Notes under the pieces: model-generated
Database searches by the model: none
What the model was told of the DNA's origin: nothing
Seen by the model: only the letters and a program-made list of their open reading frames with translations
From: Sphingomonas sp. LaA6.9
GTDB taxonomy: Bacteria > Pseudomonadota > Alphaproteobacteria > Sphingomonadales > Sphingomonadaceae
Direction of reading: 5' to 3'
Length of the DNA: 57,780 bases
NCBI RefSeq assembly: GCF_022601895.1
Contig: NZ_JAKVIO010000028.1
Span: 1 to 57,780 of the forward strand
Part shown: positions 1-57,780 of the stretch, piece after piece
Layout of the letters: every line of letters begins with the position of its first letter
Numbering within the stretch: position 1 is the stretch's first letter
Position numbers and translations under genes: made by a program

Positions 1-1407
1 GACGAACGCGTCGCTCGGGCTCCGATCGGTGACGACGAATGCCTTCACCACAAGCCCGCGTGTCGCGTCGGGCGCGCCGATGACCGCGCACTCCTTGACG
101 TCGGCGTGCTTGAGCATCGTGTTCTCGATCTCGACCGCGCTCATCGTCCAGCCGGCGGAGATGATGACGTCGTCGGCACGGCCGCAGTGGTAGAAATAGC
201 CGTCCTCATCGATCTTCGCGAGGTCCTTGGTGGTCTCCCAGCGGTCGCGACGCCACAGCATCAGCTCGCCGATCACGCCCGGCGCGGACGGATTGCCCTC
301 GGCATCCTGAACCTGAAGCTGCTGGCCCGGCACCGCCTTGCCCAGCGAACCCGGCTTCACCCGATGGTCGTCGGCGCCCGGATAGTTGACCAGCACCACG
401 CCAATCTCGGTGGTGCCGTACATGCTGCATGCCGGGACGTGGAAGGTTTCGTCGATGAACTCGAGCGTGGCCGGGTCGATCGGCTCTCCCGTATAGGACA
501 GCTTCTTCATCGAGAAGGCGAAATCCTGCGCCTTTCCGGAGTTCTTCATCATCCGGTAGTGCGTCGCCGCGGCCGACATGTTGGTGATCTTGTAGTCCTG
601 CAGCGCCTTCATCAGCCGCACGGGATCGAAGCGACCGGCAAAGGTGCCCGTGGACACGCCAAGCCCCAGCGGCGCCAGTGTCCCGTGCCAAAGGCCATGC
701 CCCCAGGCGGGCGAGGACGGACAGAAGAATTCGTCGCCGGGGCGGATGCCGGTGCCATAGAGCGCGGCGAACATCAGCGTCACCAGCGCGCGGTGCGTGT
801 GCTTGACCGCCTCGGGCAGCTCGCGCGTCGTGCCCGACGTGTACTGGAACACCGCGAGGTCGTTCGCCCTGGTTTTCGGCTCGTAGCTCGCGGGATATTG
901 CGCGATCTCGTCGAGCAACCCGTCATCTGCCACCACAACGCGCAGGCCGTCGATCGTTCGCGCCAGTTCGGCCTTTTCAGTGTTGGTGATGAGAATCGTC
1001 GGCTTGCAGTCGTCGACGCGCAGGCGGAGCGCATCGGGACCGAACAGCGTGAACAGCGGCACCGAGATCGCACCCGTCTGCATCGCGCCGAACAGACAGA
1101 CATAGAAGGGCAGCGACGGCTCGAGCATGAACGCGATGCGTTCGCCCGGCTGAATGCCATTCGCGTCGAGCCAGTGTGCGAAGCGCGCCGCGCCGGCGGC
1201 GATCTCGTCGAAGCTGAGTATCTCGTCGCGACCATCAGCATGCGCAATGCGCACCGCCGCTCGGCCTGATCCATCCGCATGTCGCGTAATGCACTCGTGC
1301 GCGATGTTGAGGTGTTCCCTGTCGCCCTCGAACAGCTCCCACAGCGCCTGCGAATTGGCATGCGCCTGGGCGTCTGCATAGCGCGTATATTCGGTAAGCT
1401 TCGTCAT
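1..1407 (-). CDS. AMP-dependent acyl-CoA synthetase, C-terminus cut by window edge
   Basis: ANL-superfamily ligase that activates a carboxylic acid to its CoA thioester through an acyl-adenylate. The reading frame starts at ATG 1407 (MTKLTEYTRYADAQ) and stays open for 469 codons to base 1, so the C-terminal subdomain is missing. The P-loop reads FQYTSGTTRELPEAVKH rather than the usual TSGTTGLPKG, and a YGTTEIG adenine-binding motif follows. It is divergent from the IclR regulator with about 158 bp between starts, so it probably shares that control and supplies CoA esters to the nearby oxygenase operon. Substrate unknown; medium-chain or aromatic acids are guesses. Confidence 0.9.
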   Translation of the reverse strand, partial: MTKLTEYTRYADAQAHANSQALWELFEGDREHLNIAHECITRHADGSGRAAVRIAHADGRDEILSFDEIAAGAARFAHWLDANGIQPGERIAFMLEPSLPFYVCLFGAMQTGAISVPLFTLFGPDALRLRVDDCKPTILITNTEKAELARTIDGLRVVVADDGLLDEIAQYPASYEPKTRANDLAVFQYTSGTTRELPEAVKHTHRALVTLMFAALYGTGIRPGDEFFCPSSPAWGHGLWHGTLAPLGLGVSTGTFAGRFDPVRLMKALQDYKITNMSAAATHYRMMKNSGKAQDFAFSMKKLSYTGEPIDPATLEFIDETFHVPACSMYGTTEIGVVLVNYPGADDHRVKPGSLGKAVPGQQLQVQDAEGNPSAPGVIGELMLWRRDRWETTKDLAKIDEDGYFYHCGRADDVIISAGWTMSAVEIENTMLKHADVKECAVIGAPDATRGLVVKAFVVTDRSPSDAFV

Positions 1408-1500
1408 CGATCCACCAGTTTCGTTCTACCTGTTGAACGCAGACTCGAGCGCTCGCCGGCAACAGACATGGCAATGTCACAACGACCTTGTTGTTGTAAA

Positions 1501-1519
1501 TATAGAATGCTATTCAATA
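1501..1519. promoter_or_regulatory. Palindromic operator candidate between acyl-CoA synthetase and IclR genes
   Basis: TATAGAATGCTATTCAATA is an imperfect palindrome: GAAT-GCT-ATTC core with TAT/ATA flanks, 7 of 8 pairs matching. It sits in an AT-rich stretch of the divergent promoter, 47 bp before the IclR start. Size and position fit an IclR-family operator, but binding is inference. Confidence 0.35.
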
Positions 1520-1565
1520 TATCGAACACCATACCCATCGCCACAGGGATGCGAGCAACTCAATC

Positions 1566-2390
1566 ATGACACAGCATCAACGCGCCGCGTCCGCCGATCG
1601 CGAGCTCGCCAGCGCCGTAAAGGGCAGCAAGGCCCCCGCCATTTCGCGCGCGGCCGCTGTGCTTCGGCTGCTCGGCAAGAGTGCCGCACCACTCGGCGTT
1701 CAGTCGATCGCGCGGGAATTGGGCCTTGTGCCAAGCACTTGCCTCTATGTGCTGAGAGCACTTGCCGACGAGGAACTCGTCTCGTTCGATCCCGATACCA
1801 AGCGCTATGCACTCGAAGCGGGCGTACTGACGCTCGCGCGGCAATGGCTCCGCCGCAACCAGTTCAACGACCTTGCGCAGCCCCTGCTCGACCGCCTCGC
1901 CCAGACGTTCGGCGCGACCATGCTCGGCGTGCAGACCATGGGGCTCGACCACATGATCGTGGTGGCGATCTCTCAATCGGGACAGAGTTTCCAGCTCAGC
2001 ACGCAGATCGGCAGCCGCTTCCCCGCACTCATCAGCGCGACGGGGCGCTGCGTCGCGGCCTTTGGCGACTATTCGGACGCCGAACTGGAAGCGCGCTTCC
2101 GCACGCTCCGCTGGGACGAGCCCCCCACCTTCGAAGAATGGAAGGAGCAGGTGAGCCTCGCGCGCACCCAAGGTTTCGCTATCGATCAGGGCAATTACAT
2201 CTCGGGCGTCACCGTCGTCTCGGCTCCGGTGTGGAAGGCCCGCGGCAAGCCCAGCCACGCGCTCGTCGCCACCGGCATCGGCAGCGCATTGAAGCGCAGC
2301 GGCCTGCCCGAATTGCAGGAAGGCCTCGTATCGGCGGCGCGGTCGCTGTCCAACCAGCTGTGCGGCGACGTCTCGGCGGACTGGACATAG
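1566..2390 (+). CDS. IclR family transcriptional regulator
   Basis: A 274-aa DNA-binding regulator. An N-terminal winged helix-turn-helix (about residues 25-85: PAISRAAAVLRLLGKS, then LGVQSIARELGLVPSTCLYV) is followed by an IclR effector domain with the typical segment around SRFPALISATGRCVAA. IclR proteins usually control the adjacent catabolic genes in response to a pathway intermediate. Here it is divergent from the acyl-CoA synthetase and lies next to a deazaflavin-type reductase gene. A palindrome at 1501-1519 is a possible target. The ATG follows CAATC with no strong ribosome site, so the exact start is less certain than the family. Confidence 0.92.
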   Translation: MTQHQRAASADRELASAVKGSKAPAISRAAAVLRLLGKSAAPLGVQSIARELGLVPSTCLYVLRALADEELVSFDPDTKRYALEAGVLTLARQWLRRNQFNDLAQPLLDRLAQTFGATMLGVQTMGLDHMIVVAISQSGQSFQLSTQIGSRFPALISATGRCVAAFGDYSDAELEARFRTLRWDEPPTFEEWKEQVSLARTQGFAIDQGNYISGVTVVSAPVWKARGKPSHALVATGIGSALKRSGLPELQEGLVSAARSLSNQLCGDVSADWT

Positions 2391-2432
2391 CGCGAATTCC
2401 TATGGACTATGACGCCCGATTAGGAGGCCGCT

Positions 2433-2921
2433 ATGAGTGACGCCAGCAGCTCAATGATCGCCGAAGCGCGGCGTGACTGGAAAACCGACCATCTCGGCAT
2501 GTACCTGGAGTCGGGCGGTGCCGAAGGTCATATCGTCGATGTCAGCGATATTGGCGGGCACAGGTTCACGACCACGCTGCTGCTCAAATATGTCGGCCGC
2601 AAGAGCGGCAAGACGATGATCACCCCGCTCATCTACGGCGATATCGGCGGCGAGGTCGTGATCGTCGCCTCCAAGGGCGGCGCCGACCACCATCCCGCCT
2701 GGTATCTCAACGTTCGCGAGAGCAAGGAACTGGAATTCCAGATCGCGACCCAGGCCTTCCGCGCGACATGGCGCGAGCCCGGCAATGCCGAGCGCCAGAA
2801 GATCTGGGACTTCATGGAAGGCGTATTCCCGCCCTACAAAGGCTATCAGGCATCCACCGATCGCCAGATCCCGCTGGTAATCATGTCGCCGATCGAGCCC
2901 GCAGAGCGCTTCGGCAGTTGA
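2433..2921 (+). CDS. Nitroreductase family deazaflavin-dependent (DUF385/Ddn-like) protein
   Basis: A 162-aa protein of the split beta-barrel DUF385 family, whose actinobacterial members use F420H2 (Ddn-type quinone or nitro reductases). Family hallmarks are LLKYVGRKSGKTMITPLIYG, the EVVIVASKGGADHHPAWYLN segment, and a C-terminal helix with WDFMEGVFPPYKGYQ. It starts 42 bp after the IclR stop behind TAGGAGG and may be co-transcribed with it. F420 is not generally expected in sphingomonads, so the cofactor could be FMN or F420; the sequence does not decide this. Role in the surrounding catabolic pathway is inferred. Confidence 0.88.
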   Translation: MSDASSSMIAEARRDWKTDHLGMYLESGGAEGHIVDVSDIGGHRFTTTLLLKYVGRKSGKTMITPLIYGDIGGEVVIVASKGGADHHPAWYLNVRESKELEFQIATQAFRATWREPGNAERQKIWDFMEGVFPPYKGYQASTDRQIPLVIMSPIEPAERFGS

Positions 2922-2949
2922 TCGGCGGGTTTGTCGTGGTGTCCGGACG

Positions 2950-3229
2950 TTAGATTTTGCAGGCTCGACCATTCAACTGCAGCGAAATACCGCGAACTGA
3001 CACCGGTATCTCGTCACCGACGCGACACTTCAACTGCCCAAAACGGAATGGTCTCTTTCCCGATCAGGCCATTTGTAGTTTTCACTGTAACGATAACCTC
3101 ATCTGTGTTCCATCGCGACACGCGCGGCGAGATGCTCACGACCTTAGCAGACGCCTCACGCATTGGCTGCTCAGAACAGCCCGCCAATGCACATACCGTC
3201 ATTACCAAACCTATTCGGGTTGTCTCCAT
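2950..3229 (-). pseudogene. Small lipoprotein, frameshifted by one base near 3028
   Basis: From ATG 3229 the frame encodes METTRIGLVMTVCALAGC, a lipoprotein signal with an LAGC lipobox, then a short beta-rich region ending WAVEVSRR-stop at 3014. If one G near 3028 is skipped, the frame continues as WAVE-CRVGDEIPVSVRG...NGRACKI and stops at 2950. The restored tail carries two cysteines that could pair. I read this as a gene of about 92 codons broken by a single-base insertion or a sequencing error. Function unknown; the intact product would be a periplasmic lipid-anchored protein. Confidence 0.5.
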
Positions 3230-3345
3230 GGCCCGATACTATGCCTTCCGATTACATCCGCAATGCTGGCGCGTCCGTACTGTACGGATTTTGCATCCAT
3301 TTTGACGGCGGCAATGTCAAAGATGTCGTCGGGAGTGGACGCTTC

Positions 3346-3483
3346 AGTTCCTCCCCGAGCTTGTCTCGGGGAGGGGGACCGCGCGTAGCGCGGTGGAGGG
3401 GCAGGAGACCTGCTCCGTGCCGCTACCAGCCCCTCCACCATGCTTCGCATGATCCCCTCCCCAAGCGAGCCTGGGGAGGAACT
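3346..3483. repeat. Nested palindromic intergenic repeat (REP/MITE-like)
   Basis: A 138-bp unit bounded by AGTTCCTCCCC and its complement GGGGAGGAACT. Inside are further hairpins: CTCCCCGAG/CTCGGGGAG, GCGCGTAGCGCG, CTGCTCC/GGAGCAG-like segments and GGAGGGG/CCCCTCC. The layout resembles GC-rich palindromic elements that are common between genes in sphingomonads; that likeness is from memory. No transposase is present. Confidence 0.7.
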
Positions 3484-3606
3484 TATCTCCGCGATTTGTC
3501 GTCGAAAGCGGTCAATAAGCCGCTGTCCTACACGTCCCCGTTCTGTCACGGTTCGGTCGGCAATCGGCTATTTGAACCGTGCAGATGACAAGCGAGGCGT
3601 TGATCG

Positions 3607-3635
3607 AAAAATCCGATCAGCGCGGGCGCACTGAT
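3607..3635 (-). terminator. Intrinsic terminator candidate downstream of EthD gene
   Basis: Read on the minus strand: stem ATCAGTGCG/CGCGCTGAT with one G-T pair, then CGGATTTTT. It lies about 85 bp past the EthD stop and would end the catabolic operon. Confidence 0.5.
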
Positions 3636-3720
3636 TGAGGGGATTTTTCCCGCAGGGCTGACCTTCCTGAACTTTGAAGGCCGGCGAAGGTCCGAAACCG
3701 GGTCGAGGCGGGAACCTCCG

Positions 3721-4134
3721 CTATCCTTCGAACGTCGGAATAACCTTCGGGATCTGGTTGTCGGGGCCCACCGGCGAGTCATGTTCCTCGACGATGCACA
3801 CGGGATTGCTGTTCGATGCGAACAGCTTTCGTTCATCCTCAAGGCGGTGCTGCAGCATCGCCGGATCGGCGAGCCCCTTCATCGCGGTCTCGAAATCGGC
3901 GCGCGTGTTCCACCAGATTTCCATGATGCAGTCATAGCCCGGATGGATCACCTCGCCCGTGAGCGGATTGGGCTCGGGGGTGATGTAGCGCCGGACGTAA
4001 CGCTGCGCATTGGGCAGCGCGGGCTTGGCACCGAGCTTCTTGGAGAGTTGCGAATGCTGGTTTTCATAATAGTCCATGAACTCCTGCATGGACATGTCGT
4101 CGCGCTTTTTCAGGAAGACGACCTGCTTGATCAC
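3721..4134 (-). CDS. EthD domain-containing protein
   Basis: A 137-aa small dimeric alpha-beta barrel protein. The EthD pattern is clear: VVFLKKRDDMSMQEFMDYYE, then H-S-Q and RYVRRYITPEPNP, and later DCIMEIWW...FETAMKGL. I place the start at GTG 4134 because GAGGAGG lies just upstream; a longer frame upstream lacks family sequence. EthD proteins often accompany oxygenase systems for ethers, polyketides or terpenoids, though their catalytic role is usually unknown. Last gene of the minus-strand catabolic operon, 43 bp after the SMP-30 gene. Confidence 0.85.
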   Translation of the reverse strand: MIKQVVFLKKRDDMSMQEFMDYYENQHSQLSKKLGAKPALPNAQRYVRRYITPEPNPLTGEVIHPGYDCIMEIWWNTRADFETAMKGLADPAMLQHRLEDERKLFASNSNPVCIVEEHDSPVGPDNQIPKVIPTFEG

Positions 4135-4177
4135 CGCATTGCCTCCTCTTTGAACCTTTACCCGATCGGCATCATCC

Positions 4178-5776
4178 TCAGCCCACGCGCAGTGCGAGCA
4201 CGCTGCCCTCCGCATCGCCCGAAACGTAAAGCGTGCCGTCCGCACCCGCGGTCACGTCGGAAAAGGGGATCATCGGCCCCGCCATGTCGCCGATCGGGCC
4301 GAGGAACTTTGGCTTCACGCCCTGGGGCGCGCCAACGGGCAGGTTCGATGCGACCACGCTTTGCGCGCCCGTCGCGGCATCGACGGTGATCAACGCCTTA
4401 GCGGAGGTATCGACGACGAACAGCTTGCCGCCGCGCACCGCCAGCCCTTCGGGCCGTCCCAGCCCGTCGACGACCGTCTCGGCCTTGCCGCCCGCGAGCT
4501 TCACGATCCGACCCGCGCCCGCTTCGGCGACATAGACCGCGCCGCCCGCGTCAATCGCGACGCCCATCGGCTTGTCCATGCCACTCGCCAGTTCGCTTAC
4601 CTCACCGCCCTCCGCCGACAGCACACGCCCCGTGCCATATTCGGCGAAAACCACCGCACCACCCTGCGCGACCGCGACGCCCATCAACTGATCATGGCCA
4701 TTGGCGAGGAACTCGCTTTCGCCCGCGGCGGGTCGATAGCGCGCGACGCCGCCGAGGCCCGTCGTCACGACCCATTCACCCGCAGTCGTGCCGGGCGCGA
4801 CGCCGCGCATATAGCCGGGACAGCCGGGATAGAAGATCATCCCAGCCAGATCGAGGCTGCCGCCCGGCCGCAGCGTGTAACCGAAGGTTCCGTCGGCGAC
4901 GAAGATCGCGCCATCCGCGCCCACCGCCAGCCCCAGCGGCCATTGCAGCGATCGTGGCACGATGGAGCGCACCTTGCCGGGACTGAGGATCTCGGTGATC
5001 TCGCCCGGAATGCTCGAGACGAAGATGCGATCACCGATGAAGGTGACGTTGTCGAGACCCGGCCCCAGATCAGCCAGCACCTCGCGCGTGCCGCTGACGA
5101 GATCGAGCCGCAGCACCTGACCGCTCGCCACCTGCGTGGTGACGATCCGCCCCTTGCTGTCGAACTTCACCGAATCCGGCACGCCCAGATCGCCCGCAAC
5201 GACTTCGGGCGCGCCGCCGTCGAGGTCCACGCGCCAGATCTCGTTGGTGCCCATCACCGGGAAATAGAGCTTGCCGTCGGGCCCGACCTGAAAGGCGTTT
5301 GCCATCGGCACATTGTCGACGATGACGCGTGGCGCGCCGCCATCGAGGCTGATCTCCATGATCCGCGCGCCGACGCGGCATTCCCCCGCGATCAGCCGCC
5401 CTTGATGCCAGGTGATCGGATTGGCGACGGGCATGTCGCCCTGCACGACGCGCACGTTTCCGTCAGGCGTCCGCATGCAGACGCGGCCCTCGGTGATTTC
5501 GGTGAGGTACAGGTTGCCGGCCTCGTCGAAGACGAGATCGTCGGGCGCGACGATCTCGCCCCCCATCGCGCTGATCGTCTCGATCGCGCCGCTGTCGACG
5601 TCGATCGCGCTGACCTGACTGCCACCCACTTGCGCGACATAGACGCGCCCGTCGGCCCCGGTCGCGAGCCCGTTGGCGCCGTAAAGGCGGCTGGGCGGCG
5701 TCAGCCGTTCGACCGTCCATCCTTCGGCAGCGATTGCCGAACCCGATGCCGCGTAACGGCTTGCCTGCGACGCCAT
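4178..5776 (-). CDS. SMP-30/NHL-type beta-propeller protein
   Basis: A 532-aa protein made of repeated NHL/SMP-30 blades (for example GLATGADGRVYVAQVGG, APDDLVFDEAGNLYLTEI, GVAIDAGGAVYVAEAG), enough for about two six-bladed propellers. There is no signal peptide, so it is probably cytosolic. SMP-30 relatives are lactonases or gluconolactonase-like hydrolases using a divalent metal. In this cluster a lactone made by the Baeyer-Villiger enzyme would be a reasonable substrate, but that is inference. It starts 3 bp after the aldehyde dehydrogenase stop, so the two are translationally linked. Confidence 0.82.
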   Translation of the reverse strand: MASQASRYAASGSAIAAEGWTVERLTPPSRLYGANGLATGADGRVYVAQVGGSQVSAIDVDSGAIETISAMGGEIVAPDDLVFDEAGNLYLTEITEGRVCMRTPDGNVRVVQGDMPVANPITWHQGRLIAGECRVGARIMEISLDGGAPRVIVDNVPMANAFQVGPDGKLYFPVMGTNEIWRVDLDGGAPEVVAGDLGVPDSVKFDSKGRIVTTQVASGQVLRLDLVSGTREVLADLGPGLDNVTFIGDRIFVSSIPGEITEILSPGKVRSIVPRSLQWPLGLAVGADGAIFVADGTFGYTLRPGGSLDLAGMIFYPGCPGYMRGVAPGTTAGEWVVTTGLGGVARYRPAAGESEFLANGHDQLMGVAVAQGGAVVFAEYGTGRVLSAEGGEVSELASGMDKPMGVAIDAGGAVYVAEAGAGRIVKLAGGKAETVVDGLGRPEGLAVRGGKLFVVDTSAKALITVDAATGAQSVVASNLPVGAPQGVKPKFLGPIGDMAGPMIPFSDVTAGADGTLYVSGDAEGSVLALRVG

Positions 5777-5779
5777 GCC

Positions 5780-7213
5780 TTATTCGGCCGCCTGTGCGGG
5801 CGCGTAGCCGAGCAGCGACTTGGTCTCCAGATACTCGAGGAAGCCATGCTCGCCCCATTCGCGGCCATTGCCGCTGCGCTTGTAGCCGCCGAAAGGCGCG
5901 TGGAAGTCGAAGCCGCCATTGATGCTGATCCAGCCCGTGCGCATGCGGCGCGCCACCGCGCGGCATTGTTCGAGATCGCTGCCGTTGACATAGCCCGCGA
6001 GACCGAACTCGGTGTCGTTCGCGATCTCGATGGCGTGGTCGACATCATCATAGCCGATGATGACAAGCACCGGCCCGAAGATCTCCTCGCGCGCGATGAC
6101 CATATCATTGGTACCCGCGAAGACGGTCGGTTTGACGAACCAGCCCTTGTCCAGCCCATCGGGGCGACCAGTGCCGCCGGCGACCAACGTCGCGCCCTCG
6201 TCCAGACCCTTCTGGATATAGTCCTGGATGATGTTGAACTGGCTCTTGGAGACGACCGGGCCCATCGCGACATTGCCCCTGGGATCGCCCACGGTGACGC
6301 CCTCTGCCGCCGCCCTGGCGGCTTCAATGGCCTCATCCATGCGTGCAGCGGGCACCAGAAGCCGCGAACCGGCGCTGCAGGTCTGCCCCGAATTGCCCAT
6401 CATGCCCGCCGTCGCGCCCGCGACATTCGCGGCGAGTGTATCGTCGTCGAGCACGATGAAGGGGCTCTTGCCGCCCAGTTCGAGGCCGACGCGCTTGATG
6501 GTGGTGGCCGCGTCCTTCTGGATCTGTACACCGACCGGCTCCGAACCCGTGAACGAGACCATGTCGACATCCTCATGCGTCGAGAGCGCGGTGCCGATGA
6601 CGCTGCCGCTGCCCTGAACCATGTTGAACACGCCCGCGGGCACGCCGGCCGCGTGCAGGATTTCCGCCAGGATCTGCGCGGAGAAGGGCGCAAGCTGCGG
6701 CGGCTTCAGGATCATCGTGTTGCCCGTTGCGAGCGCCGGGAAGATCTTCACGCAGGTCTGGTTCATCGGCCAGTTCCACGGCGTGATGAGCGCGCAGACA
6801 CCGATCGGTTCCTTCGCGATCACCGTTGCGCCGTGCTGCTCGTCGAACCTGAAGTCCCTCAGCACCTCGATCGCGGTCTGAAGGTGGCCCGCGCCAAGAC
6901 CGACGTGAAAGCCATGCGCAAGCGACGAGGGTGCGCCCATTTCTTCCATGATCGCATCGCCAAGCTCGGCCTGGCGCTTCTGATATTCGGCCTGGATCGC
7001 TCCAAGGAGATCGAGGCGCTGCTCGCGCGTGGTCTGCGACCAGCTCGCAAAGGCCTTGCGCGCCGCGGCGACCGCCTTGTCGACGTCTGCGACCGATCCG
7101 AGCGCGATGCGTCCTGCGACTTCCTCGGTCGCGGGGTTGATGACATCCGCGGTCTTGAGCTCGACCGGATCGACCCATTCGCCATCGATATAGAACTTCA
7201 GATAGTCGCGCAT
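5780..7213 (-). CDS. NAD(P)-dependent aldehyde dehydrogenase
   Basis: A 477-aa class-3/betaine-type aldehyde dehydrogenase that oxidises an aldehyde to the acid. Visible motifs: ITPWNWPMNQ (cofactor pocket), FTGSEPVGVQI, VGLELGGKSPFIVLDD with the general-base Glu, the catalytic Cys in GNSGQTCSAGSRL, and the C-terminal FGPVLVIIGY. ATG 7213 is preceded by AGGAGA. It lies between the ThDP enzyme and the SMP-30 propeller, so it probably clears an aldehyde released by the ThDP enzyme. Confidence 0.95.
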   Translation of the reverse strand: MRDYLKFYIDGEWVDPVELKTADVINPATEEVAGRIALGSVADVDKAVAAARKAFASWSQTTREQRLDLLGAIQAEYQKRQAELGDAIMEEMGAPSSLAHGFHVGLGAGHLQTAIEVLRDFRFDEQHGATVIAKEPIGVCALITPWNWPMNQTCVKIFPALATGNTMILKPPQLAPFSAQILAEILHAAGVPAGVFNMVQGSGSVIGTALSTHEDVDMVSFTGSEPVGVQIQKDAATTIKRVGLELGGKSPFIVLDDDTLAANVAGATAGMMGNSGQTCSAGSRLLVPAARMDEAIEAARAAAEGVTVGDPRGNVAMGPVVSKSQFNIIQDYIQKGLDEGATLVAGGTGRPDGLDKGWFVKPTVFAGTNDMVIAREEIFGPVLVIIGYDDVDHAIEIANDTEFGLAGYVNGSDLEQCRAVARRMRTGWISINGGFDFHAPFGGYKRSGNGREWGEHGFLEYLETKSLLGYAPAQAAE

Positions 7214-7300
7214 ATCATCTCCTGGCGATCAACGGGCTTGGCGCCTCTGTCTGGAATCGGCCGCGCCGCACTCTGACAGAGCGCGGCGCGGGTTGGTCTC

Positions 7301-9088
7301 TTACTGCGTACCTTCGGCGTACCAGGTACGGAATTTGTCGTATTTCGGCATTTCTTCCGAATTGGCCTTGGGGTCGATCGGCACATGGATGACCGCCGGG
7401 CCACCATGCGCGAATGCGCGGGCAATGGCCGGGCCGATCTCGTCCGCGGCCGTCACATACTGGCCATAGGCGCCCAGCCCTTCGGCGATCTTGTCGAAGC
7501 GCACCTTGTTGCTCCAGTGGGTGCCGGTCTCGGCGGTGCCAAGGCCGAAGGTGCGCTTGTACACACCCACTTCGAGACCCCACTGGAAATCGACCGCCAC
7601 CACGCAGACGAGCGGCAGATTGCGGCGCACCGCGACCTCGAGCTCGCCGATATGGAACAGGAAGGACGAGTCCGACGTCACCAGCATCCCCGGTCGCGTT
7701 ACGCCCGTCTCCGCGATATCGGCGAGCATCGCGCCTGTGGCATAGGGCAGGCCCGTGCCGATATGCCCGTAATTCTGGTTCCAGATCACGTCGTTCGGCT
7801 TGCACTGGTTATAGGTCCAGCCGAAGATCACCGATGCGCCGCCGTCGCGGATCATGATACCGTCCTTGGGGAAGGCCTTGGTCGCCTCGACGATGAAGCG
7901 CGAGGTATGGATCGGCACATCGCCGGTGCCGTCGCTCTTGGTCAACGTTTCCGCAGCGAGACTGTCGAGTTCGGCCTGGCCGTCCTTCATGAACTTGGCG
8001 AGATCCGGACCGGCCGCACGGCCCTTGCCCAGCGCGCGGCTGAGCTGCGGCACGACGGCGCGGACGTCGCCGACCAGCGGCACGTCGATCGGACGGTTGA
8101 CGCCGATCGCGGTGGGATCCTGCTGCACATAGATCCATTTGCGATTGGCTTCACCGGCATGCCAATGACGCCAGCGGCCGAAATGCACGGGTTCGCCGAG
8201 TTCGGTGGCCAGCGCGACGACGAGATCCGATGCTTCCACCGCTTCGATCGAGGCGTCGGAGAAGACGTACTGGAAAGTGCGGTCCTCGATGCCCTTGATG
8301 TAGCTGGTGCCGCCCGAGGTCTGGATGACCGGACAGTTCATCAACTCCGCCAGTTCCTTCACCGCCGCGCCCGACTTGGTGGTGTGCACCGCGTGACCGA
8401 CCAGCAGGATCGGGTTCTTGGCTTCGAGGATCAGCTTCGCCGCCTCGGCGATGCGGTCGCCATCAGCGCCCTGGTTGGTCAGGCGATAGCGGTGCGGCGG
8501 AAGCACTTCCGGCACGTCGAGCTCTTCGAGGATGATGTGGCTGGGATATTCGACGTAGGTCGGCCCCGGCGTGCCCGACATCGCGACGCGGATCGCCTCG
8601 CGGATCACCTCGTCGGTCTGGTCGGCATATTCGATCGCGCCCGAATATTTGACCGAATCCTCGATCATCGGCTCCTGGCGGACGAACTGGATGCGGCCGC
8701 GGCGGACGCGGCGCTCGGTTACACGCGCGCGCTGGCCGCCGAGGAAGATGACCGGCGAATTCTCGACCTTGCAGCACTGGATCGCGGGCATCATGTTCGC
8801 GAGGCCCGGCCCGAGCGTGCCGAAGCACAGGGCGGGCTTGCCGGTGATGCGCGACGCGGCTTCGGCCATGAAACCGGCCGCCGCCTCATGGTGCGGCGAG
8901 ACCACGGTCCAGCCGCGCGCTTCGGCTTCAAGGCAGAGATGGACGAAGTTCGGATCGGGAATGCCGAACAAAGTCTTGATTCCCTCGGCCTCGAACAGGT
9001 CGAGGATGCGCTTGTAGACGGGCGTGCCGCCGGCCTTCAGCTTGAGGTCTGATGTTGCCGTTGCAGGCTTGGGATCGTCGTAGCTCAT
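7301..9088 (-). CDS. Thiamine diphosphate-dependent enzyme (acetolactate synthase-like)
   Basis: A 595-aa three-domain ThDP enzyme: PYR domain with catalytic Glu68 in PHHEAAAGFMAEA, central domain around residues 200-330, and C-terminal PP domain. The metal-binding GDG...N motif is altered: TSDSSFLFHIGELE replaces GDGSF, and VVAVDFQWG stands where an Asn is usual. Family members are acetolactate synthase, benzaldehyde lyase and 2-hydroxyacyl-CoA lyase. Because an acyl-CoA synthetase, an oxygenase and an aldehyde dehydrogenase are adjacent, a C-C lyase giving an aldehyde fits better than branched-chain amino acid synthesis, but this is inference. Confidence 0.88.
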   Translation of the reverse strand: MSYDDPKPATATSDLKLKAGGTPVYKRILDLFEAEGIKTLFGIPDPNFVHLCLEAEARGWTVVSPHHEAAAGFMAEAASRITGKPALCFGTLGPGLANMMPAIQCCKVENSPVIFLGGQRARVTERRVRRGRIQFVRQEPMIEDSVKYSGAIEYADQTDEVIREAIRVAMSGTPGPTYVEYPSHIILEELDVPEVLPPHRYRLTNQGADGDRIAEAAKLILEAKNPILLVGHAVHTTKSGAAVKELAELMNCPVIQTSGGTSYIKGIEDRTFQYVFSDASIEAVEASDLVVALATELGEPVHFGRWRHWHAGEANRKWIYVQQDPTAIGVNRPIDVPLVGDVRAVVPQLSRALGKGRAAGPDLAKFMKDGQAELDSLAAETLTKSDGTGDVPIHTSRFIVEATKAFPKDGIMIRDGGASVIFGWTYNQCKPNDVIWNQNYGHIGTGLPYATGAMLADIAETGVTRPGMLVTSDSSFLFHIGELEVAVRRNLPLVCVVAVDFQWGLEVGVYKRTFGLGTAETGTHWSNKVRFDKIAEGLGAYGQYVTAADEIGPAIARAFAHGGPAVIHVPIDPKANSEEMPKYDKFRTWYAEGTQ

Positions 9089-9150
9089 CTTCTACCTCTA
9101 ATATTGCGTCCCCGCACGCGGGGCTCTCGATGCGAAAGTGGAAGGCCCGA

Positions 9151-10566
9151 TCAATCCTGATCGGGCAGCAATTGTGGCGCACCCCGGCCCATGAAGGCCG
9201 CGAGATTGCGGTGCAGGTTGATGACCTTCTGCTCCTGATGCGGATTGGGCAAAGGCCCGCGGAATCCGCTCGATTTCATGCCCTTCTGCACGAACTCCAT
9301 GTTGGAGAAATCCTGCTCGAGGATAGAACCCCAGTTCGCCGCGGTCGGGTCGGCATAGACCCACTCCGTCTCCGGCTCTTCGCCCTCGGGGAAGCGTTCG
9401 AGCGCATAGCTCTCGAACACGCATTTATTGGGGTCGTCGCCGTACGGCCGCACACGGTAGCAAAGCGCGAAGGTCACGCCATGCAGGATATTCTGGTTGG
9501 GCCACAGCCCCCAGGCGAGCCCTGCCTCAGCCATGATCTCGGGCGGAATTTCAGGCCAGATCACGCCACGCGCCGCATCGTCCTTCTTCGCCGAGGCGAG
9601 CCAGTGCGCGATGCATTCCTGCGCGGTCGCGGTCTCGGGGAGTTCGTCCTTCAGCCGGCTCGCCGCATTTACCAGCGTCTCGGTGGAGGCCGAGTAGTTG
9701 ATCGTCTCATAATTCTCGCGGATCAACTCATAGGTCGAGACGCGCGGATCCTCGCCCTTGCCCGCGCGCGTCGTGCCCGCGCTCTCGCTCATCTGGAACT
9801 TGGCGTCACGTGTGTCGTAGCTGCTGACCGAGTGCAGGCCATATTGCTTCGAAAGCGCGTAATAATTGCCATAGGCGAGCAACTGGGTGTGCGTGCCCGC
9901 GACATGATAGGGCTCGAGAAACGCCTCGATCGCAGTCTTCCAGTTGCACGGATAGATCGCCCATTGGCGCCATTTGTAGCGCATCTTGTCGAGCTGGAAG
10001 TGATCGAGGATCTCGCCGGCGCGGCCCATCCATTCCTTCAGGGACACGCAATCCGGGTCCATGTTGATGTAGATGTAGCCGCCCCAGGTATCGACATTCA
10101 CCTCGGACAGACAGGTCATCTCGGGCGTCAGGCCGCCATGCCAGTCCTGCTGGTCGAGGATGTAGACGTTGTTGCCGTCCTGATCGAAGGTCCAGCCGTG
10201 AAAGCCGCAGACGAATTTCTTGCGGTTGTTGCCGCGCACGTCATGGACCTTGCCCGGCAGCATGTCGGGCGTACTGACCAGCTGCCGGCCGCGATGCGGG
10301 CAGACATTGTGAAACGCCTTGAGCGTCCCGTCGTCCTTGCGCAGCACGATGATTGACTCGTCGGCGACGTTGTACGTCATCCAGTCACCGGGATCGGGCA
10401 GATCGCTCTCGCGCTCGACCATCTGCCAGATCTTCGGCCAGAGCAGCTTCTTCTCGGCCAGCGCATAGTCGCGCGAAAGGAAAGCCTCGGTCGGATAGGT
10501 GACCAGCTTCTCCGCATCCATGTCTTCGGCGGTGATGCCCGTGGCAGTCAGCTCCGGCTTTTTCAT
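9151..10566 (-). CDS. Rieske-type aromatic ring-hydroxylating oxygenase, alpha subunit
   Basis: A 471-aa oxygenase component. The Rieske [2Fe-2S] ligands are Cys89-Pro-His91 and Cys120-x2-His123 (CPHRG and CGFHGW). The mononuclear iron site is seen in EPYHVAGTH. I use ATG 10566, preceded by GGAGGA, rather than longer frames. No beta subunit, ferredoxin or reductase is nearby, so this is probably a homo-oligomeric alpha-type enzyme that borrows electron transfer proteins. Substrate unknown. It sits between the Baeyer-Villiger and ThDP genes. Confidence 0.94.
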   Translation of the reverse strand: MKKPELTATGITAEDMDAEKLVTYPTEAFLSRDYALAEKKLLWPKIWQMVERESDLPDPGDWMTYNVADESIIVLRKDDGTLKAFHNVCPHRGRQLVSTPDMLPGKVHDVRGNNRKKFVCGFHGWTFDQDGNNVYILDQQDWHGGLTPEMTCLSEVNVDTWGGYIYINMDPDCVSLKEWMGRAGEILDHFQLDKMRYKWRQWAIYPCNWKTAIEAFLEPYHVAGTHTQLLAYGNYYALSKQYGLHSVSSYDTRDAKFQMSESAGTTRAGKGEDPRVSTYELIRENYETINYSASTETLVNAASRLKDELPETATAQECIAHWLASAKKDDAARGVIWPEIPPEIMAEAGLAWGLWPNQNILHGVTFALCYRVRPYGDDPNKCVFESYALERFPEGEEPETEWVYADPTAANWGSILEQDFSNMEFVQKGMKSSGFRGPLPNPHQEQKVINLHRNLAAFMGRGAPQLLPDQD

Positions 10567-10718
10567 GGAATCCTCCTCCAACGCGATTCCGAGCGGACAA
10601 TGGCATGCATCGGCACGCTCCGACTTCCCACCTGGACAGATTTTTGATCCTCGTAGCGCAAGTAAACACCCTGCCAAAACGAAAGACACCCCCCCTGGGC
10701 CCGGTATCCCCCGGGCGA

Positions 10719-12548
10719 TCAGGATCTGAGCTCGAGCCCTTCCAGATCGCCGCTGGCGCGCCAGTCCTCGAGCAGTTTCTGGAACGCGCCCCAGCCGGGC
10801 CCATAGCTTCGGAACAGCGCCCAGGGCGCCTTCACCTGGCCTTCGTTGGTGAAATAGCTCGGCGTGCATTCGCGCTGGAACTGGGACATGTCGATCTCCA
10901 CTTCATGGAAATGCCGGACATAGGCGTCCTGCGCCTCCTTGGTCGGCTCGACGGCCTTCAGCCCGCGCTTCAGCGCCTCGCTGATGATATGCGCGCTGTG
11001 ATAGCCTTGGCGCCCGAACTGCTCGGTCACGCTGGCGTTCAGTCCGCCCTGTATATAGCCGATGAAGAACTGGTTGGGGAAACCGTGCGTCATCGTGCCG
11101 TGCAGTGTCTCGGGGCCGTTGGCCCAATGATCGTAGATCGACTCGCCGCCCCTGCCCTCGACGACGTCGATGCCCCAGCGACGCTTGAGTTCGCTGGTCA
11201 CTTCGAAGCCGCTGGCGCAGATCAGGCAGTCGATCTCGTACTCGACGCCATTCGCGACGAAGCCCTTGTCGGTTAACCGCTCGAGGCCCTTGGTCTCCGA
11301 AACGTCGATCAGCTTCACATTGGGCTGGTTGAAGACGCCGTAAAACTCGTTGCTCGATAGCGGTCGCTTGCACAGGAAGCGGTACCAGGGCTTCAGCGAT
11401 TCCGCAGTTTCCTTGTCCTCGACCATGTTCTCGACGCGCGCGCGCAGGCGCTCCATCACGCGGTAGTCGACGACTTCGCGCCGCGCCATGAACTCCTCGG
11501 GCGCAAGCTGGGGCCACCCCTCAGCCGCCAGTTCCGCGGCAAGGTTGCGCGTGATCTCGGTCCAGATGTCGCAAATCTGGTCTTCCTCGCCCGGCGCGAA
11601 GAATTCCATCGCGGCGCGGTGGAAATTGGCCTTGCGCTCGTCCTGCCAGCCCGGCTCGAGCGACTTCGCCCAATCGGGATCGGTTGGCGGATTGGGCCGC
11701 TCGTCCACGGTCGAGGGCGTGCGCTGGATGACGTAAAGCTGCTTGGCATATCGCGCGAGATACGGAACCGCCTGGATCGCGGTCGCGCCCGTCCCGATGA
11801 TCGCAACGCGCTTGTCGGCCAGCTTGTCGAGCACCGGGTTCTGATAGGTGCCACCCGTATATTCATAGTCCCAGCGCGCCGAATGGAACAGCTTCCCCTT
11901 GAACTGCTCGATGCCCGGAATGCCCGGCAGCTTGGGCATGTTGAGCACGCCACAGCCCATGATGATGAAGCGCGCGCGGAACTCGTCACCGCGGCTCGTC
12001 CCGACGCGCCAGCGGCCAATTTCCTCGTCCCAGCGCAACGAGGTGATCAGCGTGTGGAACACCGCCTTGTCGGCAAAGTCGAACTTGCGCGCGATGAGCT
12101 TGCAATATTCATAGATTTCCGCGCCATCGGCGAACTTCTTGGACGGCATGAAACCCGTCTCTTCGAGCAGCGGCAGATAGCAATAGGCGTCATTGTCGCA
12201 CTGGATGCCCGGATAACGGTTCCAGTACCACACGCCGCCAAAGTCGCCCGCATGATCGATATTGCGGAAGTTGGTCACCCCCGCTTTGGTCAGGTGATAG
12301 GAAGCAAGAATCCCCGCGAAGCCCGCGCCCAGCACGACAACGTCGAGATCTTCCGAAATCGGGTCGCGCGCGACCACGGGCATATACGGGTCGACGTCGT
12401 AGCTGTGCGTCACGTCGGCGGTCGACGGCACATACTGATCCTGCCGGTCGGACCGAAGTCGCTTGTCGCGCTCCTGCCGATATTTTTCCCGCAGAGACGG
12501 AATATCGAACTCGTCGGGCGCGGGGGTCCGCGTCGGCTTGCAGGTCAT
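10719..12548 (-). CDS. Flavin-containing Baeyer-Villiger-type monooxygenase
   Basis: A 609-aa class B flavoprotein monooxygenase that would turn a ketone into an ester or lactone with FAD, NADPH and O2. Visible: the FAD fold VVVLGAGFAGILASYHL, the BVMO-specific GGVWYWNRYPGIQCD, the signature FKGKLFHSARWDY, and a second Rossmann motif AIIGTGATAIQAVP. ATG 12548 is chosen because GGAG lies 6 bp upstream; 45 bp more of open frame exists. The N-terminal extension before the FAD motif resembles cyclopentadecanone- or steroid-type BVMOs. It is first in the minus-strand operon. Confidence 0.94.
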   Translation of the reverse strand: MTCKPTRTPAPDEFDIPSLREKYRQERDKRLRSDRQDQYVPSTADVTHSYDVDPYMPVVARDPISEDLDVVVLGAGFAGILASYHLTKAGVTNFRNIDHAGDFGGVWYWNRYPGIQCDNDAYCYLPLLEETGFMPSKKFADGAEIYEYCKLIARKFDFADKAVFHTLITSLRWDEEIGRWRVGTSRGDEFRARFIIMGCGVLNMPKLPGIPGIEQFKGKLFHSARWDYEYTGGTYQNPVLDKLADKRVAIIGTGATAIQAVPYLARYAKQLYVIQRTPSTVDERPNPPTDPDWAKSLEPGWQDERKANFHRAAMEFFAPGEEDQICDIWTEITRNLAAELAAEGWPQLAPEEFMARREVVDYRVMERLRARVENMVEDKETAESLKPWYRFLCKRPLSSNEFYGVFNQPNVKLIDVSETKGLERLTDKGFVANGVEYEIDCLICASGFEVTSELKRRWGIDVVEGRGGESIYDHWANGPETLHGTMTHGFPNQFFIGYIQGGLNASVTEQFGRQGYHSAHIISEALKRGLKAVEPTKEAQDAYVRHFHEVEIDMSQFQRECTPSYFTNEGQVKAPWALFRSYGPGWGAFQKLLEDWRASGDLEGLELRS

Positions 12549-12851
12549 GTCCACTCCAGCAATCTCCTTATTTGCCCCTTTCATAATCAACAACCCTGTT
12601 CATTTACAACTCCCGAAGAGGCCGGAGGCGACCCCGACAGCGGGCGCGCGCGGACCTCCGATCCATGTCTTTTCCACGCAAATTCAATAACAAGCTTGCC
12701 GTTCAACCAGACGATCGTGGTTCCGCAAGGCGTGCTGTATTCGCTGGAGCGATGAATCCCCCGGCGATTTGGACAAGATCAGCCGCATGCGCTTGAACGG
12801 TTGCTTTCCCGGCTGGCAGAGCATGCCGAAGTCACAGAATCGAGGATGCCG
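12549..12851. other. Divergent promoter region between BVMO and SDR genes
   Basis: About 300 bp without a gene. It is expected to hold the promoters of the minus-strand oxygenase operon and the plus-strand dehydrogenase. I see no clear palindrome or promoter boxes. Confidence 0.4.
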
Positions 12852-13697
12852 ATGACGCAGCAACTGATCAATTTCGACGGACGGACGGTCATCGTCACCG
12901 GCGCCGGCGGCGGCGGCATCGGCACGGCGGTCACGCGCATGCTGGCGCAGTCGGGCGCGACCGTGATCGCCGCGGGCCGGTCGCAGGAAAAGCTCGATGC
13001 CAATATCGCGCCTTTGGTCGCGCAGGGCCTCTCGATCGTCCCGGTCCAGGCCGACGTATCGACCGACGACGGTGTCACCGCCGTGATGGAGGCAGCGCTT
13101 GCCGCGAAGGGAACGCTTTACGGCCTTGCCAATGTCGCGGGCGGTGCAGCACCCGAAACCTGGATGCGCGCCGAACGCGTGACACGCGCCGACTGGCGTG
13201 CGCTGTTCGCGCAGAATCTGGAGACAATGTTCTTCATGAGCCAGGCCGTCGCGCGCGAACTCCGCTCGCGCGGGCTGCCCGGTTCGATCGTCGGCGTCTC
13301 CTCGATCAGCGGCATGAACACCGCGCCCTATCATATCGCCTATGGCACCGCGAAGGCCGCGATCGTGGCCGCGACCCGTACGCTCGCGGCTGAACTGGCG
13401 CTCGACAATATCCGGGTAAACACGGTGGCGCCGGGCACGACGATCACGCCGGGATCTGGTGCCTATATCGACGAGGACGAGGCGCGTGACCGCGCCGCGG
13501 TCGCGATGGGACGGCGCGCACAGCCCGAGGAACAGGCCGGCGCCATCGCCTTTCTGCTATCCGACCTTTCCAGCTACATCACCGGGCAGACCATCCTCGT
13601 GGACGGTGGCCTCAATCTCAAATGGACGCATCTCGGGGCGGACAACACCTCGCTTTTTCTCAAGAACGAGGATTTCCGGGCGGCCATCCAGCGCTAA
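12852..13697 (+). CDS. Short-chain dehydrogenase/reductase (SDR)
   Basis: A 281-aa classical SDR oxidoreductase. Cofactor motif TGAGGGGIGTA, the NVAGG segment, catalytic Ser in VGVSSISGM and YGTAK as the YxxxK pair, then the family tail ITGQTILVDGG. Two in-frame ATGs occur (12846 and 12852); GAGG at 12842-12845 favours 12852. Divergent from the BVMO gene, so it may supply the ketone by oxidising an alcohol; this is inference from context. Confidence 0.92.
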   Translation: MTQQLINFDGRTVIVTGAGGGGIGTAVTRMLAQSGATVIAAGRSQEKLDANIAPLVAQGLSIVPVQADVSTDDGVTAVMEAALAAKGTLYGLANVAGGAAPETWMRAERVTRADWRALFAQNLETMFFMSQAVARELRSRGLPGSIVGVSSISGMNTAPYHIAYGTAKAAIVAATRTLAAELALDNIRVNTVAPGTTITPGSGAYIDEDEARDRAAVAMGRRAQPEEQAGAIAFLLSDLSSYITGQTILVDGGLNLKWTHLGADNTSLFLKNEDFRAAIQR

Positions 13698-13717
13698 CCC
13701 GTAAACGACGTGGCGCG

Positions 13718-14314
13718 TCAGGGCTCCAGAACCAGCGTGGTGCCCTCGACGCGCCAGCTTTTGAGCGTCGACAGAAAATTCATGCCAAGCAGGTTCATTT
13801 CACCGAGCTCCGGCGACACCGTCGCGCCGATGTCCTTCCGGACGATCGATCCGATCTCAAGCACGCCGATACGCCCACGGCGCGCCTCGACCGTCCCGTT
13901 CGCGGTTTCGACAACGACCGGGAAGCCGCCGTCGTCGATATCGACCCCCGCGGATTCAGCCGTGGCGCGCGACAGGGCGGTAATCGTCGCGCCGCTGTCG
14001 ATCAGAAAGCGTACCGGTCGTCCGTTGATCGCGCCATTGGCCCAGAAATGTCCGTCCTGGGCCATGGCAATCTTGAGCGGAGCCCCCAGCGCCTCGGCAT
14101 GCTGACCAAGCGCTGAAAGCCTTATCTCGCTCCATGCCACGCCGAGCTGGTGGCGGAATGCGAACAGCACGAAGAGTGCGGCGAAGATCGCGACCCAGCC
14201 CAGCACCATCTTTAGCGTGCTCTTCAGCGGCAGCCGCCGCGCCAGCAGTGAGCTCCCGACCAGAACCAGCGCACCGATGCCCCAGATAAGATTCATGTTC
14301 TGATCGTCGGTCAT
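13718..14314 (-). CDS. Membrane-anchored retropepsin-like aspartic protease
   Basis: A 198-aa protein of the TIGR02281-like clan AA protease family. Two N-terminal transmembrane helices (about residues 7-25 and 35-55) precede a retropepsin domain with the active-site motif FLIDSGATITALS, a flap region and a second hydrophobic-hydrophobic-Gly near LLGMNFLSTLKSW. It would act as a dimer, with the domain outside the cytosol. ATG 14314 overlaps the upstream MBL stop as ATGA, indicating translational coupling. Physiological substrate unknown. Confidence 0.88.
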   Translation of the reverse strand: MTDDQNMNLIWGIGALVLVGSSLLARRLPLKSTLKMVLGWVAIFAALFVLFAFRHQLGVAWSEIRLSALGQHAEALGAPLKIAMAQDGHFWANGAINGRPVRFLIDSGATITALSRATAESAGVDIDDGGFPVVVETANGTVEARRGRIGVLEIGSIVRKDIGATVSPELGEMNLLGMNFLSTLKSWRVEGTTLVLEP

Positions 14315-15078
14315 CCTGTCTCCAGTTCCAGCCCGTCCCACCCGGCCATCACGCCCTCGGGCAATGCCCCGCACAATGTCGCATAATCCATCGACTGATC
14401 CATATGGGTCAGCACCGCGCGGTCGGGGGCCAGTGCCGCGATCCATTCGAGCGTCTGTGCCAGATGCGGATGCGTTGGGTGTGGCTTATGGCGCAGCGCG
14501 TCGACCACCCAAAGGTCAACGCCCTCAAACAGTTTTGCCATATCATCTGTCAGGACATTGAAATCTGTGGAATATCCTATTGAGCCATTCGGCCCGTCAA
14601 AGCGCAGCCCCGCCGAGGTGACGCTGCCATGTGGCTGGTCGGTGACGCGGACGCGAATATCGCCCAGCCGCCAGTCGCTTTGGAGCCCATGCCCCGTCAC
14701 GGTGGGCGGATAACCGTCCTTGCCGTCAAAGGCATAGGCGAAGCGCGTGCGCAGCGATGCCAGCGTGTCGGACCGCGCATAGCCGTTCACCGGGCGTCCA
14801 CGGGCGTGGAAGAGCTGCCTCAGATCGTCGATGCCGTGGCAATGATCGGCATGGTCGTGCGTCCAGATCACCGCGTCGACATCTGCCACCCGCGCATCCA
14901 GCAGCTGCTCGCGCAGATCGGGCGAGGTATCGACAAGGATCCGCGTCGTCGCACTTTCGACGAGGATCGACGCGCGGCGCCGGCGGTTCTTCGGATTGGC
15001 CGGATCACAGTCGCCCCAGTCATTCCCGATCCGCGGCACGCCCGAGGATGTGCCGCAGCCCAGTATGCGAAGCTTCAC
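14311..15078 (-). CDS. MBL-fold metallo-hydrolase (PhnP-like)
   Basis: A 255-aa metallo-beta-lactamase-fold hydrolase of the COG1235/PhnP group, probably a phosphodiesterase. It begins MKLRILGCGTSSGVPRIG, typical of this group, and has the zinc motif HDHADHCHG, then STDFN and LTHMD metal ligands. It overlaps TatD by 4 bp upstream and the protease by 4 bp downstream. No phosphonate genes are nearby, so a general nuclease or cyclic phosphate role is more likely. Confidence 0.88.
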   Translation of the reverse strand: MKLRILGCGTSSGVPRIGNDWGDCDPANPKNRRRRASILVESATTRILVDTSPDLREQLLDARVADVDAVIWTHDHADHCHGIDDLRQLFHARGRPVNGYARSDTLASLRTRFAYAFDGKDGYPPTVTGHGLQSDWRLGDIRVRVTDQPHGSVTSAGLRFDGPNGSIGYSTDFNVLTDDMAKLFEGVDLWVVDALRHKPHPTHPHLAQTLEWIAALAPDRAVLTHMDQSMDYATLCGALPEGVMAGWDGLELETG

Positions 15079-15851
15079 GCAGTCGCCTTGGAAAAGAGTG
15101 CGTGGAAATTGCGCGTGGTCTGTTCGGCAAGCGCCTCGACGCTCTCGCCGCGCAGCCCAGCGAGGAAGCGCGCGGTATCGGCGACATAACCTGGCTCACA
15201 TGGCTTGCCACGATGCGGCACCGGCGCAAGGAAGGGCGAGTCGGTCTCGATCAGCAGGCGATCAGCGGGAAGACGCGCCGCCGTTGCCTGCAGATCCTTC
15301 GCATTCCTGAAGGTCACGATACCCGATATCGAGATATAAAGGCCGAGTTCCAATGCGATGTCAGCGAATTCTCCGCTCGCTGTGAAACAGTGGATGACGC
15401 CCGGATAGGCTCCCTTGCCCATCTCGTCGCGCAGGATCGCGGCGGTATCGGCTTCGGCATCGCGCGTATGAACGATGAGCGGCAATCCGGTCTCGCGCGA
15501 CGCGGCAATATGCGCACGAAAGCTCTTCTGCTGCTGCGCGCGGTCCGAATGGTCGTAATAATAATCGAGTCCGGTCTCGCCGATCCCGATCACCTTCGGA
15601 TGCGCCGCGCGCGCGACGAGCTTGCTGGTGTCGATATCGGGATGCGTGTCGGCCTCATGCGGATGGATGCCTACCGTCGCCCAGACATCGTCCTCGCGCT
15701 CGGCGGTCGCGATGATGTCGTCCCATTCGCGCTCGCGCGTCGAGATGTTGAGCATCATGCCCACGCCCGCCGCGCGCGCGCGGTCTAGTACCGCCGCTTG
15801 GTCCTCGACCAGCCCCTTATAGTTCAGATGACAGTGGCTATCGACGAACAT
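15075..15851 (-). CDS. tatD: TatD family metal-dependent DNase
   Basis: A 258-aa TIM-barrel hydrolase acting as a 3'-5' deoxyribonuclease in DNA repair or turnover. Metal and catalytic motifs: DSHCHLN at the N-terminus, GETGLDYYYD, VHTRDA, HCFTAS and ETDSPFLAP. Length is normal for the family. It follows metG by 3 bp and overlaps the MBL gene by 4 bp, the order usually seen in alphaproteobacteria (tmk-holB-metG-tatD). Confidence 0.95.
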   Translation of the reverse strand: MFVDSHCHLNYKGLVEDQAAVLDRARAAGVGMMLNISTREREWDDIIATAEREDDVWATVGIHPHEADTHPDIDTSKLVARAAHPKVIGIGETGLDYYYDHSDRAQQQKSFRAHIAASRETGLPLIVHTRDAEADTAAILRDEMGKGAYPGVIHCFTASGEFADIALELGLYISISGIVTFRNAKDLQATAARLPADRLLIETDSPFLAPVPHRGKPCEPGYVADTARFLAGLRGESVEALAEQTTRNFHALFSKATA

Positions 15852-15854
15852 CGT

Positions 15855-17417
15855 TCATTCCCCGGCGGGCAGTTCAAGCCTCGGGAAGATGGGGCTCGGC
15901 GGCGCCAAAGTGAAGCCCGAGGCGGCGAGTGCTCGATACCATGCGCGCTCGCGGATCACCGCATAGGTGCGCGCATCGTCGGGCACGCCCATCTGGTCGA
16001 GCAGCTTTGCGGTCGCGGCCGGGATGATCGGCTGGATCGCGATGGCGACGTTGCCGATCGCTTCGTAAAGCACCGCCAGCACGGCGACCATGCGCGCGGG
16101 ATCGGTCTTGCGCAGCGTCCACGGCGCCTGCGCGTCGATATACTGGTTGCAGGCGAACACCGCGCGCATCCAGCTTTCGATCGCCGCCGAGATCTCGAGC
16201 TGCCCCATATGGCGCTCGAACTCGGCGCATGCCCGGTGGACCAAATGGTAGAGATCGAGATCGTCTTGGGTCGGCTCGAAACCGTCGGCTGCGAGCTTTC
16301 CTTCGCAATTCTTCGCGATGAAGCTCAGCGTACGTTGCGCGAGATTGCCGAAACTGTTGGCGAGATCGGCATTGCAGCGCGTAACGATCGCTTCCTCGCT
16401 ATAGCTGCCGTCATTTCCGAAAGTGACCTCGCTCAGCAGGAAATAACGAAGCTGGTCGACGCCGAAACGGTCGGCATATTCGGTCGGATCGACGACATTG
16501 CCGAGTGATTTCGACATCTTCTCGCCGCGGTTGAGCAGGAATCCGTGGCCGAAGACCTGCTTTGGCAGCGCGATGTTCGCCGACATCAGGAAGGCCGGCC
16601 AATAGACCGCGTGAAAGCGGACAATGTCCTTGCCGATGATATGATAGTCGGCGGGCCAGTATTTGCGGAACTCGGCCGTATCCCCCGGATAGCCGACGCC
16701 GGTCAGGTAGTTGGTCAGCGCGTCGAGCCAGACATACATGACATGGCCTTCGCTGTCGGGCACCTTCACGCCCCAGTCGAAGCTGGTGCGCGAAACCGAC
16801 AGGTCCGACAATCCGCCCTCGACGAAGCGCAGCACCTCGTTGCGGCGGCTTTCGGGGCGGATGAAATCGGGGTTCGCCGCATAATGCTTCAGCAGCGGCT
16901 CCTGATATTTCGACAGACGAAAGAACCAGCTCTCCTCGGCGGTCCAGGTGACGGGCGTGCCCTGCGGCGAGAGCTTTTCACCGCCATCCCCCTCGACGAG
17001 TTCCTTCTCGTCGTAAAAGGCCTCGTCACGGACCGAGTACCAGCCTTCATAGCGGTCGAGATAAAGGTCGCCATTGGCCTCGAGCGCCTTCCAGATGGCC
17101 TGGCTTGCCGCATGATGATCGGGCTCGCTCGTCTGGATGAAGCGATCGTAGGAAATGTTGAGAACATCATCCATTTCCTTGAAATAGGATGACATTTCAT
17201 TGGCCAGCGCGCCCGGCGTAACATCGCGGTCGCGCGCGGTCTGCGCCATCTTCAGACCGTGGACGTCGGTGCCCGTCATGAAGAAAACGTCGCGTCCCAT
17301 CATCCGCTGGAAGCGCGCGATCGCGTCGGTCGCGATCGCTTCATAGGCGTGGCCGATATGCGGGCGGCCATTGGGGTAGGAAATGGCCGTGGTGATGTAG
17401 AAAGGCTGCTGCGTCAT
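15855..17417 (-). CDS. metG: Methionyl-tRNA synthetase
   Basis: A 520-aa class I synthetase that charges tRNA-Met. It has the HIGH motif at residues 20-23 (YPNGRPHIGHAYE) and KMSKS in RGEKMSKSLGN, about residue 300. The short insertion after the first Rossmann half and lack of a C-terminal dimerisation domain fit the shorter alphaproteobacterial MetG type. It lies 5 bp from holB and is in the tmk-holB-metG-tatD operon. Confidence 0.97.
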   Translation of the reverse strand: MTQQPFYITTAISYPNGRPHIGHAYEAIATDAIARFQRMMGRDVFFMTGTDVHGLKMAQTARDRDVTPGALANEMSSYFKEMDDVLNISYDRFIQTSEPDHHAASQAIWKALEANGDLYLDRYEGWYSVRDEAFYDEKELVEGDGGEKLSPQGTPVTWTAEESWFFRLSKYQEPLLKHYAANPDFIRPESRRNEVLRFVEGGLSDLSVSRTSFDWGVKVPDSEGHVMYVWLDALTNYLTGVGYPGDTAEFRKYWPADYHIIGKDIVRFHAVYWPAFLMSANIALPKQVFGHGFLLNRGEKMSKSLGNVVDPTEYADRFGVDQLRYFLLSEVTFGNDGSYSEEAIVTRCNADLANSFGNLAQRTLSFIAKNCEGKLAADGFEPTQDDLDLYHLVHRACAEFERHMGQLEISAAIESWMRAVFACNQYIDAQAPWTLRKTDPARMVAVLAVLYEAIGNVAIAIQPIIPAATAKLLDQMGVPDDARTYAVIRERAWYRALAASGFTLAPPSPIFPRLELPAGE

Positions 17418-17422
17418 GGCGC

Positions 17423-18412
17423 TCAGCCTTTAACGTCAGAACGCCTCGGGGCAAGTCCGGCGATCAGCGTGCCGATCTGGAAAACCACGCTCTGCACGTC
17501 AAGCGAGGTGCCGACCGCGCTCGACGTCAGCGCGCGGCATTGTTCCCATAGCGCGATGGCGTCGGCGAGCGCCTGCCCCTGCCGCCGTTCGGCCGCACGC
17601 GCGATAAAGGCGGGTGCGCGCTGGAGAAACGCCTCATAGCGCATCTGCGCCGCCTTGAGAGAAAGGCTTTTGGCCAGTGCGACCCGCGTGGCATTGCCGG
17701 GATCGCCACTTGCCGCCAGATAGTCCATCGCCTCGTCGAGCCCTGCAATGTCGAGCCCGGCAAAGCCCAGCGCGCGGCCGGGCGATCCCTCGCCCGCGCG
17801 CACCAGTGCCGCAATCTCCGCCTCATCGGATTCGGGGAGCTCGTTTCGCAACACCCGCGCCATTGCGTCGCTGCCGAGCGCTGAAAAACGCAACAGCCGG
17901 CAGCGCGACCGGATGGTGGGAAGCAATCGGCCCGGGGCGTGGCTGACCAGCAGGAACACGGTCTCCGCCGGTGGCTCTTCCAGATTCTTGAGCAGCGCAT
18001 TGGCCGCCGCCCGTTCGAGATCGTCGATCGCGTCGATCACCACGACGCGGCGCGAAGACATCGATGGCGTCGTCGCAAACATGCCCTGCAGCGTGCGCAC
18101 CTGCGCGATCGGAATGTTGCGCGCCAACTCGCCCGTGCCGTCCTTGGCCAGACGCTCGAGCCGCTTGAAATCGGGATGGCTTCCCGCCGTCACCAGCCTG
18201 GCGGTGGGATGCTCGGCGCTCACGTACAGCCCCTCGCCGCCCGGCGGTGGCCCCGCTGCTTCGGCCAGCAGGCGCAGCGCGGCCATGTCGGCGAAGCGGG
18301 CCTTGCCGATCCCCTGCGGCCCGGTCAGCAGCCAGGCGTGGTGCAGCTTGCCGCTCGCCATCGCCTCGCAAAATGCAGCGATCTGCGTGTCATGTCCGAC
18401 AAGTGACGTCAT
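17423..18412 (-). CDS. holB: DNA polymerase III subunit delta'
   Basis: A 329-aa clamp-loader AAA+ protein. The N-terminal P-loop-like segment is LLTGPQGIGKARFA, and the typical NALLKNLEEPP sensor region and SRCRLLRF follow. It loads the sliding clamp with gamma/tau and delta. ATG overlaps the tmk stop by 4 bp, so the two are coupled. No anomalies seen. Confidence 0.93.
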   Translation of the reverse strand: MTSLVGHDTQIAAFCEAMASGKLHHAWLLTGPQGIGKARFADMAALRLLAEAAGPPPGGEGLYVSAEHPTARLVTAGSHPDFKRLERLAKDGTGELARNIPIAQVRTLQGMFATTPSMSSRRVVVIDAIDDLERAAANALLKNLEEPPAETVFLLVSHAPGRLLPTIRSRCRLLRFSALGSDAMARVLRNELPESDEAEIAALVRAGEGSPGRALGFAGLDIAGLDEAMDYLAASGDPGNATRVALAKSLSLKAAQMRYEAFLQRAPAFIARAAERRQGQALADAIALWEQCRALTSSAVGTSLDVQSVVFQIGTLIAGLAPRRSDVKG

Positions 18413-19074
18413 GCCGCCAATGCCTCCAGCCGCGCCATCACCTGCGCGACCGCGTCGGCCCGCACGGCATCGGGTGCGCGCGCCGCGTCGATGACCAGAG
18501 TCCGCGCGGCATCGTGTCGCGCCTGATCGAGAAAGCCCGCGCGAACACGATCGTGAAAGCCGATATCGAGATCCTCGAAACGCCCCTCATCGAGCCCGGT
18601 CTCTCCGAGCCGCGCGCGACTGCGCGCGAGCCCGACGCGTGGATCCACGTCGAGCAGAACGGTGATGTCGGGCCAGAGATCCTCGACCAGATCGCGGTGA
18701 AGCCCGCGGATCAGTTGCTCCGAGATGCCGCGCCCCGCGCCTTGATAGGCCAGTGTCGATCCGACGAATCGGTCGCACAATATCGTGCGCCCTGCGCGCA
18801 ATGCGGGCCGGATGACGCGCTTTACATGCTGGATGCGCGCAGCCGTCATCAGGAGCAGTTCGGCGCCCTGATCCCAGACGGCCCCGTCGGCCGAGAGCAG
18901 CAGTTCGCGGAGCTTGAGCCCTTCGTCGGTCCCGCCGGGCTCGCGCGTGACAAGCAGATCATGGCCCAGAGCGCCAAGCCGTGCCGACAAGGCCTCGATC
19001 ACCCCGCCTTTGCCCGATCCGTCGCCCCCTTCGACGACGATGAAGCGCCCACGGTCTTGCGCGCCGTCAACCAT
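18409..19074 (-). CDS. tmk: Thymidylate kinase
   Basis: A 221-aa kinase converting dTMP to dTDP. P-loop FIVVEGGDGSGKGG, the substrate motif VTREPGGT, the DRF motif in ILCDRFVGSTLAYQG, and a LID region around RARLGETGLDEGRFE. Length is normal. First gene of the coupled tmk-holB-metG set, 168 bp after the D,D-carboxypeptidase gene and a hairpin. Confidence 0.95.
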   Translation of the reverse strand: MVDGAQDRGRFIVVEGGDGSGKGGVIEALSARLGALGHDLLVTREPGGTDEGLKLRELLLSADGAVWDQGAELLLMTAARIQHVKRVIRPALRAGRTILCDRFVGSTLAYQGAGRGISEQLIRGLHRDLVEDLWPDITVLLDVDPRVGLARSRARLGETGLDEGRFEDLDIGFHDRVRAGFLDQARHDAARTLVIDAARAPDAVRADAVAQVMARLEALAA

Positions 19075-19200
19075 GGGTCGGGATTCTCGTGAAATGCCGC
19101 ATCGCGCCTACTATCCGGTTTTTGCCCTGGACAACAAGGCGGCACTGATCGTCCTTGAGAAAGGAGCGATTTGCAGGGTTTGTGGGTCCCGGAACCCGTT

Positions 19201-19235
19201 TGCGGGATCGATACTGCCGCAGCATCGATCCCGCA
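19201..19235 (-). terminator. Strong hairpin after carboxypeptidase gene, possible terminator
   Basis: A perfect 12-bp inverted repeat, TGCGGGATCGAT and ATCGATCCCGCA, with an 11-nt loop, starting 8 bp after the carboxypeptidase stop. There is no T-run on the minus strand, so it may weaken read-through or protect mRNA ends rather than terminate. Confidence 0.5.
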
Positions 19236-19242
19236 GGATCCT

Positions 19243-20403
19243 TCAGGCGAAGATCGACATCAGCCCCGCCCATGCGCGGCCAAAGAAGCCGGCCTCGCCG
19301 ACATCGGCCTCTGCCACCAGCGGCATCGTCTGGGGCGGGGTGTCGGGCGTTGTGACGACGAGATCGGCAATGTGCTGCCCCTTGCGGATCGGCGCCTTGA
19401 TCGGCCCGTTATACACAACCGAGACCTTCATATTGGCAGCAGCCCCGCCCGGCAGCGTCACCGCAATGTCGCGCGGCGCGATCAGGCCGACCTCGCTCTC
19501 TTCGCCGAGCTGGACCTCGGCGGTCTGCACGCGCTTGCCTTTCGAAACGACGGGCTTGGAGGTCCAGGCCTTGAAGCCCCAATCCATGAAGCGCACCGAT
19601 TCCTCGATACGGCCGTTGAAGCTGGTGAGCCCCGATACGACCATGACGATGCGGCGGCCATTCTGGATCGCCGAACCGGTGAACCCGTAGCCGGCTTCTT
19701 CGGTATGGCCGGTCTTGAGCCCGTCCGCGCCCGACACCCGTCCGAGCAGCGGATCGCGATTGGCCTGGGTGATCGTCTTTCCGTCGCTCAGCGTCCGCGT
19801 GTAATCGGCCTGGCTGTAGAACGCCTTGTAGAGATCGGGGAATTCCTCGATCGTCGCCTTGGCCAGCTTTGCGAGGTCGCGTGCAGACACATAGGTCACC
19901 CCCTCGTCCGGCCAGCCATTGCTGTTGCCGAAATGGCTGTTGGTGAGGCCGAGCTTCTTTGCCGCGTCGTTCATGCGCTGCACAAACGACGCCTCGGTGC
20001 CGGCGATGCCCTCGGCCAGAACGACGCACGCGTCGTTGCCCGACAGCGTCACGATGCCATGGAGCAGATCCTTGACGCTGACCTGCTCGCCGGTTTCGAG
20101 GAACATCGTCGAGCCCGCGGCGGGGCCGTGCCATTGACGCCATGTCTCGGGGCGCACCATGAACTTCTGGTCAAGCTTCAGTTCGCCGCGCTTGATCATG
20201 TCAAAAGCGACATAGACCGTCATCATCTTCGCCATAGAGGCTGGCGGGATGCGCTGGTCGGCGCCCTTCGAATAGAGGACCGCACCCGAAGACAGATCTT
20301 CCATATAGGCGATCGGCGCGGGCGTCTCATAGGGCGGTGCGGCCGCGCTGACGGGGACTGCAAGCGCGAGCGCGAACAATGAAGGAAGGATCAGGGGTTT
20401 CAT
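19243..20403 (-). CDS. D-alanyl-D-alanine carboxypeptidase (PBP5/6 type)
   Basis: A 386-aa periplasmic serine peptidase that trims peptidoglycan pentapeptides. A signal peptide (MKPLILPSLFALALAVPVSA) precedes the active-site triad: SMAK at residues 56-59, SGN in VTLSGNDACV and KTG in GLKTGHTEEAGY. A C-terminal PBP5-type domain follows. ATG 20403 has AAAGG upstream. It lies 29 bp after the rlpA stop and forms a cell-wall remodelling set with rlpA and mltB. Confidence 0.94.
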   Translation of the reverse strand: MKPLILPSLFALALAVPVSAAAPPYETPAPIAYMEDLSSGAVLYSKGADQRIPPASMAKMMTVYVAFDMIKRGELKLDQKFMVRPETWRQWHGPAAGSTMFLETGEQVSVKDLLHGIVTLSGNDACVVLAEGIAGTEASFVQRMNDAAKKLGLTNSHFGNSNGWPDEGVTYVSARDLAKLAKATIEEFPDLYKAFYSQADYTRTLSDGKTITQANRDPLLGRVSGADGLKTGHTEEAGYGFTGSAIQNGRRIVMVVSGLTSFNGRIEESVRFMDWGFKAWTSKPVVSKGKRVQTAEVQLGEESEVGLIAPRDIAVTLPGGAAANMKVSVVYNGPIKAPIRKGQHIADLVVTTPDTPPQTMPLVAEADVGEAGFFGRAWAGLMSIFA

Positions 20404-20432
20404 CGGAACCTTTCGATGGAGTGTCGTCGAGA

Positions 20433-21188
20433 TCATGGCACGAAATCCGGCAGAATCGCTGAATCGGGATAGCCTTTCGCACCAGCCTCGCGCAACGCCT
20501 GTTTGGCCGCGCCGTCGGTCGTGAACGGCCCGAAACGGACACGGTACACCGCACCCGCGGGATCGACATGAGCGCCGAGCCGGTCGGCCATCGCGCGGGC
20601 ACGCCCAAGGCTGGCAAAGGCCGCCACCTGCACATAGCGCGGCACGCCCTCCCGGAGAGGCAGCGTCTCCGGCTTGCGCGCCCCATACCGGTTTTCCGCA
20701 GCGTTCGGGCTCGACGCTGCGACGGCGTCAACGCGGCGTATCCGCACGCGTGCATGACCATCGCCCGAAATCCCCAACAGACGCGCAGCGCCGTGCGACA
20801 GGTCGACCAGCCGGTCATTTGAAAACGGACCGCGATCGTTCACGCGGGCGATGATCGAGCGCCCGGTATCGAGCGCTGTCACTTCGATGTGGCTGAGCAG
20901 AGGCAGACTGCGGTGTGCGGCAGTGATCGCGTCGGGATCGAATGGCTCGCCGCTCGCCGTGCGCCTGCCGCGCAGCTCGTCTCCATACCAGCTGGCAGAA
21001 CCCGTCGCCTCATAATGGGGCACGATCTTCCCGAGCAATCGCGGTGCCGCGCCGGTCGGAACGAATGTGGCTGTCCGGGGCGTCTGCGTTAGCTCGGCCG
21101 CCGGGACTGGTGCGTCCGCGGAAGGACCGCACCCGGCCAGCAAAGCCGGCAGGAATGCAGCGATTGCGGCGTCAGCGCGCCACTTCAT
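20433..21188 (-). CDS. rlpA: RlpA-like lipoprotein with SPOR domain
   Basis: A 251-aa outer-membrane lipoprotein (lipobox LLAGC) with a double-psi beta-barrel RlpA domain (TGSASWYGDELRGRRTASGE, then VTALDTGRSIIARVNDRGPF) and a C-terminal SPOR domain (about residues 175-250, YVQVAAFASLGRARAMADRL) that binds denuded glycan at the septum. Some RlpA proteins are lytic transglycosylases. The start overlaps the end of mltB by 17 bp. Confidence 0.92.
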   Translation of the reverse strand: MKWRADAAIAAFLPALLAGCGPSADAPVPAAELTQTPRTATFVPTGAAPRLLGKIVPHYEATGSASWYGDELRGRRTASGEPFDPDAITAAHRSLPLLSHIEVTALDTGRSIIARVNDRGPFSNDRLVDLSHGAARLLGISGDGHARVRIRRVDAVAASSPNAAENRYGARKPETLPLREGVPRYVQVAAFASLGRARAMADRLGAHVDPAGAVYRVRFGPFTTDGAAKQALREAGAKGYPDSAILPDFVP

Positions 21189-22215
21189 CCGCGAGCAGCC
21201 CCACCGACAAGGCGTAGAAATTGGAGCAGTTATAGTCGAGGATCACGCGGTAATTGCCCGTCAGCAGATACGCGGTCTGTCCGGGGCCATCGGGCTCGAG
21301 CAACGAAGCGAGCTCGCTGTCACGCGGCACCGGATAGCCCGTCGGCCGCACACCCAACGCCTTCCATTCGGCGATCGTCTTCCATTGGCTGTGGCGGTCG
21401 TGCACCCGCGCGCAGCGCGGCGAAACCAGCTTCGAACGGATAGCGCTGCGATCCAGCGTTGACGGCACGCTTGCGGCGACGCCCCACGGCACATTTGGTC
21501 GCCATCCCGCATTGACGAAATAATTGGCGATCGAGGCGAGCGCGTCGGATTCGCTCGTCCAGATGTCCTTGCGCCCGTCGCCATCGCCGTCCTTTGCAAG
21601 GCGCAGATAGATCGAGGGCAGGAATTGCGGATAACCCGTCGCCCCCGCCCAGCTACCGACGAGCCGACTGCGCGGCACGCCCTGATCGATCATTTTCAGC
21701 GCCGAGAGGAATTCGGACGTGAACAGCTCGCGACGGCGCCCCTCATAAGCGAGACTCGCGAGCGCGCGCAGCAGGTCGAAGTCGCCGGTATAGCTGCCGT
21801 AATTGGTCTCGTGCCCGTAGATCGCGACCATGATCGCCTCGGGCACGCCCGTTTCGCGCTCGATTCGCGACAGATTGCCGCGCAACTGCTGATATTTGGC
21901 GCGTCCGCGATTGATCCGCGCCGCATCGACGTGCCGCGCCTTGTAGGGAGCGAAGGCGGGTATGGGGCTGTTGGCCGCACCGCCCGGCTGCGCGCGATCC
22001 AGTTCGATCACGCGTGGATTAAATGTTAGCGTCGGCAACACGCCGTCGAGCGTCCGGCGGCTGATTCCCTGGCGTTCGGCCTGCCCGCGAAGCCCGGACA
22101 GGAACGACTGGAAACCATCCTCGCTCTGCGCAAGCGCGGGTGTCACCACGAGATTGCTGCTCTGGGGCACCGCGGCGGACACCAGAAGAGCGGCAGAAAA
22201 CAGAAAATAACGCAT
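21172..22215 (-). CDS. Lytic murein transglycosylase, MltB family
   Basis: A 347-aa secreted enzyme cleaving glycan strands between MurNAc and GlcNAc. Signal peptide to about ALAQ; catalytic Glu in VAIYGHETNYG; SLT2 features SWAGATGYPQFLPS and GDGDGRKDIW; and a C-terminal peptidoglycan-binding-like region with NYRVILDYN. It lacks a lipobox, so it is periplasmic rather than a lipoprotein like E. coli MltB. Its 3' end overlaps rlpA by 17 bp. First gene of the remodelling set, just upstream of the tRNA on the opposite strand. Confidence 0.92.
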   Translation of the reverse strand: MRYFLFSAALLVSAAVPQSSNLVVTPALAQSEDGFQSFLSGLRGQAERQGISRRTLDGVLPTLTFNPRVIELDRAQPGGAANSPIPAFAPYKARHVDAARINRGRAKYQQLRGNLSRIERETGVPEAIMVAIYGHETNYGSYTGDFDLLRALASLAYEGRRRELFTSEFLSALKMIDQGVPRSRLVGSWAGATGYPQFLPSIYLRLAKDGDGDGRKDIWTSESDALASIANYFVNAGWRPNVPWGVAASVPSTLDRSAIRSKLVSPRCARVHDRHSQWKTIAEWKALGVRPTGYPVPRDSELASLLEPDGPGQTAYLLTGNYRVILDYNCSNFYALSVGLLADEVAR

Positions 22216-22371
22216 CGTCTTCCCCTAGCCCCTATCGATGCCATAGCCGGAGCGTCACGGGAATCCCCTTTCGTCGCGCCAGCGACACAATAGATCGCTT
22301 GCGTTACAATCTCGTTCAGACGCCTTCCCCCTTCCCCTCGGCGCATCTCGACGATATGGCCGCGCGAGAGC

Positions 22372-22461
22372 GGACAGGTGGCCGAGTGGTTTAAGGCAGC
22401 GGTCTTGAAAACCGCCGTGGGTGCAAGCTCACCGTGGGTTCGAATCCCACCCTGTCCGCCA
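22372..22461 (+). tRNA. tRNA-Ser (anticodon UGA)
   Basis: A 90-nt class II tRNA with encoded CCA. The acceptor arms GGACAGG and CCTGTCC pair, with a G discriminator; the anticodon loop is CTTGAAA (TGA); a long variable arm follows; and the T arm is GTGGG-TTCGAAT-CCCAC. The 3' end is the integration site of the adjacent element, whose integrase begins 142 bp downstream. Confidence 0.97.
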
Positions 22462-22463
22462 GC
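22448..22463 (+). repeat. attL core direct repeat (tRNA 3' end)
   Basis: CACCCTGTCCGCCAGC, overlapping the tRNA-Ser acceptor arm and CCA end. Identical to 29310-29325. Flanking bases differ on both sides, which defines a 16-bp core. Confidence 0.9.
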
Positions 22464-22574
22464 AATTCGTTTCCAGCCATTCCCGACGGGCCGAATTACC
22501 CTAGAGAATCTAAGGCATTTTGGCCTTTCATCGTTTCCCCATATTCCTTGTTATTCCCCACAAGCCCGGATACA

Positions 22575-22600
22575 GTGTGGGAAATAATGTGGGATAGGCA
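22575..22600 (+). promoter_or_regulatory. Left arm-type integrase site candidate
   Basis: GTGTGGGAAATAATGTGGGA followed by TAGGCA holds two GTGGGA units. It closely matches 29226-29250 at the other end of the element (GTGGGAAAATGTGTGGGA). Paired short repeats near both cores fit integrase N-terminal-domain binding sites. It also sits just before the integrase start, so the integrase may regulate itself. Confidence 0.5.
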
Positions 22601-22603
22601 GAC

Positions 22604-23788
22604 ATGGGCAAGCTGACAGCAACCGCAATCAAGGCGGCGAAAAAGCCGGGACGATATGGCGACGGCGACGGGCTATTCCTCGTGGTCAACAAGTCGGGCG
22701 CGGCATCCTGGGTTGTACGCGCTCAGAAGGCGGGCAAGCGCCGAGACATAGGCTTAGGCAGCGCCAAGAAGGTTTCGCTGGCTCGCGCCCGCCAATTGGC
22801 CGAATCGGCACGGACGCAAATCGAGGCGGGACTTGACCCCGTTGCCGAGCGCAAGAAGGCCGAAGGCATCCCCACATTCCGGCAAGCCGCCGCGCTCGTT
22901 CACGCCGAGCACAAGAAGGCTTGGCGCAATTCCAAGCATGGCGCGCAATGGCTTTCCACGCTCGAAACCTATGCATTCCCCACCGTTGGCGATTTGCCGG
23001 TGAACGCGGTTGACGGTCCAGCCGTGCGCGATTTGCTGGCGGCAATCTGGCTGGAGAAGAATGAGACGGCGCGGCGCGTCCGCCAGCGCATCGGTGCGAT
23101 TGTCGATTGGGCCGTGGGCAAGGGCTATCGGGACGCTGCCCTGCCTATGGCGGTCATCAATCGTGCGCTCCCCAAGGTGACTAGTAAGGGCGGGCATCAT
23201 GCGGCCCTTCCCTATTCCGAGCTTCCCGCATTCATTGTCCGGTTGCACGAAAGAGAGACATGGGGGCGGCTGGCGCTGGAGGCGGCAATTCTGACGGCGG
23301 CGCGCTCAGGCGAGATTCGCGGCGCGACATGGGCGGAGGTAGATTTGGAGGCGGGCCTGTGGACCGTGCCACCCGAGCGCATGAAGGCGGGCAAGCCGCA
23401 TGTCGTTCCCCTGTCGCCAGCCGCCAAGCGGGTATTCGAGCGGGCGGCGGCGCTTAACACCGTGCGGGCGAAATTCATCTTTGAGGGCGCGAAGCCCGAT
23501 AAGCCCATGTCCGACATGACGCTCATGAAGGTTCTGCGCGACATGGGCGAAAGCTGCACGGCGCACGGCTTCCGCTCCACGTTCCGCGATTGGGTTTCGG
23601 AGCAGACCAATTTCCCCGGCGCGATTGCGGAGCCGGCACTTGCCCACGCCATCGAAAACAAGACCGAGGCGGCATATCGGCGCGGGAATCTACTCGAAAA
23701 GCGGCGCGGCATGATGAACGCTTGGTCCGATTACTGTGACGGAGGGCGGGGCAAGGTCGTTCGGCTGGCAACAGCTAACAAAGGTTAA
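22604..23788 (+). CDS. int: Tyrosine-type site-specific integrase (DUF4102/P4 family)
   Basis: A 394-aa integrase. The N-terminal arm-binding domain (LTATAIKAAKKPGRYGDGDG, then LFLVV) is of the DUF4102 type, followed by a SAM-like core-binding domain and a catalytic domain with Arg in AARSGEIRG, HGFRSTFRDW (HxxR), His in LAHAIENKTE and the nucleophile Tyr in AAYRRGN. It would recombine the 16-bp core in the tRNA-Ser 3' end. Placement beside the target tRNA is typical. Start ATG 22604 follows the arm-site repeats. Confidence 0.96.
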   Translation: MGKLTATAIKAAKKPGRYGDGDGLFLVVNKSGAASWVVRAQKAGKRRDIGLGSAKKVSLARARQLAESARTQIEAGLDPVAERKKAEGIPTFRQAAALVHAEHKKAWRNSKHGAQWLSTLETYAFPTVGDLPVNAVDGPAVRDLLAAIWLEKNETARRVRQRIGAIVDWAVGKGYRDAALPMAVINRALPKVTSKGGHHAALPYSELPAFIVRLHERETWGRLALEAAILTAARSGEIRGATWAEVDLEAGLWTVPPERMKAGKPHVVPLSPAAKRVFERAAALNTVRAKFIFEGAKPDKPMSDMTLMKVLRDMGESCTAHGFRSTFRDWVSEQTNFPGAIAEPALAHAIENKTEAAYRRGNLLEKRRGMMNAWSDYCDGGRGKVVRLATANKG

Positions 23789-23793
23789 CATCA

Positions 23794-23824
23794 GGCGCGG
23801 CTGAGATTTTCCCTCAACCGCGCC
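23794..23824. terminator. Hairpin after integrase gene
   Basis: GGCGCGG-C-TGAG and CTCA-A-CCGCGCC form an 11-pair stem with one mismatch, 6 bp after the int stop. No T-run follows, so it is a terminator or mRNA-stabilising candidate only. Confidence 0.4.
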
Positions 23825-23854
23825 CAATTGTTCTCAACGTTGAAAGGACCAACA

Positions 23855-23932
23855 ATGACGGGTGACGTGCAATTGCTAGCCTTGGCAGCGTACGAAATTG
23901 AGCGCGGGGAGCGCGGGGCATTTGCGGCATGA
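23855..23932 (+). CDS. 25-aa leader peptide overlapping the next gene
   Basis: A very short frame, MTGDVQLLALAAYEIERGER followed by GAFAA. It has a good ribosome site (AAAGGA, 7 bp before ATG) and its TGA overlaps the ATG of the 213-aa gene (ATGA at 23929-23932). That layout suggests translational coupling. No family is recognised. It could be a leader whose translation tunes the next gene. Confidence 0.5.
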   Translation: MTGDVQLLALAAYEIERGERGAFAA

Positions 23933-24570
23933 CGAAACTGCCAACCATCCCCGACGACATGAAAATGGAGTTTGTCGGGCCGACTGTCGAGGATGACGTG
24001 CGCCGCCTGATTGTCCGTTACGGCATTGATGCCGTCCGCGATGCGGTCAAGAAACAGGCCAAGAAGAAAAGGGGTAGGCCTGAAGAAAAGGACATTCGGG
24101 AGCTGCGCCCCTTTCTGGAGCAAGACGCGCGGGCCTGGCTGGAGGGGCGTGACCCGTTTGCCGAGCGTTCAAACTATGCCATCGCGCAACAGTTTGCGAA
24201 TGAGCGGCCAGGTCATAGCTACGCCGGAACAATGACCCGCATCCAGAAGAAGCTTGCACAAAAACGGAAATTCTATGTCTTTGCCATCGCGGAAGCGCTC
24301 GCTCGCGACGAGTACCCCTACAAGCAACACCTTCGAGCGCTCGAAGCGGTCGCAACCGAAAGCGACCATGAAATTTGGACCTTGGTTATAGACCGCGCGA
24401 ACGGCACGCTTGCCTCATACACGCGGAAGCATGGCGAACCCGATGACTCCATCACCATGAAACAAATCGAGGAAGGGGCACGGAATGCGCTGTCCTTTCC
24501 CAATGTGAGCAAGCCTATTCGACTAGGAATACTCGGTTCAATGACGCGAAAGGCCCCGCCGACGAAGTAG
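23929..24570 (+). CDS. Hypothetical basic protein with AT-hook-like motif
   Basis: A 213-aa protein I do not recognise. The first third is charged and has KKQAKKKRGRPEEKD, an AT-hook-like RGRP core near residue 50, suggesting DNA contact. The rest is mainly helical with no signal peptide or membrane segment. It is coupled to a 25-aa leader upstream. A strong inverted repeat begins immediately after its stop. In the early region of the element, a regulatory role is a guess. Confidence 0.7.
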   Translation: MTKLPTIPDDMKMEFVGPTVEDDVRRLIVRYGIDAVRDAVKKQAKKKRGRPEEKDIRELRPFLEQDARAWLEGRDPFAERSNYAIAQQFANERPGHSYAGTMTRIQKKLAQKRKFYVFAIAEALARDEYPYKQHLRALEAVATESDHEIWTLVIDRANGTLASYTRKHGEPDDSITMKQIEEGARNALSFPNVSKPIRLGILGSMTRKAPPTK

Positions 24571-24596
24571 TGTCGAAATTCGCGATAATTTCGACA
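24571..24596. promoter_or_regulatory. Perfect inverted repeat upstream of AlpA-like operon
   Basis: TGTCGAAATT and AATTTCGACA, 10-bp perfect arms around CGCGAT. It directly follows the 213-aa gene stop and lies about 120 bp before the AlpA-like start. It could be an operator for a dimeric repressor or a terminator without a T-run. Confidence 0.5.
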
Positions 24597-24718
24597 TGTC
24601 GGAAATGGGCCGAATTAAATGGTCTGTTGCCGGCTGCTAATGTGCATATTGTCCCTGTCCACACGCTGCGACGCTTGGGCATTCCGCCCTGTCTCGCCAG
24701 CCGTGCGGAGTACGAAGC

Positions 24719-24910
24719 ATGGAAGCTGGATTTCAGACCGTTTCCCAATTTCTACAGACCTACGCCATCAGCCGAACGGAATTTTATCGGCAAGTGGCGT
24801 CGAATAAAATCAGGTTGACGAAAATCGGACGCGCCAGCCGCGTTGCCAAAGCGGACGCCGAGGCATGGGCCGGGAGCCTCCCCACTATCGGCGGGGGGCA
24901 TGAAGCATGA
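24719..24910 (+). CDS. AlpA/excisionase-like helix-turn-helix protein
   Basis: A 63-aa DNA-binding protein with the MerR-like fold of AlpA/Xis regulators: VSQFLQTYAISRTEFYRQVA, then IRLTKIGRASRVAKADAEAW. Such proteins direct integrase toward excision or activate integrase expression in P4-like and genomic-island elements. First of four genes joined by ATGA overlaps, so its dosage is tied to the small DNA-associated proteins downstream. A weak CGGAG lies about 9 bp before ATG. Confidence 0.82.
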   Translation: MEAGFQTVSQFLQTYAISRTEFYRQVASNKIRLTKIGRASRVAKADAEAWAGSLPTIGGGHEA

Positions 24911-25119
24911 GAATGGCAAATGGAAAGGCCGGGACCGTTGCAGCGGTTCCCGGCCTGAAAGTCGCTCGCTTCGTCAGCAAAGCAAATGCCCAATACCCGT
25001 TTTTGCCTATCGGCTCAAATGCCGATTTGGCGGCGCGCGTCATTGGCGAGCGGTTCCGATTATCACCAGCAATCGCCTGTACGATTGCCGAGCTTGTCGG
25101 CTATGGAGCACGCGCATGA
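24907..25119 (+). CDS. Hypothetical 70-aa protein of the island core
   Basis: A small protein with no recognised family. It has an N-terminal variable part and a helical segment NADLAARVIGERFRLSPAIA leading to CTIAELVGYG, which could be a helix-turn-helix-like unit. Its ATG overlaps the AlpA-like stop and its stop overlaps the winged-helix start, which supports it as a real translated gene. Confidence 0.65.
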   Translation: MRMANGKAGTVAAVPGLKVARFVSKANAQYPFLPIGSNADLAARVIGERFRLSPAIACTIAELVGYGARA

Positions 25120-25391
25120 AGCGGCGCATCCTGACGGCAACGGGGCCGGGCGGCGCGTTCACGGTCAAGGGGCAGGTTGCCAAGGCGTTGTCCGCGCTCT
25201 TGTCGGCTGGCGAGAGGGGCGTGACGGCGCTGGAGGTCAATTCCTGGGCCTATCGCCTTGGGGCCTATGTCCACACGCTCCGGCACGATTGCGGGCTGTC
25301 CATCGAGACGGTGCGCGAGCCGCACGATGGCGGCTGGCACGCTCGCTATGTGCTCCGCTCGCCCGTGACGATGGGGGAGGCGCTGGCATGA
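25116..25391 (+). CDS. Winged-helix domain small protein
   Basis: A 91-aa basic protein. Residues about 15-85 fit a winged helix: GQVAKALSALLSAGERGVTA, LEVNSWAYRLGAYVHTLRHD as a recognition-helix region, and a beta-wing ending GGWHARYVLRSPV. ATG 25116 and the stop both overlap the neighbouring genes by 4 bp. I infer a DNA-binding role in control of the element; target unknown. Confidence 0.7.
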   Translation: MKRRILTATGPGGAFTVKGQVAKALSALLSAGERGVTALEVNSWAYRLGAYVHTLRHDCGLSIETVREPHDGGWHARYVLRSPVTMGEALA

Positions 25392-25624
25392 ACGGTGCTG
25401 TCCTTTTCGAGCAGCCCTATCGCGGCGACGTGTGGCGGCTGGAGGTTGCGAGCCATGACGGGCGGACGTTCGGCAACTGGCGCAAGTGGTATTGGGATGG
25501 CGACAACCTGAAACCGACGCGCCAAGGCGTCACGATTCCGTTGGAGCGGCTATCCGAGCTGGAGGCGGCATTGAGCGCCTACAGGAGCGGAAGCGCGCCT
25601 GACGGGGCTCCTAGCGCAAAATAG
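25388..25624 (+). CDS. PC4/p15-like single-stranded DNA-binding protein
   Basis: A 78-aa protein resembling the transcriptional coactivator PC4 fold: VWRLEVASHDGRTFGNWRKW, then YWDGDNLKPTRQGVTIPLER and a final helix LSELEAAL. The pattern aromatic-x-DGD-LKP-x-RQGVTIPL matches PC4 (GE-x-KPG-x-KGISL). PC4-like proteins bind ssDNA, which would suit an element that encodes a putative HUH Rep 87 bp downstream. Coupled by ATGA to the winged-helix gene. The assignment is by eye. Confidence 0.65.
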   Translation: MNGAVLFEQPYRGDVWRLEVASHDGRTFGNWRKWYWDGDNLKPTRQGVTIPLERLSELEAALSAYRSGSAPDGAPSAK

Positions 25625-25710
25625 GCGCATCTAGGCTGGCGGGAGCGGCTGGAGACGGTCGCTCCCCCTTTCTGCCGAGCAATCTTGAAACTTGGGAAAG
25701 GGGGCGAAAA

Positions 25711-26448
25711 ATGCCCTTTTCAGGCTCCAGCCGCGAAGGCGCGATTGGCACAAGTCCGCCGCATCCGGAAAGTGGCACGGCGCTTGCGATATATACTAGT
25801 TCTAAGAGTGCACGGCCATTTGACGCGAAACATGGGTTTTCAGGATGGGGCGGCGCTCGAAACAGCACGGACCGCACAAGCGTTGCACTGACACTGCGAC
25901 AGGCGAGCGGCATAATCGAGGCGGCGCAATTCGCCTATCGCGTGGGCCTTCTCTTCAACCGTCACGTCACAATCCATCTGGAGCGGGCGGGCGTTTCTGA
26001 CAGTGAAGCGGCGGCAGCAATAGGGGCATTCCTGACCCTCGCGCGCGATTGGTTCCGCAAGCAGGGCAAGCGGACGGCATGGGCTTGGGTGCGAGAGAAT
26101 GGCGACGGCAAAGGCTCGCACGTCCATATTCTTTTGCACGTCCCGGTTTGCGTGAAATGGAGCGGTTGGCGGTTGCGGCGCTGGTTGGAGCGCATCACCG
26201 GCAAACCCTATCAGGCGGGCATAATCCAGACGGCGCGCATCGGCGGAACAACACGTGCGGCGGCAACGGCTCCAGCCGCCTATCAGGCCAATCTGGCGGC
26301 GGTTGTCGCCTACGTCATCAAGGGCGCATCGCCTGACGCGGCGCGGGCGCTTGGGCTGGAGCGGTTGGAGGATGGCGGGCGCATCATCGGCAAGCGCGCG
26401 GGATGGAGCCAGAATGTGGGGCTATCAGCACGTTGTCCTAGCTCTTGA
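25711..26448 (+). CDS. Putative HUH-type replication initiator (Rep/Gp2-like)
   Basis: A 245-aa protein with the metal-binding HUH pattern in GDGKGSHVHILLHVP (His-Val-His) and a later Tyr in VVAYVIKGAS that fits a single-Tyr HUH nuclease, followed by GRIIGKRAGWSQNVG, a tail seen in inovirus-type Gp2/Rep proteins. HUH nucleases nick one strand to start rolling-circle replication or transfer. The first 60 residues are low-complexity and the true start may be later. Related repeats at 26.5 and 29.0-29.2 kb are candidate targets. Confidence 0.62.
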   Translation: MPFSGSSREGAIGTSPPHPESGTALAIYTSSKSARPFDAKHGFSGWGGARNSTDRTSVALTLRQASGIIEAAQFAYRVGLLFNRHVTIHLERAGVSDSEAAAAIGAFLTLARDWFRKQGKRTAWAWVRENGDGKGSHVHILLHVPVCVKWSGWRLRRWLERITGKPYQAGIIQTARIGGTTRAAATAPAAYQANLAAVVAYVIKGASPDAARALGLERLEDGGRIIGKRAGWSQNVGLSARCPSS

Positions 26449-26530
26449 ACGTTTCCGAATACACGCGCTCTGTTAGTATAAGTTAACCCGAAGCGGTTCC
26501 TCCGGTTATCTAAAATAGAGGAAAATAGAC

Positions 26531-26554
26531 ATTTTCGACGCCATTACGCGCGCC
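26531..26554 (+). repeat. Repeat copy A of the ACGCCATTACGCGCG family
   Basis: Contains TTTTCGACGCCATTACGCGC. The 22 bases upstream (CTAAAATAGAGGAAAATAG...) also match the bases before copy B at 29027. Lies about 80 bp after the Rep gene. Confidence 0.6.
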
Positions 26555-26796
26555 CTTTTCTAAGCGTGGCTAACCGTTTTCTAACGGCGGATACCGGTAG
26601 CGTTGTTCGCTGATAATACAGGGCGGAAACAGGCGCGGCGAACGGGCCGCTATTTGGCCCGGAGCGCGGCAACTGTGGCAAGGATGATGCTTTTCAGCAT
26701 AACCGCCAGGATTGTTAGCGCCGTCATGCGCAGAATCTATCCCGATTCACCATGCGAGCCTAGGCGGCGTGGACAAATTCGATGAGCCACCACGAC

Positions 26797-26856
26797 GGCA
26801 GCTATCCGCGATTTTGGTCTAGAATTGGCCTTTCCGGACCCGACCCAAAGTCGGAC
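26797..26856 (+). repeat. Diverged dispersed repeat, copy 1
   Basis: GGCAGCTATCCGCGATTTT, then GGACCCGACCCAAAGTCGGA. It aligns with 27642-27705 (GGCAGCTATTCACGATTTT, then GGGACACGACCCAATC). Probably decayed remnants of one intergenic element. Confidence 0.45.
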
Positions 26857-27040
26857 GGTCGCGCCCTCGAAAGCGGATGCAAAATCCGGACTGTCTGGAC
26901 ACGCCATTGCTGCCATTCCGTTGCCGTGACAGCCTTCGTAAAACTGGCCCCTTGTTCATCTAGGCCGGGATGGCAACAATCGATTAAGCGCGAGTGATAA
27001 AATTCTCACCTCCGCCTTCGTTTCAATTGCAATAAATACA

Positions 27041-27430
27041 CTACATTCCGAAATAAACTGGGGAAATTACAAGGTCATTTTCCACGGCAAAATTTGACGG
27101 AGAGATTATCAAGAAAGTTAAACAAAGAGCTGCCAATATAACTTTGTCACTTACATAACTTTTTTCTGACAAATACAGCGCTGTATGAATAATCAAAAAT
27201 ATCACTAACAGAGGGTAGAAAACCACAGTCAGTAAAAATATAGTATTTATTTCAAAAAAATGCACAGAAATATAGTTTATAGATATCGGCCCAAATGCGT
27301 ATATGTTCCCCCACACTAAATTCACCACAGGTTTGGTGTTTAAGTAAAAGCAAAATACTGGCAAAAAAACGCCTGAAAATAACGAAAACAGGGATAAGGC
27401 AACAATTTTATTTGTAAATGTTGAACGCAT
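27041..27430 (-). CDS. Hypothetical AT-rich integral membrane protein (cargo)
   Basis: A 129-aa protein with about four transmembrane segments: KIVALSLFSLFSGVFLPVFC, then a second near ISINYISVHFF, a long one in IFLLTVVFYPLLVIFLIIHT, and another in VILAALCLTFLII. The DNA here is strongly AT-rich compared with every neighbour, a sign of recent acquisition from a low-GC source. No family recognised. It is on the minus strand and stands alone. An immunity or envelope-modifying role is possible but not shown. Confidence 0.6.
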   Translation of the reverse strand: MRSTFTNKIVALSLFSLFSGVFLPVFCFYLNTKPVVNLVWGNIYAFGPISINYISVHFFEINTIFLLTVVFYPLLVIFLIIHTALYLSEKSYVSDKVILAALCLTFLIISPSNFAVENDLVISPVYFGM

Positions 27431-27474
27431 AACGCCATCCCCTCATGACGAACACAGCAGCCATATCCGCCCCT

Positions 27475-27642
27475 TTAAACCCATTGCTTCGGCGTCGGCT
27501 TACGCCTTCTTTGTCGGCAACTAGTAACCGCCACAGCCGCCGCGGCTACTGGTGTCGCAAGAGGCGCCAGCAGCAGCGTGCCGACTAGCAGCGCGCCACT
27601 CACCACAACTTCGATAGCGACGACAGCTCCTTTGTTTGTCAT
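27475..27642 (-). CDS. Possible 55-aa single-span membrane protein
   Basis: A short frame from ATG 27642: MTNKGAVVAIEVVVSGALLV followed by GTLLLAPLATPV, then a basic tail CRQRRRKPTPKQWV. The hydrophobic span followed by positive residues is protein-like. There is no clear ribosome site and the start lies at the edge of a repeat, so it may be chance. It is adjacent to the AT-rich membrane gene on the same strand. Confidence 0.35.
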   Translation of the reverse strand: MTNKGAVVAIEVVVSGALLVGTLLLAPLATPVAAAAVAVTSCRQRRRKPTPKQWV

Positions 27643-27705
27643 GGCAGCTATTCACGATTTTTTCCAAAAGGCCGCCTGTCGGGACACGACCCAATCTTTG
27701 CCGTT
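27642..27705 (+). repeat. Diverged dispersed repeat, copy 2
   Basis: Second copy of the unit at 26797-26856. Both lie inside the integrative element, in non-coding DNA on either side of the AT-rich membrane gene. Confidence 0.4.
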
Positions 27706-27937
27706 TTCCTTCTTCGGGCGAATGTTTGGATCCTGCCGTTTATTCAGCTTCGGTAGTCGGGGCACGAGAGCGTGAGATGACCTCACTACCCGCGTCCAGA
27801 AATCATTCGTGCGAGAAAGTGAGTATTCCGGCGATTTGCCGGATTATCAGCGCATAGCCGATCAAAATTCATCAATTTTTTGTCAGTTCATTCCAAACCA
27901 AGGGCTTGGCAAAGCATCTTGGCGGAAGGACTGCCCA

Positions 27938-28705
27938 GTGAAAAAGTTATGGGCAATTTCGACCTTCAGCGCATTGATGTTGAGCGGCTGCGGAGACTCG
28001 GCAAGGGTCAATTATCGCGTGATTGTCGAGGTGAACGATAATGGCGTGAAGCGTGCCGGTTCGAGTGTATGGTCTTACTCGATAGCCGAGAACGTGTCGC
28101 TTGGTGGTAAAAGCTATAAGTTCAAGTTTAACGGTGAAGCCGTGGCGATAGATTTGCCGGGCCGAGGAACCCTTTTCGCGCTCTCCGAGGGCAGAAGTCC
28201 CGAAGGATTTTATCGAGGTGCCGAAGTGCGCATGGCGCCCGAAGCGTTATTCCGAGATGAGTTGACGCGGGAACGCGCAGGACATCGCGGGAAAACACTC
28301 CAGCGTCATGAAAAGCTTCGCGAGATTTCCAATATGGCGGGCCGCGCTAAATCGCTGCATTGTCCAGAAGTCTTCAACCCTGTGCCAAGTTTAGTTCATG
28401 AGCCATGGAGCGATTGCCCATTCATGGTTCGATTCCGCGATATTCGCAATCCGGCTTCAGTCGAGGCGGTTGATCCGGCGGATCTGGCTGCCGCCTTTGG
28501 GAAAGGTGTGAAACTGCAACGAATTGTGATTCAGATTACGCGGGACGAAGTCACAGGGGGAATAGGCAAGAAAATGCCTTGGCTGGAGCAATGGGCGGGC
28601 AAAAGGGTTTACCTCAGCGGCAAACCATTCGGAACGTTAAATCCTGACCGACATGATTCGCTTGCGGACCAGCTCAGTGCGGGCGCCTTTAGTACTGAAA
28701 TGTAA
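27938..28705 (+). CDS. Hypothetical lipoprotein (island cargo)
   Basis: A 255-aa putative lipoprotein. I start at GTG 27938 because GGAAGGA lies 8 bp upstream and the frame then gives a lipoprotein signal, VKKLWAISTFSALMLSGC. The mature part begins GDSARVNYRVIVEVNDNGVK and looks soluble, with a later pair of Cys residues in HCPEV...DCPFM that could form a disulfide. No family is recognised. It is the largest cargo gene and is close to the right end of the element. Location in the envelope is predicted; function unknown. Confidence 0.78.
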   Translation: MKKLWAISTFSALMLSGCGDSARVNYRVIVEVNDNGVKRAGSSVWSYSIAENVSLGGKSYKFKFNGEAVAIDLPGRGTLFALSEGRSPEGFYRGAEVRMAPEALFRDELTRERAGHRGKTLQRHEKLREISNMAGRAKSLHCPEVFNPVPSLVHEPWSDCPFMVRFRDIRNPASVEAVDPADLAAAFGKGVKLQRIVIQITRDEVTGGIGKKMPWLEQWAGKRVYLSGKPFGTLNPDRHDSLADQLSAGAFSTEM

Positions 28706-29026
28706 TCAATAGCGCCGATCCAAACGAACCCGCTGTCGGGAGGAGCATGGTCGGCAGGTAGAAATTGAACGGCAGCTTTTTGGCGAAATGCGCACAGAGC
28801 GGACAGTCCGCTCCCCACGACTTTTCGGCCATTCGGTCGGCCAAAATGCCCTCCCGATAGCGGACGGATCATGCCGGAATTTGTCCACGCCACCTAGAGC
28901 GCCGGTGTCGCCTAACACGCTCCCCCAGCATGGGCCGGAAACAAGTCAGCTCGTAACTTGCCTCACGATCATGCACTTACGCCTGCCAAGGGGTTGCCGC
29001 CGTTTGCTAAAGTAGACGGGAATAGA

Positions 29027-29180
29027 ATTTTCCGACGCCTTCATGCGCGCGCGTAACTAGGGCGTCGGAGTTTTTGGACGCCATTACGCGCGGGCGCGCG
29101 TAGTCAGGCGAGCATGGGTTTTGTCAGGCCCGAAAAAGAGGGCGGCGGGCGAGTTTTCGGACGCCATAAAAAGCGGGGCG
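29027..29180 (+). repeat. Cluster of TTTTCGGACGCC repeats, origin candidate
   Basis: Three direct copies: B at 29027 (TTTTCCGACGCCTTCATGCG), C at 29071 (TTTTTGGACGCCATTACGCG) and D at 29153 (GTTTTCGGACGCCATAAAAA). An inverted copy GGCGTCGGA lies at 29061-29069, so B and the inverted copy can pair as a 9-bp stem. Copy A is at 26531. Iteron-like repetition with a hairpin near a putative HUH Rep suggests a replication or transfer origin. Confidence 0.55.
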
Positions 29181-29225
29181 TGCCGAATAAAATAACCGGC
29201 GAAAATACCGGTGACTTTGCCGTGA

Positions 29226-29250
29226 CGTGGGAAAATGTGTGGGAAAGGCA
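29226..29250 (+). promoter_or_regulatory. Right arm-type integrase site candidate
   Basis: CGTGGGAAAATGTGTGGGAA followed by AGGCA matches the left arm repeat at 22575-22600. About 60 bp from the attR core. Confidence 0.5.
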
Positions 29251-29277
29251 TTATAGCGTTGGAAAATAATCAATATA

Positions 29278-29290
29278 AATCAAATCATTA
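29278..29290 (+). promoter_or_regulatory. IHF consensus site near attR
   Basis: AATCAAATCATTA fits WATCAANNNNTTR exactly, in an AT-rich stretch between the right arm repeat and the attR core, the order seen in lambda-type attachment sites. Confidence 0.5.
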
Positions 29291-29309
29291 AGCGCATCTG
29301 TTAGACAGA

Positions 29310-29325
29310 CACCCTGTCCGCCAGC
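29310..29325 (+). repeat. attR core direct repeat
   Basis: CACCCTGTCCGCCAGC, identical to the tRNA-Ser 3' end at 22448-22463. Marks the right boundary; chromosomal DNA resumes with the SnoaL promoter region. Confidence 0.9.
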
Positions 29326-29443
29326 GACGATCGTTGCTCGTCCGAAGCGAATCGAAAAATCCGAAAATTTCTGCTCCTCGGCGAGGGTCGGTCGGGGATA
29401 TCGCCGCTATCTGGCGTGGAGCGCGTGAGAGTTGGACCATTTA

Positions 29444-29459
29444 GATAGTGCATGCTATC
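29444..29459. promoter_or_regulatory. TetR-type operator candidate upstream of SnoaL gene
   Basis: GATAGTGCATGCTATC, within a wider TAGATAG-N6-CTATCTA palindrome. It shares 14 of 16 bases with GATAGTACATACTATC in the TetR/VOC divergent promoter (31735-31750). It lies 52 bp before the SnoaL start. Confidence 0.6.
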
Positions 29460-29511
29460 TATTGAACGCCGGAGCCGAAGATGCCTACCGGAGACCAACG
29501 CGAGAGGATCC

Positions 29512-29916
29512 ATGACCCAGACCAATCACCAGATCGTCCGAGATTTTTTTGCGGCTATATCGCGCGGCGAAACACCCGACGCGCTGTTCACGCCCGACAT
29601 GACCGGGTGGACCGCATCTTCGGGCACCTCGGAGAAGGCGCGCTTTCTGGGCGGTATCCGGCTGCTCACCACCATATTTTCCGGGCCCTACCACTACAGC
29701 ATCAAATCGCTCACCGCCGAAGACGATCGCGTCGTGGCCGAAGTCCATGGCTCGGGCATGCTGGTCAGCGGCGAGGCATATGCCAACGACTATGCGTTCA
29801 TCTTCCGCATCAGGGATGGGCGGATCGCGTCTGTCGCGGAGCATAGCGACGTGGCGCTGGTTCGTGAGAAGCTCCACCCGCTGCTCGCCGCGGCCATGGC
29901 AAAGGCCGGGGTATAG
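29512..29916 (+). CDS. SnoaL-like (NTF2-fold) protein
   Basis: A 134-aa protein of the NTF2-like superfamily, cone-shaped folds that serve as isomerases, dehydratases or cyclases. It begins MTQTNHQIVRDFFAAISRGE, then the typical DMTGWTASSG strand and AEVHGSGMLVSGEAYANDYA core, ending with FRIRDGRIASVAEHSD. ATG 29512 follows GAGAGG; a longer upstream frame overlaps the operator region and is less likely. It starts right after the island junction, and the next gene begins 2 bp after its stop, so they form an operon. Confidence 0.88.
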   Translation: MTQTNHQIVRDFFAAISRGETPDALFTPDMTGWTASSGTSEKARFLGGIRLLTTIFSGPYHYSIKSLTAEDDRVVAEVHGSGMLVSGEAYANDYAFIFRIRDGRIASVAEHSDVALVREKLHPLLAAAMAKAGV

Positions 29917-29918
29917 GC

Positions 29919-30998
29919 ATGGCCATTGCCGGCGTAGCAGCACCACGAGTCGTCGTCGCGGGAACCGGACATGGCTTGCGCGTCCATGTTCCCGCGCTGC
30001 GAAGCGCGGGATTTGAGGTGGTTGCGCTCGTGGGCAGCGATTCCGAGCGGACACGGCGCCGGGCGGAGAAGGCCGGCATACAACACGCCTCCACTGATCT
30101 TGCCGAGGCGATAACCCAAACACGCGCAGATTGCGTGGTGGTGGCGACCACACCGCCGTCGCACGCGCCGCTGGTCCGCGTTGCGCTGGCGCATCGTTGC
30201 CACGTGCTGTGCGAAAAGCCGTTCGTACAGAATGCCGGGCAGGCGCGCGAACTGCTCGCCGCAGCCGAGGAAGCGGGCGTTGTGCACCTGCTGGGAAACC
30301 AGTTTCGCATGCTGCCCGAGCGCGCCATGATCGGCCGGGCAATTGCGGATGGTGCGATCGGTGCACCGCGACTGGTGACGATCACGCAATATGCTGGCCT
30401 GCTCGCTGACACGAGCCGCAAATGGCCGGACTGGTGGTTCGATCGGGAAGCCGGCGGCGGCTGGCTCGGATCCTCGGGATCGCACATGATCGACATGATC
30501 CGCAGCTGGCTCGGCGAGTTCGAGTCCCTGAGCGCCTCGACGCTGGTCGTCGCGGATCGCTCGGGTGCCAGCGAAGACAGCTATACCGTGCGCTTCGAAA
30601 TGACGAACGGCGTGCAGGGCCTGCTCGCACAGACCGGTGGCGCCTGGGGACCCTTTGCATCGATGACCCGTGTTGCCGGTTCGAAAGGGACCGTCTGGCT
30701 GGAAGACGGTGCGGCCTGGCTCGCCGACAAGGACTCCACATCCAAACTCCCGATCCCCGATGCGCTTGTGCTGCCCCCCGAAAGCCCGAGTGACGATCCG
30801 CGCCAGCAGTTTCTCCATGTTGAACTGCCGCCGGCGCGACGCCTGTGCGAGATCTGGCGTGCACTAATAGAAGGCCGGCCATTCGACGGACCGCCACCCG
30901 CCACCTTCGCCGATGGCCTTGCATGCATGAAGGTGATCGACGCGATCCATGCCTCCGCCGCGCAGGGCGGCGCGCGCATTGCGATAGTGCCGGACTGA
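29919..30998 (+). CDS. Gfo/Idh/MocA family oxidoreductase
   Basis: A 359-aa NAD(P)-dependent oxidoreductase. N-terminal Rossmann fold (PRVVVAGTGHGLRVHVPALR), the VATTPPSHAPLV segment, catalytic EKP in HVLCEKPFVQN, and the C-terminal substrate domain with GGGWLGSSGSHMIDMIRSW. Members oxidise sugars, cyclitols or other alcohols. In a two-gene operon with a SnoaL-like protein under a palindrome shared with a TetR operon, it probably acts on a catabolic intermediate rather than in central sugar metabolism. Confidence 0.92.
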   Translation: MAIAGVAAPRVVVAGTGHGLRVHVPALRSAGFEVVALVGSDSERTRRRAEKAGIQHASTDLAEAITQTRADCVVVATTPPSHAPLVRVALAHRCHVLCEKPFVQNAGQARELLAAAEEAGVVHLLGNQFRMLPERAMIGRAIADGAIGAPRLVTITQYAGLLADTSRKWPDWWFDREAGGGWLGSSGSHMIDMIRSWLGEFESLSASTLVVADRSGASEDSYTVRFEMTNGVQGLLAQTGGAWGPFASMTRVAGSKGTVWLEDGAAWLADKDSTSKLPIPDALVLPPESPSDDPRQQFLHVELPPARRLCEIWRALIEGRPFDGPPPATFADGLACMKVIDAIHASAAQGGARIAIVPD

Positions 30999-31011
30999 TC
31001 CGGCACCGACC

Positions 31012-31659
31012 TTACCGCCCCGCCTTTCCCGAATTTGCGTTGATCCCGTCGAGCACGAACTCGATGATGGCGGTGCCAATCTCGTCGTCGCCCGCGAGAC
31101 CTTCGGGGAACAGCCAGTCCTTGAACATCATGTTGGCGAGCACGGCAGCAAAAGAGACGCGCACCATCAGCCGCGGATCGACTTTCGCATCGTCGCCGAC
31201 CCGGTTGCTCTGGACCGCTGCGCCGCGATCGAAATAGGTGGCAAGGCTGTCGATCGCGCCCACACCATGGGCGTCGTCCGCGCCATAGGTCTGGGTCAGG
31301 ATCAGCGCCCGGAAAAGCTGCGCGTGCTCCTCGATGAAGCGCTGCAGCTCGGTGATATAGAGCCGGGCATTGTCCCTGTTTGCCCCGCCATCTGCAGCAT
31401 TCGCAATATGCTCGGCATTGAACCGCTCGAAATGCGCGTTGAGCGGGCGGAACACCGCCTCTCGAAACAGGTCGGCCTTGGAGGCGAAGGTACGGAACAG
31501 CTGCGCCTCGGTGACGTCCGCGCGCCTTGCGATGGCTGCGGTCGTTGCGCCGGCATAGCCACAGCGCTTGAACTCCTCTTCGGCCGCGCGGATCAGCCGA
31601 TCGGTGATTTCTTCCGATGAGCGGCGTTTCCTTCGAACGGGTTGCGGGCTGGAATTCAC
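31012..31659 (-). CDS. TetR/AcrR family transcriptional regulator
   Basis: A 215-aa repressor-type regulator. The N-terminal helix-turn-helix is RLIRAAEEEFKRCGYAGATT, AAIARRADVTEAQLFRTFAS and KADLFREAV; the C-terminal helical ligand domain is variable, as usual. It is divergent from the VOC operon with 149 bp between starts, and GATAGTACATACTATC lies in that gap. The near-identical site before SnoaL suggests it controls both units. Ligand unknown. Confidence 0.92.
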   Translation of the reverse strand: MNSSPQPVRRKRRSSEEITDRLIRAAEEEFKRCGYAGATTAAIARRADVTEAQLFRTFASKADLFREAVFRPLNAHFERFNAEHIANAADGGANRDNARLYITELQRFIEEHAQLFRALILTQTYGADDAHGVGAIDSLATYFDRGAAVQSNRVGDDAKVDPRLMVRVSFAAVLANMMFKDWLFPEGLAGDDEIGTAIIEFVLDGINANSGKAGR

Positions 31660-31734
31660 GATCGCTCCATCAGTCGTTTGACGCTGTCTATCACGCGCGC
31701 GGGCGCTCGCCAGCCATCGCTTGCCAATTCAATT

Positions 31735-31750
31735 GATAGTACATACTATC
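31735..31750. promoter_or_regulatory. TetR operator candidate in divergent promoter
   Basis: GATAGTACATACTATC, a palindrome with 7 of 8 base pairs symmetric, in the AT-rich gap between the TetR gene and the VOC operon. See its partner at 29444-29459. Confidence 0.65.
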
Positions 31751-31808
31751 TTATTTGTCGAAGCCGAATCCAGCGGCATTCGGAAAAGGGTGAGAAAGGA
31801 CCGCAGGC

Positions 31809-32318
31809 GTGAGCCGTCTGATACGACCGGATTCGAATTTTTCGCCGTCGAACGGCCTGCTCCGCGCGGACCAGTTCCAGATTGCCTATGCGACCAACGA
31901 CATCGATGCGGCGTGCGCCATTTTCCGCAATCGCTTCGGCATCGACGCCTTTCGGCGGCTGGAAGGCCCCTTGCCGGCCGGCGGTCGTATCCGTGTCGAG
32001 CTCGCCTGGGTCGGCACGGTGATGTACGAGCTTTTGACGGCGAGCGGTCCGGGCTCCGCGCTCTACATGGACCGCGTCCCCGATAACGGCTTCGCCATCA
32101 GGCATCACCATCTGGGGCTCCTCATCCATGACGCTGCGCAATGGGCCGCGCTGGCGCGCGAAGCCGAACGTGTCGGCACACCCTTGCTCAATCTGCGTCA
32201 CAATGAAGGCTTCATGCGGACATGCTTCGTCGATGCCCCCACGCTCGGCCATTACCTCGAATATATCTTCCCCGAGCCCGCGGGCCTCGAATTCCTGAAC
32301 GCTGTGCCGGGCAATTGA
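31809..32318 (+). CDS. VOC/glyoxalase superfamily protein
   Basis: A 169-aa protein of the vicinal oxygen chelate fold. The start is GTG 31809 with AAAGGA 8 bp upstream. Paired beta-alpha-beta modules: FQIAYATNDIDAACAIFRNR, then RHHHLGLLIHDAAQW and GHYLEYIF, with His and Glu residues placed as metal ligands. VOC proteins are dioxygenases, lyases, epimerases or glyoxalases. First of a four-gene operon with DUF1214, sulfotransferase and alcohol dehydrogenase genes. Confidence 0.85.
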   Translation: MSRLIRPDSNFSPSNGLLRADQFQIAYATNDIDAACAIFRNRFGIDAFRRLEGPLPAGGRIRVELAWVGTVMYELLTASGPGSALYMDRVPDNGFAIRHHHLGLLIHDAAQWAALAREAERVGTPLLNLRHNEGFMRTCFVDAPTLGHYLEYIFPEPAGLEFLNAVPGN

Positions 32319-32327
32319 GGATCGCCA

Positions 32328-33503
32328 ATGACTGAAATCCGTCCCCATATTCTCGACTATCTGGGCGATCTTGAAGGCGCGGTCGCCGAACTGGGCAATA
32401 CCTGGCGGCCGGACGATCCGACCTACCGCGCAGACGTTTATCGCCAGACGATGGCGAGTTTTTCCTATAGCTATTTCGCCTATTTTCATGCCGATGCCGA
32501 GCATCCCGACTGGGCGCCACTGTGGAATCCGGTGTTCACGCTCCAGCCCAACCCGGACGACATCTACACCTATAGTCCGATCCGCGGAGACCTTCGCTAC
32601 CGCGTGTCGGGCAATCGCGGGACCGTGAAGATCCTCAGCTTCACCAGCCAGCGCCACATGTCGGGGATGATCGACGATATCTCGATGATCGGCGCGCACA
32701 ACGAGATCGACGACAGCGAGTTCGAGGTCGATGCCAGTGGCGAGTTCGAGATCCTGTTCAGCGCGGAGCGGCCGCAGGGCCACGCGGGCAACTGGGCAAA
32801 GATCGATCCGCAAGCCACCGCGATCTTCACGCGCTTCCGCAGCTATGACTGGGAAAATGAAGTCGATCCGGTACTGTCGATCGAATGTCTCGATCCGGTG
32901 CAGCCCAAGCCACGACCGACCCGCGACCAGATTCTCGCGCGCATCCAAGAAATGGCCAAATTCCCGGCACGCAAGACGCGCAGCTATTATCGGCTGCAAA
33001 ACGGCGTGAAGGAGCGCGTCGGCTTTAACGTCTTCGAGCCGATCCAGATGAAGGGCGCGCTGGCGAAACAGGTCTATTGGCCAGCGTGTTTCCGGTTCGA
33101 TCCCGGGGAGGCGCTGATCATCGAGACCGAGCTGCCCGAGCACCGTCCCTATTGGAACATCCAGCTCAACGACCCGTATTTCAACGCGCTCGAATATGTC
33201 TACCGGCTCTCGAGCCTGAATGGCCATAGCGCGAAGCTGAGTTCTGACGGCAAGTTTCGTGCGGTGATCGCGCTCGAGGATCCGGGCGTCCCCAACTGGC
33301 TCGATCCCGCCGGCTATACCGAAGGCGGGATCTATGGCCGCTGGTTCAATTGCAGTTCCGCGCCGCTGCCGGTGCTCAAGCGCGTGAAACTCGCGGAACT
33401 ACGAGAACACCTGCCGCCCGACACGCCCGTCGTCACGCCCGAGGAACGCGCCGAGGAACTGCGCCGGCGCGTCCGTGCCTGCCAGCGCCGGCGCCGCTGG
33501 TAA
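32328..33503 (+). CDS. DUF1214 domain-containing protein
   Basis: A 391-aa protein whose C-terminal third carries the DUF1214 pattern: PYWNIQLNDPYFNALEYVYR, then FRAVIALEDPGVPNWLDPAG and a GRWFNC tail. An N-terminal DUF1254-like part (PNPDDIYTYSPI) precedes it. Function is unknown; members recur in catabolic clusters of sphingomonads and mycobacteria. No signal peptide. It follows the VOC gene by 9 bp and precedes the sulfotransferase by 12 bp. The very basic end RRRVRACQRRRRW is odd but in frame. Confidence 0.8.
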   Translation: MTEIRPHILDYLGDLEGAVAELGNTWRPDDPTYRADVYRQTMASFSYSYFAYFHADAEHPDWAPLWNPVFTLQPNPDDIYTYSPIRGDLRYRVSGNRGTVKILSFTSQRHMSGMIDDISMIGAHNEIDDSEFEVDASGEFEILFSAERPQGHAGNWAKIDPQATAIFTRFRSYDWENEVDPVLSIECLDPVQPKPRPTRDQILARIQEMAKFPARKTRSYYRLQNGVKERVGFNVFEPIQMKGALAKQVYWPACFRFDPGEALIIETELPEHRPYWNIQLNDPYFNALEYVYRLSSLNGHSAKLSSDGKFRAVIALEDPGVPNWLDPAGYTEGGIYGRWFNCSSAPLPVLKRVKLAELREHLPPDTPVVTPEERAEELRRRVRACQRRRRW

Positions 33504-33515
33504 GTGGAGGATTTC

Positions 33516-34724
33516 ATGGCAGGCTTCGAAGAACGCTTCCCGGCCCCCGACCAGTTTCGCGGTGCGTCCGACCAGTTGCACGCATTAGTGACTGCGCAGA
33601 CTGGCACCGACGCTTTCGGCCCGGACGACTATCTGCCCGGGCTGGAGATATTGCTGCAGTCGATGGACGTGGATCCGCATTTCACCGAGCGCGGACGCCG
33701 CATCGCCTGGGGCGATCTCGTCAACGTGCTCGGCGCCCGGGCGCATGCCTATCGCGCCATGAAAGCCAATCCCGCTTTCGACGCGCGTCCGATCTCACGG
33801 CCCATCGTCATCACCGGCGTGCCACGCACGGGCACCACCGCGCTGCACAAGCTGATGGCGGTCGATCCGCAGTTTCAGGGGCTGCAGACCTGGCTCACCG
33901 GCGCACCGATGCCGCGCCCGCCACGCGATCAATGGAGCCAGCACCCGCAATTCCTGAAGGTCGCGGACCAGTTGCGTGCACGTTACGACGCTGCGCCTGA
34001 CTCGCGCGCGGCGCACCTGATGGTGGCCGAGGAGGTCGACGAATGCTGCCTCGTCTTGCGGCAGAGCTTCGTCTCCAATCTGTGGACCTGCGGCTGGTCG
34101 GCACACAGCTATGACGCATGGTGGCAGCAGCAAAGCGAACGGCCTGCCTATGAACATCTTGCCCGCGTTCTGCAGCTCATCGGCAGCGCCGAGCCCGACA
34201 AAAAATGGCTGCTCAAGAACCCGGGGCATATCGCCAATCTCGACCTCGTCTTCGAGACGTTCCCCGACGCACTTGTCATCCAGACGCACCGCGACAGCGC
34301 CAAAGCACTGCCTTCACTGTGCGCGCTGCTGATGCAGCGCTTCCCGCTCATGGAAGAAGGCTCTGCGGCCAAGCGCGCGCGGGCCATGCTGGCGCGCGAG
34401 ACTCAAAAATGGGCGGATGCCGTGCACCGCGCCGACGTGGTCCAGCAGCAGCATCCCGGTAAGATATTCGACGTGGTGCATGCCCACTTCCACCGTGATC
34501 CGATGGGCATCATCCGCCGCATCTATGCCTTTGCGGACCTGGAACTGACGCCCGAGGTGGAAGCCGACATGGTACGGCGCGCCGAAGAACGGCCCGAGCT
34601 TGCCCATGGCGTTCATCGCTACGATCTCGCGGATTTCGGCATGACCGAGGAAGCAATACGCGCGCCGTTCGGCGACTATATCGATCGCCTCGGCCTCGCG
34701 CCGCGCAAGAGCGTCGTGGCATGA
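33516..34724 (+). CDS. Sulfotransferase family protein
   Basis: A 402-aa protein with the PAPS-binding loop VITGVPRTGTTALHKLMAVD and a 3'-phosphate-binding-like segment near VIQTHRDSAKALPSLCALLM. ATG 33516 has GGAGG 5 bp upstream. This larger family of bacterial sulfotransferases often occurs in catabolic operons without a known sulfated product. It overlaps the alcohol dehydrogenase start by ATGA. Whether it transfers sulfate or has another role is not shown. Confidence 0.88.
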   Translation: MAGFEERFPAPDQFRGASDQLHALVTAQTGTDAFGPDDYLPGLEILLQSMDVDPHFTERGRRIAWGDLVNVLGARAHAYRAMKANPAFDARPISRPIVITGVPRTGTTALHKLMAVDPQFQGLQTWLTGAPMPRPPRDQWSQHPQFLKVADQLRARYDAAPDSRAAHLMVAEEVDECCLVLRQSFVSNLWTCGWSAHSYDAWWQQQSERPAYEHLARVLQLIGSAEPDKKWLLKNPGHIANLDLVFETFPDALVIQTHRDSAKALPSLCALLMQRFPLMEEGSAAKRARAMLARETQKWADAVHRADVVQQQHPGKIFDVVHAHFHRDPMGIIRRIYAFADLELTPEVEADMVRRAEERPELAHGVHRYDLADFGMTEEAIRAPFGDYIDRLGLAPRKSVVA

Positions 34725-35728
34725 GGGCGATCGTCTATCCGGGAGCCGGCGCCCCGCTCGTGCTCGAGCGCGTCCCCGATCCCGAGCCGGGGCCGGGAGA
34801 ACTGGTGATCAAGGTCCACCGTTGTGGCATTTGCGGGACCGACCTGCACATGACCGAAGGGTCAGGCTTCGAGTTTCCCGCGGGGACGGTGCCGGGTCAT
34901 GAATATGCCGGCGAGGTGGTCGCGATCGGCAAGGAGGTGACGGGCTGGGCCGAGGGCGACCGGTTGACCGCGCTCCCGTCGACCGGCTGCGGCAATTGCG
35001 CGGCATGCGCCCAGGGCAATCTCGTGCTGTGCCGCGATGCGCCCGGCGTGATGGGCGGTTTTGCGGACTATCTGAAGGTGCCCGCCAAGGTCGCGGTCAA
35101 GCTGCCGTCGGTCTTGTCGCTCGCCGATGGTGCGCTGATCGAGCCACTGGCGGTCGGTCTGTACGGGATGCGGCAGGTGGTGATGGACGCGCGGAGCCGC
35201 GTGCTGGTGCTTGGCGGCGGGTCGGTCGCGCTGGGGGCGATCTGGTGGGCGCGCAGGCTTGGCGCCGGCCGGATCATCGCGGCGTCGCGTTCGTTGCGCC
35301 GGGCGGAAATGGCGCTGGCCATGGGCGCAGACGCATTTGTAACCTTCGGCGAGAACGAGGCGACGGAGATCCGCGAGGCGTTGGGCGGCCCACCCGACAT
35401 CGTCGTGGAATGCGTCGGCACCGCCGGATTTCTCGGCAAGGCCGTGCAGCATGTCGCTTCGCTGGGGCAGGTGCTGTCGATGGGCTTCTGCACCGTGCCC
35501 GACACACTCATCCCGGCGGTTGCCGCCACCAAGGGGGTCACGATGCGCTTCCCGGTCGGCTATGCGCTGTCGGACTTCGAACGCGTCGCGCGCGACATCG
35601 ATCGCGGCCATGCCGACCCCAAAATGATGATCAGTTCGGTCGTCGCGCTGGACGACGTTCCGGCGACCTTCGACCGGCTGCGCGGTCCCAACGCGGAAAC
35701 GAAAGTCCAGATCGCGCTCGACATGTAG
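34721..35728 (+). CDS. Zinc-dependent medium-chain alcohol dehydrogenase
   Basis: A 335-aa MDR-family oxidoreductase. Catalytic zinc ligands are Cys in HRCGICGTD and His in PGHEYAGEVV; the structural zinc cysteines are GCGNCAACAQGNLVLC; the Rossmann motif is VLVLGGGSVALGA. It would oxidise an alcohol or polyol with NAD(P). Translationally coupled to the sulfotransferase and last in the TetR-linked operon. Confidence 0.93.
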   Translation: MRAIVYPGAGAPLVLERVPDPEPGPGELVIKVHRCGICGTDLHMTEGSGFEFPAGTVPGHEYAGEVVAIGKEVTGWAEGDRLTALPSTGCGNCAACAQGNLVLCRDAPGVMGGFADYLKVPAKVAVKLPSVLSLADGALIEPLAVGLYGMRQVVMDARSRVLVLGGGSVALGAIWWARRLGAGRIIAASRSLRRAEMALAMGADAFVTFGENEATEIREALGGPPDIVVECVGTAGFLGKAVQHVASLGQVLSMGFCTVPDTLIPAVAATKGVTMRFPVGYALSDFERVARDIDRGHADPKMMISSVVALDDVPATFDRLRGPNAETKVQIALDM

Positions 35729-35928
35729 CGTCGAAGGCACGTGCGTCGATGCACCGTTTCGTCGCAAGAGTCGCTTCCGTCCTATGATTGAGCGGCCGCG
35801 TTGATGCAAAAAGACGTCGTGATTGAGCGAGTCTCGTAGCCCCGCACACCGCAATCGGCATCCGACCCATGTCGATCCCGAGCCCTCTGGTCTCGAGAGG
35901 CTACGACTCTGCATCTGGAGCGACTGAA

Positions 35929-36108
35929 ATGAGCAAACTGTCCTTAGTGACCCGATCGACGATCGGCCGTGCGGCAATCGGCTTCGTGGGGACCGCCATG
36001 GTGCTGCTGGGCACGCCGCTGTTGAGTCCCGAGGCATCCTCTGGAACGCCAATCTCGGCGGACATGTCGGAAGCAGCCATCGAGGGTAATGTCACGCGCC
36101 CTTCCTGA
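35929..36108 (+). CDS. Possible small secreted or membrane protein
   Basis: A 59-aa frame with an N-terminal basic part and hydrophobic core (MSKLSLVTRSTIGRAAIGFV, then GTAMVLLGTPLL) that resembles a signal peptide or single span, followed by a short polar tail. GGAG lies 8 bp before ATG. No family recognised and it stands alone, so it may not be translated. Confidence 0.35.
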   Translation: MSKLSLVTRSTIGRAAIGFVGTAMVLLGTPLLSPEASSGTPISADMSEAAIEGNVTRPS

Positions 36109-37464
<1,356 letters not shown>

Positions 37465-37565
37465 GCCCGGATGCGCCGAACGGCGTGCGATAGCGACGCG
37501 GATCGGGGAAAGACCCGATTGTCGCGCTGCTGACGCGTAGCCAGACTTCGCCGACCACAGGGATC

Positions 37566-38795
37566 ATGAGAGCCGTTCCTGCGGACAACGGCACAGGAGG
37601 GTTTCGGGTGGCAGGGCGACAGCAGCCGGATCCGGACTTCGCGCAGTTCGACGTGTTCGAAGGCGGTCCGCCGCGACGGATTTCAGCGCTTGTCCGCCTC
37701 CCGGCCCCGCTCTGTCCCAATGTTGCGAGCCGGGTCCTCCTCGTCATCCTGATCGGCTGGGCACCGTTGGTCGCCCTCGCCTACTTCGCGGACCGGACCC
37801 TGACGCCGGGAAGCTTTCAAAGCTTCGTGCGCGATGTCGGCACACAAACACGCTATCTCGTCGCAGCGCCGCTCATGGTGCTGGGCTGGCGACATTGCGC
37901 ACGACGTCTCGGCTCAATCGCGCTCCATTTCCGGGTATCCGGGGTACTCGATAATGAAGATCAACCGACGTTCGAGGAAATCCTCCGGAATGCACGCCGC
38001 TGGGTCAATTCGCTTTGGGTGGAAGCGGCGATGCTGCTCGCGATCTACGCGGTGATCCTGCCGATAAGCGTTATGCCGCCGCTGGCCCTGCTGCCCGCAT
38101 GGGCCGTTGTGCCCGGCGGAGGCGCATTTTCGTACGCGGGCCTGTGGCACCTGATCTTCAGCCTGCCATTGCTGCTGCTCCTGATGCTGGGATGGCTCTG
38201 GCGCATAATCGTGTGGACCATCGTGCTCAGTCGGATCTCTCGCCTCCGCCTGAACCTTATCGCCGCACATCCCGATCAGTCGGCAGGGCTTGGCTTTCTC
38301 TGCCAGTCGGTACGCTCATTTTCCATCGTCGGTGCGGCGCTGGGTTCGATCGCTGCCGGACGTTTCGCGAATGTGCATCTCGCCGGCCAGGCCACGCCGT
38401 TCACCGATGGACTGCTTGTTGGCGGCATCGCCCTTGTGTCGATGCTGATCTTTGTGGCGCCGCTCGCCGTCTTCAGCAGTCGCCTCGCCCATGTCTGGCG
38501 GCAGGGCTCGATGATCTACGGCGCACTCGCGACCGAGCTGGGCGCGCAATTCGAGCAATCGTGGTTTGCCGACGCAAGACCCGTGGAACGTCAGATGTTG
38601 TCCGAGCCCGATTTTTCGGCCGCGACCGATCTCTATCAGGTCGTGTCAAACGTCTATGCGATGCGCTTCGTGCCAGTCGACGTCAGAAGCCTGATAATCT
38701 TGTTGGGCGCGACACTCGCCCCCTTTGTGCCCGCCATGTTCCTGTCGATGCCGACAGAGGCCGTGCTCACGGAACTGCGGGGTCTTTTCTTCTGA
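37566..38795 (+). CDS. Hypothetical multi-pass membrane protein
   Basis: A 409-aa integral membrane protein with about six transmembrane segments, including VLLVILIGWAPLVALAYF, LLAIYAVILPISVMPPLALL, a very hydrophobic one (HLIFSLPLLLLLMLGWLW), GLLVGGIALVSMLIFVAPLA and a last one near the C-terminus (SLIILLGATLAPFVPAMFLS). No domain family is recognised. CAGGGA precedes ATG by a few bases. It sits between the orphan mreB and an M20 peptidase, and is convergent with the latter. Confidence 0.75.
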   Translation: MRAVPADNGTGGFRVAGRQQPDPDFAQFDVFEGGPPRRISALVRLPAPLCPNVASRVLLVILIGWAPLVALAYFADRTLTPGSFQSFVRDVGTQTRYLVAAPLMVLGWRHCARRLGSIALHFRVSGVLDNEDQPTFEEILRNARRWVNSLWVEAAMLLAIYAVILPISVMPPLALLPAWAVVPGGGAFSYAGLWHLIFSLPLLLLLMLGWLWRIIVWTIVLSRISRLRLNLIAAHPDQSAGLGFLCQSVRSFSIVGAALGSIAAGRFANVHLAGQATPFTDGLLVGGIALVSMLIFVAPLAVFSSRLAHVWRQGSMIYGALATELGAQFEQSWFADARPVERQMLSEPDFSAATDLYQVVSNVYAMRFVPVDVRSLIILLGATLAPFVPAMFLSMPTEAVLTELRGLFF

Positions 38796-38807
38796 CGCCG
38801 CAAGCGA

Positions 38808-40139
38808 TCAGCGGCGCTCGATCTGCGCGACCGCAAGCACCGACAACAGTCCGACCGAAAGGCCGCGCAGGCTTTCCTTCGTTTCGACATCGATAAATTC
38901 GTCAGTCGAATGCGCGCGCTCACCGCTGCCGCCCGAACCGATGGTGATCGCGGGAATTCCGAGGCTGATCGGCACATTGGCGTCGGTGGACGACGCCTCA
39001 TATTCGGGCGCAAAGCCCTGCGCGCGCGCCGCGGCCGCGGTGTAGGCCACGACGGCCGCGTCACGCGGCGTGACGCCAGCGGGGCGATCGCCGATCTTCT
39101 TCTTTTCGGCGGTTATCGATCCCTCGCGCGTTGAACGCGCACCGTTTTCGGCAGCGACGGCGCGATCGATCACGGTCAGGAAGCGCCGTTCAAGGCCGTC
39201 GAGTTCGGCGGCGCTTTCAGAGCGCATGTCGAACTCGACAAACACTGAATCGGGGATCGAGTTGACCGATGTTCCCCCGCCGATAACCGCGGCGGCATAG
39301 GTCGTCTTGGGCTGGGTCGGAGGCACGATCTCGTAGAGATCGGTAATCGCGCGCGCAGCTGCGGCCATGGGATTGACGATGCCGAAGGCGCTGAAGCTAT
39401 GCCCACCCGGCCCCTTGAAGGTAACCCGGTAGCGCTTCGAACCCACGGCCGCATGCGTCAGTTGTGCGGGATCGATACCGTCCACCGAGTAGAATGCCGC
39501 GACGCGATCCTTGTATTTGCCCTGCGTGAAGAAATGGCGGACGCCGCGCAGGTCGCCCTGCCCCTCCTCGCCAACCGTGCCAACGAACAGGATGTCATGC
39601 CGAGTACGGATCTTCGCGGCGTCGAGCGCGCGGATCCAGGCGAGCATCGTGGCAAGCCCGCGCGAATCATCGCCAATGCCGGGGGCGAAGAGCCGCGTCC
39701 CCTCGCGGCGCACTTTCACGTCGGTGCCCGCGGGGAAAACCGTGTCGAGATGCGCCGAAACGACGATCACCTTGCCGCCCGCCGAAGACGTGCCGCGCCG
39801 GAGCCCCATGACGTTGCCCTCGGCATCGGTGTCGATGTCGGTCAGGCCGTGTTGTGCGAGCATTTCACGATAGGCCGCTGCACGCTTCGCCTCGCCAAAA
39901 GGGGGCGACGGGATTTCGGTGAGCGTTATGATTTCGCCGACAAAGCGGTCGTGTTGCGCCGCAAGCGTCTGCTCGGCTCTCTTGTAGGCGGGCAGTGCAC
40001 GGATCGTGGCGATCGCCTGATCTTCGGACGTTGCTGCAGGCGCCGCTGCAGCAGGATGTGCCGCGGCGAGCGCCAGAACAATCAGGGGCTGGAGCGCAGA
40101 AATAGGACCGAACGGCCGATTTCCGCGCCCCTGCCGCAC
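38808..40139 (-). CDS. Secreted M20 family metallopeptidase
   Basis: A 443-aa zinc aminoacylase/carboxypeptidase-like enzyme, probably periplasmic. A signal peptide (PLIVLALAAAHPAAAAP) is followed by the M20 metal site: HLDTVFP, GIGDDSRGLA, GEEGQGD, and a late His in RAHSTDEFID. A dimerisation domain (about residues 200-320) lies between. The start is taken as GTG 40139, 4 bp after the rpmE stop, because further upstream the frame runs into rpmE. Start confidence is low. Substrate is probably a di- or tripeptide. Confidence 0.88.
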   Translation of the reverse strand: MRQGRGNRPFGPISALQPLIVLALAAAHPAAAAPAATSEDQAIATIRALPAYKRAEQTLAAQHDRFVGEIITLTEIPSPPFGEAKRAAAYREMLAQHGLTDIDTDAEGNVMGLRRGTSSAGGKVIVVSAHLDTVFPAGTDVKVRREGTRLFAPGIGDDSRGLATMLAWIRALDAAKIRTRHDILFVGTVGEEGQGDLRGVRHFFTQGKYKDRVAAFYSVDGIDPAQLTHAAVGSKRYRVTFKGPGGHSFSAFGIVNPMAAAARAITDLYEIVPPTQPKTTYAAAVIGGGTSVNSIPDSVFVEFDMRSESAAELDGLERRFLTVIDRAVAAENGARSTREGSITAEKKKIGDRPAGVTPRDAAVVAYTAAAARAQGFAPEYEASSTDANVPISLGIPAITIGSGGSGERAHSTDEFIDVETKESLRGLSVGLLSVLAVAQIERR

Positions 40140-40143
40140 CGAC

Positions 40144-40374
40144 TTACTTCTTGCCGAGCGTAAGGCCGCCAAAGCGCTTGTTGAAGCGCGCCACCTGGCC
40201 ACCCGCGTCGAGCAGGCGCTGGTTGCCGCCGGTCCAGGCCGGATGCGCCAGCGGGTCGATTTCGAGCGTCATCGTCTCGCCTTCCGAGCCCCAAGTGGAG
40301 CGCGTCTCGTAAACGGTGCCGTCGGTCATCTGGACCTTGATCATGTGGTAGTCGGGGTGAATGCCTTGTTTCAC
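40144..40374 (-). CDS. rpmE: 50S ribosomal protein L31
   Basis: A 76-aa ribosomal protein L31 ([20 protein letters not shown], then [20 protein letters not shown]). It has no cysteines, so it is the zinc-free C-minus form. Located alone between the fabZ block and the M20 gene; a long hairpin lies upstream. Confidence 0.96.
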
Positions 40375-40470
40375 GTCAAATGCTCCGAAAATGGCTGGTT
40401 TCCGACCAGCCTGGGGATGCGAAGGCGGCGCTCTAGACGGTTGGCCGCCGAATTACAAGCGTCAGACCGC

Positions 40471-40521
40471 AGGCCAGGATCGGGTCATGATGAAAACATC
40501 ACGACCCATGCATCCTGGCCT
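40471..40521. terminator. Long imperfect hairpin between fabZ and rpmE
   Basis: AGGCCAGGAT and ATCCTGGCCT enclose further paired arms GGGTC/GACCC and TGATG/CATCA around AAAA: about 20 paired bases with a few unpaired. On the minus strand it lies 51 bp past the fabZ stop and about 100 bp before rpmE. Terminator or rpmE leader structure. Confidence 0.5.
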
Positions 40522-40547
40522 GACTGAAAGCGCAGCCTCTGATTCAC

Positions 40548-40569
40548 CGATCAGGTTGAAACCTGATCG
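40548..40569 (-). terminator. Short hairpin just after fabZ
   Basis: CGATCAGGTT and AACCTGATCG are perfect complements with GA between them, immediately after the fabZ stop. No T-run. Confidence 0.4.
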
Positions 40570-40571
40570 GA

Positions 40572-41051
<480 letters not shown>

Positions 41052-41060
41052 GCGCGTGTG

Positions 41061-41660
41061 TCAGCGGCCCTGAGGCTGCGGCTGCGCCGGCTGCGCCGCC
41101 GGTGCGGGCGCGGTCGTGTTGACGCTGGGCAGCTGCTGATTGAGCTGCGCCAGAACGTCGTTGGTCACGTCGATCGAAGCAGCCGCCGCCAGCGTCGCCT
41201 GACGGTCGAGAGCGACGGTCGCGCCGCGCGCGGTCATCACCTGCGAGACGATCGGATTCAGCTTTTCCTGGATCTGCTGCGCGACATAGGCGCGGTTGCG
41301 CTGGAAAGCCTGCTCGCGATCGGACAACTCCTTCTGCGCAGCGGTCTGCTTCTGCTGAAAGGCGGTGGCACGCTGCTGGAGCGCCGCGTCAGGCTGCTTG
41401 CCGGCAAGCGCCTTCACAGCGGCTTCGAGCGACTGCGCCTCAGTCTGGAGCGGCTGGCCGAGCTGCTGCGCGCGCTGCTGGATCTGCTGAAGCTGCGTCT
41501 GCATCTGCGCCTGCGCAGCCTTGCAGGCGGTGCATTCGCGGAACACGCGGTCATTGTCGACAACCGCGATCACCGCGGGATTGAGCTTCTGCGCCTGCGC
41601 CGCGATCGGGCTTGCGACCGCGAGCGCCGACAAGGCGGTAACAATAAGATACTTCGTCAT
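41061..41660 (-). CDS. OmpH/Skp-like periplasmic chaperone
   Basis: A 199-aa outer-membrane-protein chaperone. Signal peptide ending PIAAQAQ, then a long Gln-rich coiled coil (about residues 45-130, AQMQTQLQQIQQRAQQLGQP) typical of Skp tentacles, and a Pro/Ala/Gln-rich tail. It holds unfolded beta-barrel proteins for BamA. Its ATG overlaps the bamA TGA by one base. Confidence 0.92.
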   Translation of the reverse strand: MTKYLIVTALSALAVASPIAAQAQKLNPAVIAVVDNDRVFRECTACKAAQAQMQTQLQQIQQRAQQLGQPLQTEAQSLEAAVKALAGKQPDAALQQRATAFQQKQTAAQKELSDREQAFQRNRAYVAQQIQEKLNPIVSQVMTARGATVALDRQATLAAAASIDVTNDVLAQLNQQLPSVNTTAPAPAAQPAQPQPQGR

Positions 41661-44317
41661 CAGAATTGTGTCCCTACGTTGAATGTGAACAATTTGGTGT
41701 CATCCCCTGGTTCCTTGACCAGCGCCTTCGCGATGTCGATGCGGAAGGGGCCGAACGGCGAATTCCAGTTTACACCGAAACCGACCGAAACGCGTGGCTT
41801 TGGCGAATCGCCGAAATAATCTTCCTGAAAGCCATTATTGTCATAGGTGAAGTTGGCCGGGCAAACGCCGGGGGCCGAGGCGTTGACAGAGTTCTGGCCC
41901 GACGCCGAGCAAGTACCCGGAAATTGGGTCAGAATTGGATCGAGCAGGCCGAAGACCGCACCCGCGTCCACGAAGACCGACGGACGCAGGCCCAGTTCGC
42001 GCGCACCCGAGCCGAGCGGAATCTCGAGTTCGGCGCGCGCCAGATAATATGCGCGGCCGCCCAATGCGTCATCGGTCTGCTGCTGCTTGTCCGTCGAAGG
42101 CTCATACTGGTTGGTGTCGCTGTTCAGCACCAGCGGACGGCGAATGATGCGCGGGCCCACGCCACGAATGTCGAAACCGCGGATCTGCGGCTCGCCGAGG
42201 AAGAAGCGGTCGGTCAGACGGATCCGGTCGATCGGATTGCCCGCATCGTCGGTGCGCGGCCCTTCGAGCGAATGAATATAGCCCCCCTCGCCGGTCAGCG
42301 AGAAGATGAAGCCGCCAAACACGTTCCAGTATTTCGATCCGCGCGCGATCGTCCGGATATATTTGACGTCGCCGCCCAGCCCCGCGAAATCCTGGCTGAG
42401 GCTGAGCCTGTGCCCCGCCGACGGGCGCAGACGATTGTTGGTGTTGTCGAAAGCGAGCGTATAGCCCAGTGCCGAGGTCGTACGCTTGCCGATCGCGTCG
42501 CAGAGATAACGGCCGGCGCGCAGCGGATCGCACTCGATGTCGCCGTCACCGTCGACGTCCGAATAGAACAGATCCTTGTCGAGCGTGACGTCGTCGAAGG
42601 TCAGGCCATAGCGCGCCTGCGCCTGCCAGAATTCGGTGATGGGCACGCCCATCCTGACCCCGAAGCCCGTGGAGAGCTGCTCATAGGTGGTGTTGCGGTC
42701 GTTGTTGCCGACATACTGGAACGAATTGTAGTCGCGGCGGAAGATATCGCCGCCGAGCGCGATATTCTTGTCCATCAGATAGGGCTCGGTAAAGCCCAGC
42801 TCGATCGACTTCGAATAGCTCGAATAGTTGATCGCGGCGCGCAGCAGCTGTCCCTTGCCGCGGAAGTTGCGCTGCGTGATCGACGTATTGATGATGAAGC
42901 GCTCAAGGCTCGAGAAACCTGCCGAGAGCTGGAGTTCACCCGTCGACTTTTCCTCGACATTGGTCTCCAGGATGATGCGATCGGGCGCCGAACCCTGCTT
43001 CTGCTCGATCTCCAGATTTTCCTGGAAGAAGCCCAGCGAGTTGATACGGTCCTGCGAACGCTTGACCTGGAAGCTGTTGAACGCGTCGCCCTCCGCCAGG
43101 CGGAACTCGCGGCGGATCACCTTGTCCTGGGTCTGCGTGTTGCCGTTGATGTCGATGCGTTCGACATAGACGCGCGGGGCATTGGCGACCTTCAGGGTCA
43201 GCCCCATCGTCTTTTCGTCCTTCTTGCGATCGAATTCGGGACGAACATCGGCGAAGGCGTAACCGAACAACCCCGCAGTCTCGGTGATGCCGTCGACCGT
43301 GTCTTCGACGGCCTTGGCGTTGTACCAGTCGCCCTTCTTGATGCGGATCAGGTTCTTGACCGTATCCGAATTGAAGTCGCGAAGCTCGCTTTCGACGGCG
43401 ATGTCGCCGAATTTATAGCGATCGCCCTCTTCCACCACATAGGTGATGATGAAGTCGCGCTTGTCGGGCGTCAGTTCGGCCACCGCCGAGATCACGCGGA
43501 AATCGGCATAGCCTTCGGTCAGGTAGAACTGGCGCAGCTTCTGCTGGTCATAGGCGAGGCGATCCGGATCGTAACTGTCGCTCGAACTGAAGAAGCGATA
43601 GAAACGCGACTGCTTGGTCGCCATCTGACCGCGCAGATCGCCGTCCGAGAATTTTTCGTTCCCGAGGATGTTGATCTGGCGGACCTTGGATTTCGGCCCC
43701 TCGTTGATCTCGAAGACGATGTCGACGCGGTTCTGGTCGAGCTGGACCATCTTGGGCTCGACCGTCGCGGCGAAGCGGCCCTGACGACGATAGAGCTCGA
43801 TGATGCGTGCAACGTCCGCGCGCGCCTTGGTGCGCGTGAAGATCTGGCGCGGCGCGAGCCGGATCTCGGGCCGGATCTTGTCTTCCTTGAGGCGCTTGTT
43901 GCCCTCGAGGATGATGCGGTTGATCACCGGGTTCTCGCGCACCTGGATGGTCAGTTCGCCATTCCCGCCCGGATCGAGAATCTGGACGTCGGCGAACAGT
44001 TCGGTCGCGAACAGGTCCTTGAGCGCCTGGTCGATCGTCTCGCTGCTATAGGGCGCGCCAACGCGCAGCGCGGTGTAGGAGCGCACGGTGTCGGGCTCAA
44101 GACGCTGCGCGCCGACGACGGTGATCGCGCGAATCGTCCGCGCCGCGGGCTGGGCAGGAGCCGGCTGACCCGCCGTGGGCACCGCGACAGGCGGTTTCAC
44201 CGACTGCGGCGCCGCCTGTTGCGCCTGGGCAACAGCCGCCTGGCCGGCAAGAACCGTTCCGACGAGCAGGGCCGCCGACGTGCGTTTGCTGAAGCTGATT
44301 GTCTTGTTCGCTTTCAC
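41660..44317 (-). CDS. bamA: Outer membrane protein assembly factor BamA
   Basis: An outer-membrane translocase of about 885 aa that folds beta-barrel proteins. Signal peptide (KANKTISFSKRTSAALLVGT, ending AVAQA) leads to five POTRA domains and a C-terminal Omp85 barrel ending FTFNVGTQF, with the terminal Phe signature. I use GTG 44317, which gives a normal signal peptide; an ATG at 44362 would add 15 residues. Upstream lies rseP (73 bp), downstream ompH (1 base overlap). Confidence 0.95.
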   Translation of the reverse strand: MKANKTISFSKRTSAALLVGTVLAGQAAVAQAQQAAPQSVKPPVAVPTAGQPAPAQPAARTIRAITVVGAQRLEPDTVRSYTALRVGAPYSSETIDQALKDLFATELFADVQILDPGGNGELTIQVRENPVINRIILEGNKRLKEDKIRPEIRLAPRQIFTRTKARADVARIIELYRRQGRFAATVEPKMVQLDQNRVDIVFEINEGPKSKVRQINILGNEKFSDGDLRGQMATKQSRFYRFFSSSDSYDPDRLAYDQQKLRQFYLTEGYADFRVISAVAELTPDKRDFIITYVVEEGDRYKFGDIAVESELRDFNSDTVKNLIRIKKGDWYNAKAVEDTVDGITETAGLFGYAFADVRPEFDRKKDEKTMGLTLKVANAPRVYVERIDINGNTQTQDKVIRREFRLAEGDAFNSFQVKRSQDRINSLGFFQENLEIEQKQGSAPDRIILETNVEEKSTGELQLSAGFSSLERFIINTSITQRNFRGKGQLLRAAINYSSYSKSIELGFTEPYLMDKNIALGGDIFRRDYNSFQYVGNNDRNTTYEQLSTGFGVRMGVPITEFWQAQARYGLTFDDVTLDKDLFYSDVDGDGDIECDPLRAGRYLCDAIGKRTTSALGYTLAFDNTNNRLRPSAGHRLSLSQDFAGLGGDVKYIRTIARGSKYWNVFGGFIFSLTGEGGYIHSLEGPRTDDAGNPIDRIRLTDRFFLGEPQIRGFDIRGVGPRIIRRPLVLNSDTNQYEPSTDKQQQTDDALGGRAYYLARAELEIPLGSGARELGLRPSVFVDAGAVFGLLDPILTQFPGTCSASGQNSVNASAPGVCPANFTYDNNGFQEDYFGDSPKPRVSVGFGVNWNSPFGPFRIDIAKALVKEPGDDTKLFTFNVGTQF

Positions 44318-44390
44318 GCGTTCCCACCCTAGAAGTTTACGCGCCGTCCCCTCGACGGCCATGTTGACGCAATGCCCTGCCCGATCAGCT

Positions 44391-45545
44391 TCAGCCGATC
44401 AAGCCGGACAGCTTTTCCCAGACCTTGAATGACGACAAATCGTTGAATGTCACGAAGATCATGAGCGTGAGAAGCACCAGCAAACCAGAGCGGAATGCCC
44501 ATTCCTGCGCCGCAGCACCCACCGGTTTCCGGCGAACCGCTTCGATCGCGTAGAAGAGCAGATGTCCGCCATCCAGCATGGGAACTGGCAACAGGTTGAT
44601 GAATCCCAGATTAATCGAGATCAAAGCGATGAAGAAGATATAGTCCTCTAGGCCGCGATTCACCTGTTCGCCGGAGACCTGCGCGATCTTCAGCGGCCCC
44701 CCTAGTTCCTTCGCAGACCGCCGGCCGGTGATCACCTGACCAAGCGTATCGACCATCGTCGTCAGGATCTTGCCCGTACGATCGACGGCGACGCCCGGCG
44801 CCTCGAGTACGCCGACGGGCACAATCACTGCGCGCGGGGAATAAATGCCGAGAACACCCAGCCGATACTCGTTGCCGAACCGATCCCTCTCGATCCGGAC
44901 GCCCGTCTCTATCCGGAGGCGCTGCGCGACACCGCCACGCACAATATCGACGCTGACCAGTTCATCGGGACGGTAGAGCACGAACCCTGCGATGTCGTCG
45001 AATGTCCGCATCTGTCGGCCGTTGATCGCCTCGATGCGATCGCCGATCCTCAGACCGCCCGTTTCCGCGGCCGCGCCGGCCACCAGCCGGTCGATCACGG
45101 GCGGGGTCTGGCTTTGTCCATAGGCCAGCGCAAATCCCGCGAGGATGATGAGCGCAAAGAGGAAATTGGTGATCGGTCCCGCAAGCACGATCAACGCGCG
45201 TTGCCACACGGGCTTTGCCTGAAAGGTGCGCGCGCGTTCTTCGGCGGGCAGCGCCTTCCATTCCTCGGTCGGTTCGCTCGCTGGACTCATGTCTCCCGCA
45301 AAGCGCACATATCCGCCAAGCGGCATCCAGCCGACCTTCCAGCGCGTCCCCCGCCGGTCGCTCCAGCCGAGGATTTCGCGGCCGAATCCGATCGAGAACG
45401 CCTCGGCATGAACCCCGAACCAGCGCCCCACGAAATAATGGCCAAGTTCGTGAATGAAGACGAGCGGCCCGATAACGAGCACGAACGCCAATATTGTCAG
45501 CAAGATACCGGGATTATCCGTCAAGAAGCTCTGGCCTCGATCCAC
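44391..45545 (-). CDS. rseP: RseP-type site-2 intramembrane zinc protease
   Basis: A 384-aa M50 protease that cleaves anti-sigma factors within the membrane. HELGH near residue 33 (GPLVFIHELGHYFVGR), a PDZ domain (about residues 130-215) and the second metal motif NLLPVPMLDGGHLLFY. Four transmembrane spans. Its 5' end overlaps the 3' end of dxr by 25 bp. Confidence 0.95.
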   Translation of the reverse strand: MDRGQSFLTDNPGILLTILAFVLVIGPLVFIHELGHYFVGRWFGVHAEAFSIGFGREILGWSDRRGTRWKVGWMPLGGYVRFAGDMSPASEPTEEWKALPAEERARTFQAKPVWQRALIVLAGPITNFLFALIILAGFALAYGQSQTPPVIDRLVAGAAAETGGLRIGDRIEAINGRQMRTFDDIAGFVLYRPDELVSVDIVRGGVAQRLRIETGVRIERDRFGNEYRLGVLGIYSPRAVIVPVGVLEAPGVAVDRTGKILTTMVDTLGQVITGRRSAKELGGPLKIAQVSGEQVNRGLEDYIFFIALISINLGFINLLPVPMLDGGHLLFYAIEAVRRKPVGAAAQEWAFRSGLLVLLTLMIFVTFNDLSSFKVWEKLSGLIG

Positions 45546-46678
45546 TCATGCGCGAAAATCCGCGCTTCCCGGTCGATCGTGAACACTTCCTCGAGCGCAG
45601 CCGGAACCGGCGGGTCATACCGTTCCAGCGTCGCCTCGACAACCTGCACGATCTCCAGAAACCCGATCCGCCGTTCCAGGAACGCGCCGACCGCAATTTC
45701 GTTCGCGGCGTTCAGGATCGCCGATTTGGCCGGATTATCGTCAACGACGCGTTGCGCGAGCGCGATCGCCGGAAAACGGTCCAGATCGGGGGCCTCGAAA
45801 TCGAGCCGTGCGATCTTCGCGAAATCAAGACTTTCGCACGGGGTGCTCATCCGCTCAGGCCAGGCGAGGCTGTGCGCGATCGGGGTGCGCATATCGGGCG
45901 TGCCAAGCTGCGCGAGCACCGATCCATCGACATACTCGACCATCGAATGGATCACCGATTGCGGGTGAACGATGATCTCGAGCCGATCGGTGCCGACCGG
46001 GAACAGGTGGTGCGCCTCGATCAGTTCGAGCCCCTTGTTCATCATTGTCGCCGAATCGATCGATATCTTGGCGCCCATCGACCAGTTGGGGTGCTTCACC
46101 GCCTGCTCTGGCGTCACCGCGGCCATCGCTTCACGCGACCATGTGCGAAACGGTCCGCCGCTCGCGGTCAGAATGATCCGGCGAACGCGATCGAGCGCAT
46201 GATCCTCGAGGCACTGGAAGATCGCATTATGTTCGGAGTCGACGGGCAACAGCGTCGCCCCGTACATGGCAACCGCTCGCGTCATCAACGCGCCCGCGGA
46301 AACCAGCGCCTCCTTGTTGGCCAATGCGACAGTGCCGCCGCGCTCGACCGCGGCCATCACCGGCGCAAGCCCTGCGCAGCCCACGATCGCAGCCATCGTC
46401 CAGTCGACGGGGCGCGCGGCCGCTTCGGCCACCGCCCCGACGCCTGCGGCCGCTTCGATGCCAGTACCCGCCAGCGCGGACCTGAGCGCGTCATATCGGT
46501 TTTCGTCGGCAATCACGGCGATCCGCGCATTCGTGCGCCGCGCGGCAGCGGCCAGCCCCTCGACGTCGCTATGCGCGGTCAGCGCCTCGACGAGAAACTC
46601 ATCGGGCGCGCGCTCGACAAGATCGAGCGTGGATCGTCCCACCGATCCGGTAGCGCCCAGGATTGATACGTGCTTCAC
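45521..46678 (-). CDS. dxr: 1-deoxy-D-xylulose 5-phosphate reductoisomerase
   Basis: A 385-aa NADPH-dependent enzyme of the MEP isoprenoid route. NADPH fold SILGATGSVGRSTLDLV, NKEALVSAG, metal and substrate motifs PVDSEHNAIFQC and NWSMGAKISIDSATMMNKGL. Overlaps cdsA by ATGA and rseP by 25 bp. It feeds undecaprenyl diphosphate made by uppS in the same operon. Confidence 0.97.
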   Translation of the reverse strand: MKHVSILGATGSVGRSTLDLVERAPDEFLVEALTAHSDVEGLAAAARRTNARIAVIADENRYDALRSALAGTGIEAAAGVGAVAEAAARPVDWTMAAIVGCAGLAPVMAAVERGGTVALANKEALVSAGALMTRAVAMYGATLLPVDSEHNAIFQCLEDHALDRVRRIILTASGGPFRTWSREAMAAVTPEQAVKHPNWSMGAKISIDSATMMNKGLELIEAHHLFPVGTDRLEIIVHPQSVIHSMVEYVDGSVLAQLGTPDMRTPIAHSLAWPERMSTPCESLDFAKIARLDFEAPDLDRFPAIALAQRVVDDNPAKSAILNAANEIAVGAFLERRIGFLEIVQVVEATLERYDPPVPAALEEVFTIDREARIFAHEWIEARAS

Positions 46679-47466
46679 AACAAGGTTTCCATCAGCACCA
46701 GCAGCGCCACCATCGGTGCCACCGGGACCACACCGTCAAGCCGGTCCAGCACGCCGCCATGACCGGGCAGGATCGTACCGCTGTCCTTTACACCCGCCTT
46801 GCGCTTCAAAGCGCTCTCATACAAGTCCCCACCCTGCGCGACACCCGCGAGCACGGCGCTCGCAAGGGCAAGCCCCAGCGGCAGCGCACCCCATTGGTGG
46901 AAGCCGAGCCCCGTCAGCAACGCCGCCGTCATGCCGCCGCCAAGCCCGGCCCAGGTCTTGCTGGGGCTTACCGCCGGCCACAATTTGGGACCACCGATCA
47001 GCCGGCCTGCGAAATAGGCGCCGATGTCGGTCGCCCAGACGATCGCCAGCGTCCAGAACGACAGCACCAGCCCGTTGTCCTGATCGCGCAGGAACAGCAG
47101 CGCGGCCGCGGGAATGCCGCAATAGGCGACACCAAGCCCGAGTTGCTGCGAACGCGCGGCCATCGTCACGAAAAAGGCGGCGCCCGCGATCAGTCCGAGC
47201 GCGAAAAAGCCCGGTCCCGCTGCGAGCGGCGACAGGATCGCGAGCGGCACGGACAGCGCGAACATCGAAAGCCGCTTCGTTTTCGCGTCGACCTTCGCCA
47301 GATCCGCCCATTCCATCATCATCAGCAGCGACATGATGCTGGTGAGCACCCACAGCGCGATACCGCCCTGAACGAGCGCGAGCACGGCGATTGCGATGAG
47401 AATGAGGCCGACCAGCGCTCTGCGAGGAAGGTCGGCAGCCCAGCCCGACTTTGGGGGTTCGGTCAT
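46675..47466 (-). CDS. cdsA: Phosphatidate cytidylyltransferase
   Basis: A 263-aa membrane enzyme making CDP-diacylglycerol from phosphatidate and CTP. Six to eight spans; the C-terminal signature KRKAGVKDSGTILPGHGGVL followed by DRLDG is diagnostic, with SKTWAGLGGGM before it. Coupled to uppS and dxr by 4-bp overlaps. Its product is used by PssA at 52.9 kb. Confidence 0.95.
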   Translation of the reverse strand: MTEPPKSGWAADLPRRALVGLILIAIAVLALVQGGIALWVLTSIMSLLMMMEWADLAKVDAKTKRLSMFALSVPLAILSPLAAGPGFFALGLIAGAAFFVTMAARSQQLGLGVAYCGIPAAALLFLRDQDNGLVLSFWTLAIVWATDIGAYFAGRLIGGPKLWPAVSPSKTWAGLGGGMTAALLTGLGFHQWGALPLGLALASAVLAGVAQGGDLYESALKRKAGVKDSGTILPGHGGVLDRLDGVVPVAPMVALLVLMETLL

Positions 47467-48206
47467 AGCCCCCCGAAACGCCGCTCGCGCTGGCCGAAAT
47501 GCGCGATCGCCTCGGCGAGCGCATCACGGTCGAAATCGGGCCAGAGCGTGTCGACGAACAGCAGTTCGGCATAGGCCGCCTGCCAGAGAAGGAAGTTTGA
47601 AAGCCGCTTTTCACCCGAGGTGCGGATCAGCAGGTCGAGCGGCGGGAGATCGCACGTGTCGAGCCGCGCATCGATATCCCCGGTGTCGATCGCCAGCGGG
47701 TCGATCTTGCCCGCCAAGGCGTCGGCAGCGAGACTTCGCACGGCGCGAACGAGTTCCTGTTGAGCGCCATAATTGAGCGCGATCACGAGCGTCGTCTTCG
47801 AGTTGCCCGCGGTCCGCGCCATCGCGCTGTCGATCATCGCCACAACGTCGGGCTCAAGCGCATGATAGTCGCCGATGATCCTGAGCCGAACGCCAGCTTC
47901 GGCGAGTTCATCGATGTCGTTGACGATGAAGCGACGCAACAGCCCCATCAGGTCGCTGATCTCGGTCGCGGGTCGCCGCCAGTTCTCGGAAGAAAAGGCG
48001 TATAGCGTCAGCACCTCGAGCCCGAGTTCGCCTGCCGCGCGAACAATCCGGCGGGCCGCCTCCACGCCCTGGCGATGCCCCGCGGCGCGCGGCAACAGCC
48101 GCTTTTTCGCCCAGCGACCATTGCCGTCCATGATGATCGCGACGTGACGCGGCGCGCGCCCCGCGCCTGCGGGCACCGACTGCTGCGCTGTTGCAGCCTG
48201 CTTCAC
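47463..48206 (-). CDS. uppS: Undecaprenyl diphosphate synthase
   Basis: A 247-aa cis-prenyltransferase making the lipid carrier for cell-wall synthesis. Motif [16 protein letters not shown] at the N-terminus, [10 protein letters not shown], and the C-terminal [18 protein letters not shown]. Overlaps frr and cdsA by 4 bp each. Confidence 0.96.
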
Positions 48207-48760
48207 TGGCCGAGAATTTCCTTTTCCTTGGCCTGTGCGGCGGCGTCGATCTCGGCGATCGTGCTGTCGGTCAGCTTCTGCACCTCGGTTTCGAGCCGCT
48301 TGCGCTCATCTTCGCTGATCTCGTGCTTCTTTTCGTCGGTCTTCAGATTGTCCATCCCGTCACGGCGGACATTGCGCGCGGCGATACGTGCCTTTTCGGC
48401 ATATTGGCCGGCAAGCTTGGCGAGCTCCTTGCGGCGCTCCTCGGTCAGATCGGGGATCGGCAGGCGCAAGGTCTGCCCGTCCATGATCGGGTTGAGGCCG
48501 AGGCCGGCCGAGCGGATCGCCTTGTCGACGGGGCCGACATTGCTCTTGTCCCACACCTGCACCGAAAGCATGCGCGGCTCGGGCGCCGAGACCGTCGCGA
48601 CCTGGTTCAGCGGCATATGCGCGCCGTATACCTCCACGGTCACCGGATCGAGCAACGTCGTCGAGGCGCGACCGGTGCGGAGGCCGCCCAGATCGTGCTT
48701 CAGCGATTCAACGGCGCCATGCATGCGGCGTTCGAGATCGGCCTTGTCGTAAGCGGGCAT
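48203..48760 (-). CDS. frr: Ribosome recycling factor
   Basis: A 185-aa translation factor that splits post-termination ribosomes with EF-G. Family sequence is clear: [60 protein letters not shown]. Start ATG 48760 ([13 protein letters not shown]). 4 bp after pyrH. Confidence 0.97.
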
Positions 48761-48764
48761 GGTT

Positions 48765-49490
48765 TCATCCTTCCTCGTTCTGGACGATCGTGGCAACGCC
48801 TTCGCCGGCGAGCACGCGGGCCAGATTGCCCTGCTCGCGGATGTTGAAGACCACGATCGGTATGTTGTTGTCGCGGCAAAGCGCCACCGCGCTTGCATCC
48901 ATCACCTTCAGATCATCCGAGAGCACCCGGTTGAAACTGACTGTTTCATAACGCTTTGCCGTCTTCACCTTCTTGGGATCGGCGTCATAGACGCCATCGA
49001 CCGAAGTGCCCTTGAAGATCGCATCGCATTTCATCTCGGCGGCGCGCAGCGCAGCGCCGCTGTCGGTGGTGAAATAGGGTGCGCCAACACCCGCGGCGAA
49101 GATCACGAGCCGCCCCTTTTCGAGATGGCGCTCGGCGCGGCGGCGGATGACCGGCTCGCACACCTTGTCCATCTCGATCGCTGACTGGACACGCGTCTGG
49201 ACGCCAAGCTGCTCAAGCGCGTTTTGCATCGCGAGCGCGTTCATGACGGTGGCGAGCATGCCCATATAATCGGCCTGGGCGCGGTCCATGCCCTTGGCGG
49301 CGCCAGCCATACCGCGGAAAATATTGCCGCCCCCGATGACGAGGCAGATCTCGAAGCCCGCCTGCCTTGCCGCGGCGATCTCGCCCGCGACGCGCGCAAC
49401 TGTGTCCGTATCGATGCCGAACTGGCTGTTGCCCATCAACACTTCGCCGGAAAGCTTCAGGAGGATGCGGTTGAAGCGCGGCCGTGTCAT
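48765..49490 (-). CDS. pyrH: UMP kinase
   Basis: A 241-aa kinase phosphorylating UMP to UDP. Amino-acid-kinase fold motifs: [46 protein letters not shown] 49490 (MTRPRFNR) gives the family length; an in-frame ATG at 49535 would add 15 unrelated residues. Between tsf and frr, the usual alphaproteobacterial order. Confidence 0.96.
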
Positions 49491-49578
49491 CAGCGAATGG
49501 AATCCGTTCTCAAATAGGGAAAGTGGCGCGGACATTAGTCAGGCCGCGAGGCAAAGCCAAGCGCCTGCACATAATCTT

Positions 49579-49618
49579 CAAAAAAGAGGCCGCCGCGATC
49601 GGCATGATCGCGACGGCC
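49579..49618 (-). terminator. Rho-independent terminator after tsf
   Basis: On the minus strand: GGCCGTCGCGATC, loop ATGCC, GATCGCGGCGGCC, then TCTTTTTT. A 13-bp stem with one G-T pair and a good T-run, 19 bp after the tsf stop. Separates rpsB-tsf from pyrH. Confidence 0.88.
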
Positions 49619-49636
49619 CCCTTTGATTTCAGGAAA

Positions 49637-50563
49637 TCAGGCGACGCCAGCGGCGGCCGCGACTTCAGCAGCGAAGTCCGATTCCTTCTTCTCGATGCCT
49701 TCGCCGAGCTGGAAGCGGACATAGTCCTTCAGCACGATCGGGCTGCCGGCTTCCTTGCCGGCGGCCGCGACGACGTCGGCGATCTTGGTCTTGTTGTCCA
49801 TCACGAAGAGCTGGCTGAGGAGCGCGTTTTCCTTGCGGTACTTCGCAATCGCGCCGTCGACCATCTTGGCGATGATATCGGCGGGCTTGCCCGATTCAGC
49901 GGCCTTTTCAGCGGCGATCGCACGTTCACGCTCGATCACGTCAGCAGGCAGGCCATCTTCGTTCAGCGCCAGCGGGAAGGCGGCAGCAATGTGCATCGCG
50001 ATCTGCTTGCCAAGCGCCTCGAGCTTGTCGGTGGGTGCCTCGCTCTCGAGCGCGACGAGCACGCCGATCTTGCCGAGGCCGGGGGCTGCGGCGTTGTGGA
50101 CGTAGGACACGACCGAACCCTTGCCGACCGACACGAGCTTCGCGCGGCGCAGGTTCTGGTTCTCGCCGATCGTGGCGATGTTGCCGGTCAGCTTTTCAGC
50201 CACCGTGCCACCCTCGGGGTGTGCGGCGCCGGCAATCGCGTCGATATCGTCACCCGCGTCGAGCGCGATGTTCGCGACGGTGCGGACGAAATCCTGGAAC
50301 TGGTCGTTCTTGGCGACGAAGTCGGTTTCCGAGTTGACCTCGACGGCGACGCCCCTGGTGCCTGCAACGGCAACGCCGACGAGACCTTCGGCCGCGGTGC
50401 GGCTCGACTTCTTGGCGGCGGCGGCGAGACCCTTGGTGCGCAGCCAGTCGACCGCGGCTTCCAGATCGCCATTGGTTTCGGCCAGCGCCTTCTTGCAGTC
50501 CATCATGCCCGCGCCGCTGCGCTCACGCAGTTCCTTGACGAGTGCGGCAGTAATCTCCGCCAT
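49637..50563 (-). CDS. tsf: Elongation factor Ts
   Basis: A 308-aa nucleotide exchange factor for EF-Tu. N-terminal UBA-like domain with [20 protein letters not shown], then the core with [20 protein letters not shown]. It is 87 bp after rpsB, with a hairpin between them, and is followed by a strong terminator. Confidence 0.97.
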
Positions 50564-50592
50564 GAGATGTTCCTTTCAGTTCAATGGTAAAA

Positions 50593-50631
50593 CGGGCGAG
50601 GCAAGCGCGTGACCGCGCCCTACCCCGCCCG
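50593..50631 (-). terminator. Attenuator-like hairpin between rpsB and tsf
   Basis: Minus strand: CGGGCGGGGTAGGGCGCG, loop GTCA, CGCGCTTGCCTCGCCCG, then TTTTA. About 17 pairs with some G-T and one bulge. Could reduce tsf transcription relative to rpsB. Confidence 0.55.
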
Positions 50632-50650
50632 CATTGCAGTTTCGCGAAAC

Positions 50651-51466
50651 TCAGGCGTCGGTCTGGCGCTCGGCCTCTGCAGCCGCTTCGGCCGGAACCT
50701 GCTCGTCCTCGGTCACCGCGAGAGCGGGCTCGACGGGAGCCTCTTCCAGCGCGCCGATGTCGACGCCACGCGCCTGCTGCGCGCCCTGGTTGCCGCGGGT
50801 GGCCGCAATCGCGATCGCATCGCAGTAGAGGCGGATCGCACGGCTGGCGTCATCGTTCGCGGGAACCGGGAAAGCGATGCCGTCGGGCGAGACGTTCGAA
50901 TCGAGGATCGCGACGACGGGGATGCCAAGCGTGTTAGCTTCCTTGATCGCGAGCTCTTCCTTGTTGGCGTCGATCACGAACATCACGTCGGGGATGCCGC
51001 CCATGTCGCGGATGCCGCCGAGCGACAGCTCGAACTTGTCACGCTCGCGGGTGAGCTGAAGCACTTCCTTCTTGGTCAGGCCGTGCGTGTCGCCCGAAAG
51101 CTGCTCTTCGAGCGCCTTGAAGCGCTTGATCGAGTTGCTGATGGTCTTCCAGTTGGTGAGCATGCCGCCCAGCCAGCGGTGGTTGACGTAATGCTGACCC
51201 GACTTGCGGGCTGCTTCAGCGATCGGCTCCTGCGCCTGGCGCTTGGTGCCGACGAACAGAACCTTGCCGCCGCGGGCGACGGTCCGGTCGACGAAGTCGA
51301 GCGCGCGCGCGAAAAGCGGCACGGTCTGCGACAGGTCGATGATGTGGATCCCGTTGCGATCGCCGAAGATGTAAGGCTTCATCTTCGGGTTCCAGCGGTG
51401 GGTCTGGTGGCCGAAATGCGCCCCGGCCTCAAGCAATTGGTGCATGGTGACGACAGGTGCCGCCAT
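50651..51466 (-). CDS. rpsB: 30S ribosomal protein S2
   Basis: A 271-aa ribosomal protein. Signature [20 protein letters not shown] and the [20 protein letters not shown] region. An acidic, Ala/Glu-rich tail of about 40 residues is longer than the E. coli form, as in other alphaproteobacteria. ATG 51466 follows a GGAG-type site. Confidence 0.97.
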
Positions 51467-51845
51467 AGTCTTTCTCCTTCCGGTTAATCCGCTGGGAAGC
51501 AAGAACCGCAGATGGAGTGATTTCGAGTTTGGACGGAAGTCCAACAGCTCAGAAATCGCGGCCAAGGCCACTCCAGCCGCAGCACCGGTATGTGCGCTTC
51601 CCATGTGGGATGGCGGCGCGCTTAGCCCGATCGGTCGGCAAAATCAAGTGCGGGATCTGAGGCTGCGCGAATCGGGATTACCCACAATGCCTTTGCCTTG
51701 ATTGCTTCTGCAGTGCGCCGCCGCTTGTTACACTCGCGTCAGGATATCGGCGGACAGCGCCGTTGCAGGAGGCGGCTGTGAATCGAATTGATCAGGGCGA
51801 TCCGGCCCGCCTGTTTGTGCGCGAGACGTTTTGGCCGGTCCGGGA
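51467..51845. other. Divergent promoter region upstream of rpsB
   Basis: About 380 bp without a gene between rpsB and the next plus-strand gene. It must hold the rpsB-tsf promoter and leader. I cannot place promoter boxes with confidence. Confidence 0.4.
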
Positions 51846-52550
51846 ATGAGGCTTGCGCTGCGCAGGCACCGGGATCGCGACGCCCTCTCGGCGCCGTCCG
51901 CAGGCGTGCGCGTGGTGACCGAGATTCGTGGCCAGAGCCGCACCGCTGACGGAACGCTCGTCCAGTTTCAATATGTCCAAAGCCAGGAGAGGTGGCCCCC
52001 CGCGCTCCCCATGCTGGCGAATTCGCCGAAAATGGGCCGCACCGCCTGGCGCTATGCGCTTGTGCTGCTGGTCGTTCCGGCAGCTGTTGCCGTCCTGATC
52101 GGCGTCGTGACCGGCGGCCGCGCCAACGATCCGCAGATCGCGGACCGGGCGCGAGGTTCCGGACTGCGCATCATGCTCGACGACACTTCCAGCCCGTCCA
52201 CTGCGGAACCAGCCGCGTCGCGCCAGTCGCCGGCCAGGGCCGTTCGCCCTGCGGTCGCGATCGCCACGCAAGCCAGGCCCTCGGCGCGCCCTGCCGACAC
52301 CGTCGCGGCAACGCTTGGGCCGGCCATTTTGATACCGCCCTCCTCCGACATGCACTCCGCCGTCGACAAGGCGCTGGAAAGCGGCGCGGTGCAGCCCTGG
52401 CGCGAAGATAACCGGGAGGGTTTCGTCATCGCCGGCCCCGAACGCGTCAGCGACGGCCAGGCCTGCCGCGAGATCACCATACTCGCAAAAGGCGACGCAC
52501 AGGGCGCAGCGGCCAGCGAGATGCGGTGCCGGCCAGCCCCGCGACCATGA
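51846..52550 (+). CDS. Hypothetical protein with one membrane span
   Basis: A 234-aa protein I do not recognise. After a basic N-terminal part comes a transmembrane segment at about residues 72-92 (WRYALVLLVVPAAVAVLIGV), a Pro/Ala/Ser-rich linker, and a C-terminal domain with WREDNREGFVIAGPERVSDG and CREITILAKGDAQGAA, which has two Cys and resembles small surface-antigen-type domains. The outer part is probably periplasmic. The start is uncertain; ATG 52011 would also keep the span. Confidence 0.6.
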   Translation: MRLALRRHRDRDALSAPSAGVRVVTEIRGQSRTADGTLVQFQYVQSQERWPPALPMLANSPKMGRTAWRYALVLLVVPAAVAVLIGVVTGGRANDPQIADRARGSGLRIMLDDTSSPSTAEPAASRQSPARAVRPAVAIATQARPSARPADTVAATLGPAILIPPSSDMHSAVDKALESGAVQPWREDNREGFVIAGPERVSDGQACREITILAKGDAQGAAASEMRCRPAPRP

Positions 52551-52683
52551 CTAGTCCTCGCCGCGCTTGACAATGGAACAAATAGTGAACATTATTATGA
52601 GACCCAAGCCCCATGGGATCCGCCCGCGGTGTGTTGCGTAATGCTGCGGGCGGGTGACACGGGCTGAGATTCTGGAGGTTGCA

Positions 52684-52932
52684 ATGGCCCAATTCCTCTC
52701 GACCGCGCTGTTTCTGGCGACGTTGGCTTTCGCGATTAGCGTGATCGCCATGATGCTGCGCACGCATTTGGACGCGATCCGCCATGCGCTGGCGGGCCAT
52801 TCGCTCGCCGCAACGGCCGCCGAGCAGCGGGAAATTCAGGCGAGGCTGAACGCGATCAGGATCGCGCCGCGCCAGCGCGATCGGAATATGGCTATGCCCC
52901 GGCGCCCCGCGCCGCTGCGCGCTGCCGCCTGA
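52684..52932 (+). CDS. Small single-span membrane protein
   Basis: An 82-aa protein with an N-terminal hydrophobic span (FLSTALFLATLAFAISVIAM) and a basic cytosolic tail. TGGAGG lies 6 bp before ATG 52684. Its last 41 bp overlap the 3' end of pssA on the opposite strand. No family recognised. Confidence 0.55.
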   Translation: MAQFLSTALFLATLAFAISVIAMMLRTHLDAIRHALAGHSLAATAAEQREIQARLNAIRIAPRQRDRNMAMPRRPAPLRAAA

Positions 52933-53674
52933 CGCGTGCATAGCTGCGGATGCCGAAGGGTATTGCGAGCAGATAGAGGACGCTGATCACGGAAAGTGTA
53001 GCCCAGGGCGCTGACAGCAGCGCGGCGCCGAGAATACCGACCAGTGCCAGCACTTCCAGTCGGATGTGGCGACGCAGACGCAGCGACGACCAGCTCAGGG
53101 TCGCCACGTTCGAGATCATCAGAAATGCACTGAAGGCCAGCCATGGCGCAACGATATAGACTTCGCGAAAGATCGGTTCGCCCGTCCACAACGTCAGGTA
53201 TAGCGGCAACATCGCCAGACCCGCGCCGGCGGGTGCGGGCACTCCGGTCAGGAAACCCGCCGATTTGTGTGGCTGATCCTTGACGTCGATATTGGCGTTG
53301 AATCGCGCGAGCCTGAGCGCGCAGCACACCGCGTGCGCGAGCGCAAAAATCCAGCCGAACTGCGGCAGATGCTGGAGTGACCAGAGATAGATGATGATCG
53401 CCGGTGAAACGCCGAAAGCGATCACATCGGACAGCGAATCCAGTTCGGCACCGAAACGGCTTTCGCCCTTGAGAAGCCGTGCGATCCGTCCGTCGATCCC
53501 GTCCAGGCATCCTGCGACAATGATCGCGGCCGCTGCCTTTTCCCATTCGCCCGCAATGCCGAAGCGGATTCCCGTCAGCCCGCAGCACAGCGCCAGTGCG
53601 GTCACCGCATTGGGTATCAGCGCGCGAAGGGGAATGCCGCGTCGTATCCGCGCTTCGGGCGAAGCATCGGTCAT
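52892..53674 (-). CDS. pssA: CDP-diacylglycerol--serine O-phosphatidyltransferase
   Basis: A 260-aa membrane enzyme making phosphatidylserine. The CDP-alcohol phosphotransferase motif DG-x2-AR-x8-G-x3-D-x3-D is present in [20 protein letters not shown] followed by LDSLSD. Multi-span. Overlaps psd by 4 bp (ATGA). With cdsA upstream in the chromosome this gives phosphatidylethanolamine synthesis. Confidence 0.95.
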
Positions 53675-54405
53675 TGGGGAATCGCGCCCAGCGCCTGTCC
53701 TTCACCTACAACCGCCAGGATCGTCTCGCCGGCAACGATCCGCTGACCAAGCGCGACCCTGGGCGCAGTCCCTGCGGGGAGGTAGACGTCGACGCGGCTG
53801 CCGAAGCGGATCAGCCCGATGCGCTGGCCGGCCGCCACGATGTCGCCGGGCTTGACGAAGGGCACGATGCGCCGCGCAACAAGCCCGGCGATCTGCGTGA
53901 AACCGATCCTGAGACCGTTGCGATCCTCGACCAGGATGTGCTGGCGCTCATTGTCCTCGCTCGCCTTGTCGAGATCGGCATTGAGAAACTTGCCCGAGAT
54001 ATAGACGACATTCTTGACCGTGCCGCCGATCGGCGACCGGTTGATGTGGACGTCGAACACGCTCATGAAGATCGAGACGCGCGTCATCGGCTCATCGCCC
54101 AGCCCTTCCGGCCCAGCCATTTCGCGCGGCGGAAGGACATGCTGGATCAGCGTCACCATGCCATCGGCGGGCGCCACGATCAGCCCCTCGCCCTGCGGCA
54201 CCGACCTGACCGGATCGCGGAAGAATGCGGCGACCCACAAAGTGATGCCGGCCATCGGCCAGGCAAGCGTTTCCCACGCCATCCACGCGAGGAAAAGCGT
54301 GATCGCACCCGCGATCAGGATGAATTTGCGGCCCTCGGGATGCACGCTGGGCCAGCGCCATTTGACGCCCACCGCCGTGCTCTCCGGCTTTGTCATATTT
54401 GTCAT
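53671..54405 (-). CDS. psd: Phosphatidylserine decarboxylase
   Basis: A 244-aa decarboxylase that self-cleaves to a pyruvoyl enzyme and turns phosphatidylserine into phosphatidylethanolamine. A membrane segment ([20 protein letters not shown]) is followed by [26 protein letters not shown] and the cleavage motif [11 protein letters not shown] (Gly-Ser). This is the short Psd form. Of several in-frame ATGs, I use 54405, which has TAGGA upstream. Confidence 0.94.
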
Positions 54406-54517
54406 GCGCATCCTATTAGGCGGCGAATGCAACAGTTACAACGGCGGCGCGGTTGATAAGCGCGCCATCTGGTCCTACAGGCTCCCCCGAACCATCCCCG
54501 GGAGAAAGAGTGCGTCC

Positions 54518-55738
54518 ATGGCCAAGATCAAGGTGAAAACCCCCGTTGTCGAGATCGACGGCGACGAAATGACCCGCATCATCTGGCAGTGGATACGCGA
54601 GCGCCTGATCCTCCCCTATCTCGATATCGATCTCGACTATTACGATCTCGGCATCGAGAAGCGCGACGAGACCGACGACAAGATCACGGTCGATTCCGCG
54701 AAGGCGATCAAGAAATATGGCGTCGGCGTGAAGTGCGCGACGATCACTCCCGATGAAGCACGCGTCGAGGAATTCAGCCTCAAGAAGATGTGGAAGTCGC
54801 CCAATGGCACGATCCGCAACATCCTGGGCGGCGTCGTGTTCCGCGAACCGATCGTCATCAAGAACGTTCCCCGCCTCATCCCGGGCTGGACCGATCCCAT
54901 CGTCGTCGGCCGTCACGCCTTTGGCGACCAGTATCGCGCGACCGATTACCGCGTGCCCGGCCCCGGCAAGCTCCGCCTCGTCTTCGAGGGCGACGACGGC
55001 ACGGTGATCGACGAGGAGGTGTTCCAGTTCCCCTCGTCGGGCGTCGCGATGGCGATGTACAATCTCGACGATTCGATCCGCGATTTCGCGCGCGCCAGCA
55101 TGAACTACGGCCTCGGCCGCGGCTGGCCGGTGTATCTCTCGACCAAGAACACCATCCTCAAGGCCTATGACGGCCGCTTCAAGGATCTGTTCCAGGAAGT
55201 ATTCGACGCTGAGTTCAAGGACCAGTTCAAGGAAGCGGGCATCGTCTATGAGCACCGCCTGATCGACGACATGGTCGCATCGGCGCTCAAGTGGAGCGGC
55301 AAGTTCGTCTGGGCCTGCAAGAACTATGACGGCGACGTCCAGTCGGACCAGGTCGCGCAGGGCTTCGGCTCGCTCGGCCTCATGACCTCCGTCCTGATGA
55401 CCCCCGACGGCAAATGCGTCGAGGCCGAGGCCGCGCACGGCACTGTCACGCGCCATTACCGCATGCATGAACAGGGCAAGGCGACCTCGACCAACCCGAT
55501 CGCCTCGATCTTCGCATGGACCGGCGGTCTCAAATATCGCGGCAAGTTCGACGGCACGCCCGACGTGACGCGCTTTGCCGAAACGCTCGAGCGAGTCTGC
55601 ATCGAAACCGTCGAGCAGGGCCAGATGACCAAGGATCTCGCGATCCTCATCGGTCCCGATCAGGCATGGATGACGACCGAGCAGTTCTTCGAGGCAATCC
55701 GTGCAAACCTCGAAAAGGCCATGAGCGACTGGAAATAA
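54518..55738 (+). CDS. icd: NADP-dependent isocitrate dehydrogenase
   Basis: A 406-aa TCA-cycle enzyme of the eukaryote-like NADP type ([77 protein letters not shown]). It converts isocitrate to 2-oxoglutarate. ATG 54518 gives the family length; the frame is open farther upstream but without family sequence. Confidence 0.97.
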
Positions 55739-55741
55739 CCG

Positions 55742-57352
55742 GTGACGCGGACGGGCGGCACGCGGCTTGAGGTAAGACAGGCGAAGCTGGCCGACGTGCC
55801 GGCGATCCAGCGGCTTATCGCGCGTGCCTACCCCGAACTCCCCGGCTATACGGCCGGGGTTGTTCGCGGCCAGCTCAACAATTTTCCCGAAGGTCAGTTT
55901 GTCGCCACCTTCAACAACAAGATGGTCGGCTATTGCGCGTCGATGCGGATATCGGGCGCGATCGCGCTCAAGCCGCATGACTGGGACGAGATTACCGGCA
56001 ACGGCTTCGGATCGCGCCACGATCCCACGGGCAACTGGCTCTACGGCTATGAAATGTGCGTCGATCCCAAGCAGCGGGGGCTTCGCATCGGCCAGCGGCT
56101 CTATGACGCGCGCAAGGCGCTTGCAGAGCGCCTCGATCTTTCGGGCATCGTCTTCGGCGGCCGGATGCCGGGCTATTCCCGCGTCCATCGCAAGGTCGAG
56201 GGGCCCGAGGACTATCTGAAGAAAGTCGTCGAGGGAAAGCTGCGCGATCCCGTCCTCGGCTTTCAGCTCAGCAACGGCTATGAGCCGATCGGCGTACTGA
56301 AGAACTATCTGCCAGAGGACAGGAAGTCGCTCGGCAACGCGGCGCACATGGTGTGGCGTAATCCCTATGTCGATGAAACGTCAGCGCCCGAATTCCGCGT
56401 CCCCCGCGACGTGGAAAGCGTCCGCCTGGCCACGTGCCAGCTCCAGGCGCGCGCCGTCGCGGACTTTGACGAGTTTGTCAGGAACGTCGAATATTTTGTT
56501 GATGTAGCAGCGGATTATCGGTCGGACTTCATCGTCTTTCCCGAGTTGTTCACCCTGCCCCTGCTCTCTTTCGAGACGCGCAAGCTGTCACCCGTCGAGG
56601 CGATCGACGCGCTCACCGCCTATACGCCCCGCATCGAGAAGGAACTCGCGCGCATGGCGCTCGAGTACAACATCAACATCATCGGTGGCTCGCACCCCAC
56701 GCGCACCGACGATGGCGACATCCAGAATGTCGCCTATGTCGCGCTGCGCGACGGATCGACGCACGCGCAGGAGAAGATTCACCCCACGCCCAACGAGCGT
56801 TACTGGTGGAAGATCAAGGGCGGCGACGCGATCGACGTGATCCAGACCGATTGCGGGCCGATCGGCGTGCTGATCTGTTACGACAGCGAGTTTCCGGAAC
56901 TTGCGCGACGGCTGGTCGACCAGGGCGCGCGCATCATCTTCGTCCCCTTCTGCACTGACAGCCGCCAAGGCTATCTGCGCGTGCGCTATTGCAGCCAGGC
57001 CCGTGCGATCGAGAACCAGTGTTTCATGGTGCTGTCGGGCAATGTCGGCAACCTGCCCAATGTCGACAACATGGACATCCAATATGCCCAGAGCTGTATC
57101 CTGACGCCCTGCGATTTCCCTTTCGCGCGTGACGGCATCGCGGCCGAGGCGACCGAGAATGTCGAGACGCTGACCATCTCCGACGTCAACCTCGCCGACC
57201 TCACCTGGGCGCGCGCCGAAGGCACGGTGCGCAACCTCAACGACCGGCGCTTCGACCTTTATCATATCGAATGGGATGCCGGGCACGGGCATGGCGGGAA
57301 TATCCCGACCAGCCCGCCAACCGCGGGGTCGCACGGCGCCGGCGGGGGCTGA
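55742..57352 (+). CDS. Fused GNAT acetyltransferase and nitrilase-superfamily hydrolase
   Basis: A 536-aa two-domain protein. The N-terminal half (about residues 1-215) is a GNAT fold (LEVRQAKLADVPAIQRLIAR, EMCVDPKQRGLRIGQRLYDA). The C-terminal half (about 230-510) is a carbon-nitrogen hydrolase with the Glu-Lys-Cys triad in FIVFPELFTL, EKIHPTPNE and GVLICYDSEFPE. Only 3 bp separate it from icd. The start is GTG 55742. Substrate unknown; a Gly/His-rich tail follows. Confidence 0.9.
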   Translation: MTRTGGTRLEVRQAKLADVPAIQRLIARAYPELPGYTAGVVRGQLNNFPEGQFVATFNNKMVGYCASMRISGAIALKPHDWDEITGNGFGSRHDPTGNWLYGYEMCVDPKQRGLRIGQRLYDARKALAERLDLSGIVFGGRMPGYSRVHRKVEGPEDYLKKVVEGKLRDPVLGFQLSNGYEPIGVLKNYLPEDRKSLGNAAHMVWRNPYVDETSAPEFRVPRDVESVRLATCQLQARAVADFDEFVRNVEYFVDVAADYRSDFIVFPELFTLPLLSFETRKLSPVEAIDALTAYTPRIEKELARMALEYNINIIGGSHPTRTDDGDIQNVAYVALRDGSTHAQEKIHPTPNERYWWKIKGGDAIDVIQTDCGPIGVLICYDSEFPELARRLVDQGARIIFVPFCTDSRQGYLRVRYCSQARAIENQCFMVLSGNVGNLPNVDNMDIQYAQSCILTPCDFPFARDGIAAEATENVETLTISDVNLADLTWARAEGTVRNLNDRRFDLYHIEWDAGHGHGGNIPTSPPTAGSHGAGGG

Positions 57353-57371
57353 GCCTCGCCGCCATGCGATG

Positions 57372-57780
57372 TCAGGCGCCTGCACGCGCCTGTTCGATCA
57401 TCCTCCGCGCAATTTCCTGTTCGCCCATGATTGTCATGTCGGCGCCCATCTTCAGCAGGTGCGTCACTTCGTCCTGCGAATGCGCGCGCGCGACGATGCG
57501 GATCGCCGGGTTCAGCCTACGCGCCTGCTCGATGATCTGGCCCGCCTCGAAACTCTCCGGAATGGCCACGAACAGGATCCGCGCATCCGCGATCTGCGCG
57601 GTTTCGAGCACGTCGGCACTGGCGGCGTTGCCACTGATCACCAGCGCCTCCTCCTCGCGGGGCAGTTCAACAAGGTCATCCTCGGATTCGATGACAGCGA
57701 AACGCTCGCCCGAATTGATCAGGCTTTCGCCCACGCCGCGCCCGACGCGGCCATAGCCCACGAGCACCACATGCCCCTTG
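57372..57780 (-). CDS. C-terminal end of a TrkA-N-containing transporter, cut by window edge
   Basis: The last 136 codons of a protein that begins beyond the right edge. It opens KGHVVLVGYGRVGRGVGESL, the nucleotide-binding Rossmann motif of a TrkA-N/RCK domain, then VISGNAASADVLETAQI and a tail ending MIEQARAGA. This is the usual C-terminus of KefB/KefC/YbaL-type cation:proton antiporters, where ligand binding gates the channel. The membrane part is not in the window, so the type is inferred. Confidence 0.8.
   Translation of the reverse strand, partial: KGHVVLVGYGRVGRGVGESLINSGERFAVIESEDDLVELPREEEALVISGNAASADVLETAQIADARILFVAIPESFEAGQIIEQARRLNPAIRIVARAHSQDEVTHLLKMGADMTIMGEQEIARRMIEQARAGA

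Follow-up and report, generated by a model that had tools for sequence, protein, structure and literature searches.

An element of about 6.9 kb in a serine tRNA gene of Sphingomonas sp. LaA6.9, with an integrase, a virus-type Rep and no recognisable transfer genes among the proteins scanned

The window, which is the whole stretch of 57,780 nt analysed from Sphingomonas sp. LaA6.9, contains an element of about 6.9 kb within a serine tRNA gene, carrying an integrase and a virus-type Rep and, in the window proteins scanned, no recognisable transfer genes. The integration target is an intact tRNA-Ser(UGA) gene (22372..22461, plus strand), called by ARAGORN as tRNA-Ser(TGA) over 22372-22461 and matched by Rfam over 22372-22458. 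The core repeat CACCCTGTCCGCCAGC is present on the plus strand as attL (22448..22463) and attR (29310..29325); the two copies are identical over 16 nt and the adjoining bases differ. In a control of 400 random sequences, each 15 kb long and drawn from an order-1 Markov model, the longest exact match to the tRNA was 14 nt (2/400), and the 16-nt repeat is therefore beyond chance. Both the 16-bp direct repeats and the tRNA-Ser target had been proposed in a sequence-only reading of this DNA, and both are borne out. On its plus strand the element has just three copies of the motif TGTGGGA, at 22576, 22588 and 29238, and there are none in the 17.1 kb of flank scanned, so that the positions of the motif inside both ends give independent support for the boundaries. 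The copies at 22576 and 22588 (22571..22600, plus strand) and at 29238 (29221..29250, plus strand) are probably the left and right integrase arm sites. Judged from sequence, the element is held by the 3' end of tRNA-Ser(UGA), which stays intact, and it appears to have a recombinase and att sites of its own, as an integrative mobilizable element (IME) does, in the form of the integrase, the core repeat and the arm-like sites.

The tyrosine integrase (22604..23788, plus strand) matches PF13356, PF22022 and PF00589, all above cut-off. It is followed by a 213-aa helical protein (23929..24570, plus strand), which has relatives in the same position in loci L056 and L066 and for which none of the PDB folds ranked by Foldseek reached E 0.001. 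The AlpA-like excisionase/regulator (24719..24910, plus strand) stays below cut-off with both TIGR01764 (E 3e-4) and HTH_17 (E 0.017), a weak assignment when taken alone, but a profile built from the AlpA-like proteins of the family places a member ahead of rep at 50 of the 61 loci of the family. Four small genes (24719-24910, 24907-25119, 25116-25391 and 25388-25624) are joined by three 4-nt overlaps. Beside alpA, these are a 70-aa ORF from the ORF list (24907..25119, plus strand), a winged-helix protein HTH_91 (25116..25391, plus strand; PF22324, E 7e-25) and a PC4-like protein, possibly binding single-stranded DNA (25388..25624, plus strand), whose PF02229 match (E 2e-5, 24.4 bits) falls just below the cut-off of 25 and whose profile is matched in 18/61 loci. 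The integrase, the AlpA-like gene and the run of overlapping small genes had all been recognised from the letters. The further claim that the small genes are DNA-binding agrees with the winged-helix match of HTH_91 and narrowly misses the cut-off for the PC4-like protein, but the 70-aa ORF gave no Pfam match.

The Rep (25711..26448, plus strand), earlier put forward as a putative HUH protein, matches PF23343 (REP_ORF2-G2P) with 28.2 bits, over the curated cut-off of 27.8. It contains the HUH motif as H137-V-H139 and the YxxK motif, with the catalytic tyrosine, as Y201-V-I-K204, and these residues are invariant or at least 90% conserved across the 45 Reps of an alignment that omits fragments, duplicates and the most distant Reps. 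The predicted structure has the HUH fold expected of an HUH/Y1 initiator, and its nearest folds are replication Reps. The protein resembles the ORF2/G2P-type Reps of microviruses and inoviruses (PF23343) in HUH motif, YxxK and predicted fold, but identity is roughly 11-22% in the structural matches shown, and the window Rep belongs to an integrative element. PADLOC, run on nine window proteins, linked Rep weakly to a model of the SAVED type (E 9e-4), a match judged to be chance.

A non-coding stretch lies 3' of rep (26521..27000), with a repeat copy at 26521-26554 and an inverted arm at 26760-26780, and three diverged repeat copies were found by repeat scan near attR (29018..29177). The 34-nt non-coding repeats were rejected as a family feature, since relatives show no repetition of their core. 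Between them lies the low-GC cargo noted earlier, whose G+C content is 36.8% at 27000-27499, whereas most windows of the flanks have 61-66%. A 129-aa protein (27041..27430, minus strand), probably a membrane protein, has no family match with E < 0.7. The product of 27938..28705 (plus strand) is probably a lipoprotein, its lipobox having been judged by eye; it gave no Pfam match and has relatives on alphaproteobacterial plasmids. With its repeats and few clear genes, the cargo region suggests that the window copy may have decayed.

Two short boxes lie at the start of rep. Box A, TTGAAACTT (25685..25693, plus strand), is found as TTGAAACT[TG] before rep in 40/61 loci, and box B, TGGCACGGCGCTTGC (25773..25787, plus strand), in 30/61. 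They are 88 nt apart in the window and 88-92 nt apart in the family. This two-box signature looks like a built-in origin, with box B as the candidate nick region; a sigma-54 promoter is the rival. A hairpin at box A is strong in L044 and L039 (z -2.95 and -4.05) and not clear in the window (z -1.67), where one at box B is no better than in shuffles (z +1.31). The idea that box B is conserved because it encodes a peptide, GTALAI, was rejected because the box is out of the Rep frame in 9/33 loci, two of which (L050 and L090) are doubtful, one for its position and one for a broken Rep. It is possible, though the less favoured view, that the boxes are not an origin and that box B is a sigma-54 promoter with box A as its upstream activator site. 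Box B matches the -24/-12 consensus, the box spacing varies by about whole helical turns, and rpoN is present in all 40 genomes searched among the 51 that bear a Rep. Against a promoter, box B lies within the Rep reading frame in 24/33 loci, a second Rep clade keeps box A with a different second box, and 12/33 loci have no in-frame ATG, GTG or TTG between box B and the Rep core in a listing that starts beyond the first bases after the box.

Of 397 genomes sampled from Sphingomonadaceae, 51 (about one in eight) contain relatives of Rep. These relatives occupy 62 places, of which 58 were fetched (G329, G032:C31, G089 and G087 were omitted), and counts out of 61 exclude L003 and L005, duplicates of L036 and L089. 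The integrase and alpA lie upstream of rep in 48 of the 61 non-duplicate loci; the sequence-only reading had proposed to look for the gene set beside other tRNA-Ser genes in sphingomonads. At least one of the two is missing in 13: the seven most distant Reps (L083-L088 and L092), L057, which lies at the end of a contig, and L004, L037, L055, L071 and L091. Repeats derived from a tRNA bound 23 of the 61 loci, 22 being relatives of the window element; the bounded elements measure 4.2-12 kb (median 6.85). TGTGGGA was examined in 14 of these 23 and lies close to both ends in six, whose integrases are at least 62% identical. The Rep lineages span several genera and several tRNA targets. Of the 103 relatives' ORFs of at least 120 aa, 83 entered the family scans and 20 were omitted by eye (five of an MGGxGSGR family and 15 that are probably shadow frames or else small ORFs). 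Restriction systems are among the cargo of some relatives, and no phage structural family was seen among the cargo families examined. Among the 40 cargo families, Pfam results are listed for 25, and one divergent relaxase may therefore be present among the relatives. On sequence grounds, the order int-alpA-small genes-rep and the wide distribution define a family centred on Sphingomonadaceae; no account of such a family in sphingomonads was found in the open-access literature searched.

The Rep is absent from the four other genomes of the genus, whose tRNA-Ser regions also carry no element. Only G002 among them has a well-conserved copy of the window's right flank, but about 660 kb separate this flank from the tRNA and G002 was rejected as an empty site for the window copy. 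The flanks of a relative were therefore used, and one relative has a clean natural empty site in a sister species, so that the empty-site check proposed earlier succeeded for that relative and not for the window copy.

Taken together, the target, core, end sites, gene order, Rep motifs, spread and the relative's empty site argue, with a probability of roughly 0.7, for an integrative, rolling-circle-replicating, helper-dependent element, similar to the PICMIs, in which an HUH Rep takes the role of their primase. AlpA and the integrase would excise it as a circle; Rep would nick an origin, probably where its own gene begins (25685-25787, spanning boxes A and B), and drive rolling-circle replication; the PC4-like protein would act on single strands; and the DNA would exit in the particle, or through the conjugation pore, of a helper before re-integrating in a tRNA gene. 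The empty site and the 22 likewise-bounded relatives strengthen the earlier description of an integrative element with an HUH Rep and no recognised transfer genes. As for its being a satellite or mobilizable element, integration is site-specific as supposed, but the borrowed packaging or transfer is still what we infer, with no helper signal in the searches. It is indeed small for an autonomous island, as had been remarked, yet 6.9 kb is the family median.

A phage, as for a PICMI-like satellite, and a conjugative system, as for an IME, are about equally likely helpers, and each specific scheme is doubtful when taken singly. In the phage scheme, a phage induces AlpA and unmodified helper capsids package concatemers made by Rep. 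The minimal plan is that of PICMIs (integrase, AlpA and one replication gene in about 6 kb; PMC10803314), and the restriction cargo of some relatives fits, but both the primase (no DUF3987/DUF5906 match by Pfam in ten window proteins scanned) and the fis site are absent. The element DNA shares only its integrase region with three phage records, three Rep queries found no match in phage records, and four single-protein Rep queries against viral contigs gave none confirmed in a scan that detects close relatives only. The host genome has no match to the HK97-type capsid (PF05065), the only capsid type looked for, though a virulent helper need not be resident. In the conjugative scheme, Rep also serves as the relaxase, and the single strand is moved by a type IV secretion system (T4SS) residing in the same cell. 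Two VirB4-type matches (PF03135) in the host genome favour it, and RCR-type proteins are putative relaxases in 118/144 streptococcal IMEs (PMC5704250); against it stand the replication Reps nearest to the predicted fold, the lack of a canonical MOB relaxase family match in ten window proteins scanned, and that of a coupling protein or T4SS gene among those scanned.

An integrated cryptic rolling-circle plasmid, spreading rarely by passive uptake or generalized transduction without a dedicated helper, is unlikely. Small plasmids do carry distant Rep relatives: the 4.3-kb Sphingopyxis terrae plasmid NZ_CP013343 has one with 31-36% identity over part of its length. However, such plasmids show no integrase or AlpA match, as in the equal-sized contig L083, and the conserved int-alpA-rep order across genera and several tRNA targets argues for an evolved mobile unit. 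The element DNA matched 12 plasmid records, in the integrase region only. It is similarly improbable that the window holds a mere dead remnant of such an element. Its non-coding repeats, few clear cargo genes and the lack of a copy in the four other genomes of the genus would fit, but the reading frames of the integrase, the small genes and rep are uninterrupted, Rep retains its catalytic residues, and both ends have an undamaged core repeat and arm-like repeats. The broader proposal, somewhat short of an even chance, is an undescribed and widespread helper-dependent family of Sphingomonadaceae with an HUH Rep, an origin within the start of rep, shuffled integrases and tRNA targets, and anti-phage cargo. 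If true, there would be rolling-circle satellites with HUH Reps instead of primases.

For many small islands in tRNA genes, no means of transfer is known. This family can be defined by a conserved three-gene core, clean ends, one member's natural empty site and a candidate origin, which makes excision, nicking and helper identity directly testable. With Rep in 51 of 397 genomes and restriction cargo in some members, these elements may be notable carriers of defence genes in these bacteria.

Among known systems, the PICMIs of Vibrionaceae are about 6 kb in size, with an integrase, AlpA, one replication gene, variable cargo, no capsid remodelling genes and reported rolling-circle replication (PMC10803314). 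The element shares their approximate size, the integrase and AlpA (the latter weak alone), a single replication gene, variable cargo, the absence of capsid remodelling genes, and non-coding stretches with small ORFs or pseudogenes. It differs in its HUH Rep against a DUF3987/DUF5906 primase, in its position at tRNA-Ser (tRNAs in the family) rather than next to fis, and in its hosts, and the searches gave no helper signal for it. Gram-negative PICIs likewise have int and AlpA without structural genes (PMC6092414), but the element lacks their primase/rep module (no primase match in the window proteins scanned; Rep of another class) and its core genes share a single strand. Streptococcal IMEs whose relaxases are of the RCR-initiator type also integrate, have an HUH protein of the rolling-circle type and lack a T4SS (PMC5704250). 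Theirs are of the Rep_Trans, Rep_2, PHA00330 or Viral_Rep type against the PF23343-like protein here, and the element has AlpA-like and PC4-like genes and Gram-negative hosts. Some IMEs have only an oriT or a non-canonical relaxase.

The 6.9-kb stretch at 22448–29325 is a real element, is a member of a coherent family and is probably mobile. Its borders are formed by an exact 16-nt repeat, CACCCTGTCCGCCAGC, at 22448–22463 and 29310–29325, the left copy of which is the 3' end of a tRNA-Ser(TGA) gene (22372–22461). Among 400 simulated sequences of 15 kb, none matched this tRNA exactly over more than 14 nt, a length reached in two of them. The motif TGTGGGA lies inside the element ends at 22576 and 22588 (left) and 29238 (right), and no other copy turned up when the plus strand was scanned over 24 kb including the element. 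Among 14 bounded elements examined (Rep loci between tRNA-derived exact repeats), six carry TGTGGGA close to both ends (the window element, L052, L060, L061, L062 and L072), and these are the ones with integrases at least 62% identical; L052 has extra internal copies. None of the other eight, including L089 (integrase 61%), has it at both ends. TGTGGGA is a putative arm site of the integrase. The L060 element, from another genus, shares its target tRNA 3' end with the window element; its own repeat there is 14 nt long (CACCCTGTCCGCCA).

An empty site was recovered for the L062 element, which is 7.2 kb long and targets tRNA-Ser. When its flanks are fused at the predicted crossover, bases 1–598 of the 600 align without a break (86%) to a genome of the same genus, which carries a Rep at a different place. 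For the window's own copy, no empty site was found among the same-genus genomes compared. In another species of the window's genus, the same tRNA-Ser appears split (L120, G003:C11:110000-124000), with some 8.4 kb between its 3' part and its 5' part, the latter adjoining an intact tRNA-Ser; this is probably another island at that target.

Counting the window's genome each time, Rep relatives were found in 51 of 397 Sphingomonadaceae genomes, in 8 of 385 drawn from the class and in 7 of 398 drawn from the phylum; within the genus, only the window's own genome (1/5) has one. The window, 58 fetched of 62 family places, and the loci L002 and L004 gave 61 non-duplicate loci. An integrase gene precedes rep on its strand in 51 of them and an AlpA-like gene in 50, with both present in 48. 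PC4-like proteins occur in 18 loci and winged-helix proteins in 16. Of the 61 loci, 23 lie between exact copies of a tRNA-derived sequence (Ser, Glu, Arg, Leu or Asn) 14 nt or longer, six of them resting on repeats of 14 or 15 nt only; the repeats lie 4.15–12.0 kb apart (median 6.85 kb). Read by eye, the Rep tree mixes genera, integrase types and tRNA targets inside clades. Three genomes of one other family (L105–L107) hold a distant Rep, a tyrosine integrase and a tRNA in one stretch, the integrase scan in question covering two of the three; these may form another such family. Two small contigs with related Reps, L083 (4,328 bp, equal in size to plasmid NZ_CP013343) and L085 (5,776 bp), have no integrase match and are possible autonomous relatives of the replicon.

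Two boxes, a candidate origin, mark the start of rep (25711–26448). Box A (25685–25693; TTGAAACT[TG]) stands ahead of rep in 40 of the 61 loci and box B (25773–25787; TGGCA[CT]N6TGC) in 30, against background rates per 370 nt of roughly 0.001 and 0.004; the two duplicate loci in that scan have no copy of either box. When the box B pattern is relaxed, both occur in 27 loci, spaced by 88–92 nt (23), 67–69 nt (3) or 100 nt (1), steps that approximate whole helical turns and that codon steps could equally yield. Box A stands without box B in 13 loci, eight of which have a TATTATAGG-like box further on, 93–95 nt past box A in five and 105 nt in three. A universal signal is disfavoured because 14 of the 61 loci have neither box, including L035 and L036, close to the window's Rep in the tree.

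Box B might instead be a sigma-54 promoter. It closely resembles the sigma-54 consensus, and rpoN was found in 40 of 40 genomes searched; this alternative is therefore kept at about one third. However, box B falls within the Rep frame in 24 of 33 loci; for 12 of the 33, including the window, our script listed no usual start codon from box B to the Rep core, so a rep promoter at box B is awkward. In phiX174, the origin is located within the 5' part of gene A, and an origin within the 5' part of rep would fit the boxes better than a promoter.

The gene order in the window is integrase, a 213-aa helical protein, an AlpA-like gene, three further small genes and rep. The AlpA-like and three small genes are linked by 4-nt overlaps; taken by itself, the match to AlpA is weak, and the small genes include an HTH_91 winged helix and a PC4-like protein just below cut-off. 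PICMIs (phage-inducible chromosomal minimalist islands) show that an integrase, AlpA and one replication gene can be enough for a satellite (PMC10803314). In its workings the window element comes closest to a PICMI, one equipped with a HUH Rep. It is not classed as a PICMI because two defining features are missing: no DUF3987/DUF5906 primase matched among the ten window proteins scanned, and the insertion is at tRNA-Ser, not next to fis. A review of integrative and mobilizable elements lists RCR-type proteins as putative relaxases in many streptococcal examples (PMC5704250). Searches of the host genome gave two matches of VirB4 type and none to the HK97 capsid. A phage helper and a conjugative one are about equally likely. 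No published description of such a family was found in the open-access literature searched.

The region 3' of rep has a low-GC stretch with a 129-aa ORF. It also has a gene for a probable lipoprotein, relatives of which are found on plasmids of alphaproteobacteria, as well as non-coding repeats. Four diverged copies of a 34-nt non-coding repeat (26521–26554, 29018–29051, 29061–29094 and 29144–29177), two with a GACGCCATTACGCGC core, flank the cargo on both sides and do not recur in the relatives examined. A 21-nt inverted pair (26760–26780 and 28877–28897; 95%) brackets the low-GC cargo and is perhaps a trace of an earlier insertion.

For the relatives, 83 of 103 ORFs of at least 120 aa from 22 elements were scanned, some being core genes. 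Matches comprised SRAP (4), polymerase Y (2) and type IIG/DrmMI-like proteins (2), plus one match each to type ISP-like, type III methylase and helicase, M48, radical-SAM and glycosyltransferase families. The 24 PHROGs that gave matches include no structural one. The absence of a relaxase is firm for the ten scanned window proteins only, because Pfam showed 25 of 40 matched families for the relatives. A 'MGGxGSGR' protein of about 205 aa, with no Pfam match in the one member scanned, lies 3' of rep in 8 of 23 bounded elements (L052, L056, L061, L066, L068, L073, L079 and L089). SRAP and Y-family polymerase genes adjoin as cargo in two elements from different genera (L036:11747-13661 and L064:6998-8926).
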